Shown one piece after another: positions 1 through 64,000 of a stretch of DNA of 64,000 nt (its first letter is position 1; each line of letters begins with the position of its first letter). Where the stretch lies: assembly GCF_026151205.1 (NCBI RefSeq), contig NC_087072.1:16135669-16199668 (forward strand), written 5' to 3'. Below the pieces are notes generated by a model, which had not been told where the DNA came from, did no database searches, and saw only the letters and a list, made by a program, of their open reading frames with translations. The position numbers were made by a program, and so were the translations under genes. This DNA is from Bolinopsis microptera. Taxonomy: Eukaryota > Ctenophora > Tentaculata > Lobata > Bolinopsidae.

Positions 1-3000
1 AAATCCCTAGTTTTTCCCCCGAGGAAGTGCTTTTTTAAAAAGAGCTTTTCAAAAAAGTTGGGGGCTCCCAACATTTCCAAGACATTCCCATGACCCGGGG
101 TTTTATTTGCAAAAGTTTTAAAAATCGGTTTCCAACGTGGGGCCGTTTTTTGGTCACGTGGGTTGAGATTTTTTTTGTTAAAAAATTTGTCATGTAGGTT
201 TCCCAATTTTACGCTTTAAAATATGTGCCCCAAAAAACTTCTGCAGAAAATATCGTTAAATTTTGCCAACTCCCAACTTGTATGATATTTTTTCAGTAAT
301 CTTTTGGGGTTGCAATATCTAATATCCTTTTTTTTTTTTTTTTTTAAGTTTTTAAGAAATAAATTGCGCCCCAAAAACGCCCAAAAAAAATGTTTTCGCT
401 AAAATATAGAAGAAGAAGAATTATTTTTAAGTTTTTTTATATTTGTTTTAGTTTTTTTTTATGGTTGCTGTGATTTTTGTTAAATTAATTGATGTTTTAA
501 AGATTTTTTAAAAGCTTTTGGACTTTTTTTTAAAAGCTTTTAGTTTTTTCTAAAATTTTTATTTCCCGATTTAAATTTCCTAACTCATTGAAATTTCCAA
601 AAATTTTATAACAAAAACTAATTACTTTTCGAAAAAAAAAAACCCTGAAAATTTTTTGGGGGACCCCCAAAGTATTCAAAAGCGGTCTATGAAATATGGT
701 AAAAAAAATAATTTTTCCCCCAAATTTTTTATTAAATTTTGCACCACTATATATGAAATAAACACTAACTACCCGTAATTTCACAAAAACAAAAAGACTA
801 TCTGGGGCGTATAGGTGGAGGGAAGAGGGGGACCAAAGGGGCTGTTTTTCTATTTATTTAGCAGAAGGGAAAGGGGGGGGCCCCCTTTCAAACAGGGGAT
901 TTTGTCAAGGGGTAAAACAACGCTTACCCTTTTTCTTTGGATATCCAACCTGTGATAAGAACTCCTTGTGGGAAAGGTTAAAATTAATTTTTACTTTGGG
1001 TGGGGATATTTTTGGTAAAAATTATTCGTCCAGAAAAAAATAAAACGGGTAAATGATTAGTTACTTAAGGAAAAAATTTTATCCCCGTTTTTTTCCCATT
1101 AAGAATAAAATTTTGGGGAAATATATTTTTTTCACTGCTATTCAGCAAACGTGTTTGATTTTTTAAATAACATATCTTTCCCCTCAGGTCAAAAATGTTC
1201 CACCTGGAAAAAATAGGTGAAGCTGGATTTACCCGCTCTTAAAGATGCTGAATCCAAAATGCCACCAAAAGAATACGATGATGAAAAACCTTTTAACCAC
1301 AAGGGTTATTTCCCAAAAAGCCCTGAAGCTATATATGCGATGGGGAAGAAAAATTTTTTTGATTTGGCATCCTTGGTTTACACTACCATCGCGGTAAATA
1401 AGTCCCCCTTGAAGACCCCGAGCTGAAACGAATTAAGTTTGGGATTTTCAGAAGCAAGGGGAAAGCCCAACGACAATTCCCCCCATTTTGGAAGTAAAAT
1501 TTTCTATAAACCATACTTCCCCCAATAAGAGGTTTCCCAAATTACTTTTTCCAGAATTGAAAAGAAGTATAACTTGCATAATTTCCGTAATTTCCATATC
1601 GCCTATTTGGCGTTGGCCCCTTTAAATATGGTCAATATTAAATATGGATCATATTATGGGGTAATATTTGGAACTCCATTAAAAAAAGGATTAAAAATAT
1701 GGGACTAATAAAGTAAGTCCCCTCCTTTTCAATCCCGAAACACCGTGGGGAAGTTAACGGTCCTAAACAGGGGAGAAACACCTGTTACATACTAAATCCT
1801 AAAACCAAGTTTAACCTTAAGATGAAAAGGCCCGGGAAAGAAAGGCAAAAACCTGCCGCTTTAGAAAGAAAGCCCCCCAACCTCGGTGCTTCCCTTTTCT
1901 CTACTAAAGTCCAATAATGAAAGAAGTAACACCCACGTCAACTGTCTGGAGCTAAAAACCGTAAGACCAGGTACATTATATTTTTTCCAAACCAACAGCA
2001 AAATCCAGTAATTTTCGGATTGGTCCCCCACTCTTAATAGTATTTTTTCATTCTTTTTTATAGGTTTGCCGGCCTAAATATTTCCGTTTCAAAATTTGGA
2101 CCTGAATCCTGTTGGGCCATCATGTCCCGCCCCACACTTTTATGAAAATTTTGCTTTAAATTCCCAATCTTTTCCAATTAAACAGGTATGAAGTTTTTTA
2201 ATTATTCCAAGCTTCTCGGAGAAAACTATACGAAAGAACCAGAGAAAAATTACAATTTAGAAGAAAACTACTTGAAACGATTTCCCGTTGTTTTTTTTTT
2301 ACATAAATAATGAACCAAGATTGTTGGGGATATAAAGTTAAAACCAATATATACTTAAGCAACCGTGGGGGGCCAGGGAGGTAGGGGTTTATTTTAATAT
2401 GCCAAAATTGTACTACGTTGTAAATTTCCCGTTTTTTAATGAACAGCCCATGGGTGCAAACCCGTGCCCTTGACTGCCTGGTGTAAGGGAAGGAATGAAA
2501 AAAAAGAAGACAAAAAGTGCCTTCTGTTATCTATTGGTGAAACGGGTCCCCCCCCTTACTATTTTATAATTAAAAACCTTTCTTGAATTTTGAATTGAAA
2601 TACCCTTACCTGTTTATTTAAGATATTAAACAAAATAGTAAGCAGAAAACCCAAGTTAATCTAATCCGGAAGTGCCACAAAACAATCATACCAACCACCC
2701 ATTCAAGAAGCTTAGTGGTCCCCCCAATTGGTAAAATCAACCTAATCTTTCGACCCCCTCCCCTCCTACCAGGCCTCGACCTTTTTCCCCCTGGAAGGCC
2801 GCCAACAACCGCTTAACTCTCGTAAAAACGAAAGAGGAGGAACCCAGCAAACACCAGAAATCGACTTATTCAATGGGGAATATCCCTTTTTTGAATAACT
2901 CCAAATGTGGGAGCGAGTAACTACACATTAGACACATTTGCAGATTTCCCATGTCCGCACAGTCCAGAAACATTGAAGTTCTTCAACAGAAAGCCCCTTC

Positions 3001-4890
3001 TTTTCTGTCGTTTTTAGCTGAAAATTAGAGGCTGAAACTTCACTTAAATAGTTTGAGAATTTCCCCATCCTCATTCACTATAAGATTTTAAAACCTAACT
3101 CCAGGGTTTGTTAGTGTGGCAGAAAATAGTGGCACCATCCATTGTCCCAAAACTCATTGTGACCCACAAAAATTCATTGTCCATCAAAAAACAAACCACT
3201 TTTTGAACCCTTTTTTAAGGTGAAATTTTTCTCTTTATTTATTATTTTCACGGTACTTGTTCATGTCCCAAACTATTATAAACCCATTTAAACTGGTTAC
3301 CCAACCCCAATTTGGCCTTAACTTTTAACAAACTTTGTTAGGTTTTTTTTTGTAAATCAGTCACCAAACGTTTTGCCTTCATGTTCCCCATTTGTAAAGA
3401 AACCCCGAGTCCATTTACCCCAAACTTTTAATTTAAGTCCGGTAGATTCCCATGTGCATTGTAACGTTTGCAAAAAATCTGTTTCCACCGACGAAATTGC
3501 CCATAGTTCCCCACCACACAGGGGAAATTACATCTGGTGGGATTTGCCCTAACGATTTTATCATTAACCCCAAAATAACTGTTTTTAAAATTCTCATAAA
3601 CCAACTTCACCACTGACGGAAGTGGGAATCCACAAATTTACGTGTTACGGGAACATCCCCGACGAATAAATGGGATGCAGGTTAAAAAAGAAATACTATA
3701 ACAGGTAAATAACGAGGTAAGGCTTTAGTATCGCTGTTATTTCAAAATGAAATGCCTCGACACTCTCCAGCGTAAAGCATACTATAAAACGTTGGGCATT
3801 ATCATTTATACCTTTAATAATGTATCGGTCCCGTTACATTAACTCGGTGGGAAAAGTTTAAAGAAGCTTGTTTGTCGGCTTTTCTTGGAAATTGGGTGGC
3901 CCTTGGTTTAAACACATGCTTGGTTGCCTGTCCCCCCCAGGCCCGAAAACGGTCTTCGAGAAACGGATATATTCCTACCATCCGAAAGCAAAAAATTGGT
4001 CCCCCCCCATTATTCCCCCTCGGTAATAAACCGCGCAAGTAAAATGCCCGCGCGCTATTAAAAACACCACAGCACTTTTTTGACCAATTCCCTTCGCAAT
4101 AGCAACGAATGTAAGCCTGTTAAAACAAAGGCTTTTCTCACCCCGGTTGCCAATAAAGTAAACACACCTAATATAAATTTTCAGCGGTTTAGCGGACGGA
4201 AAAGCAAAATCCGGATTAAGTATTTTACAACTAAGCCCAGAAAGCAAATGTCCCTTTTTAAAAAGTCAAAGCAAATGGATAATCTGCCCCTAAAAAAAAG
4301 GAAATTTTCGTTCCCCCGCTATCCTACAATTCCAGTAATTGGAAATGTTGACCCCTCGTGTTTTTAGAAAATGGGTTACCCCCTTTAGATCCCTGCATTA
4401 AAAGAGCATAAAGAAGAATACCTAACCATCAACCCAAATTCTATGTGAGGTTTGGGTTGCCCGAATAAAATATAAATAGGTTTTTTTATCATTAACAGAA
4501 ATAAACCTAAATTTTGAACCCCCCTTTTCACTATTTAAATATCACTGCCTTGTCCCCTGTGAGACTAAATCAATCAAAAAATATTTCCAGAAAAAATCCG
4601 AAAGAGGGGAAAAGCAAAGAGGCACTGGATAACATCGGTCGAACCTTAGCGCGTTAAGGAAGAATTAACTCCAGAAATAGAAGTTGAAATAGGAAAGGGT
4701 CCCTGCCCTTGTTAGTTTCAAAAGGCTTAATTGGATTGAATTTGAATTGATTTTGCATTTTATTTTTGCTTTCCTTCCCCGTTATGACGTGTTTTATCCA
4801 ACTAAATTCCCCCCCCTGAATATATATTGGATTACTGGGACAGTTTTTTTTTGAAACTCTATGTTTCTTAAGAAAGAAAATTTTATTTTA
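1..4890 (+). other. Noisy inverted second copy of the ODAD4/TTC25 locus (assembly duplicate)
   Basis: This stretch reads, base for base but with many homopolymer insertions and miscalls, as the reverse complement of 15330-11435. Anchors I matched by eye: 140-215 against 15175-15245; 275-330 against 15060-15115; about 800-880 against the ODAD4 start at 14642; 1231-1250 against 14267-14282; 2211-2290 against 13435-13492; 2871-2920 against 12945-12990; 3945-3970 against 12150-12175; 4180-4445 against 11787-11994; 4710-4800 against 11510-11570. The sum of paired coordinates drifts from about 15.3 kb to 16.3 kb, so the noisy copy is longer, as expected from insertion errors. ORFs here, such as 1217-1426, are broken pieces of ODAD4 exons and should not be annotated as separate genes. 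Confidence 0.9.
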
Positions 4891-4894
4891 TCAA

Positions 4895-5140
4895 TTTGGG
4901 GAAACAAAGGGATACCAAACATGCCAAAAGAACAGTTTTTAAGAAGCAGCCAAATGGTTTTGTTACCACGAACCTTGGCAGGTGTTGCCCCACTGGAACT
5001 CGGAAGATTTCAAAGCCGAAGGCCCTGGCCACATACGGAGAACAGTCGTTAGATTCATCTACCTCCCAAGCTAAAACCACGCCCCAAATTTTGGCCAAAT
5101 CAACTCCAATCATTATTTTGAATCGCCCAAGCTGGAAGGT
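4895..5140 (+). pseudogene. ODAD4: ODAD4 TPR exon present only in the noisy copy
   Basis: Past the point where the inverted copy matches the clean contig, the plus strand carries a further recognisable ODAD4 exon whose clean counterpart would lie in the 100-N gap. Allowing for homopolymer indels, about 4966-5050 encodes a TPR segment of the type HELGRCYLEL followed by AYGEQSL. In vertebrate ODAD4 the matching segment (FHEIGRCYLEL, then NYGEKS) lies just after the ALDNIGR segment that ends the clean copy. No single frame stays open, which I attribute to sequencing error rather than gene death. The assignment rests on remembered family sequence and on collinearity. Confidence 0.7.
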
Positions 5141-6479
5141 ATCCCTTTGGAACATTTTCATACTCCCCTGTTTGGTTCACATTAAAAATTTGTTTGGTTT
5201 TTCTTCTAAAAGTCCCTAAAACCCTCTAACCATTTAAAATTAATCAGAGATGCCCCCACGTATCATTACCCTATAAATCCAACCATCCACCCTCCTTCAG
5301 GTTTTAAATTACGCAAACGACATGGAATAAGGCCCCCCCTTTTGAGAAAAAAATTCCCCGACAAGAGTACTCAAAATCCCCGTCCGGAAGTAACTCCGAT
5401 TGATAAAAGGCTGTTATCAAGGAAATGCCCATTTTTTCCAAAAAAGCAAATCCAAGACGTTAACTACAGAATTGCAGACAGTAAGTAGTCGGCCATGGTA
5501 CACGCACTAATGGGACACAGCTTACCTGTCCAATGATTTGCTTTGATGGGATTCCCCTCCCACTTTTATTTGTGCAAATAGCATCAATCCAATTAATTTT
5601 CTAATTCCATGTTATTTAACTCTTTTGATACAGATTATGCATGGTTTTATTCGATCTTGCAGCTAGCATCCAACATTGAAATTATTCACAGGATTTCCTT
5701 GCATGGAATACATTTAACCTTCTTTTTAGCCCCATAAAAATTACCAATTAAAAAAAAGAGTATCCGAAATTTTAAAGAATGGTTTTGGGCCAATTTTTTG
5801 CTAAATACCACGTGGGGGGTAAAAACATTTAAAACGCTTTTTAAGTTTTTTTTTCTGGTGGTTTTTTTTTACCCCGTTTACCTTGATTTTTAAAAAAAAA
5901 AACTTTAAACTGTTTAAAAAAAATATTGGTATTGATTTTTAAAAGACAACAAATGTAAAACCGCAAAAGCCAAAATAAAAAAGAGGTACCCCCAAAAAAC
6001 CAAAAAAACCCCTTTAAAAATTTAAATTCCCCGCATTTCTTAAAACCCCTTTCCAAGTTTGCGTAACTTTGTTTTTTAAAACAATAAACGCCCCCCCTTT
6101 ATTAGTAACCGTTTTTTTTTTTTTTTAAAAAATAAAACCCGGGGGCTGGATTAGTTTTTTAACATTTTTAATTTTGAATTTTTCCCAAATAAAAATTAAA
6201 TTTTTAATTCTCAAATATCGGGTTTTTTATTCCGTAAAAAACTCGAGAATTTTTTGTGTCCCCAAAGTCCCCCCCCTTGGGCCCCCGCCCCCCTTTTTTT
6301 TGCAAATGCAAAAATTTTGTTCCCCGCACCGAACAACAAAATTAAAAAAAGCCCTTTTTTAAACCCCCCATGAAATCAAATTGTTTAATGTTTTCCCCCA
6401 AATTTTATTGTTCCATTGTTTCCATTTCGTAGAAATCCCGGGGGGAAAGGAAATAGTTTTCCCGAAAGACCGGTAAAGA
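5141..6479. other. Low-accuracy sequence, probable 3' ODAD4 introns and exons
   Basis: Error-rich DNA beyond the inverted match. A possible exon end with a consensus GTAAGT donor lies at about 5420-5486; its frame reads roughly QIQDVNYRIAD and could be a late TPR helix of ODAD4. From about 5840 the sequence becomes dominated by homopolymers. No other reliable gene can be read. Confidence 0.35.
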
Positions 6480-7760
6480 AAAATGACCCTCCGAAGGGGG
6501 GAAAACCTCTTCCCCCCCCCCAAAAGCACCAACTCCCCCCCCAAAGGTTTTTTTCCCACACCCCCCCTTTCCCCCCAAACCCCCCCCAAAGGGGCAAAAA
6601 ACCCCCCTGCGCTTTCCCCCCCCAAAGAAATGGCCCCTTTTTTTAAAAAAACCCCCCCTCCCCCCCCAAACCCCCCCAAAAAAAACCAACCCCCCCAGCC
6701 CACACCCCAAAAAAAAAACCCGACCCCCCCCCCCCAAAACCCCAAAAAAAACCAAAAAGCCCCCCGCCCAAAACCCAAAAAAAACACTAAAGCCCCCCCG
6801 GAAAAAAAGCTACAAAAACCGGGGGCCAAAAAAAAGCCCAAACCCCAGCCCCCCCAAGGAAACCAACGCCAACCCCCCCCAAGGAAAAACCCACGCCCCG
6901 CCCCCCAAGGGGAAAAACCTTTCCCCACCCCCAAAAAACAGAAGAGGTAAAACCAGCAACACCGGGGGGCTTTTCCCCCTCCCCCCCAAGAGTGCTAGCC
7001 TGGTGGGGGGCCCAAAAAACCAGCCCCAAAAACCCTTTTCCCCCCCACCCCCACAAAAAAAGCGCCAAAAAAGCCCAGCTGATGCCTAAACCGGCAAAAA
7101 CCCCCAAAGCTCTAAACCACGACGCCCCCCCCGGCCCTGCAAAAAACCCCCGGAAAAGCCCCCTGGGAAAAAAACAAAAACCCGGCCCAAAACCCCCCCC
7201 GCGCCCGCCAAAAACCCGGCAGCCTGCCCCGGGCCAAAAACGGCCAACCCCCCCCGGGGCCCGCCCCCAAAAACCCCCCAAAAACCCCCAAGCCCGGGGT
7301 GCTAAACCGGCAACGCCCCCCAGCTGTCCCAAATCCAGCCCAAGAGTGCCCAAACCCCCCGGGCGGCCCCAAAAAACCCCGAACAAAACCAAAACTGCCC
7401 TTTCCACCCCAGCAAAAAAAGCGCAAAAGCCCCCCCCCGAGCCCCCAAAAACCGGCCCCAACGCCCAAAAACGGCTGCTTAAAAACCCACGACCCAACCC
7501 CGTCGAAAGCTAAACCCCCCAAAAAGCCCCCCCCGGCTGCTAAAAAAGGCAAAACGCCCAAACCAAAACCCCCCCTAAATCCCGGACCGCCTTTCGATGC
7601 TAAAAAAAACCCGGCCCCAAAACCCCCCGCGGCTGCCCCAAAAAAAAGCGACCGGGCCTGGCCGGGAAAATAAACCGGCCAACGCCCCCCTTTTTGCAAA
7701 AAACCCGGCCAACGCCCCCCCGGCTGTTTAAACCGGGGAACCCCCGGGAAAAGTTCCCCC
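6480..7760 (+). repeat. C/A-rich tract reading as Lys/Pro/Ala-rich protein on the plus strand
   Basis: About 1.3 kb made almost wholly of C and A runs. Plus-strand frames at 6483-6950, 6992-7513 and 7299-7673 are open and almost entirely K, P and A, with motifs such as AAKKGKTPKPKP. GCTG-containing words recur (about 7320, 7472, 7535, 7632, 7724), hinting at a degenerate tandem repeat. Two explanations remain: a real Lys/Ala/Pro-rich tail (a histone H1-like or low-complexity C-terminus lying downstream of ODAD4 on the same strand) with inflated homopolymers, or pure basecalling degeneration. The ORFs on the opposite strand (Gly/Phe-rich) are its shadow. Confidence 0.45.
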
Positions 7761-10020
7761 CCCTGCTCCCCCCCCACCAAAACAAATTTCCGCTACAAAA
7801 GCCCAAAACAATGAATGGGAGGTAAAAGCTTTTTATTTTAAATTGCTTGGGGCCCAAATTCCCCCCCAAAAATCAAAAAGCAAATTTTCCCGGGGAAACC
7901 CCGGTTTTTTTTTTTAGGTATTTTTTGTTTTGAAATCTTTTAAAAAACAAATTATTATGAAATTTAAAACCCCCAAATTGGTTTCCACAAATTTTGCGTT
8001 TTTAACCAACAATAAAACCCCAGCCCTTGAAATCCGTTTTTACCTTTCGGAATTAGCTAAAACCCTGCCCTCCGTTGATCAAAGTTTTTCTGCCAATCCC
8101 TGTGTTCGTTTTGGTTTTTGGATAAATTGTTTACCCAGCTTTTTTTTATTCCTTACCAAAACCCGGCCCCCAAGCACATAAAAAAAACATTACTACAAAA
8201 TTTTCCCCCCCTTTTCTGGGGGGGGCGTTGGGTTTAAGGAAGTAGCGCCCTAGAGACGGGGCGGATAATTGAAAGAAAACCCCGTTTTTGCCCCCCCTTC
8301 AGCCCCCCCACTTTTTAAAAAAGGCCCCATAAAAACCGCACTTTTTGAAAACCCTTACAGGATTAATTCCAGAGAATCTACCGGGGTTTTTAAAAAAAGT
8401 CCCCCCCGGGCCCCCCCGACCCAAAAAACAATTTTGAAAAAACCCCTGTCCCCTTCCCCTGAAAATCTTCAAAAATAAATTTTTATCCCCTTTTTTCCCT
8501 TTAAATTTTTATCGGCGTAAAAACTTTCCCGGAACCTTTTTACATTGGGGCCCCCTTAATACTCCCCCCCCCCCCCCCCCGTACATTAGTCCCCCAACAA
8601 AAAGGCCCCCCATGGGTCCCACACTCCACATAAAAATTTTTTTAATAATCCTGAAAAACTTGTAGTTGTAAAAATGGTGGGGCCATGAAACCCCCATTTT
8701 TTGACTTAACCGAAAAAATTTTAAGCCCCTTTTTCTAAAATTTTTTCCTGGAAGCCGTTTGGGAGGCATAATTAAATGTTTAAAAAACCCTTAATTTTTT
8801 TTTTTTTTCGATAAAAATTCGGAAATTTTTAAAACCGTATTCGGGAACGCCCCCCGTTTTGGCCCCCCCAAAAAAAATTGAATCCTTTTAAAAAAGTCCC
8901 CCCCCGCCCCCCCTAAGTTTTTTTTTTTGTTTAAAAATTGGGGCAAAAAAAAAATTTTCCCCCCAAATTTTTCTCCATTTGATGGTTTCCCATTTACCGA
9001 ATAAAACTTTTTGAATCCAGTTTTTTTTGGGCGCCCCATTTTCCCCCTTTTCTTCTTGGAAAAAATTTTTTATGAAAAACCCAAAGAAAAAAAAATTCAA
9101 CGTAAGTGACTTTGAAAACGAGGCAGTTTTAAAAGAAATAAAATATTTTTAAAAAAACAAAATACCAAAGCCCATTTTTCTAATTTTTTGGCCCCTTAGC
9201 CCCCCAAATTTTTATACATAAAAAGCGGAAAAATTTTTCCACAAAAAAAAACCTCCCTCGGGTATAAAAATTGTTTTAGTTAGGCAGGAACCTCCCCCCC
9301 TTTTTTAAATTAGGAGAAGGGGTAAACAGAAAAAAAAATTTTTCAAAAAATATTTAAAAAGTTACGGGGGGAACGGGGGCCGAAAAGTTTTTTTTTAAAG
9401 TTAAAAATACGTTTTTTTGGAATTGACCAATGGGCCCCCCAAAAATTTAAATTCTGGGGATTCAACCCAAGCGCCCGCCGGGGGCACTGGGTATAAAAGC
9501 AGTAAATAAAAAATTACCCCTCCTTTAAATTTGGGCCCAATTTTTCCAACGGTTTTTACTTTTTGGTATCCAACAAAAAAATTAAACCCACCCCCCCTTT
9601 TCCGTTTTTTGGGGAAGCCCAATAAACGTTTACAATAATTTGCCTTTTAAACTTTGTCCTCCAGCCCCGCCCCCCTTTTTTTTTTTGGTTAAAAAAAATT
9701 TTTTTTAGGTTTTTTCCCCAAAAAAAAAAAACCCCCCAGTTTACGGGGTGCCGTTTTGCTCCCTTTTTTTTTTATTTTCCCTCTAGTTTTTTTTTAATTT
9801 TTTTTTTTAAAATATTTTTAATGAGTCTGAATTTCCCCGAATGCCCCCAAATTTTTTCGACTGAAAAAAAATTTTCTGTCCCCCTTTTTAAATTGAAAAA
9901 CCGAAAAAGAAAATTTAAAAACAAAAAAAAAACGACCTTTTTGGTCCCGTTTTTTCTTGTTCGAAAAAAATTTTACCGTGGCCCCAAGATAAAAAATTTT
10001 TTCCCCGGGGTTTTACCTTA
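7761..10020. other. Low-accuracy sequence with no readable gene
   Basis: Homopolymer-rich, clearly unpolished sequence. Short ORFs here have implausible composition (runs of K, F, P, G) and none resembles a known family. Quality changes abruptly to normal at about 10020. Confidence 0.6.
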
Positions 10021-11334
10021 TCGATAGAGCTAAAACCTGCAGTTGTATATTTTGCGATGATACTGGATATTTTATTAATATAATCTCGGTATAGACTGTA
10101 TAATAACATAAAATGAAATGGTTTTATCGACGGACGACGGTGTCCGCAAGTATTCAGTGTTTTTTTTGATAAACTCCAATGTAAAATGTTTACCAAACTT
10201 CACACCATTTTCATGAACACTGTAATAACATATTTCACAATCTCACCGATTATTTGAAATACACTTATTGACGTTGTAACTGCATTGTGATGTTACCCAA
10301 CGTTTATCCAATATTATCAGAAATAACATAAATAATAAATATTTGTTACTAAAATATGTTTAATTTCAGGTTTAAATGCCCCCAGCTTGGCACCCCAAGA
10401 GGTGTAGCATGTTAAAACGAGTAGAACCAACACTTCACTGCTACTGATAACCTACTACCCACTGGACATGTGATCCTCTGTACATTCCAATCCTTTCTGC
10501 ATAATGAATAATGACTGGTCAAGATAATATCCTGCTTTTTTATTTTGTGGAGAAAAATTCATATGTATTTATATTAAATGCTAATTTTTTTGAAAATATG
10601 TCAAGACTACTTACGTCAAAAGTGATGCGAGTATCCATTTTAGTTTTCAATGTGATTTGCATTTTGTTTTTCCACAAATTTTGTATGATACTTGATCGTA
10701 ACGATATGATACCTGAACTGTAAAGAATTGCCTGTGAGTGTGATATGGAATTTAAATATTGTAAATAACTTTTTATGATCAACATTCAACACTTGATAAA
10801 TGCTCTAAAACAAACAATTTTTAGTTTTTCATTTGTCACAGTGTTCTAATTGGCTGACAATATGCAGAATAATTCAATAGCAAAGTCAAAAGTTAATTTC
10901 CTGAACATTTTAATTTGGCCCAAAATGAAACATTTTGAATAATAACTTAAAAGGACTAATTAGGTCGGTACCGAGAATTTCAGTATTTCTAGTAGGAATG
11001 TCAGGGCTACTAAAGTCGTTCTCGAGGATTACAGTATTTAACGAGGTCTAATCGTAATCTTCTTACATCCAACATCGTTCGATGTGATCTGAGCTGTGTA
11101 AAGGTAAAATAAAATGGTGATGCATCTGGATTATTACTAGGAATGTCAGGGCTACCCAAATTTTCATCTACAATCTATAAATTTATTGTTATAGAAATGT
11201 CGTGGCTATCCGGTGTAAATGTTGGTATGTCATTAAAATTTAAATACTTGCTGGTGCTTTTTGATAAAGTGCAAACTAATAGATATACTGGGTTAGGTGA
11301 CGAGTTTTTGAAATTGTCGCGTATAATTATATTT
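10021..11334. other. Clean intergenic or 3'-flanking sequence of the left contig
   Basis: Normal-quality AT-rich DNA. At 10359-10370 a pyrimidine-rich stretch ending in TTTCAG is followed by a short plus-strand open frame (about 10371-10416, ending GVAC and stop). It could be a terminal exon of the gene running in from the left, but this is weak. The phrase AGGAATGTCAGGGCTAC occurs twice, at about 10994 and 11140. I see no protein I can identify. Confidence 0.4.
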
Positions 11335-11434
11335 NNNNNNNNNNNNNNNNNNNNNNNNNNNNNNNNNNNNNNNNNNNNNNNNNNNNNNNNNNNNNNNNNN
11401 NNNNNNNNNNNNNNNNNNNNNNNNNNNNNNNNNN
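11335..11434. other. Assembly gap, exactly 100 N
   Basis: A run of exactly 100 N, the conventional placeholder for a scaffold gap of unknown size. It cuts ODAD4 after the exon ending at 11586. Confidence 0.99.
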
Positions 11435-11585
11435 TGTTCCCAACTGAAATAAATTCTCATTAGAATAGAGTTCAACTGATCACAGATCAATAACTCAGAA
11501 TTAGTGATTAACACGTCATACGGAAAGCAAAAAATGCAATCAATTCAAATCATCAATAAGCCTTTTGACTACAGCAGGGACTCAC

Positions 11586-14500
11586 TATTTCACTGCTTCT
11601 GAGTAATCTCCTTTACGCGCATAAGTTCGACCGATGTTATCCAGTGCTCTTGCTTTTCCCTCTTCTGATTTTCTGAAATATTTATGATGATTAGTCTCAC
11701 AGGACAAGCAGTGATATAAATAGTGAAAAGGGGTTCAAAATTTAGATTATTCTTTAATGATAAACATATTTATATTATAGGCACCAACTCACATAGAATT
11801 GCTGATGGTTAGATCTTCTTTATGCTCTTTTAAAGCAGGATCTAAAGACCCCATTTCTAACAGAGCACATCCAATACTGGAATGTAGATTAGCGACGAAT
11901 TCCTTTTTATTAGGCAGATTATCAATTTGCTTGACTTTCTTAAGACATGCTCTGGCTAGTTGTAAACTATCCGATGCTTTTCCGTCCGCTAACGCTGAAA
12001 ATATATTATGTTTACTATGGCAACGGGTGAGAAGCTTTGTTTACAGGCTACTTTTCGTTGCTATGGAGATGTCAAAAGTGCGTGGTTTAATAGCGCGCGC
12101 ATTTACTGCGCGTTATACAGAATAATGACAATTTTTGCTTTCGATGGTAGAATATCGTTTCTCGAAGACCGTTTCAGGGCTGCGACAGGCAAGCATGTGT
12201 TAAACAAGGGCACAATCCAAGAAGCCGACACAGCTCTATAAACTTCACCGATCATGTAACGACCGATACATATAAAGGTATAAATTATAATGCCCAACGT
12301 TATAGTGCTCTTGAATAGCGATACTAAATCTACCTCGTTATATACATGTATATATATATCATACCTGCATCAATATCGTCGAGGTTCCGTAACACGTAAT
12401 TTGTTGGATCACTTCCGATCGTGTGAGTTGGTTAAGGAATTTAACAGTTATTGCGGTTAATGATAACGTTAGCAACACAGATGTATTTCCCTTTGAGGTG
12501 AAAATGCATTCGTCGGTGAACAGATGCAACAGTACAATGCACATGAATCTACCGGACTAAATTAAAGTTTGGGTAATGGACTCGGGGTTTCTTACAAATG
12601 ACATGAGGCCAAAAGTTGTGAATGATAAAAACCAAAACAAGTGATAAGTAGCAATAGGGTAACAGTTTAAATGGGTTAAAGTTGACATGAAAGTACCGTG
12701 AAATAGAGAAATATCACCATAAAAAGTCAAAAGTGTGTGATGGACATGAAATGTGGGCACAATGAGTTTGACAATGATGTGCACTATTCTGCACACTACA
12801 ACAGGAGTAGTTAAAATCTCGATTGAATGAGGATAGAAATCTCAACTATTTAAGTGAAGTCAGCCTCTATCAGTAACGACAGAAGGCTCTGTGAGAACTT
12901 CAAGTTCTGACGTGCGACATGAATCTGCAAATGTGTCTAATGTGTAATCTCGCTCCAATTTTGGAGTATCAAAAGGATATCCCTTAATAAGTCGATTTCT
13001 GTTTCCCTGGTCTATCCTCTTCTTTTTACGAGAGTAAAGCGGTTGTTGCTGCCTCCAGAAGTCGAGCCTGGAGTCGAGATAGTTGATACCATTGGACACT
13101 AAGCTCTTGATGGTGTTGTCTGATTGCTTTGTGGCACCTCCGGATAGAACTTGGGTTTCAGCATTAATATTTTGTTATCTTAAACAGGTAGTATTTCAAT
13201 CAAATCAAGAGGTTTTTAATATAAATAGTAGGGACCGTTCACATAGAACAGAAGCACTTTTGTTATCATTTTCATCCTCCCTACACCAGCAGTCAGCACG
13301 TTTGCACATGGCTGTTCATTAACGAATACAACGAGTACAATAAGCATATTAAAAACCCCTCCTCCCCTGGTCCACGGAGCTAAAGTTATATGTTAACTTC
13401 CCCATACAACTTGGTTCATTATTATGTAACTCACGGGAATCGTTCAGTAGTTTCTCTAAGTATTCTCTGTCTTCGTATAGTTCTCCGAGAAGCTGAAAAA
13501 TTAAAATATCATACCTGTTTAATTGAAAGATTGGAATTTAAAGACAAAATTCATAAGTGTGGGCGACATGATGGCCACAGATCAGTCCAAATTTGAACGA
13601 AAATATTAGGCCGCAACCTATTAAAAAGATGAAAAACTATTAATCAGTGACCAACCGAATTACTGGATTTTGCTGATGGTTTGAAAATATAATAACCTGT
13701 TTTACAGTTTTATCTCCAGCCAGTGACTTGGTGTTCTCTTTCTCATTATTGACTTTAGAAGAGAAAGGAGCACGAGGTTGGGGCTTCTTTCTAGCGGCAG
13801 GTTTGCCTTTCTTTCCCGCCTTTTCATCTAGATACTTGTAGAAGTATGACAGGTCTCCTTTAGACGTTAACTTCACGGTGTTCGGATCTGAAAAAGGAGA
13901 CTTATTAGTCCATTATTTAATCCTTTTTTAATGAGTCAATATTACCATAATATTACCATATAATATTACCATATTAAGGCCACGCAATAGCGATATGAAT
14001 TTACGAATTATCAGTCTACTTCTTCAATGCCGAAAGTAATTTGACTCTATGGAGTATGGATTATAGAAACTTACTTCCAATGGAATTGTCGATGGCTTCC
14101 CTTGCTTTCTGAATTCCCAATCTGAACTCGTTCAGCTCTGGTCTCAGCTTATTCCCGCGATGGTAGTGAACCAGAGCAAACTCAAAATCTCCCATCGCAT
14201 ATAAAGCTTCAGCTTTCTGGAATAACCCTTTGGTAAAGTCATTCGTATCTTTGAGGCATGATTCAGCATCTTTAAGAGCGGAATCAGCATCACCTAATTT
14301 CAGGTGACATTTTGACCTGAGGGAAGATAAGTTATTTAAAATCAACACGTTGCTGAAGCAGTAAATATCCCACAAAAATATTCTAATGAAAAACGGATAA
14401 ATCCTAGTGCTATCATTACCGTTTTATTTTTCTGGACGATAATTTTACAAAAATATCCACCAAGTAAATTAATTTAACCTTGCAACAAGGCAGTTCTTAT

Positions 14501-14642
14501 CATCAGGTTGGATATCCAAAGCAATGGAGTACGCGTTGATAGCCTTGACAAAATCTCCCTGTTTAGCAAGTGCGTCTCCTTCTGCTAAATAAATAGAAAA
14601 CGAGCACTTTGGTCCCTCCTCTTCCTCCACGCTATACGCCAT
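11586..14642 (-). CDS. ODAD4: Outer dynein arm docking complex subunit 4 (TTC25), 5' part, gene cut by gap
   Basis: TPR protein of motile cilia that helps dock outer dynein arms on doublet microtubules. Exons on the minus strand, by my splice reading: 14642-14479 (start MAYSVEEEEG), 14316-14075, 13887-13697, 13492-13435, 13149 to about 12860, 11994-11793 and 11672-11586. Phases join well at most junctions. Recognisable stretches are the N-terminal TPRs (AEGDALAKQGDF, KAEALYAMGDFEFALVHYHR), a Lys/Pro-rich linker (GKKGKPAARKKPQPRAP), LLGELYEDREYLEKLL, NGINYLDSRLDFWRQQQPLY and ALDNIGRTYARKGDYSEAV, all in the order seen in vertebrate TTC25. The 3' boundary of the fifth exon is uncertain, because its frame runs to a stop without an obvious donor. 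Later TPR exons and the stop codon are missing beyond the gap; one is found in the noisy copy at 4895-5140. It shares its strand with the Piercer gene upstream. Confidence 0.88.
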
Positions 14643-15462
14643 GATAGTCTGTGTGTGTGAAATGTACAGGTCAGTTGCAGTGTTTATTGTCATATATAGT
14701 GTGCACAATTAGATGAGAATTGTGGATATATATTCAACTTCACGCATATTTCATAGACCGTCTTGAATACTGCGTCACACAATATTCAGGGTTTTATTTC
14801 GAAGTAATTAGTATGTATGTACTTGGAAATTGCAATGAGTTAGGGAAACTTAAATCTGGATAAAAAGTAGAACTACAGCGTAAAATAAAGATCCAAAAGC
14901 TATTAAAATCTTTAACATCAATTAATTTACAAAAATCACAGCAACTCATAAATTACTAAACAAATATAAAACAACTTAACATCATATTCTTCATTCTTCT
15001 ATATTCTAGATCAGTATAACAGTTTTGGCGTTTTGCGCAATATTCTCTACATCATTAGAAAAAAAACGGATATTAGATATTGCAACCCAGAGATACTGTA
15101 AATATCATACAAGTTGGAGTTGGCAATATTACGATATTTTCATGCAGAATGTATTTGCACAGTATTTTAAAGCGTAACATTGCACCGTAGCATGACAATC
15201 TTAACAATAAAATCTCACCACGTGACCAATAAACTGTCACGTTGGACCGATTTTAAACATGCAATAAACGCTGTCATGGTAACTGTCTTGGAAATGTTGT
15301 GAGACAAGCTGTTTTGAAAAGCTCAAATTTAAAAGCACTCTCCGAGGGTAACTAGAGATGTTTTGAATTTTGGCCGAACTTTCACCAAAATTATAAAAAC
15401 GAGCGCAAAATACTCGGATATTCACAATTTGATGATTGCCCACATTTAAAAACCGCAGCATT
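14643..15462. other. Intergenic region between ODAD4 and the Piercer gene
   Basis: AT-rich spacer containing the presumed ODAD4 promoter and the 3' end of the upstream gene. No ORF has a recognisable product. Confidence 0.5.
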
Positions 15463-15783
15463 TCAAATATTTTTCTCGTCCATGGAAGTGTTAAGACTTT
15501 GATTGCGGTACATACCACTCTTATTCAAATGTTCCGAGAACTTACTGGAGATGCCGTGGAATGTTTGAGGAGTTGTTTGATGACAAGGACCCAAACTACC
15601 GTACTTGTTGCTACTTGTACGGTACATGGGGTGCTGCTCCATTTCCGGGTACCCTTTCACTACATCCTTCAGGTTCCCTTCCACCTCATTGTACTTGGAG
15701 TTGAGGTTGACGTTCTCTACCTTGGCACAGGTGTAAACAGAGTTTCCAGGGTTGTGCACCGTTTCGTACTGAGACATGTCCAT
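15463..15783 (-). CDS. Piercer of microtubule wall family protein (PIERCE1/2-like)
   Basis: A 106-aa single coding exon. The C-terminal half (YRTSSNKYGS, then TFHGISSKFSEHL, then GMYRNQSLNTSMD) matches the conserved block of the vertebrate Piercer proteins (C9orf116, C15orf65): a TTSNxYG segment, an F-x-P/H segment with QKFSxHL, and CGMYRNxSLNT. These small proteins are microtubule inner proteins of ciliary doublets that span the tubule wall and link to outer-dynein-arm docking. The start at 15783 follows a TGTAGCAG acceptor-like sequence, so a 5' non-coding exon is possible. It lies 0.8 kb upstream of ODAD4 on the same strand, a functionally related neighbour. The family call rests on remembered sequence. 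Confidence 0.75.
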   Translation of the reverse strand: MDMSQYETVHNPGNSVYTCAKVENVNLNSKYNEVEGNLKDVVKGYPEMEQHPMYRTSSNKYGSLGPCHQTTPQTFHGISSKFSEHLNKSGMYRNQSLNTSMDEKNI

Positions 15784-16523
15784 GATCTGCTACAGGAGGG
15801 TAAGATTATTACACAATTAGTCATTTTACTGCGGTTAACATGAGTTTGTCCCAATTACATAACTGTGCTATATATTTTCTCGGATTTCAGTCTTCTGATC
15901 TATTCAAATTTGCATCATTGAATCACGATTTTTAGTCGTTGCAACCCCTCTAAACATTAGAAACTTTAAACAAAATAAAAAAAGAGCAATATAGATCCCA
16001 AAAAAGTAAAATGATTAACAAGAATTCAAGATAAAGGGGTGTATAAAATGAGTTTAGTAAAATAACATCCAACAAAACATTTTAAAACCCGAAAAATCAA
16101 TCGAAAAAATAATTGATTATTGTAAAAGTAATTGGTTTAGATCATGGAAAGGGTCACGCAATCTAAAACGATATAAATAAATTGTAAATTCTAACAATTA
16201 TTACACGCTTCGACTTAAAAAATATACCCAAAGAAGATGTACATGGTCATTCAAGCGAGACTTAGCATGGAAATAATAAAATCATGCACTTTTAAATCGG
16301 TTCAGATTTTATGGACAAATATCAAGAATATCATCAAAAGCTAAGGGAAATAAATTGCTTTTGGAGAACTTTTAAAACATTCTCAATTTGATAATGCACA
16401 TTATAACCCATAACTGCATTTAAACATCTGCACTATGCAGCACCATAAAATGATTGTGTCCAGTAAAGAAAGACAGTTATTAAAATTACTTATTGTTAAC
16501 CAATCAGATAAAAATATGAATAA
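15784..16523. other. Intergenic spacer
   Basis: AT-rich DNA between the Piercer start and the MOSC gene stop, with no recognisable feature. Confidence 0.5.
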
Positions 16524-17501
16524 TCAATGAACCCTGCTTTTAACCAAGATAATTTTATCCCCGGGCTTCACGTGACCAGTCTGCTTTACAGCGAAATAGC
16601 TCCCGAACACAGGTTTATTAGTTTTCTCACATCGTGGTCGCAGTTTCCTCAGATTATTCATGGTATCCGGAGCCCTTACACCGTCGAAATTCACGTTAGT
16701 AATAAGACAGCGAGTTGTCCTATGATCGAACTCCAAGACGGTGTCTCCTATTTTTATTTCCTGCCACGTCTCATCCTCATATGCGCCTTGTCCGACTGAC
16801 ACAATGTTGGGTCTAAATCTCTCCATCTCGACATCCCAGCCAGCATCTTTGCTAAAAGCTATGAGGGACGATTCCCCGATTATATGAACGGGGTCAAGAC
16901 TTGCGATAATCATGTCTTCACCAGAGAGTGTCTTCTGTGGAGAAAACATGAGACGAACCTCTTTACCCAGGACATCAGATATCCACCTACTTGCTTTGTC
17001 GCCAACATGGCAATATTCGTTATCTTTAGGATCTTTCTCCACTTCGTAGTTCTCAACAATTTCAAATTCAGTCAAATCAATAATAAGATTAGATTGATCC
17101 TTGTGGGTCAGAAGTAATTTTGTGGAATCGTCAATCAGACTCAAATTGATAGCAAACAAAGCCTCGTGTCCATTAGCAGTATGTTTCAATCTCTCATTAG
17201 ACCCCTTGAACAACAAACACATACCTTTATCATATAAGAAACCATTAGGGCCGAGTTTCCAGGGTCCGGTTATCTTAACGGGTCTAAGAGCTCTAATAGG
17301 ATGAACAAATAGTTCAGAAACTTCTCCCACTTCCCGTTCTCCCTCCTTGAAGAAAGGACTCGTCAGACAGGACCACACGGTTAGTGAGCCTCTCATCGCT
17401 AGAAAGGGAACCCAGTAGTATCGAGCTAGTATATCATTGACGACGTCCAAGTAGCCACTCATATAAACCCCTATCAGAGATAATAGTATTAGATATGGCA
17501 A
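16524..17501 (-). CDS. MOSC-domain molybdenum enzyme, mARC-like (mitochondrial amidoxime reducing component)
   Basis: A 325-aa single exon, close to the usual 330-340 aa of mARC proteins. The N-terminus (residues 1-17, MPYLILLSLIGVYMSGY) is hydrophobic and fits the membrane anchor of mARC proteins. A MOSC N-terminal beta-barrel begins near residue 60 (GEVSELFVHPIRALRPVKI). The MOSC domain carries ERFRPNIV near residue 230, and RCLITNV, whose Cys sits where the molybdenum-coordinating Cys of mARC lies (human SRCILTTVD). It ends with FGSYFAV and a KPGDKIILV strand. By family knowledge it would reduce N-hydroxylated substrates with cytochrome b5 and its reductase at the outer mitochondrial membrane. 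The specific substrate cannot be inferred. It lies between two ciliary genes, all on the minus strand. Confidence 0.85.
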   Translation of the reverse strand: MPYLILLSLIGVYMSGYLDVVNDILARYYWVPFLAMRGSLTVWSCLTSPFFKEGEREVGEVSELFVHPIRALRPVKITGPWKLGPNGFLYDKGMCLLFKGSNERLKHTANGHEALFAINLSLIDDSTKLLLTHKDQSNLIIDLTEFEIVENYEVEKDPKDNEYCHVGDKASRWISDVLGKEVRLMFSPQKTLSGEDMIIASLDPVHIIGESSLIAFSKDAGWDVEMERFRPNIVSVGQGAYEDETWQEIKIGDTVLEFDHRTTRCLITNVNFDGVRAPDTMNNLRKLRPRCEKTNKPVFGSYFAVKQTGHVKPGDKIILVKSRVH

Positions 17502-18101
17502 TAGTTGGTAATTTAAATCTATATAATGAAATCGTCATATCGAAGCAGATAAAACTGTAGTTGAAATTAATTGAATAATAGTTCTTTATCGAATATATAT
17601 TATTCTTCTTCATCTGGTCGTTAAATCAATGAAACAGCTTGCGTTTAACTATTTTTCAGTATGTACAAGTAAAATCAACACTAAAATTGTATAACATCAT
17701 CGCACAGCACAGCAGCAACGAAATGCATTTACTCAATTCATGCAGATCTTTTCATTATTCATAAGTAAAGTATCAGGAAAATATTTACCTCGAAAACGGA
17801 CAATTGGATATATTATAATATGGTAAGTGGGTTTTCATACCAAAAACTGTGAAACTGGCGTGACATAATACAGTAGTTCATAAAAAAACTTCATAATAGC
17901 AAACCAATTGGGGAAATCTAAAGTCTTTTCAGATAACGTACACACTTCGCGTTGGAAAAACAGTCTGAGGCAAAATCCATCTGTCTTATCTTGAGCCATA
18001 CCCAGCAATCGCTCAAGCTATTCATTCACGAAGTGCAGCATTGGAAATGGAAACATCAAGTTTGAGTTAAATGAAAGTCCGGATAGTGCTGTGGGAGTAT
18101 T
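17502..18101. other. Intergenic spacer
   Basis: No gene seen. It contains the presumed promoter of the MOSC gene and the 3' end of CFAP20. Confidence 0.5.
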
Positions 18102-18695
18102 CTATTGGGCAGCATTAGCTTTCATCTTGTTCTGGACTGGAAGATATAGTTTGAACTCAGCTGGCAGCTCATCCTCGGAGTAGAGACGGTCAGAGAAGTA
18201 CACTCTCCTGATTCTGCAGTTGGCGTGGATTTGCACTCGCAGGGTCTCGATGTAGTTGGTACCGTATGCTCGTCGTGTGAAGTCAGACAAGTTGAACTGG
18301 ATCTGGTTCCATCCATCGTCGAGTCTCATGGGCATGGTACAAATGAAGGGCTTCACTCTGGTAGTCGACTGGTAGTTTGAAGCTCGGAACCTTCTTCTGA
18401 CGTTCTTGTCATCCAAAACTTGGACCTCGAAGGTGAAGTATTTCTTCATGTTTTTGATGATCATTACCAGGAAGGGGAGTTTGATTCCAAGGGTGTTCTT
18501 TGGGTCAGCAGGACAAGTGATGTAGGTTGTACTCACATTTGTACCAACAATTTCTAAAACTAGAGACTGGATGTCATTATCTGTTATCCTCTTGATGTGA
18601 CCATTACGTACTTTCTTGTCCCAAATTTGAAGAGGCTTGCTACCTATACTGTAGAGAATGGACAGGAATCCTGACTGGAATGTGTTCTTGAACAT
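18102..18695 (-). CDS. CFAP20: Cilia- and flagella-associated protein 20 (BUG22 family)
   Basis: A 197-aa protein in one exon, against 193 aa in human. It begins [19 protein letters not shown] and is nearly identical to vertebrate CFAP20 throughout, including [40 protein letters not shown] and [10 protein letters not shown]. It diverges only in the last few residues ([10 protein letters not shown]). CFAP20 is an inner-junction protein that closes the B-tubule of ciliary doublet microtubules and is also found at centrioles. A splice-acceptor-like sequence precedes the ATG, so a 5' non-coding exon may exist. The complete reading frame and extreme conservation make this the most secure call in the window. 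Confidence 0.97.
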
Positions 18696-21150
18696 GGTTG
18701 CGTTACCTAAAGATTGAAGTAGATATATTAGTTGAATAGGTACGGTCTAATGTTAATTGAGAAAGAAATCATCTACTTTCCGTCGCGTGGGGAACATAAC
18801 TATGGAATTAATACACAAATCATATAATGGGAATAGGGTTGTGTTAACAAGGATTCGACTATCATCAAAATATAGCATGGAAACGAGGATATCATCTCTA
18901 TTATAAATCGAAGTTCGAATAGTTAATTTGGAGGTCAAACTTTAAAGATGCATTGGAAAAGTTTTAAATGTTTAATTTTGATATAATATTTATTATAATC
19001 CTAAAAAGAAAATTAAAGCCATGTAATACTTGGCAAATCTATATTATGCTAAGGAGTAATGGAGGTACACGCTGGGCAACGTAGTCCAAGCAAGTAAGAA
19101 GAAAATCAACATTATTTCTGCTGCTATGAGAGTCAAACCCCAACAGACCCTATATTTGCAATTTTGATATGCGATAGTTTTACAAATTTTGCAGAGATTG
19201 ATCAGCGCATGGGAAGCATTCAATCATGCAATTGTGATTAGGCGCGAACTTAGCACTGCAAGACCCTAAAAGAGGCAACTAACAGAATCAATTCGGTGTC
19301 AAGTAAACATACAATTTTCGAACACTCCTATCATCTCCTGAAAAACAAACGAATGATCATCGGCAAGAAAATTCTTAAGTTGGTAAAAGTTTACCGACTT
19401 AACTGTATGATTCTAGAGTCGAGAAATTGAGCTTTAATTAGAACCACACTGAAAATATCCGGATATAAACAAATACCAAATAAACTTTTTAAACAGGAAT
19501 GATATCATGAGTGATACATACAGAAGTTACGGAGTAGCGAAATGCCCAGTGGCGGGTGTCTACAGCAGACTGAAATATTTCACCACGGTGATAGGAAAAA
19601 CATGGCAACCGAATTACTCCGCAAACGTTCGCGCACAGATCGAAATATTGATAAATTTTGCGCGCGGCGTAAATTCACTATATACTTAAAATACAGTCGC
19701 CACATCTTCTAAACTAAATCACTGAGCCAAATATTTATCCACACAAATCTATCATGCTTTCACAATAAAACTATATATACAGTGAAAATTCATCAATTTT
19801 TTAGTCAACATAAAGTTTAACTGTTTTTACAATTTATGTAATAAAACTAGTTTATACCATTTTGTTTGCTGTTCTCGCCAGTGCAACAAGTTTAGAAAAC
19901 TAATAAAAATGAAAAAAAGCGCCACGCATAAAAATAACGTGCCAGGTAAATAAATGCATCAATATTATAATATTCATAATGCAGTTGTTAAATTGTTGTT
20001 ATCGGGTGAATACTCGTAAAATATTTTTTCGAATATTAATTAAACTGTCCCCAGAAACTCTTACTGGATGGAACCTAACTTTGAAAGTAAAAGAGTTAGA
20101 GTTTTTTTGATACATGTTACGTATTCGGCGGCGAAAAGTGGCATGTAATGCAACGTATGACGTATCAAAAGATTTCCGGTTTTTTGCAACATGTACGTCT
20201 TGTAAAAGTAACGTTTCCCTCCAGGGGGAACATTTAAAACAACGTAAATTTGGAGTTATCTACAAATCTCCAGAAAAGTGTCATTTTGGGCCGATCAAAA
20301 GTTTGCAACTTTAACTTTGCAGATTCCTAGTGTACTCTGATTGGCTGAATTGTGTCACGTGCTGGCTGCTTTAAGATTGGAATGCGCCATGACGCGTGCA
20401 AATCACTTACCTGGGGACCCCAGGCTAATATGTTCATTTCACATAGCCATGTGCCTACGCGTACTGCGTGACGCGCTTGTTTCACAAGTAGGATAGGCAC
20501 ATACAGATCAGCACACATAAGATGGTACGTGTGCGCGCGCGCAGTGCTGACAGTTGCGTCGTATTTAACCCCGGGTGCACGTACATCGTGTGCGATTATT
20601 TATACTTATCGAAGGCTATAAATGCCTCTTGTTTATTTTAATTTGGTATTGTTCACTTTTAGACGATAAAATACAGGAATTGCGGTATAATAATACGAAT
20701 AATTAAGATTGTACGATCACAATACATCACGAAACAGTATCAACTACCTCGCTACTTATCAACTTACACTATGTACTATGCGACAAAGATACACAATGCA
20801 ATATTTATATACTTATAGAATAAACGAAACACAGTATTCAGTATTTACTAGCACTACCCCGCTACTAGTAGTAGTACTACAACTTAATGCGACAAAGGTC
20901 AAAGATATTGTATAAAATATAACTAAATAAACAATACGGTGCCCATGCCTGAGCTTTATAAAACTGGAAACACTTCTCAGATTAATTATTTTGCTTCTCA
21001 AAAACAATTACAAACTAACAATTTTCGACGTTAAACAGCTACATTAAACATTAACATTACACTTCACAATCCGAAAGAAAGGGGCTCGTCGCTGCAGGCC
21101 TGACTTTGACTTCATCCTGAAAAAGTACATGTCATTTAGGTACCGCGACA
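18696..21150. other. Long intergenic region without a recognised gene
   Basis: About 2.4 kb of mostly AT-rich DNA. A short stretch at about 20320-20560 is richer in CpG and contains ATTGGCTG, CACGTG and GCGCGCGCGC, which could be promoter-like. I find no coding exon on either strand that I can support. Confidence 0.45.
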
Positions 21151-21157
21151 ATTGTGA

Positions 21158-21351
21158 ATTGACCCCCCGACAATTGACCCCCTATGTAATTACACTGGGG
21201 TCAATTGTCGCGAAATCTAGGGTTTAGTACGACAATTGGCCCCCCGAAAATTGACCCCCTACCTATGTAATTAAACTAGGGTCAATTGTCGCGAAATCTA
21301 GGACTTAGTACGACAATTGACCCCCATGTAATTACACTGGGTCAATTGATC
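21158..21351. repeat. Tandem units with internal inverted CAATTGACCCCC motifs
   Basis: About 2.5 units of roughly 82-90 bp. Each starts with a CAATTGACCCCC-type word and ends with its complement (GGGTCAATTG), followed by TCGCGAAATCTAGG in the first two units. The same words recur after the hexamer array at about 21635-21670 (TTAATTGTCGGGGGG), so the array is bracketed by this motif. Confidence 0.75.
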
Positions 21352-21618
21352 GGGTTAGGGTCAGGGTCAGGGTCAGGGTCAGAGTCAGTGGTCAGGGTCA
21401 GGGTCCTGGATCAGGGTCAGGGTCAGGGTCAGGGTCAGGGTTAGGCCTAGGGTTAGGGTCCTGGGTCAGGGTCAGGGTCAGGGTCAGGGTCAGGGTCAGG
21501 GTCAGGGTCAGGGTCAGGGTCAGGGTCAGGGTCAGGGTCAGGGTCAGGGTCAAGGTCAGGGTCCTGGATCAGGGTCAGGGTCAGGGTCAGGGTCAGGGTC
21601 AGGGTCAGGGTCAGGGTT
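21352..21618. repeat. GGGTCA hexamer array with interspersed GGGTTA, telomere-like
   Basis: More than 35 near-perfect hexamers of GGGTCA, with a few GGGTTA units (about 21353, 21439-21455) and GGTCCTGG interruptions. GGGTTA is the canonical metazoan telomere hexamer and GGGTCA differs by one base, so this looks like a diverged interstitial telomeric or minisatellite array. The Asp/Pro ORF on the minus strand is an artefact of the repeat. Confidence 0.9.
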
Positions 21619-21749
21619 AATTGTATTAAATTATATTGTCGGGGGGTTAATTGTCGGGGGGTAAATTGTCGCCCACCCGTCATTTAATGTAATTACATAA
21701 TACAATATAATACATAATACAATGTAAATGTTGCTGTTACAAAATGTAT

Positions 21750-22803
21750 AGCTGAAGGCAGATCTGGGAGGGTCTGGGCACAATATTATATTGCTATTAT
21801 ATTATCATCTGCACACTTATACTTTAACTTAGCTTAAACTAATTACAACACTACAAATCCATTACATTTATTGAGGATATGAGTATGACGTAGTTATGTC
21901 GATACGTTATTCAACTATTTATTTCTATTAGAATCTGTCTTCACTAAGTCTATTTAGAGACAATCAGAAATTTGAATCATTTATCAAGACATTATACTTA
22001 TACATCACAAAACCTCCGACTTGATTTACAACTTAACTTCACAAACACTAATCATATAATACAAACTTACTCTGTCGGTTATCATACTATAATTCAAGGC
22101 AACATTAGCGTCCGTGAATTGATCTCTGCAGGAGCCCTCCCTTACTAAAACTTGTGTCTTCATCTGCCGTATTACTTGGGAATATCGCCGGTCTCAGCTT
22201 CAAACATAAAGGTATGATATTCAATAGACGCCGCTCTGCAAACGTCACCTGAAAAGGGATAAGTAGATAGAGCTCCTTATAATCCCTGACTACGACAGGG
22301 AGCTGAAGGCAGATCTGGGAGGGTCTGGGCACAATATTATATTGCTATATTATCATCTGCACACTTATTCTTAGTTTTAAACTAATTACAACACTACAAA
22401 TCCATTACATTTATTGAGGATATGAGTATGACGTAGTTATGTCGATACGTTATTCAACTATTTATTTCTATTAGAATCTGTCTTCACTAAGTCTATTTAG
22501 AGACAATCAGAAATTTGAATCATTTATCAAGACATTATACTTATACATCACAAAACCTCCGACTTGATTTACAACTTAACTTCACAAACACTAATCATAT
22601 AATACAAACTTACTCTGTCGGTTATCATACTATAATTCAAGGCAACATTAGCGTCCGTGAATTGATCTCTGCAGGAGCCCTCCCTTACTAAAACTTGTGT
22701 CTTCATCTGCCGTATTACTTGGGAATATCGCCGGTCTCAGCTTCAAACATAAAGGTATGATATTCAATAGACGCCGCTCTGCAAACGTCACCTTATCACC
22801 TAC
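21750..22803. repeat. Tandem duplication (about 545 bp) copying a terminal exon
   Basis: Unit 1 (21750-22248) and unit 2 (22301 to about 22791) are nearly identical; unit 2 is slightly shorter because of small deletions near 22347-22380. They are separated by a 52-bp unique spacer. Each unit ends with the same minus-strand open frame, so the duplication copied the last exon of the neighbouring gene with its 3' flank. Confidence 0.92.
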
Positions 22804-24036
22804 CTGAAACAGATTTTAAGATAAGCAACTAAATAAAGATTCGTTGAGATTCTGAGTTTCTGCCCTGACGGCTAACCAAATAAAATTTGGTCGGACAGAC
22901 TCATCTCGCATATTAGGAAAAGCAGCTGAGGTTTAAGATATTTACCTTCTTTCAGATTTCTTTTTTAGACTGAACTAAACTTTAAACGATAACCTCTGAA
23001 TGATCTGAACAACTAACTTTAAGGACATCGATCCTAAGAAATGGCCGTTTTTAAAAGCTTTAAAAAATTTCAAAGGGTCTACACAATGTCAATAACGCGC
23101 GGCCGGCTGGCGCTAGATATTGTAAAAGGCTTACGATTTTTTCCTTTATTCATCAGAAAGTCAATGTGGCAGACATAAAGAGCTAAAACTCTGTCAAAGC
23201 TTCTAGATCAATCTTTCGATACTGTTTAGGCGGGAACTACAGGAGGTGCTATTTTCAGGTCCGTCTAGATCTCTGATAGGAAAAGTTAGTGGATCACTGG
23301 ATCCGTCCGCGTCCCTGAAGTGAAACAAATGTTACTATCTTGCAAATGTTAACCATTTTATTTCGATTAGAATCGAATTTAACATACTTAAACTTGATAT
23401 GATGCAATAATGAGGTACGTGTAAAAATCAAGGGTATCCCTCGAGCCAGTTCAGCTTGTGTAATATAACAAAATAAATAGGGAAAAATAAGGGAGAGTAC
23501 CTGGTGCCATGCTGTGTCCACAGAAGCGCTGAGGATAAATTCAGTGAGCATTAGTTGGAAAGGATTGTCATCAGTTACTGTGTGAGTTAGTGTTGTGGTG
23601 GACGAAAGGATAAGCCGCTGATCAGGGATATAGGCCCCTCCTCACGAACTCTCTGCTGTGTTGGCGCAACGAGTGAGACTTTGGGGTGGTCAAAAGATGT
23701 GATGGCCCCGTCAAGTCTTGGTGAAACTCAACATAGGTCAGATAGGTAGAAAACAATGCCATTGGAAAACTCTATCCAATGCAATAGTCACATTATAGTC
23801 ATTTCTAGAAAAAAAAAAACCTGGTTAATGTTGTTTAATGTGAGAGAATAAGATAAAAGAGTCGACCAATTTTTGTCAGTGTAAATATTGTCAAACAGCG
23901 GGCTCCAAAATCGTCTAGGGGGAAAGAGCCCTGAATATCAGCTATCTGCCTTAGTACCTTGGCTCTAAAGTCTAAATTATGCAGCGATGACGACATAAAA
24001 AGTCGCTGTATCATGGCAAATCTTGCTTTGTCAGAA
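22105..24036 (-). CDS. Unrecognised multi-exon gene, 3' part, with duplicated last exon
   Basis: Minus-strand exons joined by phase. The first is 24036-23958 (SDKARFAMIQRL to LHNLDFRAK, donor GTACTA). The second is about 23640-23502 (GAYIPDQRLILSSTTTL to SVDTAWHQ, donor GTACTC). The last exists in two copies, 22803-22648 (VGDKVTFAERRLLNIIPL to LLQRSIHGR and stop) and 22248-22105 (identical but beginning at VTF, acceptor CTTTTCAG). Both last exons join in phase 0 to DTAWHQ, so either could be used, with VGDK present or absent. I do not recognise the family and found no domain motif. Exons upstream of 24036 were not identified. The composition looks like conserved protein, not noise. Confidence 0.5.
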
Positions 24037-24155
24037 CTAAAAGAAGGTTTAGGAGCAAAGTAAATATCAGACTTAAGATATGAAAGCACAGAAAGACTGA
24101 GTCAAATGTACAATTGTAGCTGCTGTCAGCTATTCTGCATCAAATAAAATATTAA

Positions 24156-24701
24156 GGGGCCATCTACTTAGGACGTCCAGCAAAAAGGGAGGGGGAGGTG
24201 GTTTTGGAATTTCGGACAAATCCGGACAGTGATAGGAAGTGGTTTCTGAAAATCCGGACGTCCGGAAATTTTGGCAGAATTAACGAAAAAGTCGCATTTA
24301 TTTCAACTCTTTGACACTAATTACTCAGTAAGTTTAGATCCCTGTATTTTGAACGAGAAGTCGTTTCCCAGAGCAGCTCATGAGAGCCGAGACACAACTC
24401 GCATATTCTGCTACTGCCTTAAAACTTATTCCATTGGATGGCTACCTACTTAAGTACCTTAATGTAACTGTGCTAAACTTGTTCGACACTAAATGTATTA
24501 TTGTCTATTCTAAGTGACTACACATTTTATTAACAATGAATTTGAGTTGGTTTTATTTGTACTCTTTAAAGTAGCTGGAAATCCGGACGTCCGGGGGAGG
24601 GGGTTTGAAAATTCGGACACACCCGGACAGGGGGAGGGGGTGCTCCCCGGGGCCGGTCTGAAAATCTGCAATTTTGACGGACGTCCCAAGTAGATGGCCC
24701 C
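24156..24701. mobile_element. MITE-like element with 24-bp terminal inverted repeats, TTAA at left
   Basis: The left end GGGGCCATCTACTTAGGACG is matched by its complement at the right end (GGACGTCCCAAGTAGATGGC, then CCC). The left flank is TTAA and the right flank TAAA, consistent with a mutated TTAA target duplication. Inner subrepeats of CCGGACGTCCGG and GGGGGAGGGGG occur near both ends. There is no transposase, so it is non-autonomous. It lies upstream of the exon at 24036-23958. Confidence 0.75.
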
Positions 24702-25375
24702 TAAAGTCTAAACAAAAGTTCTCAAAACGTACACAACGAGAGAGTGTCGACCTACATGTCAATGAAACAGACTGTTTCACTGTTTGAGACAACACGTGTG
24801 TTTGCGCGCAATTCTGGAATAATCCGAGAGATGAACTGTAGCGAGTGTAACTTTAGTGTGCAGATGAGTGTGTACTTCGATGTATACTATTTCTGCACGT
24901 ACAGGATCCTTTGTAAGGGGTCATTCACATATTTAGTTATCACTCACTTTGCTAACCAATACAGCAATACTGGGGTAGGTTCACTGATAGTGTTTCTCAG
25001 AGATATAGATGGCTGTAAATTATGCTAATAAATATATAAAAATAAATATGGTCAAATGTTAAACAATGAGATGATTTAAGAGAAGCAAATATTAGTGGAC
25101 TGAAATTATAATCTGATAAAGTGCAGCTGTGAACTCAAATGTATAAAACAAACTCACAATTCGGATCGAACAGTTTAAAATGAAACACAATAAGACAGAG
25201 TAATTGGTAAAATGTTAAACAATAAGCTGTTTTAAGACAAGAAAATATTAGTCGACTGAAATTATGATCTGATAAAGTGCAATGTGAACTCAAATGTATA
25301 AAACAACAGATCGAACAGTATACAATAGTACATTTAACAAATGTACTATTGCAAATGACAAAAGTGTAATAAGGT
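24702..25375. other. AT-rich region, no gene recognised
   Basis: It includes an imperfect internal duplication (about 25040-25140 and 25205-25300, sharing TGTTAAACAATGAGNTG-type and CTGATAAAGTGCA words). No coding signal. Confidence 0.5.
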
Positions 25376-26430
25376 AACTGGTAACAAGTCTGCTGGTTAT
25401 TCAAAATTTAACATTAAAATATGTCCCGGCCCTTTGAATCATCCGCCGAATGATCAACTGAATGATTGCAACAGACAAAGAAACAAGCAAAATTTGTTAA
25501 ATGGAGTGCATGATCAAAGAAGGTATATTAGCTCCCTACAAAAATCTAATCCAATGAGAAAATAAATCTAAAGTCCAATTGCAAATGACAAAAGTGTAGT
25601 AAGGTAACTGCAGGTAACAAGTCTGCTGGTTATTGAGAATTTAACATTAAAATATGTCCCGGCCCTTTGAATCATCCGCCGAATGATCAACTGAATGATT
25701 GAAACAAACAAAGGAACAAGCAAAATTTGTTAAATGGAGTGCATGATCAAAGAAGGTATATTAGCTCCCTACAAAAATCTAATCCAATGAAAAAATAAAT
25801 CCAAAGTCCAATTGCAAATGACAAAAGTGTAGTAAGGTAACTGCAGGTAACAAGTCTGCTGGTTATTGAGAATTTAACATTAAAATATGTCCCGGCCCTT
25901 TGAATCATCCGCCGAATGATCAACCGAATGATTGCAACAGACAAAGAAACAAGCAAAATTTGTTAAATGGAGTGCATGATCAAAGAAGGTATATTAGCTC
26001 CCTACAAAAATCTAATCCAATGAGAAAATAAATCTAAAGTCCAATTGCAAAAGACAAAAGTGTAGCAAGGTAACTGCAGGTAACAAGTCTGCTGGTTATT
26101 GAGAATTTAACATTAAAATATGTCCCGGCCCTTTGAATCATCCGCCGAATGATCAACCGAATGATTGCAACAGACAAAGAAACAAGCAAAATTTGTTAAA
26201 TGGAGTGCATGATCAAAGAAGGTATATTAGCTCCCTACAAAAATCTAATCCAATGAGAAAATAAATCCAAAGTCCAATTGCAAAAGACAAAAGTGCAGTA
26301 AGGTAACTGCAGGTAACAAGTCTGCTGGTTATTGAGAATTTAACATTAAAATATGTCCCGGCCCTTTGAATCATCCGCCGAATGATCAAATGAATGATTG
26401 CAACAAACAAAGGAACAAGCAAAATTTGTT
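25376..26430. repeat. 233-bp satellite array, left block
   Basis: A partial unit followed by four full units starting at 25499, 25732, 25965 and 26198 (spacing 233 bp). Units share ATGGAGTGCATGATCAAAG, TATGTCCCGGCCCTTTGA and CATCCGCCGAATGATCAAC and differ by a few bases. 233 is not a multiple of three, so the 60-80-aa minus-strand ORFs inside units are not a repeated protein domain. Confidence 0.93.
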
Positions 26431-27930
26431 CAGAATAAAACAAATATTCAGAATAAAACAAATAATATATTCAAATCTCTTTATTCAACAATATTAAATC
26501 ATTATAGAACCTAATTTGTGGCTTGATCGTTATGTTAGGGCTATTCTGTTAGCTGATGCTGACAGGCACTGCATGGGGCAGAGACTTAGGACCATTACGC
26601 TGGAGGCTTACAATGACCCTTTTTGAACCCCATGGCAGTGCTAGTTTTATTATGGTACAAATTGTAAATCGAAGTTATGAAAACGATCAAGTCACTCCTG
26701 TTTTACACTATCAACAGCTACTTAAAACAACCTAGATTGTACAACTCACTTTGAAGATTAAACTGTTAAGTGATGAGTGATTGGGCTCATTAAACATTTT
26801 AGTAGCGGAGACATGCGGATCAGCTTCTTGAGGTTCTAATAGTTCATTCAGACAAGAAGTTTTACTTTTTCAAATTTAGTTGTTCAAGCTGCCTGAGTTC
26901 AGAAAGTTTGCCAAAGGGGCCCAGGTATTCTTGTCACCTTTACCCTGAGACGAGAGAATGACTTTTTTTACCTTTGATTTGAATACACCATGAGTGATTT
27001 CAAGGTCGTTCAGTGCCAACATCTGACGGAATGAATTCCAAAGGCAACTAGATTTGTAAACGAAACTGTTTGAGGGCATGGTTGTTATAAGAAGAGTTTC
27101 TTTGCCGGGTCTTTTAGACAAACAGAAAAGTTCAAATAGTGCAATTGGTGTTCGATACTTAAAGACTTTAAAAAGTTCATTGCAGCAGTGATACGCGTAT
27201 AAATTATGCAATGTCATGAGTGATTGACGGGCAAAAATTGGCTTGGTGTGCTCTCTCTCAAAGAATTTGCTAGTAAGTTTCTGTTCACTGATGGGTCTAG
27301 TCCTAGCACATGTCATAAATTTATCAAGGTATGCTTTTTTGTCACCAAACATGATACGAACACACTTTTTCTGGGCTACAAATAGTGGTTGAAGTTTATT
27401 ATTACTTGCACCTCCCCAAACGGTAATGCCATAAGATAGGTGACTTTCAAACAGTGTGTGGTACAGGTCCTTATGGATAGATGATGGAATTTTATCCTTA
27501 ATCATGTATAGCCTCCCAGAACAGGACGAGAGTTTTCTAACTAGTTTGTCTCTATAGGGATTGAAAGTTAGGCCTTCGTCGACAATTACTCCCAGGAATT
27601 TCGTTTCCTGCACCTTTGAGAGAGGTAGGCCATTGAGGTAAAGTCTATTTTCAATTAATAAAGATTGATCATCAAGTTTTCTTTTAGCTGTATTGAATTC
27701 TATATAGCAACTTTTCTTGGCGTTAACATGTAATTTATTAGCCAATGTGTACTCGTGGACTGATCGTAGGACCCTATTAGCATTATTGTAGGCCTCTGCT
27801 CTAGTTTTGGCAACTACAAATATGTTTGTATCATCAGCAAATAAGACATAGCTAGTGTTATCGAGTTGAGAGTTTGTTAAGTCATTTATGTATATTAAAA
27901 ACAGGAGAGGCCCAAGGCAGCTCCCCTGTG
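26431..27930 (-). mobile_element. 5'-truncated non-LTR retrotransposon (LINE) with reverse transcriptase 3' part
   Basis: The minus-strand ORF 27930-26876 (about 350 aa) starts inside the RT palm at SIPQGSCLGPLLFLIYINDL. It has the catalytic FADDT motif (variant of YADD), a KFLGVIVDEGLTF segment and the SYGITVWGGA thumb, and ends at FLNSGSLNN. The upstream endonuclease and RT fingers are absent, so this is a classic 5' truncation. The 3' UTR ends at 26431 with short repeats of CAGAATAAAACAAAT (plus strand), like the simple-repeat tails of some LINEs. It lies precisely between two blocks of the 233-bp satellite. The ORF is intact for its length, suggesting recent insertion. Confidence 0.9.
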
Positions 27931-28460
27931 GAATGGAGTGCATGATCAAAGAAGGTATATTAGCTCCCTACAAAAATCTAATCCAATGAGAAAATAAATC
28001 CAAAGTCCAATTGCAAAAGACAAAAGTGTAGCAAGGTAACTGCATGGGTAACAAGTCTGCTGGTTATTGAGAATTTAACATTAAAATATGTCCCGGCCCT
28101 TTGGAGCATCCGCCGAATGATCAACCGAATGATTGCAACAGACAAAGAAACAAGCAAAATTTGTTAAATGGAGTGCATGATCAAAGAAGGTATATTAGCT
28201 CCCTACAAAAATCTAATCCAATGAGAAAATAAATCTTAAGTCCAATTGCAAATGACAAAAGTGTAGCAAGGTAACTGGTAACAAGTCTGCTGGTTATTGA
28301 GAATTTAACATTAAAATATGTCCCGGCCCTTTGGATCATCCGCCGAATGATCAACTGAATGATTGCAACAAACAAAGGAACAAGCAAAATTTGTTAAATT
28401 GAGTGCATGATCAAAGAAGGTATAATAGCTCTCTACAAAAATCAAATCCAATGAGAAAAT
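27931..28460. repeat. 233-bp satellite array, right block
   Basis: Two full units (27931-28165 and 28166-28395) and a partial third to about 28460. The phase continues exactly from the left block across the LINE: the left block stops at AAAATTTGTT and this one resumes at AATGGAGTGC. Confidence 0.92.
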
Positions 28461-29636
28461 ATTGTTTTCCGATATTACAATCACAATCCACGGACATGAC
28501 TAAAAATGACTGACACGTCCCGCGCGGCATCAGAAATATGGGAGGAAATCTGGCACCACGATTTGTGGTGCCAGTTGTGGCCATGGATAGAGCCCTCTTT
28601 GCCGCCTCCGGCGGTCGCGCGCTACTGCAAGCGAGAGGGCTCTGGTTAGAGCAATATGTTCATTAACATAATAAAGATTTGGCGGAATGACAGGCTGAGC
28701 GCGGCCCAGTAAGCAAATCACATGCTTAATGTCGCACGCGAGGTCTAGCGGTCTGTTTAAATTAAACCACCTCTGACCTCTAGTACCACCATTAGCCAGT
28801 AACTTTTGCTGGGTCGACGAGTCTAACTCGGCGCGCGTCTTGGTAAGTATAAACTTACAATGTACAAGGTATATACAAGATATAAATTTTAATAAGTTAA
28901 CCAACAAAATTGAAGTTTCAATTAAGCGTCAAAAAGTATTTAGCAGTTTTATATTATCAATTATTCAATGTTATATTCTATGATGAATTTTGTTGAAATT
29001 TAAAATGAAAATACGCGCTGTACATGTAGTCGCTACGCCTCGCGTTTCAGCTAAACTGGTTTTAAATTATATTGTTTCCAAAAATCGAGCGCTTGTCAGA
29101 GCACCACAATTGTAGGTCAATCATCATATCAAAATCCAGATGTCGGTTCGGTCTTCAACTTTCAGTAATCAGTAATAATTACAAATTAATTATTAATTCA
29201 AACAGTTCTTTTTGTTTGTGACTTGTCAAATGTCAATTGTGAATTGACAGTGCAAATTAAATCACATTAAACTCAAAAGCTTTGTACAGAGTGCAAACAG
29301 TCAAAGCCAGAAATCAGAATGGTGGGCTCTTCCGTAATCTGATTTTCAGAATCTTTTTTGTGAATCTTCTACTTTCTATTCTATATTCGAGCTAAACAAT
29401 TTCTATAACATCTTTGAAGTTTAAAACTGGTCACTGGAGAGTGGAGAGTGGCGACAGTAATCAGTAGAATGCAGATTGCAGTAGACACTAGACAGTAAAT
29501 ATTTAACAGCAAAGTGCAACTGTCAATTGTCAAAGTGGTCAAACAATTGTTTCTCAGAAGTTTTATTCAGATTTAAGTCTTGAATAATTCGAGTTGGCAG
29601 GGAAATGGACAAATACCCGAGTGATGAAGTATAATC
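28461..29636. other. Repeat-derived region with short hairpins, no recognised gene
   Basis: Contains a perfect hairpin at 28552-28572 (GGCACCAC ... GTGGTGCC) and a GAGCCCTCT / AGAGGGCTC pair around 28592-28643. It also has a GC-rich 32-mer (28813-28844) that recurs inverted at 61461-61492. The minus-strand ORF 28530-28907 crosses these structures and has no recognisable domain. Confidence 0.5.
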
Positions 29637-30268
29637 ATGTCGTGGTGCAGGGGAAACGTACCCTTGCTAATATACTGTCAACAGCAAAAAAAAAGCATCA
29701 TCAAACTTGTCAGCCTTGAATTTGATTTTGGTGCCAATCTTAATAACTGTACAGGCCCCAGTGACCTACTTCAGTTCATTATGGAGAGGCAACTGGCAAC
29801 ACTGTACCCAGAGGTAGTGACAGCACTGGTACTTTTCCTCACTATCCCAGTTACAGTAGCCAGTGCTGAAAGATCCTTCAGCAAACTGAAGCTGATTAAA
29901 AACTATCTCTTACTATACTTACTTATACCCACCTTTTATAGAGGACAAACCAAATTACTAAACGCTATAACGAATCTATAGCATATATGCTCAAAATTTA
30001 TTGGGCTACATTATATGGGCTACATTATATATGTAGCCCAATAAATTTTGAGCATATATGCTATAGATTCGTTAAAGCGGTTAGTAATTTGGTTTGTCCT
30101 CTAGAAAAGGTGGATCATAAAAACGACCCTATCGTCCCTAATGGGTTAAACAGTTTAGCCATCATCTCAATTGAGAACTTTACAGCAAGACAGTTTGACA
30201 AGAAACAGCTGGCCAAGTTGTTTGCTCTTTCCAAACCTAAGAGAGCTGCTAGATTAAATGGAATTTGA
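29637..30268 (+). pseudogene. hAT-family transposase C-terminal relic split by an insertion
   Basis: Plus-strand frame about 29730-29910 encodes the hAT dimerisation region (ERQLATLYPEVVTALVLFL, IPVTVASAERSFSKLKLIKN), with the hallmark SAERSFSKLK. The reading then enters an unrelated hairpin insert (29928-30118). The C-terminal part resumes at about 30135-30268 (NGLNSLAIISIENFTARQF to RAARLNGI and stop), matching the LxxLAxxSIE segment that normally follows directly. The N-terminal zinc finger and catalytic core are missing. It is non-functional as it stands. Confidence 0.85.
29928..30118. repeat. Inverted-repeat hairpin inserted in the hAT relic
   Basis: Two arms of about 85-90 bp, almost perfectly complementary: the left arm begins CCCACCTTTTATAGAGGACA and the right arm ends TGTCCTCTAGAAAAGGTGG. 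They meet around 30015-30030 near TTGGGCTACATTATATGGGC. The insert explains the loss of frame in the hAT coding sequence. Confidence 0.9.
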
Positions 30269-30870
30269 ACTGTAATACAAGTTGTAATGTAAATAGTATT
30301 GTAATCTAGGTAAACTATAGGTAAAAATATAATATTAATCATAAGCTAAAATGTACTAATCTTTGTATTCTAAATGGGGAAAAAGAAGAAACATTGTCAG
30401 TCAGTCGAGAAAATTGTCAGTCAGGCTATATGGCAGCTTTGTAGATGTTGTGACTATGCTAGTAGTGGTCCCAGGCTTGCGACTGGAATTGCGGTGTTAA
30501 ATCGATTTAATGGTATACCAACGATCCACCTCCCACTTGTTGTTTGGTACTTAGCATTAATAGTGTTAGCTGTAGCCATTTATAGCAAGAATCTTAAAAC
30601 TAAAGGGGATGACAAGGAAAAGAGGAAGGAAAAGAATAACGGGACAAACAATTAATTAAAGTATTTATAGGAGCATAGATATTGTAATTACAAGCTTCAA
30701 TAATAAATCACTGACTAAAACTTCTAATTAAAATGACACTTGGTACGCTCGCCCATTTTCACTGGTCAGTCTGAACTTCGGTTTAGCACGTTGTACACTT
30801 ATTCACCTAAGTTTCAGAATTTGTTCAGTTTAGCAGAGTTAGTACCCGTGTTTCAATAAATCAAAAGATA
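30269..30870. other. Spacer between transposon relics
   Basis: Holds a 93-codon plus-strand ORF (30374-30655) starting MGKKKKHCQ, with one hydrophobic segment (LPLVVWYLALIVLAVAIY) and a Lys-rich tail. I recognise no family and give it low weight as a gene. Confidence 0.3.
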
Positions 30871-32946
30871 TCAGGGGAGTTCTTTAATAATGTTACGGTC
30901 GTCTAGAATACCGAACTTCCTGAAAACGTTATCATATTTCCTCAGACAACGTTTAATGCCTTTAATCAGTCTATCACGGCTATATCCTCTATCAATTAGA
31001 ATTTTGAATATTTTGTGAAGATGGGAGGTAAAGATATCCACTCTAGTGCAAACATTACCATATCTAAGAACTTGACTTGAAAAAACGTTGTAGCCAACCT
31101 CGGTTGGGATGTTACTGTGAGGAAATGTAAGGGATACAACATGGAAATTAAAATCATCAGTTTTGTTATACACTGATATTTCTAGTCCTTCTGTGGAAAT
31201 ATTAATATTTAAATCAAGGTAGTTAATGATTTTATTATTGGAACCAGCTCGCTCCATCTCCAATGAATTAGGATAAATATCTTTAATCAATTTATGAAAG
31301 TAAAGGTAGTTAATAATAGATAAATCGTCAACATATCGTTTATTATTGGATAATATCTTTGCTAATCCCATTTTCTTTTCCTGAAGTAAACGTTTCATAT
31401 AATTAAATTCCTTTTTGCCAACAGTGAGATCAGCTATAGGGGAACTTGAATTTCCACCCATAGGAATACCCTTGGTTTGTATGAATACAATCCCACCGAA
31501 GACGACATAAGTGTTATAAATAATAAATTTAACAGCCTCTTTTAGGTCATCTTGACTAAAGCAGGCATGAGAATCATAGGTTTTATTGGAAAAGAAACAT
31601 GTATTACTGTCTTTTTTAGAAATACAAATATATCTATTACGGTCTGAAAATATTAAATCAACAACTTCATTAATCATATTCTCTACTTCAATCAAGTCTA
31701 ATCTGGTATAAAGAGTAGTAAAATCATATACTTGTATATTATAAACATCGCTATTTTTGATAGCTTCAAGGAATTCACTTGAGGAATCTATGCTCCAAAA
31801 CATGTTTATACCGCTGTTGTTGTAGATTGCCTCGCAGTATTTCTTGAAGTATTTCCTCAAAAGTTTCAGACAACAGTTAACTTGGACGTTAAGTTGTTTC
31901 GTAACGCAAAAACGGGCACCTGCAATGAACCTCGCCTTGTAAGGGTTCTTATGAAGCTTAGGGTTCCAGAAGATGCGTGCTAGTCGCAAGTTTTTATCTT
32001 CAACTTGTACATAAATAAAATAATAATAAAATTTATAATAAAATTTGGTAGCTTAAACACAAACTCTAAGCCCAGTGGATAAACCACAAAACTTATGCTC
32101 TATTGTGTGAAACAAAGATACTAGATCAAGATAACTATCAAGGAGTGTATGCATAGGACATAAAAAGTTTTGGAACGAAGATGACATGCTTGTGAAGCGA
32201 GCTAACAGTCTAATTGCTAATAAGTTCAAAAAGATCATGACATTAGGTTGCATCCTAAACAGTTTAAGCAAATAACATTAAATCTCTCCTTTAGACTCTC
32301 AGATATTTTATTGACATAATGAGTCTCGTCTTCGCTACAGGGTTTATATGTATCATTACCTATACATTATAGAGTATTAGGATCAAAACCCATTTCATTG
32401 ACAAGAGTTTTTACATAAAACTTTTTACAAATAAATGAAAAATTACCAGAAGCTTTGTCGATACTACAAATAATGTATTTACTTTTCAGCAATTTAAGAC
32501 TTCTTTTAACATCATCTTTTTCCAGTGTGTTTTCTTTTATTTCAAATGTTTCAGGAAAGATTTTCTTGTAATATTCAATACGATTGGAAACTATTGATAA
32601 CACTTTTTCCTTCCAATCGCTGAACTTTACTTCTTTTTGACAGTACTTTCTACTTTTTGATTTTATAAATTTATCGACAGCTTCGGTAACTGACATATAT
32701 ATCTCATCTGGAGATTTAAATGTGGGAATTCTGTATTTACAACCGTAGGAAAGTACTTCCCTAAGTTCAACATTATCAACAATATCTAAATTACCAGTAA
32801 CTACATGTCCATGAGGATGATAATTGAAAGTGGAGGAGTGACAATCGCATGGACTACCTAAAATAGATTTAATATCAGAAATAGAAAGTTTCTTTGAGAA
32901 TGAAGCATAGTTACAAATAGAAAGACTTATAGGATCATTATATTAT
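30871..32946 (-). pseudogene. Penelope-like / related reverse transcriptase relic
   Basis: Minus strand. The N-terminal portion (about 32946-32367, open) has the region CNYASFSKKL, then CDCHSSTFNYHPHGHVVTG, a pattern seen in Penelope-type elements, then LKLLKSKYIICSIDKASGNF. A stop at about 32367 and roughly 250-300 bp of non-matching sequence interrupt it. The core resumes at about 32025-30874: ARIFWNPKLHKNPYKARF, VYDFTTLYT (motif A), KGIPMGGNSSSPIADL (motif B) and NKRYVDDLSI (motif C with the YVDD catalytic pair). It ends NIIKELP and stop, with no GIY-YIG endonuclease following. The RT core is intact but the element is broken, so probably dead. Assignment to the Penelope-like group is by motif pattern. 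Confidence 0.75.
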
Positions 32947-34080
32947 ACTCATAATAAATCTGTAATGGTGTAAAAGACTGAATCAAAATGGGAAGCAAAT
33001 CAATGACTGAAGTGTCAGAGAAAATAGATTTTAGGTTAAGTTGTAATGTAAATAGTATTGTAAAATGTAAATTGTTTTTTAAAATTTCCATATTTTTATC
33101 TGTTATTGCTACCTGTTAGATGTTGGTGTTTTATTTGTGAAGTATCATTAATACTGCAATGAGTGACTGCCGATTAAATTGGGATCCAAGTTAAAAGTAA
33201 ACATTGATCTCTGAAACGACAGATTAATTCAATGCTGTATAATTGCCAGTCTGCGGGGCCTTACGTTATGCCTTTGCTCGAAGGCCACCACTGCTTCATT
33301 ATTCTTTATGAACATTTTTCCTACGTAATTAACATGATCTGTTTACCAGGAGTTTTTTACCCTTCAATACTGAAATATAACTAATTTACAATAAAATATG
33401 CTATTATAACATTACAATCAACAAGAAATGTATTTAAGGGATTCAATGATTAATTACTCTACACCTGACTGTCACGTGACTTTTTTAACACATCCTCTAG
33501 GTGGCTCTGAATGACTATTCGAAACCCCGACCCCCTAATCTGATCTCAATCCTAAACCTAACCCAATCCATAACTGAATCATATGTTGAAACCCTAACGA
33601 GAAATTATACCAACTTCCTTACATGGTCATATCACGCGATCAAGACAGTTTTTTCGCCGATACCTCGCTAGGGGAGCATTTTAACCCTATGTCATGTGGG
33701 GTGATTCGGAATCAGCGTTCGAAAATACAACCAGTCAGAAATCAACTGTCTGGGGCCCTTTTAGAAAAACTTGAAGATCGAGTGTAGAGTGATTTAGCAC
33801 GCTCGGTATTTAAGCACGAATAGATATGAATAATGATATTCCAAGATACTCAAATACAATTAAAACAAGCTATAAGTGAATGTACAAATAAAATGAAATA
33901 TAAAATGACAACTACAATATCTGAAGAGTGAAGGAAAATTTCTAAAAAGACTGAATAAGAGTTCATAGTCCCTCCAAAAGTTCACCTGAAAACATTTTAG
34001 TATATCATCTATCAAATTACTTGGTATGGCCATCAGCCATGGGAATGAAAACTTTGATAAGATAACCTTTAAGGAAGACC
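32947..34080. other. Region upstream of RAD50
   Basis: AT-rich DNA with no recognised gene. The presumed RAD50 promoter and 5' UTR lie at its right end; an upstream in-frame region contains ATGs at 34039 and 34045 followed by stops. Confidence 0.4.
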
Positions 34081-37000
34081 ATGTCTCACATAAAGAGGTT
34101 GGAGATTCGGGGTATACGGAGTTACAGTCCTAACAGAGCCGTGTGTATGGAGTTTGCCAGACCTGTCACACTTATAGTTGGTCAGTTCTGAACGAGTGAC
34201 AACTTTTTTTAATTGTCAGATTTTTTAGATAAAGAACAATGTTTTTCTTACTTTAAACCCACATTTAAACCACCTTAAGGGGAGATACACCAAAACCTTT
34301 TTTGCTCCGAACATCGATTTTATTTTATATTATTTTTAAATAGACAAAAAGAATAAGATTGTACACCTTCAAAAATGTTTAAAAATATTCCCTCATCGAG
34401 AAAAAAAATATTTTTCTTTTTCGAAAATTTTTCAAATTTGGAGAAGTCTGTCACTGTAATACCGATAGTTCGGCCATTTAAAAAGTTTTTTGGCTGATTC
34501 TTTTACTGAACATTACTTACACTCCGTACTAGAAGCCATTGAAAGGATTATATAATTGAACAATAAATGACCAAGTTAAAGACCGAACAAGGTGAAAAAA
34601 GAAAAATTGGGATTTTTGCCTACCACCAAAGTTGTACATTTCACCACCCGCCCAGGTCATCAGATATCGCTTCAAAAATTATTGTGAGTGTAGTTGATGA
34701 TCATGGCAAGCTTTTTGGAACCGGATTTCTCTCAATTTTGAGTTTTAAGCTATGCAATGTGGCCTCAAACGACTTAGTAAAATTCATCGTAAAAAAGGGC
34801 AAAAAAGGCAGATTTAAGGCTTAAAATGCCTATAACTCAAAAAGTATCAGTTTTTTTGAAATAATTTTTACAGGATCGTAATCAGCTTGGTAAGACGAAT
34901 CTTTTAGTACGACATTTATAATATTCAAAGCCACAAAATTTGTAAAAAAATGTGTACAATTTGTACAAAATTTATACAAGGGGGGACCCTTGTGTTCGAG
35001 CTAGAAAATTATTTAAGACAATTTGTCTTCTAAAAGCACCTATTTGGTACTAAAAGATTTGTCTTACCAAGCTGATTACGATCCTGTAAAAATTATTTCA
35101 AAAAAACTGATACTTTTTGAGTTATAGGCATTTTAAGCCTTAAATCTGCCTTTTTTGCCCTTTTTTACGATGAATTTTACTAAGTCGTTTGAGGCCACAT
35201 TGCATAGCTTAAAACTCAAAATTGAGAGAAATCCGGTTCCAAAAAGCTTGCCATGATTATCAACTACACTCACAAGAATTTTTGAAGCGATATCTGATGA
35301 CCTGGGCGGGTGGTGAAATGTACAACTTTGGTGGTAGGCAAAAATCCCAATTTTTCTTTTTTCACCTTGTTCGGTCTTTAACTTGGTCATTTATTGTTCA
35401 ATTATATAATCCTTTCAATGGCTTCTAGTACGGAGTGTAAGTAATGTTCAGTAAAAAAATCAGCCAAAAAACTTTTTAAATGGCCGAACTATCGGTATTA
35501 CAGTGACAGACTTCTCCAAATTTTAAAAATTTTCGAAAAAGAAAAATATTTTTTTTCTCGACGAGGGAATATTTTCAAAAATTTTTGAAGGTGTACAATC
35601 TTATTCTTTTTGTCTATTTAAAAATAATATAAAACAAAATCGATGTTTGGAGCAAAAACGGTTTTGGTGTATCTCCCCTTAATGCTAAGTATTTTCAGTC
35701 TATATTCCTCAATTTCAGGTCACAACGGTAGTGGAAAAACATCAGTTATAGAGTGTCTAAAGTTTGCTTGCACCGGTGATACGCCCCCAGGAAACAAGGG
35801 TAACTTTGTGCACAGCCCTAAAATAGCTGAGGAATACGAAGTCAGGTCAGTCTTAAAGGACCAGTTAACTGAAAAATTTGTAGTCTCCAATTTGGCTAAG
35901 ATTTAAATCAGCTGTGACAAACTGGTAAAGAATCGTATCGCCGAAAGAACCAACTCTCTAGTGTACGTGTAACGCGTGTTATTGCAATAATAAGCTGTGG
36001 CCTCGTGACGTCATAAATTCCCTCAGTGCGCGCTTGCATAGCGTAATTTACATTACAAATGATTATCATCGTCAATAAAACACGTGTAACTCACTCAAAT
36101 TTTAGAATTATGACTATTACCCTAGTTCTCCAAAATCCTTATAGTTTTGGCTATCATTCTAACTAAAGGAATAGCTGATTGGATGTACAGTGCTCACGTC
36201 ATGATTTTAAACAGTGATATAGGTTCTTGAACAGTGGCGGGTGAATGTACGGTTAGAAAGTTTCTGCTATTTCAACTTATGCCATATGTGATAATTTTGG
36301 ATTGTTTTCATTGCTTAATTACACAAGCAGCTAGGGAGACTGTACCGATTATTTTTCCCCAGTCCATGAAACTCTAACGAATTTAGAAAGGATCTAGATA
36401 AGTAGGAGTTTGTTCAATTCCGAGAGCAATTATATTTATAGCATAGCGAAATTTATAACTTTAATCCACATGTGTCAGCCAGTACAGGAGACAAGAAGTC
36501 TGGCTACTTTACGGCCGTTCCTCAGCTCTGGGACCATTGGTAGAAGTAGCTTCTATCAGAACAGTGCCGTGGGAACAGAATTCCCGCCAAAATACCCGGT
36601 CAGGGGTCTACCAAATAGTTTAATACTGATTCGAGTGTACGGTGTGCGGTGTGTTTTGAATTAGACTTACGGCTTACCTAGTTGTTATCCTAATTGCATT
36701 ATCATCGGTACATAACATAAATAAACTACTGGTAAGTTTAAATACCAAGTGCAAACGTGTTCAGTCAATCGACCCACTGAACAACTAAAGAATTTCCAAG
36801 ACCCTATTATTCTCTGGCCATATATTACGGCACGATCGATTGTTAGATGGCTAAACGACCAACGTTAATCTATACAATTCTAAAACTATGAGCTAGCACT
36901 TTAATCAAAAAATACACTTTTTATATATTACTCCTGATTTTTACATTTCACGTAAAATATTGTCGCCACAGGTTGATCATGGACACTAACAGCTTGATTT

Positions 37001-40000
37001 GAGATAAATGACTAATGAGTTTCTCTAAAGTTAACTCTAAAGTTGTGTAGTCCAGTCATTTATGGACATTTATGGAAATGAACCTGCAAATGTTCAAATA
37101 CTCACGAAACTTTGCACAGACCTTCCCGAAGGTATGAATAAACGATTTCCGTTTGGAGACATTTTTTGACCGTGGAGAAACCCCAGGAGGGCCACGCCCA
37201 TATTGACCCAATAACGTAACCGACCCCTTGCTTCTGAAGGTCGTAGAGACTTCAAAATAGGCTTAAACGAAGCCGCATATGCATGTTTATATAGGAGTTA
37301 TTGAGCAACACATGGCCTAAAATCCTTACTTTTCGAGAAATTCGCCAAAAACCATTTTGGGCGTGGTGCTGAGCCCATTTTCGATAGGATCGTGATAGAG
37401 TCTTTAAACAGGGTGCAAAAGAACCGCAATTAGCATATTAATATATATGACTTACGAACAAACATATGCCTTAAAGTGCTTACTTTTTCAGTTATTGGCG
37501 AAAAACTGATTTTCGGTTCCAGAAATCATGCAAAACTATGGGTATCTGGTAAATTGGGCTATGAAGGCCCTAAAGGTTTTTGAATGTGTGCAAATTGTGC
37601 AGAATGGCCATGTTTATATACAACTTATGAAGCAACATGTACCCTAAATTACTTACTTTTCGAGTTATTCGGGGAAAAACATTGTATTATCTCCATTTTC
37701 TACCTGTAAAATACAGTCTCACGAGCTCTTCTGCGCGCGCAAGGGACTTTATGACGTCATCGCCAAAATAATACAAACGCTATTTACACGCGTTAGAGAG
37801 CAGTTATAGATTTAGGAATTTCGACTCGTTGCTTAGTTTGCTATTTGTCACAATCTGTCAAAATATGAGGATAACTTTTTTTTCAGTTAACTGGTCCTTT
37901 AACTTGTATGTCTTATGATAATTTGATGTATATATACCAAGTCTTGAAAAACCAAGAAGACAATCTCATATCATACATACCATAAGTACACATTTCAATT
38001 TAATCAGAGTTGCTTTCATTATTGTCACTATTTTGTTGTGGTGTCCATTGTCCAATGTCCCGCTTTTGGCTCCAAGCCATTGGCCCTTCCTCCTTCTTCA
38101 AGAGCGATTATGACTGTTAATAACGCTTTGTATAAATATTCCATGAAATGGATATTATTTTATATAAAACCCAGAAAAGATTCAGAGACACTAATATTCA
38201 ATAAAGGTATGTTTTTGTTTGACTTTAAAATCTAACACTCAGAGGTCAAGTGAAGTTAGAGTTCAAAGATTTGCTAGATAAATCAACGTTGGTCTCCAGA
38301 ACTCTTCTTACTCAACAGAAACAAGTCAATCAAACAACTAAAACTCTGGACGGCACCATTAAACGAGCCGGCACCAAAAATGAACACGGCATAACGGTAC
38401 ATTTCTAATAATTTTTGGGGTTTCAGTTGTAGTGTTTAAGAGCAGTATGATCGTGTAATCGATACCCAACAACTCTTCTCATATCGATAATGTATTAAGG
38501 CTGGGGAAGAAAATGACAAATTGTAATACCTAAGCTATCATCTTCTTTTTTCAATTAAAAGTTTACTGTTAAATCAACAGCCAACTGAAAGTATCAGTAT
38601 GAGATGCGCTGACTTAGATAAGGAGATGATTAGGTGTCTGGGAGTCAGTCGGAGTGTACTAAACAACGTTATATTCTGTCACCAAGAGGAAAGTATGTGG
38701 CCACTTTCAGAGGGTAGCACTGTCAAGAAAAAGTTCGACGAGATTTTTGGGCAGAAACGGTGAGTTTTAGAAATAAATTTTCTATAAAATTCTATAGAAT
38801 TGTTACTGCACCTTCAATCGTCATCCTTAAGTTAAGTACTTCGGGTATGTTGTAAACTGAAAACATTTCTGTTGTTAACAGTTTGTTTCAGTCAAGTAAA
38901 GTGTGTTGAAGAACTAAGGAAGAAGTTTAAAGACCTGAAGCAACAGAATGCCCTAAACCTAAAAGATCTTGACCACCTCCAGAACAACCAAGCTAAAGCT
39001 GGAGAACTGAAGTTCGAGCTGGGCGAGGTTCAGAAACACATGAATCTTGGCAAGCAGGAGGTTGAGACTATCAACAAACAGGTTAATTTCAACACCGATA
39101 CCATGGATACGAGCAAATTGTTATTTCATATCTTCAGCATTTATAATCCCAATTATGGTTGCACAGCAGGTTGCTGATTGTTTAATCTAATATTTATAGA
39201 AGTTCATCTGTACATCCATTTAACAGATACAAGAGTTGCGAGAAAATTTGGACGGTTCACACAAGAAAGTAGAAGAAGTGAGGAAGTTGGAGAGGAAGAG
39301 AGACGAGTTTGTGACGAGACTAGACACCGTGGAGCGCACCAAGAACCAGTTGGAGAAGGGTCTCCAGGTCAATTACCCTCATCCTACAGAGAAATTACTT
39401 CAGATGTTATCCTCGTTCGAAAGAGATTTCCAGGTAATTGTTTCGACAGAGTTTTACTGCCAACTGATTTATTAACTAGTTTTACATTCTCAATGTTTTT
39501 ATGTTTCAGCATTTGATTATTAAATGCGATCAGAAATGTGTAAACAACGAATATACTAGACTTACCACATCGCAGTTATTAAATAAGAATTTCACCAACC
39601 AGGACAAGAGACATAAAGAGCACGAATTCACAATGAGACTCTCCGACGTAGTAGAATCGCATGACAAAGCCGAGAAGAACATGCAGGTTTACAGCGAGGA
39701 TTTGGGTAGATTGAGGGAGGCTCAGAAAGCTTACAATCGACTTCAGGAGGAAAATGAGAAGTCTCTGGCAAGTTTAGCTGAGAAGTTCAGCGGGGACTCT
39801 TCCCTTTTGCTTGGTAGCAGGACTAAGGTGAGTTATATTCGTTTTAAAAAATTAATTTATAAATTAACACTATATTTTAAATCTCAAGAGCAGGTTTGCT
39901 GTGCAGAGTGACCTACTAAAATTAATTTCTTTCCTATCTCAACCTTGAAACCATTTCTCCACAATTTAACACTTATGAATTGATCAAGGTACCAGATGAT

Positions 40001-43000
40001 GCGAATGTGATACACTGGATAGAAGGAAAGTTAGATGAAAGCAGGGTCAGTGAAGAGAAGAGAGAAAGAGAGAGTAGAACTCAGCAAGATAAGATGAACA
40101 AACAATCTGACGAGCTTAAGAAAACTCTCAACCAGGCTCAGGAAAAGGTTTTTGTTTTCCTGTCGTCTCTAATCTATTCCTTACATCATAGAATAATATA
40201 GATAACTGAGTTTTGCTGTTGATATCTTATATCGGTAGAAAGAAAAAAACTATTGACCCCTGTAATACGTTTTTCAGCTGAAAATGAAGCGGGAGAGTAA
40301 GAGGAAGTTAAAGGAGGAGATGGATAAGTTGTTGGTTGAGATACGGGAGATTAAAACAAGTGCCTCGACATTGTCAAGACTAGAGGTTTGATGCCATCGT
40401 AATTATGGATTTTCCTTCAAAATTAATACGTTTAAAACTTAGAACTGCAGAGAGCAGGGAAATATTATTTGATACGCACGCTAGAAGCAATAACATGTTT
40501 TTGTAATCTTTTACCTGGTCAGCAAGACAAGAAATCAGCAGAAGAGGAATTAAAACAGTTCCAAGAGACATCCCGCCTTGATGAGATCGGAACAAAGATA
40601 GAAGCTAAAAGTAAAGAAATGAGGAATATAGCAGAGAAACAAAGCCAACTCTCCAGTACGTTTTAGTTAGATCATTATGCGTATGTTCTTGGCTGGTTAA
40701 TTGTTAAAGGAAGTGTATCTAAGTTTATTCTTAACTTCATAAGGAGGATATTTACTGGCGAGAGTGCAGAGATAGGGCCTGTCGTGATATCACGACAGGC
40801 CCTAGTGCAGAGAGTTCACTCTCATAATTACAGAGAGTGCAGAGTTCTCTCTCATAATTACTTCCATAAGATTTTCGATCGATGCTAATTTGCATCTTGT
40901 TCTTTCAATCGATTGTATGACCACATTTTATACAGGTGAGCTGGAGGTGCTTCATCTGGAGGCTGAAGCTAGACAGGATCGGGAGAGAGCTGAAAATGAG
41001 CTGTCGTCCAAGGAGATTGAAATGAAGAAGTTGATATCTTCTCACGAAGAAAAAATAAAGAAACATCTTGGAGAGATGCCAGCTCCAGGAGGAAATTCTC
41101 GGGCTTTGTCAAAATATTTGTCTACCCAAAGCAGTGAAGCTAAAAGTCAAGGAGATAAATTGAATGAAAAGCAGCGCAGTGTAGCTAAGGTATATCAGAT
41201 TACAATGTTATTATCTCTAAGCTGGAATTTATTACTTAAAAGATGAAAAAGTTTAATAAAATAGATATCCGAAGCATGAATCTGTGCTTTACTTCTTCAA
41301 ATAGCGTAATTCCTTAGGGAGAAATGGAGCTGAAGATGGCTAAGCAACAGCTGAAAGAACATGAGATGAAAGCTAGAAAAATTCGGGACAAAATTGTTGA
41401 AGTGTGTGCCAATCCAGCGATATATGAATCCGAAGTGGAGCGGGCAGAAGCGGAATATAGCAGAGCAAAGAAGCAAAATACATCTATTGTTGGGTTCACG
41501 CACATTTACTCAAAGTTTGAGGAAAAGGTCAGAATTTAAAAGACTATTTCAATGGTTTTCCCGCGCCATAAATTTTGTATTGCTAGTTTTGACGAAGTAA
41601 TAGTGAGTAATGTGAAATCGTCAACGAAACACACGGCCGAATAATTTACGCGCACTGTAGAATAGATCAAATAGGGGCGCTTGACTGTCAGATTCAGTGA
41701 TAATAAATGAAATCATATCAGGTTTCATCATCACACTCCTGTCCAATTTGTTCAACAAGCTTGGGAGAAGCTCAAGCTCAGAGAGTGTCCCAATCTTTAC
41801 AGAGAAAAATCGAACGTGCTCCGGAACAAAAGGTAAGCCTCGTCATTCAGCCGCAAAACCAGCTTGCGGTTCTTTAATTGTCTACTCTAGATACGTGATT
41901 GTATTATAAAAATGGTACTATCACAAATTATTATTATCGTCAGGAGAAAGCGAAGCAAGATGAAACGGTAGCAGAGAGGAAGTTCTTCGCACTCAAAGCA
42001 GCCGCTAATCTGTACACTGAATTGAACGAGCTCGAAAGAGAGAAGATTCCAGAACTTTCAGAGCGAGTGACGTCACTGGAGAAGACGATAGAAGAGGAGA
42101 GGGAACTGGCAGAAGATATGGAGGACGCTGTCCAGGTATGTCATGTGATTTGACAAGTTCGATTATCTTCTGCACAGTGTATCGTGGTTTGGATTATGAT
42201 TTATTATATATCTTTAACCATGAATTTTCAGCTGATAGCTGTTAACGAATTTGAAGTACGTCAGATGGAGAAAGATTTAGATTATGTTGATAGACTACAC
42301 AGGGAGTGCTTAGCACTGAAAGATAAGATATCTAGTCTCAGCTCACGGCTTGTTAGCTCCTACTCAAAGGTACGTCCCATTCGACTCTAAATTCTCAGAA
42401 CATTGTACGTTTTAGAACTTAATGTTATAGGTGACAGGAATTGAGAAATTACAGTTTGGATTTGTAGTAGACACAACGTTGCATTATTCTGAATTAGAAA
42501 ATGTTGAATTAAAATCTAAGAGTATCCAGGATCAGAACCGTCGCTATCTAAACATCACTGATAACACTTATTTTGCAGACTCTCAAGGAAGCAATAGAAG
42601 AACAGTCACGATACCAAGAAGAGTACAGTGCTCTGCAACACGAACACTCCCGACTCATGGACAGCAAGACCCGTGGTGAGACAAAGTGCAATGCCCTCCG
42701 CCAGCGCTTCTACTCTCTTCAAGACGAGTATGTTGCTCTCAGCACCAAGATGCAGGGTCTGAAAAGCATGGAAGAACGGGTTAGTCTCTTTAAGTTTTCT
42801 AGAAGAGCCTCTGTGCATGATTAAAATCAGATTTCATGACAATTTTAGATAGGTAGACTTCTAAATCCGAATTCTGAACATCATATCGTTTCAGAGAAAA
42901 GAAAAAGCACTGGAGATCCAAGAACTCTCCCAAGGAGAAAGAAAGGTCGAAGAAACGATTAAGCCGAACGAGGAACAGCTAGATGTGTTAGAAAGACGAC

Positions 43001-44812
43001 TAGCTAAAGACACAGAAGAGGATTTGTCTACACAGAGACAAATTAGAGACTCTCTTAACCGACTCTCTAACGCTGTTGAGAACTCTAGAAAGCTTGAACA
43101 GCAGGTTCCTCATTTATTTGTATAGTTTCAGTCTATCATGCTGACCAATCACCATAGGCTTATTATATATATTCATTTCCTACGTGAGAAGAACTATTTG
43201 AATAATTGATTGATACTTGACTGATTCCCAACTTATCTCCATCTGACCTGCTGCAGTTGGTGAGCAGCAGTGGTTCTAGCAGTGGTAACTTGTCCAGTCT
43301 CAGCGGGAGATTGGAGCAGTGTAAGGACGAGTATGAGAACCTGAAGACGCAGAAAAAGAAACTAGAGGGACAACTACAACAACTGAAACGAGATTTGGAC
43401 AGTAGCCAAGTTCAAAAGAGGGATCTGGAGGGTTGTTTACAAATACGAGAATTCGAACAAGAGATGCAAAGGTGCCATGTAATTAATCATTCTTATAAGA
43501 TAAGATATAAGTATGACAATAAATAATCCATTCATTAACAGTCAGTTTAGCACAAATACTTCTGTAACTCACTATAACACCCCACTCCAGTATTAAAGAT
43601 GAGATCACGGCAACAGAAAGACAGCTAGCTGATAAGGAACTATCAAAAGCCCGTTCCACGGCCAGTAAAGTTCAGAAAGACATCGAGGAGAAGAGCACAA
43701 CTAAAGCTGGACTAGAGGGGAGACATAGGGGGTTCTCAGAACAAATTAAACGGTTACAGAAGGAGCTGAACAGTAGCATGTTCAAAGATGCTGAGACAAC
43801 ATACCATCACCAGAATATAAAGTGCCACGTCGGACAGCAAACTACTAAGGATATTGAGATGTTCATCATTGCGTACGAGAGAGCCATTATGCGTTTTCAT
43901 AAGGACAAAATGGAAGAGATCAACAGAACGCTTAGGGAACTATGGGTGGAGATATACAGGTAAATCTGAAGTTGCTGTTGATTAAATTTCTATCGTGTAT
44001 TGGTAATTCTCGATTTTTTGCCAATTTCCCGAGAATTTATATTTGCATTTCGTTGCACCATATTTTGTAAAATTTGTCCTCAGAGGTGGGGATATCGACT
44101 ACATTGAGATAAGAACAGATGATGACGAAGTTGAGTCTGTCAGTAAAAGGAAGACTTGTAACTATCGTGTTTCTATGAACAAGGGTGGTGAGTATTATAC
44201 ATAATTCCTATCAGTATCAAATATCAGTGACCTTATATGTCTTATACCTTTGTGACCATACTTCACAAAACCTTGATATTTTTTATCAATATAAGTCAGG
44301 CAGGTTAATATTTGACACTACATAATCACCACATATTGCAGGGGTAAGTATAGACATGAGACAGCACAGCAGTGCAGGGCAGAGGGTGCTAGCAGCACTG
44401 CTCATCCGACTAGCCCTTGCAGAGACCTTCTGTAACAACTGCGGGGTCATCACTCTGGACGAACCTACCACCAATTTGGATCGTGACAATATCGAGAGTC
44501 TCGCTCATGCGCTGGGCAAATTCATCAAGAGTCGCCAGAGTAAGTTGGGTTCTGCAAATTTCAGCGAACCTTTAAAATTTCTATATTGTCTTGATAACTT
44601 TTAATGTATTTTTGTGAGTTCACGTTTTGCCTAAATTGAACAATAGTAAAAAATTGTCTTCAGGTACGGGACATTTCCAGCTGATAATAATAACTCACGA
44701 TGAAGACTTTGTGGAACTGCTGGGCCGTAGTGCTGCCATTGATCATTATTACAAGGTGTCTAAAGGCACTGATTACTGCAGCATGATCACTAAGAAACTT
44801 ATGGTTGATTAA
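34081..44812 (+). CDS. RAD50: DNA repair ATPase RAD50, complete multi-exon gene
   Basis: SMC-like ATPase of the MRE11-RAD50-NBS1 complex (double-strand-break sensing, end and hairpin processing, telomeres). My exons: 34081-34180, 35719-35845, 38243-38396, 38581-38759, 38892-39081, 39227-39433, 39603-39827, 39989-40147, 40278-40385, 40523-40655, 40936-41189, 41318-41527, 41722-41832, 41944-42135, 42232-42369, 42431 to about 42463 (weak), 42579-42779, 42895-43104, 43257-43471, 43591-43959, 44084-44187, 44342-44539, 44664-44812. These total 3966 nt (1321 aa), against 1312 in human. Start [15 protein letters not shown]. The Walker A GHNGSGKT is built across the exon 1/2 junction. [13 protein letters not shown] is conserved, the coiled coils carry the zinc hook CPIC (exon 13), the signature is SSAGQR, and Walker B/D-loop is [10 protein letters not shown], then [14 protein letters not shown]. 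All phases close. Introns 1 and 2 contain TTAA-flanked elements. Exon 16 and the 40147 donor are the uncertain points. Confidence 0.95.
34279..35678. mobile_element. 1.4-kb near-perfect palindromic element with TTAA target duplication, RAD50 intron 1
   Basis: Flanked by TTAA on both sides (34275-34278 and 35679-35682). The two halves are reverse complements about a centre at 34978.5: ends GGGGAGATACACC and GGTGTATCTCCCC, and mirrored 85-codon ORFs at 34567-34824 (+) and 35133-35390 (-), whose coordinates sum to exactly the same value as the ends (69957). Those ORFs differ at only two residues. A short asymmetric centre lies near GGGGGGACCC. TTAA duplication and terminal G/C runs suggest a piggyBac-type non-autonomous fold-back element. 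The 85-aa ORF ([19 protein letters not shown]) has no family I recognise. Confidence 0.93.
35857..37898. mobile_element. 2.0-kb TTAA-flanked terminal-inverted-repeat element, RAD50 intron 2
   Basis: TTAA at 35853-35856 and 37899-37902. The ends are AGGACCAGTTAACTGAAAAA and its complement TTTTTCAGTTAACTGGTCCT. The subterminal regions share further inverted similarity for about 180 bp, including TGACGTCATAAA-type and ACGCGTGT words. There is no transposase ORF. The interior (about 37080-37700) has about three degenerate tandem units of roughly 180 bp around CTTACTTTTCGAG. The element begins only 11 bp after the exon 2 donor. Confidence 0.88.
40773..40804. repeat. Perfect 32-bp palindrome in a RAD50 intron
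   Basis: TAGGGCCTGTCGTGAT followed directly by its reverse complement. It is followed by an imperfect tandem repeat of GTGCAGAG(A)GTTC(A/T)CTCTCATAATTAC at about 40805-40861. Confidence 0.95.
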
Positions 44813-45093
44813 TCGAAACAGTTTCAACACATTCCTTGTGTCGAGTAACGAAATTATTGTGAAACGATGAGCACTTTATTTTTAATAGTTTTAGCTCTTG
44901 GAGGGGTTTTAGAGTTTGTTTGTTAACAAATTGGAATTTCAATATTTTTAAAACAAACTTATACGAATACACATCGTTATTTATGTCATTTCAAGTATCT
45001 AAATTTTAAATATTATTTTTAACAAATTATCATTTTCTTAACTGCTTCACTTAAAATTTTCTTAAATAACAAAATATCTAAAAATATATGTTA
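44813..45093. other. Convergent 3' intergenic space
   Basis: 281 bp between the RAD50 stop and the stop of the opposing zinc-finger gene. AT-rich, with polyadenylation-like AATAA words. The two genes are tail to tail. Confidence 0.7.
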
Positions 45094-48000
45094 TTAGGGT
45101 TGAAACCAATAATTTTCCGGATTTCCTGGACTGCTTCGCTTATTCTTAAACATATGTTCTAGCTCCCGCCATATGAAGTTATCCTCGAAGGGCTGTTCCT
45201 CCTGCTCAAACGACAAGCCACCCAACTTGGACTGGTCCGGAGTCTGCAAGATGGTCCGTTCCGGAGAACTTGACCGGAGGAAAGCGTTATCCGGTGTTTG
45301 AGAACGGAGGAATAATGGAGAGGATCTGCCAGAAGTGAAATGTTGGGGGTCAGGAGTTTTGCTGCGAACTGGAGAATTGAAAAAGAGGAAGTTGGGAGAC
45401 TCCTGGTGAGTGAATGGTGATGAGACCTGGAGAGGAGATATCGGAGATAAGATGTTATCTCGGTTTGTTAGAGATTCCCCGATCAGCTGTTCTGTGAATG
45501 GTGATAAGACCTCTGCGAGTGGTGCGTTCACCTCGCTGTGGACTGAGGGCGGGTCTCTATCTGCTCTCTCTTCTTCAATACCAGCGAGAGGTAGGATCTC
45601 TTGTTTGTTGGCATTTTTCAAACTTTCTTTGTCTCCATTTGCTTTTGAAAGGCAAATTGCCTCAGTATTTAGGACATGTGCGTCTCCTAGGGCTGCTGCT
45701 CTGAGTTTGTCATTCTGTTCCAGCACATCTTGTCCCAGTATCATGGGTCCTGAATCTATTTTAATAACTTTTGATGACAATCGATTTTCATCCTCGTCAC
45801 ATTTTTCAGAGAACAGGCGCTTCTTCGCTTTGAAGATCTGTTTTACGAAACTCGACTCGCCTGACTTATGTGAGTTATCAATATTATTTTTAGGAGAGCC
45901 TTTATTTTTAGACTTAGGTTGTCTAGATTTCGGAGTTTTCCTGGGTGTCTTTCTGGGAGTTTTTCTTGGAGTTTTAGACAATTTCACAGTCTTGCCGTCT
46001 GGTGTTTTAGGAGATGATGTTGCTGTTTCTAGCATGTCGGTGTTAATTCCAACCAAAGCACCTGGCGGTAGATCGTCTGGTTCGTGGTCCTGTAACCTGA
46101 ATCCACCTGCTTCACAACCGCCCGCTGTAATTGCCGGAGCTGGAAGAGAGCCGCCCGGTAGCGGCTCAGCTATTCGAGAGCTCATGAAAATAACCGCTTT
46201 AAGGAGGTCCATGGCACTCTTAGTCCTGGGTGGGGTGCTGGTGATAGTGTGTCCTCCTTGCATCACATTGATGATCTGATCGTCTACCTCGTCTAGCGGC
46301 TCTACTCCTGTGTCTGCCAGTATGTCTTCTATCACTTTAGACAAAATGTCGGTTGGAGGGTCTGTTTGTTTGCTCACAGTACCTTCATGTTGGGCTGGTT
46401 GAGGAGGAAGGTTTAGAACTTTATCCTGGCTGGATTCTTGCTGGGTCGAATCGTGAATAGCGAATTCTTGCTGTCGAACAATCAGTTGAGCAGGATGGGT
46501 AGCATTGTCTTGATTACTATTTCCTACTACAACCGACTGCAGATGTGAACTTGAAGCTTCTTCCTCGGTGACTTGCTGATCAACTATGTTTGAGATGATC
46601 TCTGCTCCACGATGAGATTTACTAAATGGTGCACTCAACGCGCTGGCAATCTGTGCTGTAGGAGATGAACCATAGGAATTGGACGGATGCATTGTTTTAT
46701 TCTCACTAGATTGCTGAGTGTAAACAGTTTCTGAGGGGCTCGTTTGTACCACAGAATATGGTTCAGTTTGAGCAAGTTCTGTGAGATTGGTCCCCATCAG
46801 TTGATCCTGGCCTCCGATTTGAGGTACTTCTGCTAACCTCATAAGTTCAGCGCACAGCGGAAAGTCTCGGGTGCCTGGTGATAGTCCCTTCATTTCTTTT
46901 TCCTTTCCATCACGATCGAATGCTGTTTTTACAACCTTATTATCATCAGCTTTCTCACAAAATTCTTCTAGGCGTTCAGTCACGACTGGTTCTGATTCTG
47001 GGGCAACAATTGTTACACTAGTTGGCTGTTCCGTGTGAATTGATCCGAAATGTGCATCATTATGCACAGCATTCACTCCAACATTTGTAAACTCTGTTTG
47101 ATACCCGAGACCAGAGTCTATGACAACAGTTGGAGCTTGATAGAACTCTTGGGACCGATAAGCTATTTGGTCTGTTATGGGCATGTTTGTGTCTAAATCT
47201 ACAATATCTGTCGGGGTTTTCGCTGGTTCATCATACAAATCCTTATCATCCGAACAAGTGATAACGTATTGGTTGTTGTCAACTTTGATACCGTGAGCAC
47301 TTTCCAAACCCTCTGGAGTGTTGTCAGCAGCCAGCAACTTCTCTGCCTCAGGAGAGGGCAGGTTTATTGCATCTCCTGTTATGGTGAGGGTACCGTCCGG
47401 GTTGTGAGTTACTGGAACCAGCATCGCTTCTTTGCCTGGCAGGAGTGAGGGGTTAGTCGGAAGAATGCAAAATGCAAATTATCAAATTCGACTAATAGTG
47501 GGAAGGTGACGTAGGCTTGATTTGCCATGTGACAGATAATATCTTGTTAGGTATATGATCTGATTTATCTCTGTGCCAACTACCACTTCTCTACCATCAC
47601 CAAGGCCACTATAATTTTCGGAGATTTTGTAAAGTAAGGTACCAGAAGTCTTCTTTATAATATAAATGACATCTGAAAATTAACCTAAACCTGAATTTAA
47701 TCACAATACCTTGTAGTTGTAGCGTATGTAGGTCCTTTTCTTGTAGTTTCAAATTGTCTGTCTTCGTTCCGACAGGACTGCTACTCTTCTTTCGATTTTT
47801 GTTTTTATCTTTAGCAGGCTTCACAACAACTGTAAATAATATGTGTCTTCTTAAATATTTAAACTCTTGAATCCTTTTCTCGAAATTCAAGGTTCAGGAA
47901 GTCAAAGGGATCATAGTCTTTAAAAGTCTCATTAAATTTCAGAGGACACGTGTGACTGTGATTACTGAGTAATCTGAGCATACCTGTGTTTTTACCAGAT

Positions 48001-49720
48001 TCCAAAACCTCCAACACTGTATCGATGTTGTCATCCTTTATGGTATCCCTACACACCTTCTTTCTCTTGATATGTATCTTGAAGTTGTCCTTTCTCGTGA
48101 ATGTTGATTTACATTTCTTGCATCTAAACCTGTAAACACAAAGATTAAAGATCGAATCCCAATGATATCTCCACCAGATACTCACGGTCGTCGGACTGAT
48201 TGATAAATCGGCGGCGAGTCAGGCACGCTGTGTCTGGTTTTATATTAGCGACAAGAGAAGCGCCAATGTCGGACGTGACACCTTATGTAGAGTATTATGT
48301 AGAGTGCGAGTGTGGCCGTGACAAGACAAGTGAGACTAGTGACACCACCTAGCAATGTACTTGCTTTTGGTTTTGGTTTAGGGAGCAAACTTGCCACATT
48401 ACATAATTCTAGGATATGCATTATCGATATCTCTTGTTTTGAGCCTCATGGAATATCACCTCATTATTCCGAATTAGGAATGATGAGGTTCTAAGATAAT
48501 TATTAGTACGTGGGTACCCTATTGTGTACTTTTAATTGATAGACCTTCCTCAGAATACTCAATCTCTTAGAAAGTTAGAATACTCGACTACTCGAGACAT
48601 CCTCCTTCCTTGGATAATTGGATGCTTAGACTATATTGGCAATCGATCAATTAAAAAGCCGGTTATTGAAACGAACATTTCCGGCTGAAGTAAGTATTGA
48701 TATCACGTGCCGTATTTATATCACGTGCCGTATTTATATCACGTGCCGTATTTATATCACATGTTGAGGGAGAACTCTACCTCACCCGGCTAGCTAGGAA
48801 ATAAAGTGCCCTATGGATTGGACCTGTCGACTGTCAAATTTTACCGTGAGAGCGTGTGTAGAAGTGTGAGTGAAAGTTTTACAGTTTCTTAATCTAACTT
48901 TATGATCTTACTCTACATGATTGCATAGATAATGTATAACGTACCTCTGCTTGGCTTTCTCCGGGTCGTGGGTGTAAAGATGTCTGACAAGCTGATCGTG
49001 CCGTTTAAATTGTGCCGCGCACTCCGTGCACGTGTGGTCGCGCACACTCGTGTGGACTAACATGTGTGACCGCAAGTGGGATGTCTTCTGGAAGCTCTTG
49101 GTGCAGCGCGGGCAACGGTGTGATATGTTCAGACCTGGAGTAAACATATGACTTAAGTCAATTCGCTGCTATTGGTTCGGTTAGGTAAGCGAGGGCACTT
49201 CAGTAATTATGCAGACGGTTTGGGAAAACATTAGAAAAATTCACAAAAGGCATGATTCTATTTCTAAACGTTCGAGCTGGCAGAAATTCCGCAAGTATTG
49301 CACATATTCACTATTTAGCGAATACCGTCGAAACTTAAAGGTGAGTGTTGATAGCTCAGCATTTAAAAGAATTACCAGGTATGTGGCATTGCTTGACACA
49401 ATTGATACATGGGCATGGTCCTGGCTTTTCCTGAGCTGGAACTATAATTTCCTTCGGGGCCGGCGTCTCCTCTTTCTTCTTCTTCGTCCCATTTTTCTTC
49501 TCCTCTGAAGTCGAACTATTGGTTTTTCTCTTCTCGACACTGCGTCCCCTTTTTGTAAGAACTTGGAAGCAACGTTCCTGATGTTAGCGACAGATTCCTT
49601 ATACTCTGGATGGTTTACTTTGTGGTCCTCTAACTTCAGTACTGCTTGTGCGAGGATCCGCTTGGCTTCAGCTAGAGTCAGCTTCGGCTCAGCTGGTTTG
49701 ATGTTCTTTATCTTCGTCAT
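45094..49720 (-). CDS. C2H2 zinc-finger protein with long disordered acidic tail, five exons
   Basis: Minus-strand exons: 49720-49376, 49134-48945, 48129-47984, 47829-47710, 47435-45094. All junction phases fit, giving about 1047 aa if the frameshift below is corrected. The N-terminus MTKIKNIKPAEPKLTLAEAK is helical. A Lys-rich stretch and a Cys cluster (CPCINCVKQCH) precede two C2H2 fingers (HRCPRCTKSFQKTSHLRSHM, then CTECAAQFKRHDQLVRHLYT) and a third across the next exon junction (RFRCKKCKSTFTRKDNFKIH). The last exon encodes 780 residues of low-complexity acidic, Ser/Thr/Gln-rich sequence with a KTPRKTPRKTPRKTPK repeat and many SP/TP sites near the C-terminus. It is probably a nuclear DNA-binding regulator; I do not recognise the orthologue. 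Oddity: within exon 1 at about 49546-49555 (CCCCTTTTT on plus) the frame must shift by one base to reach the conserved continuation (KRKTNSSTSEEKKNG). Confidence 0.82.
48701..48768. promoter_or_regulatory. Tandem 18-bp repeat of E-box (CACGTG) motif in zinc-finger gene intron 2
   Basis: Three and a half units of TATCACGTGCCGTATTTA, each with a CACGTG E-box; the last is altered to CACATG. It lies within intron 2 (48130-48944). A regulatory role is inference; the repeat itself is plain. Confidence 0.7.
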
Positions 49721-51331
49721 GGTGGTCTAATGGAAGCCAATTATAAAAATAAATTAAAAACTAAGCCACCAAAATATCATATTGCTACATATAAACTTAA
49801 AGTAAAAACAAACGAAACTGCAATAAATGCAGACACACTATTTCGAAAGAGCTCCAACGACAGCTGTATGACTAGAATGATCAAATGTAAACGATTATCC
49901 CTAGTAGGGCTTGAAACTGTGCGGCTCGAAGCACTAGCACCACCCAGCACTCTCTCCAATCAGCGCATTTAAGCGATACATTATATGCACTGCAAGGATT
50001 CCCCCTCAGGGTCTCCAAGCCGCCCCAGGCGCAGTCACTAATAGCAGTTATTTGTTAATTATATAGCATAGTTAAGGGACAAGGTGAGGGACTCTACTAA
50101 AAATAGAGAGGGCTGTGGGCAACCTCTTGTCAGATTTAAACACTACAGTGCTGGTGCTATAAAGTGCTCTTTATACCATAACGGGCCTGATTGTAGCGCA
50201 TGCTTATTATCCAGCTGCAGCCCCAACAAGCTTCAACAAGCTCCTTTGCTGATCATCTGAATGATCTGGGGCGGAGACTATGAGGGGCTTATACTGTTCA
50301 CTGCAGAGATCACAAAACCTCACCGCCCTGTGAAACTAGCACACTAATTATAGGAGTTGATTAGCGTCTGTGTGTGAAGGGACGCGGGACAGAGCAGAAC
50401 TCCGTTTAAATCGGGTCGCATTTCGGTGAAACAGTGGAGACTCTGGTTTTGATATTTTTATTATGATAATAGCTCTCCAACAGAGGTGTGCTGGTCTTTA
50501 TTCTCGGTTCTGGAATCAGACACGCCACATTTCACACGTGGTGCACATTTTGCACTTGCGGCAATATGTGTTTGTACGTGTCATGATGTTTACACGTGGT
50601 GTAATATATGTCCAATATGTTTTCTAACACCACAGAATTTTCCTGTAGCATAAAAAACGTGTGATTTATAATGATGACTAGTATAGGTAGTGTTGCTGTG
50701 CTGGAGGAATTTGAAGCAAAAAAATGTCAAGTCTTGGAAACAAAAGTGAATTAGGTTTATGACAGTTTTCAAATTAGATGGTCCTTTTTTCTTTGTAATC
50801 TAATTTTTACGATATTCACAGTCATGGGACAGTCATTGAATTGAAAGAATAAATATTAATTTATGAATTAAAGCTGCTGAACAAGAACTAAATTAAACCA
50901 ATATAAACTTTATATCAGTATCACACGTGAAGAGATCATTACACAAACAGAAGTAAAAAACACACAACGTAACTATTCTTACAGCACAATAATTGTTCCA
51001 ATGTTTCATTCTAGTACGATATACATTACTAGTTTTCACTAAAGAACCGCTAGGGGGTCGAGCAAAGTTCATAATATTGCACTTTTAAGTTTTAACCTTC
51101 CATGTGACCAAAATGACTTCGTAGCAGGTCTCTTCAAAGGAACCAAGTAATGCCAAAATCAGTCTCTCACTGCTCATTCAGGGAGGCACACAGAGATGGC
51201 GTCCCTCCCTGAGCTGGGTATTTTCAAATTTACCACAGATATCAAGCGGCTTAATGCTAATATACAGCTCAACTCAATGTCCTTAGTCAGTTAGTGGTAG
51301 TCCTTTCATCAAGACATTTTTTCTAAGTCTG
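49721..51331. other. Intergenic region between zinc-finger gene and GPCR
   Basis: 1.6 kb. It includes the presumed promoter of the zinc-finger gene (49721 rightwards) and the 3' flank of the GPCR. Two CACACGTGGTG/TACACGTGGTG words occur near 50534 and 50591. No gene is recognised. Confidence 0.5.
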
Positions 51332-52609
51332 CTACTTGGCGACTCTGTTTTTGACAATGTTGCTCATATTATCTCCTTGATTATTTCGGATTCGGGGTGA
51401 GTCAATATTACTCCAGCTCTCACTTTTCAACTTGGTCAAATCGATAATTCCTCTGCTGTTCCATCCCCGCCTCTTAGAGCTGGGTATCTTGTCGACACTA
51501 ACCGAGGTTTCTTGACCCAGCTGATTGGAGATACCGCTCCTGTCGATAGTAGCCGTGCTATTACGACCATGCTCTTTTAAGGCCATAAATGTGCTGACAA
51601 TGCTGGATGTAGATTGAAGCTTTAAGATGCGGTTTTTCTTCTCCTCCTTGCTCCACCTCTTGAAGGCAGTCATTCTCATGTAGTATAGGACGGGGTTGAT
51701 GGCAGAATTGAGCACGATGAACACCACACAGGACACTGGCCATGCGTACCAGAACATCATCCTGTTCTTTAAGTACGGTCCAGGGTATGGTAGATGAGAA
51801 TGGATTCTAACATTCTCCATGGTGAGCATGATGCAGTACGGCATGTTGCAGAAGATGAAACAACCTGTGAAGATAGCTATTGTGATGGATGCCTCCTTCT
51901 TGTGGTTCTGAGCTCCTCTTATTGTCTCCTGACAAATAAGTCGAATGACTGAGACGATGAAGCTTATGAAGGTGACGATTGAAGGGACTGCAACAAGGAG
52001 AACCAACATGAAGGTGACTCGTCCCAGTGATTCTGGCTCAGGCTGGAGGAGACAGAATGGTCCCACGGAAAGGTAGATAAACCTTCCTTTGTAGATTGCT
52101 CCTGTTATCTCGACTACTAGCAGCATTATTGCATAGATCCCTAGACTCAACAGTGCCCGGAATTTGTTGACTTTGTAGAATGGTAGTACGATGGCAACAG
52201 TCCTTGATACACTCAGCAGCATGACCGTGAAAATGGTGAATTTCTGTAAGAAAAAGAAAGCAATATTCCAAAAACCACAAAAAATTAGATTATTGAAAAT
52301 TCCTGGGACACGACCCCTAAAAAATGCTATTGTGGTCGGGTAATGCCAGAAACTAATCACAAAATCACAAATACAGCTTATACTATACAATATAGCAGAC
52401 AAGTCCTTCCTTCCAGTGGAGTGGAAGTATCTTAAAGCTAGAATGTTTCCAGGGGTACCAATAAGTCCAAACAGGAGGAGGAGAACTCCGAGCAGTTTGT
52501 CTGCCGCGGGTCCACCTGATAAGTCCATCTCGTCCATTTTAACGTGGGGGTTGTACTTCTGCGTTCCGTTCATTCTAGTCCTGTTCAACTTTCTTTTAGT
52601 GAGACACAT
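51332..52609 (-). CDS. Class A (rhodopsin-like) G-protein-coupled receptor, intronless
   Basis: 425 aa in one exon. Seven hydrophobic segments: TM1 about residues 38-60 with GTPGNILAL (the GN motif), TM2 about 70-92, TM3 about 108-135, TM4 about 155-175, TM5 about 197-225, TM6 about 245-268 (FTGCFIFCNMPY), TM7 about 295-317 with NSAINPVLYYM (NPxxY form). The Cys in TM3 (FCGFWN) and the one in loop 2 (GPFCLL) could form the usual disulfide. The DRY position reads SRT (SVSRTVAIV), so Arg is kept but Asp and Tyr are replaced. The cytoplasmic tail of about 100 residues is Ser/Lys-rich. The N-terminus has one likely glycosylation site (NGT). A second in-frame Met (residue 13, or MDEMD at 25) could also be the start. 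The ligand cannot be inferred; it resembles the many lineage-expanded invertebrate class A receptors. Confidence 0.88.
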   Translation of the reverse strand: MCLTKRKLNRTRMNGTQKYNPHVKMDEMDLSGGPAADKLLGVLLLLFGLIGTPGNILALRYFHSTGRKDLSAILYSISCICDFVISFWHYPTTIAFFRGRVPGIFNNLIFCGFWNIAFFFLQKFTIFTVMLLSVSRTVAIVLPFYKVNKFRALLSLGIYAIMLLVVEITGAIYKGRFIYLSVGPFCLLQPEPESLGRVTFMLVLLVAVPSIVTFISFIVSVIRLICQETIRGAQNHKKEASITIAIFTGCFIFCNMPYCIMLTMENVRIHSHLPYPGPYLKNRMMFWYAWPVSCVVFIVLNSAINPVLYYMRMTAFKRWSKEEKKNRILKLQSTSSIVSTFMALKEHGRNSTATIDRSGISNQLGQETSVSVDKIPSSKRRGWNSRGIIDLTKLKSESWSNIDSPRIRNNQGDNMSNIVKNRVAK

Positions 52610-53869
52610 TTAACAATTAAAAGAAACAGTTCGAAGTTTACATTATTTAAAAGTGATGGGGAGTATTTTCAACTTTAAAACGGCTAAAAATCGGAGCCAG
52701 GAAGTAGTAACATTCTAGAAAGGCATCTATGATTTCATGCACCTTGACATTTAACTTCTTCGCTGAATATATTTAGAACAACGATCAGTGATGAGATTGT
52801 AGTGATGAGATACATGTTCAGATTTCTTACAGCTAAAGAACTGGAAGTGGGAGGAGTAATAGTTTCAAAAACTAGAAGGCAACATCCCTAAATTATTGGT
52901 ATGTTAACGAATAAGAATAACGATCAGTGTGGCTTGTTCAATACGTTACAAAGCTTCACGTAAGGAAGTAAGACATGTCACATGTTACCAGCCAGTTGTT
53001 AGTTACTCCCAGGCCACATGAAAGTGCGGCCGGGTTTCTAGATGATTATGCTAGTGTAATTTTAACAAAATAGCTATGTGTAAAACTGATTCTATAGAGG
53101 GGGGAAGGGGTGAAAATTAGCCAACAATTGATTACGTGAACGACCTCTTATCAGAAATTAATCGAAAGTTAATATCCTACCAGTACCACCTTTTAAAAGC
53201 GTGTAAACTCAATAATGTCATTATCATCTAAAATTATAAACTTGCAAAAGTTTTATGTGATCTTTGAGGTTTCTAACTTATGATGATGCTACGGAAAATT
53301 TTGTTCAACCAAACAAACAGTACAAACGCTCGAAACTTAACTGATCGAAAAGTCGAAAAAAAAGGAATACGTTGAACTGTATTCCGTAAAATGTACTAGA
53401 ATAATAAGAATATCCGAGGTGGTGGATGGTCTGACTCTATAATGCTTCCCATTCACAGCACAAAGTTCTTTATTAACTCACTTAATATCACACAAACAAC
53501 AATAGAGCAGAGCTAGGACTTGGCAGATATAACAATTGCATGAAAATATTGAACCTAGAGTAGAAAAATGGGGTCGGAAAATAAAACACTGTTGTGATGA
53601 ACAATATAATATATACCGTAAACATTAAATAACATGTTAAAGTAGCATGATATTTGTTTATTTATACTTTTATATAGTTCCTGGCTTAGTGAGTTGGAAC
53701 ATGCTGGTAAACCTATGCTATTGTGAGTTAGTTCCGCACCTGCAACACATGTAAGTGCTAAATACATGCGCTAACCATGGCTAACCTCATTGACTTGTCT
53801 CACAAAGTCACAATTCCTTTTTAGACTCACCTGTCTTCAAGATTCAGCTCTTTTATAAATTACTTACTT
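52610..53869. other. Intergenic region, no gene recognised
   Basis: 1.26 kb of AT-rich sequence upstream of the GPCR. No coding exon or structured repeat that I can support. Confidence 0.5.
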
Positions 53870-53884
53870 TATTACTGCTGTCTC

Positions 53885-54045
53885 ACAAGTCATTATTAGG
53901 GCTCGCTCCAACGTATATTCAAGACATGTTTCGGTACACTTATCATGGTCACACATTAAAACCTTATTATGGTTCCATCGTTTAACTCTAAGTTTGATGA
54001 GCGAAGCTTCTCAGTGGTGGCTCCAGAGATCTACAACCGTCTGCC
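53885..54045 (+). pseudogene. Fragment of a LINE reverse transcriptase C-terminus
   Basis: Plus-strand frames give GLAPTYIQDMFRY and, after a frameshift, VPSFNSKFDERSFSVVAPEI then YNRLP. These match the usual end of non-LTR retrotransposon ORF2 (LAPxYLxDLL, then GxRSFSxxAPxLWNSLP). Broken and very short. Confidence 0.65.
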
Positions 54046-54068
54046 TACTACGGTAGTAGGCAGACGGT
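54036..54068. repeat. Inverted repeat, 16-bp arms with 1-bp spacer
   Basis: ACCGTCTGCCTACTAC, one G, then its exact complement, immediately after the LINE fragment. Confidence 0.93.
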
Positions 54069-54095
54069 AATACTACCATCACATCAGCTGAATCA

Positions 54096-55108
54096 GGGGG
54101 GACAATGGGTATTTTTTCGTGAAACTTGATTTCGAGATAGCAGTTGACCAACAAACTAAGACCAGTGACCGAACTTTTGAGGGGGTCCCAGACCCGAACC
54201 GCCCAACGGTACCCGCGGGGCAGCCACGCTCATATTTGGTCCAAATTAGGCCCACTTTAGCAAAATACCCTGAACATGCCCAAAACCCAGGTTGAAGGTG
54301 CACTACTTGTAGCTAGTGGTCTCCTGAACTCGTATATGAAATTTCGTCAAGATTGAACAAAAAATGACTGAGTTATGAGCCAAAAACCATATGCCCATAT
54401 TTGGGCATACGCATCAAATTTGGTAGATTTCGTCCCATAAATTGGTCAAATATCCATATTTTTGAATGAGACTTACTTTATATGAAAGGTAAGCCTAAAC
54501 TACATATTCTCTGTAAGTTATAGCTTTATATCTATTTAAATGTGGATACTAAGACGAAAATACCCCAAAAAATGAACAAAATTGCCCGTATCTTCGTTCG
54601 CGCTATTCGCGGAATTGATTTCATTAATTTGGAAATAACTCAATCAGTTTTCAAAATTTTTGCATGAAATTTTCGGAATAGACTCTAAATCGCATTTCCA
54701 CCTTATTCTAGGAAGCCGATTTTTGATTTAGGCCTCCAAAAAAATTTGGCGGCCAAATTCTGAATTTTGCCAGGCAAATTTTGAAATTTGGCAGCCAAAT
54801 TTTTTTGGAGGCCTAAATCAAAAATCGGCTTCCTAGAATAAGATGGAAATGCGATTTAGAGTCGATTCCGAAAATTTCATGCAAAAATTTTGAAAACTGA
54901 TTGAGTTATTTCCAAATTAATGAGTTTAGGCTTACCTTTCATATAAAGTAAGTCTCATTCAAAAATATGGATATTTGACCAATTTATGGGACGAAATCTA
55001 CCAAATTTGATGCGTATGCCCAAATATGGGCATATGGTTTTTGGCTCATAACTCAGTCATTTTTTGTTCAATCTTGACGAAATTTCATATACGAGTTCAG
55101 GAGACCAC
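54096..55108. mobile_element. Fold-back element, copy 1
   Basis: The left end (GGGGGGACAATGGGTATTTT) matches the left end of the element at 60534. From about 54316 to 55108 the sequence folds back: 54316-54500 pairs with 54925-55108 (GTGGTCTCCTGAACTCGTAT and complement), and 54634-54770 pairs with 54785-54920 around AAATTTGG words. The left arm has about 130 extra bases (54500-54640) not mirrored at right. No transposase. It also contains ATATGCCCATATTTGGGCAT, itself an inverted repeat. Confidence 0.88.
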
Positions 55109-55990
55109 GGGGTATGAGAGGTTATGGAGACTGGGCGGTAGTTAGCAGCCGGTCCCCTTTCTTGGACGCAGGTGTGATGTACTGTGTTTTCATGCCAGAT
55201 AGTATCATGGCTCCGCTATCAAATAAGTCTTTCCAAAGTAGATATAACGTTCCACAATAAAATACACTAAAACCTTAATCTGTCAATAAGCTTTGCAAAT
55301 GTTTTATGTTATTGAGTCTCTATGAACGATCTTATCTCCAACATAATGCTTTCCCCTCCGTAAATATAAGCCACTTTATACTTAGATATTGTGTAGAAAT
55401 TACAAGCTTTTGTAGACCCTTTCCCCTGAGGCTGGTTCATTTAATATGTAATGTTATGTGGTTAATAAGGCGAGAAGTGTTAATTAATTAAGGGTGATAT
55501 TACTTTACGAAACGAAAACGTGAAAAAGTATTCAATACCCCGCCATTATGCGACACGAATATTGTATGATATATAACTAAATAATTTACAAAATTCGGTC
55601 AGGTGCCCATGTCTGAGCGACATACAAACATTAATTAGTCCTGCTAAGCAACAATGCAATGTACCAGGTGTGATTAATAGTCGCATTTAACGTAAAATTG
55701 TTATAAATCACCAAACATAACCTTGTCCTTAGCCAAAAACATAAAATAGACAAGATTTATCCTTTTATCATGGCATAAATAGTTAAACTATAAGGTATTT
55801 ACCCAGTTTGAAATGGACTATAAACGATCAGAGCATGCCCCAGTGAGTCCCAGCCAGACCAGTACCCATTAGCCTGGTTTCGGATGTCTCATGAGATAGC
55901 GGTAGTTCCTACATGATGTCTACATGACCAAGTACATACCTCTCAATCAACACCCTGTGCCTCTTAAAAACGGGAGAAAATTGTGTTTTT
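55109..55990. other. Intergenic region, no gene recognised
   Basis: AT-rich DNA containing only short ORFs without recognisable products. Confidence 0.5.
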
Positions 55991-56241
55991 CTCAATGATG
56001 TCCTGAAGATAGCTCTAATATAAGTAAAAACCCGGTTTTAGCTGCAATGATGTCCTGAAGATAGCTCTCAGTAAAAACCCGGTTTTAGCTGCAATGATGT
56101 CCTGAAGATAGCTCCAAGTAAAAACCCGGTTTCAGCTTCAATATCGATGATGTCCTGTAGATAGCTCTTAGTAAATACCCGGTTTTAGCTGCAATGATGT
56201 CCTGAAGATAGCTCTAAGTAAAAACCCGGTTTTAGCTGCAA
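55991..56241. repeat. Tandem repeat of about 46-53 bp, five copies
   Basis: Units begin at about 55994, 56045, 56092, 56144 and 56191. Each contains ATGATGTCCTGAAGATAGCT, then AGTAAAAACCCGGTTTTAGC. Unit length varies through small indels. The AACCCGGTTT core is self-complementary. Confidence 0.93.
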
Positions 56242-57949
56242 TTAAACGATGACTATAAGTTATAACGTGAAATACTTTCCTACAATACTCGACTCAAACG
56301 CATGACTTGAAAAGAGATGAAAACTATTCAATATCGATTGATTCTTGATAAGAATAGCGTACAACTCATTGATGTGTTTCAAATGATGGAATATTCGAGA
56401 TGCACCCATACTGTTTGCACTTGGTACTATTGTCTAATGTCTAATTGTCCATAAACGTTTGCCTGCCCCTTATTATTTATCCAATCAAGACGATAGGTTT
56501 TATGTGACACTCCTAGTGCACGGTTTCACCAGGATAATGACTAAAGCGTTTATCCACTTTCTTTAGAGCCTTCCAAATTGTTTAAGTTATTGTTTAAGTT
56601 ATTGTTTAAGTTATTAACCTGTTTATGTTCGAATTATCATAAATTCACATAACGTATCAATATGGGATAGTGAATATCAATATCAGTGGTCACTGGTCGA
56701 AACAATTGAAATATTGTAATTAAACATAATTTAAGGAAAAAGAGATTCTAGAGAAGAGAGATTCTTTCGAAAGAAATATAAATTGTGACAGAGTGGCACA
56801 ATTATAACGATAATGGTATTAAAGAGTGGAAACTGCACCATACAACTTTAGGGCAGACGTTTGTCACACGAATCTCACAGTTGATAGGTGAAAATTCTGT
56901 TTTTCCTTCACTAGCGAGCTCAACAAATGAAACAAGCAGTTCTCAATCTCACAGTATTCGTGAATCAAGGGTTGTCGTGTGTCCACTATCCGTAACATTT
57001 TAGTGGTAGCACCACTATATTCAGTGCATACTGTGAACATAGTACTATTAACTTATTAACTATTAACTATATTATATTGATATCGATTATCGATCCAAAT
57101 AACTAAATATCGTAGCACAGCTTTACCGGGGTTTTACAGAACCCTAAATGTTTTATAAATACCCTTGCAGGTATAATACACGTATTTACACTCAGCTCTT
57201 AGTCTTGAGTTGAATCAATATCAGATTGGGGCTGCGATTATAAAATACAATAATTTTTTCCGGTCTCTGATTGAAAAAATGTGTAATGTGATACGTGTAG
57301 ATCATACAATATATTGTGCAATATATAGTGCGCAACTGTTATCTTACTATATATAAAGCGAGACGATATATATATATATATCTGTGCCATTTTACTGACA
57401 CCACGGCATCAACTTTAACGCGACTTTCCGCAAAAACCGTAAAAGATATACAACTGAAACTTTTTTGACTGGGTCAAATGCTTTTATGCTTTTCAAATCA
57501 GCATGAAAAAATAAAAAATTGGCCAAGGAATAAGAGTTTTAGAGCCCAAAATTTGGACCCGCAAGTGGTGTCAAAAACGCGAATTAAATAGGTAATAATT
57601 ATTTTAGTCTCTTGAGTCTTGACACCATTTTAGGATTATACGGGTTCCTGCTAGTTTGTTATAATGCCCTCAGGGACGTTATATGTGATAATGTGTCATG
57701 AGGGTGAAAAGTGATAACGCTAAATTTTTCTCAGGGAGCATTATCAAAACAGGTATAGGAACAGCGAGAGACCACTTTCATTTCTCGGGCCGCGCAAACC
57801 CCCTCACTACGTTCGGGTATTATCTGTATCATGCGCGGCCCTCAGAGCGCGAGAGCATTATTGCGTTATGATTAACTTCCCGCACTGCTCATCAATAGTC
57901 ACATGGATCTGAGAATATTCCCGTAGACACGTCTTCCGCCCGAAGTTTG
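56242..57949. other. Intergenic region with minor repeats
   Basis: Includes a 12-bp tandem repeat TTGTTTAAGTTA (about 56578-56615), a TA repeat near 57367-57382, and a GC-rich inverted pair GGGCCGCGCA / TGCGCGGCCC (about 57788-57842). No gene recognised. Confidence 0.5.
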
Positions 57950-58560
57950 AGACCTGGAACGGCTCAAGGGACCCCTCAGAAACAAATTTGGCTTGGGTAA
58001 ACTTTCTGAATATGGGGCAGTTTTGTGCAATTGAACACGCCCTTTTTTGGTGCTTTCGCGATATCTAAACCCACATATTTCCACTTCTGATTAAGATTGG
58101 AGAAAGGAGATCAACTTGGGTATGAAAATGGTCAGAATCATCACATTTAGGAGGGTAGAACATGGTTTCAAAGTCTTCACACTTAAGGTTGATGAGTTAT
58201 ATGACCACACCCTTTTGCGGTCTCGCGAGTAACAATTATCACACTTATTTCAGGATATCTCAGCTTCTAATTGGAGCTAACTGCTCATCTTGGGCATTAA
58301 AATGGTCAGAATCATCACATTGACTGGGGTAGAGTATGGTTTTAAAGTCTACAGACTTCAGGTTGTTGAGTTGTTAGGTCAAACCCTATTTTTACGCTCT
58401 CGCAAGTCGCAATTAATGTACTTATCACAACATATCTCAGCTTCTGATGGGAGCTAAGCGCTCAATTTGGGCATTCAAATTGTCAGAATCATCACATGGA
58501 GTGGGGTAGAGTATGGTTGTAAAGTCTACAGACTTCAGGTTGTTAAGTTATTTGGTAATA
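57950..58560. repeat. Diverged tandem repeat of about 176 bp, three to four copies
   Basis: The phrase TCAGAATCATCACAT starts at about 58131, 58307 and 58483. Each is followed by GGGTAGA(G/A)(T/C)ATGGTT, AAAGTCT(A/T)CA and AGGTTG(T/A)TGAGTT, and preceded by ATATCTCAGCTTCTGAT-type and GGGCATT-type words. An older, more diverged unit precedes them (about 57950-58130). Confidence 0.85.
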
Positions 58561-58824
58561 ACTCATACCCCATTTTTACGCTTGTATACAAGCACCATAT
58601 ACATTGTACAGTGTACAAGCACTAACTATTGGCAAACAATAAGTACGAACATAAAACTTATAGAGAAAGTTCTGACTAAGCACTTACCTATGGGTAAGAT
58701 AATACACGTTCAGCCATTACGCTTATACTTTATATTGTGAATGTGATCTAAGCCCATACACTGCACTATTAAGGACAATGGAGTTGAAAGGATATGAATA
58801 CGGATAGGTAGCGATGCTAAGAGT

Positions 58825-59067
58825 ATGTTAATCTCAATATATCACCTATATAACAGGATGCCCCGACCATTGGTAAAAGTTTTACTTGCAGCCCATATTG
58901 GCACAGGATGTGACACTCCGTCAAGAATAGGTACCAAATTTGCGTCATTGAATGCTATTCCTGAAATGTACCTTGAAGGCTTTGATAAAGAAGAACTTGA
59001 TGAAGCACAGGTCAAGAAATGCAAGGAATACTTGGTGAAAGTTTTCAAAGATATTATACATACTTAG
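58825..59067 (+). pseudogene. Fragment of a transposon-associated ORF (TGCDT motif)
   Basis: An 80-codon plus-strand frame containing LLAAHIGTGCDTPSRIGTKF and CKEYLVKVFKDI. The pattern HxxTGCDxTSxxGTK followed by an EYLVKVL-type segment occurs in long ORFs linked to mobile elements in marine invertebrate genomes. Only this short piece remains. The assignment is from remembered pattern; function unknown. Confidence 0.45.
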
Positions 59068-60529
59068 TGTTGTCACTTTTTTACACTAGACACTTCCCTT
59101 TTTTACACTACACTTCCCCAAATTATCTTCTCAAAATCTTCTTTTTTCCTAACATTTTCCCATCAGTCTTCACATAGTACATTTCCAAAGGCAAAACAGG
59201 GGTAAAACATATCTTTGGTGAGAAAGAAATGTCACTTTTTTACACTTGTTTAGGCTTTTTTAAGCTATTTTACATTAAACTTTTGCCTTTTTTATGTATG
59301 GTGTAAAAAAGTGTGGAGAACCCCCCCCCCTGTCATGTCCTGTGGTGTTCTTGCTATTAATATTACACCACTGTCGAATGTCGATGGTTTGCGTATTTTG
59401 ATTGGATTACAGCTATACTAAGATCACCGCTGATGTCCGATTCAATCTGACAACACTACAGTCCTTCAACCTTTATCAATAAATAACGTGTCATAATATT
59501 GAATCAAGATACGTAAATATATCCACCACGTGACATGACCATATTTGGTGATCACGTGCTCTGATATAGAGTACAGAACAATTAAATCACGGAGAAGTTT
59601 TGTCGTCAATAGTACACAACAAGCTCCAACAACACCACGTGATATACTTGCTAGATGACTGCATAATAAAACACATTTTACACAGGTGCACACCAGAGCT
59701 TGTCGTACTTTCTGTCGTAGTGTGTTTTAATCACTTTATTAGTCTGTAAAGAGTATATTTTGATCTCTAACATGAGGATACCCAGCTGGTGGTTACTTTT
59801 CGTGGTAATGTTTAGTGTTCTGCATGTTATTGTAACGTATCTTTCGATTGTCAGTATTAACATGCTTAAAATGTACCAGCTTTGCAGGTTGTTTGGCATT
59901 AACTTTCCAATAGGTGTGCAATTTGAATTCGAGTTGTAATTTGTGGATTTTGTTCTTCTATTAACTTTTCTTAAACTTGGAGTTCAGTCACGAGTCGTTT
60001 GTCATTGAAAACAAAATGTTCAATATGAGCCAACAGATATATGTACTATGTAGCCGGTAGATGTGATCTAGCTGAAGATGACAGCTCAGTCCTTTCAGGT
60101 CCTGATTTGCAGTTGTTCCAGTTATGATGTTTGTCGGACTACTGCTTATCTCAGACATTAGTTAGTAAATTTATTTTAATAATCATTCAGTTACCACCGG
60201 AGTTTGCTTATTACATTCATTACAAATCGATCGTAGTTCAAAAGTTCGCAATGCTGATTTGATTATTTCGTTTGAAAAATTATCTTCAGGAATATTGAAT
60301 TGTGGAAGCTTGGAATAAGAAGTGCCATTAACACTGATTAACTTCAACAAACAAATTGTTGTGTTGAACATGAGGAAGTGTACTTATTCACCTATTTTCA
60401 GTTGTCCAGACAGATTTGAGTGTTGTGGAGAAGACGGGATACACTGCTGTGTTATTGATAACACCCTCAAGTAGTGAGTTTTACAACTTCTTTACGTGGG
60501 GGAGTCATTGAATTTAGTGTTTGTGACAC
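59068..60529. other. Intergenic region, no gene recognised
   Basis: Contains several TTTTTTACACT words (59079-59300) that look like a decayed simple repeat. No supported coding sequence. Confidence 0.5.
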
Positions 60530-60533
60530 TTAA

Positions 60534-61438
60534 GGGGGGGGGGGGGGGGGGGGCAATGTGTATTTTTTTGTGAAACTTGAATTCGAGATAGCAGTTGGCC
60601 AACAAACTAGGACCAGTGACCAAACGGTGCGCGCAGGGCAGCCACGCCCATATTTGGTCCAAATTAGGCCCAATTTAGCCAAATACCCTGAACATGCCCA
60701 AAATCCAGGTTTATGGTGCTCTACTTGTAGCTAGTGGTCTCCTAAACTCGTATATGAAATTTCATCAAGATTGGACAAAAAATGACTGAGTTATGAGCCA
60801 AAAACCATATGCCCATATTTGGGCATATGCACCAAATTTGGCAGATTTCGTCCCATAAATTGGTCAAATATCAATATTTTTGGATGAGACTAACTTTATA
60901 TGAAAGGTAGGCCTAATCTACATATTCTCTGTAAATTATAGCTTTATATCTGTTTAAATGTGGATATACTAATATCTTAATATAAGGCGAAAATACCCCA
61001 AAAATGAACAAAATTGCCCGTATCTTCGTTCGCGATATTCGCGGAACTGATTTCATCAATTTGGAAAATAACTCAATCAGTTTTCAAAATTTTTGCATGA
61101 AATTTTCGGAATCGACTCTAAATCGCATTTCGACCTTATTCTAGCAAGCCGATTTTTAATTTAGGCCTCCAAAATAATTTGGCGGCCTAATTCTGAATTT
61201 TGCAGTGCAAATTTTGGAATTTGGCCGCCAAATTTTTACGAGCACCATAAACCAGGGTTTTGGGCATGTTCAGGGTATTTGGCTAAATTGGGCCTAATTT
61301 TGACCAAATATGGGCGTGGCTGCCCCGCGGGCACCGTTTGGCGGTTAGGGTCCGGGACCCCCTCAAAAGTTTGGGCACTGATCCTTGTTTGTTGGTCAAA
61401 AAATACCCATTGGCTGCCCCCCCCCCCCCCCCCCCCCC
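60534..61438. mobile_element. Fold-back element, copy 2, with poly-G/poly-C ends and TTAA target duplication
   Basis: TTAA at 60530-60533 and 61439-61442. The left end is a G run followed by CAATGTGTATTTTTTTGTG; the right end reads CAAAAAATACCCATTGGCTG and a C run. The interior shares long stretches with 54096-55108 (GCCCATATTTGGTCCAAATT, TCTCCTAAACTCGTATATGA, GCCCGTATCTTCGTTCGCG). No transposase. This copy keeps both ends, so it defines the family limits. Confidence 0.9.
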
Positions 61439-61442
61439 TTAA

Positions 61443-63340
61443 ATTGTAGGTTTATAAACTACCAAGACGCGCGCCGAGTTGGACTCGTCGACGGTCTTGG
61501 AACATAATATATATATTTGGAACAAATATTTTACGAGTATCACCCGTTAACACTTAAACCGACCAATTTATCAAACTTAGAGGGAACTTAGAGTTTAAGC
61601 ATTTAAAATAAATAAGTGAGAGCACTTTGTAATTGCCAAGAATATGTATCAACCTTTCAAGATGGTCAAGAATTTCAACAACTTAAAATGTATGCAGTGT
61701 CAGGGTTCACAAACAGTCATTTGAAACTACAAGTTTAGTTAAGGTTACAAGTGCTCTCACTAATTTAAATGGTTACTCTCTAAGTTTGGTAAATTCATCG
61801 GTTTTACTCAAAGTTGAATTTGTAGAAGCTAGGCCATTATAAATTAACCAATGAATTGAACATGTTGATTTTTAAATTGACTCATAACCAAATAAGGGCC
61901 CTCTAATATGTAAACCCTCTCCTACTGCAGTCAACTATAAATGTTTTACCGCTATATTTCTTAACTACTGTACTGTATTTTTCTGCTGCCGGCAAAATCC
62001 CATTCAGGAATTTCCCCTAAATATGATAATAGTATCTCGTTAATTCACCATTAAGTATTTCGCAGTCTCTTGATTGATAAAACACTGCAGCAAGAAGAAG
62101 AATGACTAGTTTACACGATGACCTGTCACCTTTGTGGTGATCGTAAATAGATCTCAAATAATTCGAAAACTTTCATTTTCACTGCCACTCGAAGTTTCTG
62201 AGTTAACATATCATACGAGCCTTACTTAATGAGTACAGCCAACTCTAACGAGGAACTTAAAGATATATCTTCTCTTAATCGCGTCAAAGGCTGAACTCAC
62301 GTCAATTCTTATTTTGAGAACTCCCATTCTCTGTTCTTGTCTACGGAAACCGTTCGATGCTTATTAAAATCAAATCTGCGCAATTTCTACCATTTGTATA
62401 GGCAGTCATGATGCGATCTCTGCACTAATAATGACATTTTCAAGTGACAGTTTCTTCAAAACTCATCACGTGATACGTCAGTCGGGGTCTCAAGAGGTTA
62501 AACCCAATCAATTGTACTTGGCTTGTATAAGTACTAAGTGTGATTCAAGGTATTCCTACGAAACACATTTCATTACTACTATGACGTCATATGATGTAGA
62601 CCTATGAAATTAAGAAAAGTGATTTAGCTTGATAATCTGAAGTCTAGACACACGATCTTAGTTACGTTTTGAGCTTTCATGATCAGGCTGACAAGCAAGT
62701 AATAATATATAACGAGTATAAGCGAGTAATAATAATATAATAACGGTCAACAGAACCTTTGCGAGCGAGCAATTTTCTCATAGCAAGTATCGAGAGGCTA
62801 GATTGTCTGACTTCATGCTATCCCCCTTTTGCCGTTTGATCCCCTTATATTGGCAGTTTGATCTCGGACGATCACGGACGACGATTTTAATTCGATTTAA
62901 GATCGTCAATCATCAGGCTGAATCCAGACTCAGCCGGATACAGCGGAGTCTCGGTCAACATTACGACACTGGTTTTAGAGAAGAGTTCTCTGACAGGAGC
63001 ACACATTTGACTACTTCTAGTGGATGTCACCCCTGCAGATTTCGTCGATTTCAGGTGCCGTCGGCACCATAAAAATTAAAAGCAAACATAAATTTTTTCC
63101 CCTAAAATCGAACGCTTTCTGCGCAAAAAATTGACCTCAACAGAAAAAATTAAACATGGCTTCAAATCCAAATTTGAACCAGAGATTTTTCACTTCCTCT
63201 CGATAAACTTAATTTTCAACCCAAAATAAAGTCTCAAAGGGGTAAATTACTCAGGTCAGGATTGTAGGCAATGATTATGCCAAACCATACATTTTTGTAA
63301 ATTCATTAAACTTTCAATTTAGCCTAAAACACCCTATTTC
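61443..63340. other. Intergenic region, no gene recognised
   Basis: 1.9 kb of AT-rich DNA. It starts with the GC-rich 32-mer (61461-61492) shared inverted with 28813-28844. The ORF at 62803-63072 has no recognisable product. Confidence 0.5.
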
Positions 63341-63344
63341 GCAA

Positions 63345-63510
63345 AATTTTTCCGGGGGGCTGCGCCCCACTAGCCCCCGCCAATGTGGTCCGCCCTTTGC
63401 CTGGACCCCGCTGGGGGCCGCCCCCCAGACCCCTGCCACAGCTTGCAGCTTCGCTCGCCGACAGCCCCCCCCCCCCCCCCCCAAAGAAAAATCCTGGCTA
63501 CGTGCCTGAG
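63345..63510. repeat. GC-rich dispersed repeat end
   Basis: An abrupt GC-rich stretch in AT-rich DNA: GGGGGGCTGCGCCCCACTAG, CCCCGCTGGGGGCCGCCCCC, GCTTCGCTCGCCGACAGC, a long C run, then AAATCCTGGCTACGTGCCTG. The CTGGCTACG(T/C)GCCTG end is familiar from dispersed repeats of many marine invertebrates. No coding capacity. Confidence 0.6.
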
Positions 63511-64000
63511 CAAAATATAGGTTAAGGGCTTTTCAGATGATTTGGCTCCTCAACAGATACCGACGTACATAGCGGTCAATATGTAGTTTAGGTTTACCTG
63601 GCCCGTAGGTTACGAATGTGCCCGAGGAGGAAAAAAAAGCAAACTTAAGAAAATTTCTCGGGAACTTAAAAGTTCACCTCAAAACGAAATCTGCACCTAT
63701 GGTGGATGTAATGGTTTTACTGAGATGATCTGCTCCAGCGATTGCAATATCACTCAGTGGTCTTGTAATGTTTCTAAATGTAGTATTGACAGACCTGAGG
63801 TTTAATCTGAGGTGTTAAGCACGGAGCAAAATAAAGTTAACAGGATCAGAGACTGAATCTCTTGGGAAGCGGAGGAGATATATTGGAGGCTCCAGTTCTA
63901 ATATTACCCGTTACGTCTATGTAGGAAAGCTGCTTAAGTTGCTTACATTAAGTTGTATTACTTAACCATTTAAACGTGGATTCAAGAGTGTCATTAACCT
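63511..64000. other. Right edge, no gene recognised
   Basis: AT-rich DNA with no supported feature. Confidence 0.5.

Follow-up and report, generated by a model that had tools for sequence, protein, structure and literature searches.

A palindrome in the first intron of ctenophore RAD50: most likely a routine insertion of a dispersed element with TTAA flanks and arms that tend to change together

Introduction

Long palindromes are usually regarded as unstable. The first intron of RAD50 in the ctenophore Bolinopsis microptera nonetheless contains one of about 1.4 kb, and this raises two questions: is the palindrome there because of the gene in which it lies, and what keeps its two arms alike? 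Here we address both by analysing a stretch of 64,000 nucleotides of contig NC_087072.1 (henceforth the window, to which all coordinates given without a contig or locus name refer) together with further copies of the same sequence found across the genome.

Results

Structure of the palindrome and its host gene

The inverted repeat consists of a left arm (34275-34915, plus strand) and a right arm (35042-35682, minus strand) of 641 nt each, which are 98% complementary and are separated by a central spacer of 126 bp (34916-35041, plus strand; its core, 34920-35037, falls into a bin of low divergence discussed below). Comparing arm with arm, we counted 13 mismatches over 641 bp (16 over 645 bp) and no gaps. 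Of the inverted repeats listed for the window, none is longer, the runner-up measuring 186 nt. The initial annotation had described a near-perfect palindrome of 1.4 kb, which is accurate for the two arms and inaccurate for the central 126 bases, as these lie outside the palindrome; it had also stated that there is no net indel between the arms, and indeed the coordinate sums for the ends and for the open reading frames (ORFs) are all 69957, with no gap. Both outer ends read TTAA (34275-34278 and 35679-35682), which we interpret as a target-site duplication from the 40 copies described below. The element proper, a palindromic non-autonomous transposon of 1400 bp (34279-35678), opens with GGGGAGATACACC on each strand.

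The placement of the palindrome in intron 1 of RAD50 is confirmed by the way in which the flanking exons join. The coding part of exon 1 (34081-34180, plus strand) starts with an ATG at 34081 and ends in a split codon, followed at 34181 by the GT donor of intron 1 (34181-35718, plus strand; GTCAGT ... AG). In the spliced translation the frame resumes in phase at 35719, and the part of exon 2 that was read (35719-35838, plus strand) includes the Walker A motif GHNGSGKT. This downstream coding part matches RAD50 chains in PDB (E 2.3e-16) as well as the AAA_23 family. Subtracting the element and one TTAA leaves a predicted intron of 134 bp; the element is probably a passenger that stretched this 134-bp intron to its present 1538 bp, and it is presumably removed from the RAD50 transcript by splicing. 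For RAD50 itself, what emerges is a longer intron and nothing beyond.

Each arm contains an ORF of 85 codons (34567-34824 on the plus strand in the left arm, 35133-35390 on the minus strand in the right arm), and the two are the sole ORFs of at least 85 codons within the element. They are mirror copies of each other, as had been noted at the outset, but they do not represent a conserved gene: there was no Pfam match for the ORF, and its length is kept in 37 of 80 arms from across the family. Among the 12 diverged copies, none of the 24 arms keeps it. We thus rejected a coding role. The RNA of 34181-35600 is predicted to fold into one long stem (-976 kcal/mol), which supports the earlier suggestion that the intron, if transcribed, would form a very long double-stranded RNA.

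A dispersed family of TTAA-flanked palindromes

A whole-genome search for further copies yielded 696 candidates, of which 40 were scored. Each of these 40 places gave matches on both strands, i.e., is palindromic, and they lie at different sites, so the genome holds at least 40 copies; the 39 other than the window copy were fetched with their flanks and aligned. Since the same palindrome occurs at each of these 40 places, we can exclude that it originated by chance. The 17-base terminus of the family, with at most one mismatch, gave 201+204 matches compared with 0+1 for a reversed control. Exact termini of the first type numbered 222 (62+78+82) and those of the second type 159. The 222 exact termini formed 87 plus/minus pairs less than 15 kb apart, 53 of them 1380-1425 bp, with 48 termini left unpaired. 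The smallest forms of the family are two terminus pairs of 46 bp (C10:17823390-17823435 and C5:11926654-11926699).

TTAA was found at both ends in 37 of the 40 copies. The exceptions are L034, where one end is replaced by other sequence, L042, where the first eight bases of one end are gone, and L036, which has TTAT at one end. In L039 the terminus sits 27 or 28 bases outward of where it had initially been marked, and behind it comes a short insertion. In L030 an additional A/T stands between TTAA and GGGG/CCCC on either side, as would be expected if TTAA is the target and not a part of the element. The check that the initial annotation had proposed, namely a genome search for other copies and TTAA sites, thus turned up both. 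With inverted termini, a target duplication of fixed length, many dispersed copies and no transposase gene, the family belongs with miniature inverted-repeat transposable elements (MITEs) and other non-autonomous DNA transposons, while its long inverted arms (641 bp) and short middle (126 bp) place it in the structural class of foldback elements. The palindrome is a long MITE or foldback element, a palindromic transposon that inserts at TTAA, is non-autonomous and is likely to be mobile. The element is numerous, and its insertion in RAD50 is most likely an ordinary one. The published literature that we searched (Repbase lay outside the search) contained no mention of it.

Long palindromes are a familiar artefact in long reads, and a read fold-back or an assembly error had accordingly been raised as a concern for this locus. 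An artefact, however, should have produced identical arms and a sequence confined to one locus. What we found instead were 40 copies, each at its own place and with its own flanks, and, within the window copy, 13 differences between the arms; differences near the loop are moreover common to nearly all of the 26 core copies defined below. Given these dispersed copies, distinct flanks and inherited arm differences, we rejected an artefact, whose probability we regard as negligible.

A different possibility is that the palindrome has been kept in RAD50 for a function, either by serving MRE11-RAD50 as a hairpin substrate, with feedback on the expression of RAD50, or by giving rise to double-stranded RNA. 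Its location in RAD50 intron 1 and the predicted RNA fold as one long stem would both be in keeping with this idea. By contrast, the window palindrome is one among at least 40 copies of the same structure, and among the 26 core copies it has the most one-arm substitutions (11, against 1 mirrored in both arms), a pattern that offers no hint of selection for symmetry at RAD50. The special tie to RAD50 that had caught the attention of the initial annotation also sits poorly with the genomic distribution of exact termini, which were found on contigs C1-C13, C17, C40, C86, C95 and C155. Considering this dispersal, we rejected a RAD50-specific feature; retention for a function in RAD50 seems very improbable, and the tie between the palindrome and RAD50 function looks like coincidence.

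Ends of the element and its likely mobiliser

According to PMC9587614, Kolobok elements follow the rule of 5'-RR...YY-3' ends. The palindromic element reads TTAA-GG...CC-TTAA, and thus combines a TTAA duplication with RR...YY ends. Judged by these ends, its superfamily is most likely Kolobok-type, and we class the element as Kolobok-like, short of a proven member. A Kolobok-type enzyme from the same genome presumably moves it in trans.

A Kolobok-like element with a transposase gene is present in this genome (L068:1019-5313, i.e., C8:1819518-1823812). It encodes a 742-aa protein with THAP plus Mutator-like domains, and also holds an ORF with a P2RX7_C domain; many of its derivatives carry internal deletions. 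Its ends, AGATATCATGAAGTGT and AGGGATCATGAAGTGT, were located by means of many derivatives with identical start and stop positions and by a paralogous locus elsewhere on that contig (C8:1442580-1444320), which is empty of the element and at which the 4-base overlap is TTAA. This element resembles the palindromic family in its TTAA duplication, its purine termini and its presence in the same genome. It differs in that its terminal inverted repeats (TIRs) are short and read AG..ATCATGAAGTGT rather than GGGGAGATACACC, and in that it codes for a THAP transposase. Given the difference in TIRs, we rejected this element (near copy L032) as the direct parent of the palindrome and regard it as a superfamily neighbour.

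Comparison of exact terminus pairs with transposase matches revealed no autonomous partner with the ends of the palindrome family (TTAAGGGGAGATACACC). Specifically, none of 26 piggyBac, 18 Mutator-domain and 64 Kolobok-protein matches was seen by eye to lie inside a long exact terminus pair, where the Kolobok-protein search scored 60 of 106 candidates, 100 of the 159 second-type termini were compared and exact pairs only were considered. Among the long terminus pairs, sequence was read for 4001 bases of one, besides L034, in which one end is displaced. The pair in question, of 7.8 kb on C8, is unsupported as an autonomous parent, as the 4001 bases read hold a LINE-like frame. This frame (L069, C8:7352000-7356000) runs for 1131 residues without closing within the stretch read and lies between two family termini; by eye it looks like a LINE retrotransposon.

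The same target would also suit a piggyBac-type MITE, and the genome has 26 piggyBac-domain matches, one of which (locus L049) is followed, 12 bp past its own end, by a family copy of the second type. That copy looks like a neighbouring insertion, however, and none of the 20 piggyBac loci that we fetched owns the termini of the family: 6 have TTAA-CCC inverted pairs (L067 has further pairs) and 14 have no pair. As the GG...CC ends fit the Kolobok rule, the ends do not support piggyBac as the mobiliser, and we consider a piggyBac-type origin quite unlikely in comparison with a Kolobok-type one.

Subfamilies and mirrored blocks

We compared the arms of 38 of the 40 copies (76 arms), having dropped L034 and L041 (end missing, internal deletion). 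The 38 copies split into a core group A (n = 26), a group B (n = 6; L036-L040 and L042) and a group C (n = 5; L043-L047), with L035 standing apart. Group C differs from group A at 3 of the first 24 positions and then at 41 of the next 98, alike on both arms. Divergence between groups A and B is 18/100 in two mirrored bins and 0-8% elsewhere, and one pair of bins in the A-C comparison is uneven (15/100 vs. 9/100). In the spacer bin, divergence from the group A consensus is 1.7% (A-B) and 3.4% (A-C). The subfamilies thus look like mosaics with mirrored blocks. As a separate observation, the same 10-column deletion at alignment columns 540-549 is present in one arm only, namely the right arm in L031 and L040 and the left arm in L033; L039 has a gain of 10 columns adjoining the site of this deletion.

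Mirrored changes between the arms

The main test of mirrored changes was carried out on the 26 group A copies and 624 usable columns, with right-arm changes shuffled among like bases in 2000 trials. We found 73 mirrored changes, whereas the shuffled sets averaged 1.1 and reached 6 at most. Counted as variants, 149 were found in group A, of which 55 were mirrored in at least one copy and 94 occurred in one arm only (48 and 90, respectively, outside the variable columns 100-122). The number of changes common to both arms was 2.81 on average within a copy compared with 0.13 across copies (650 left/right pairs). Differences between group consensus sequences were likewise divided into mirrored and one-arm ones, giving 40/1 for A-B, 104/9 for A-C and 90/7 for B-C. 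Changes in both arms of the same copy thus exceed chance, as is characteristic of palindromes under arm-to-arm gene conversion, and together with the one-arm tracts described below they point to such conversion acting in tracts. Some of the mirrored changes private to a copy might, in theory, stem from assembly polishing in which reads were placed on the wrong arm.

One could alternatively suppose that every transposition rebuilds a perfect palindrome (e.g., by snap-back synthesis off one arm), so that the arms are identical at birth and later diverge, without any ongoing conversion. In line with this scenario, 13 mirrored variants are common to more than one copy (11 outside columns 100-122), while same-arm variants that are never mirrored are rarely common to copies (3 variants), as expected if the sources were symmetrical when jumping; furthermore, with the columns near the loop set aside, L015, L016 and L022 have just a single substitution confined to one arm. 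Yet one-arm variants can outlast transposition, since the right-only variant at column 130 is inherited by L020, L021 and L032, and the left-only variant at column 633 by L013 and L025. Five arm differences adjacent to the loop are also nearly fixed across the 26 core copies, and two group C copies carry a foreign tract on a single arm. In L043 this tract comprises 24 of 41 arm differences within 65 columns (shuffled maximum 14) and in L047 it comprises 28 of 41 within 130 columns (shuffled maximum 21; 5000 shuffles in each case), where tract lengths were picked after the data had been seen.

Individual columns illustrate how a one-arm variant may become mirrored. At column 362 the variant is right-only in L011 and L032 and mirrored in L020 and L021, while at column 340 it is left-only in L011, mirrored in L032 and right-only in L023, the last of which suggests that repeat mutation may exist. 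The arm tree groups L011, L020, L021 and L032 with moderate support, with L028 included on the left-arm side. Because one-arm variants are inherited (columns 130 and 633), because variants confined to one arm in some copies stand on both arms in related ones (columns 362 and 340), and because L043 and L047 carry diverged stretches in one arm, we favour conversion in tracts over rebuilding at each jump, which we consider unlikely.

Other results weigh on the opposite side. One-arm cells outnumber mirrored ones in group A (122 vs. 73; 126 one-arm cells on a wider column set), the changes that set L035 off from the core comprise 25 mirrored and 21 one-arm ones, and indels are mostly in one arm. 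In the arm tree many left arms cluster with left arms which, together with the near-fixed differences on the loop side, suggests that homogenisation is incomplete there. We found no GC bias among the mirrored changes, with 15 AT>GC vs. 27 GC>AT as compared with 35 vs. 39 among one-arm changes (Fisher p=0.25, with the direction being opposite), and GC-biased conversion is thus unsupported. Mirrored G>A and C>T changes occurred in a ratio of 16:6 (strand bias p=0.052).

Other features of the window

The window also contains a second palindromic repeat family, with copies at 54316-55108 and 60620-61399. Within the first of these, the arms 54316-54501 and 54923-55108 are 100% complementary over 186 nt, and the other copy is about 6% different there; other arm pairs within a copy are 95% alike, and pairs between copies 89-90%. 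Arrays of 230-233-bp repeats at 25348-26430 and 27932-28461 flank an ORF (26876-27949) that by eye resembles a reverse transcriptase. Shortly before RAD50 starts, two ORFs on the minus strand (30871-31989 and 32367-32696) appear by eye to be pieces of a reverse transcriptase; they had no Pfam match, and we take them to be perhaps Penelope-like. A region of low complexity at 6359-7780 is C-rich and A-rich on the plus strand and has short repeats and overlapping ORFs on both strands; the bin 6001-8000 has a GC content of 0.507 and a GC skew of -0.446. Finally, a receptor-like ORF at 51332-52609 has 10 matches, of which the sole one with a species name comes from the ctenophore Mnemiopsis leidyi (55% identity over 73%).

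Discussion

On our preferred account, the palindrome in RAD50 belongs to a dispersed family of palindromic elements that have TTAA flanks and carry no transposase gene; a Kolobok-type enzyme likely moves them, and tract-wise gene conversion between the arms likely keeps these alike. We consider this account, taken as a whole, to be probable. The source of the mirrored changes, we infer, is the use of one arm as a repair template for the other. Pairing of the arms may take place within one DNA molecule (hairpin or cruciform) or involve sister copies, and a paired arm would then template the repair of its partner, so that a mutation becomes mirrored. Besides hairpin or cruciform pairing, gap repair after excision is another candidate route.

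A more speculative extension of this account, which we put forward tentatively and hold to be rather less likely than not to apply, is that the element is a self-correcting transposon. Its arms would serve as a built-in backup, with pairing allowing one to overwrite the other, and the engine would be either MRE11-RAD50, through its processing of hairpins, or mismatch repair. If so, each copy would evolve as one sequence written twice, and a full-length hairpin would persist while the sequence drifts and blocks swap between subfamilies. One copy would then also happen to sit in RAD50, a part of its would-be engine.

Whatever the reputation of long palindromes for instability, this ctenophore genome carries dozens of them at full length. 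Every copy logs its mutations as mirrored, half-mirrored or private to an arm, and the family thus amounts to a natural replicate experiment on the repair of inverted repeats. The likely copying of mutations from arm to arm is the part of the finding that is worth keeping.

Several known systems offer points of comparison. The T2-MITEs of Xenopus, with AGGRR ends, are presumed to be nonautonomous Kolobok elements (PMC6004289). They resemble the family described here in their TTAA target, termini that start with purines, dispersed copies and an assignment to Kolobok by termini, the mobiliser being inferred in both cases. In contrast to the AGGRR ends of T2, the ends here are GGGGAGATACACC, and the element is, apart from its spacer, a 1.4-kb palindrome.

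Arm-to-arm conversion appears, by analogy, to have precedents in Galileo, in C. elegans and in the palindromes of the human Y chromosome. In Galileo of D. mojavensis, TIRs within a copy are 98-100% identical, and repair of a TIR templated by TIR1 of a copy of the same subfamily, with lengthening of the TIRs, has been suggested (PMC3573991). Galileo and other foldback elements (Tetris, PMC4079207) share with the present family long inverted arms, a short middle, many copies and mosaic or chimeric copies. However, Galileo belongs to the P superfamily and has chimeric copies with unlike 7-bp sequences at their two ends, whereas the duplication here is TTAA. For the long inverted repeats of C. elegans, an active process that maintains their structure has been described (PMC1803023), and the human Y palindromes undergo arm-to-arm gene conversion with a GC bias (PMC3723533), a bias that we did not see in the palindromic element. 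In both of these systems, as in the family described here, an inverted-repeat structure appears to be actively kept; but while the C. elegans and Y cases concern particular chromosomal loci, the ctenophore element offers many dispersed copies with replicate histories.
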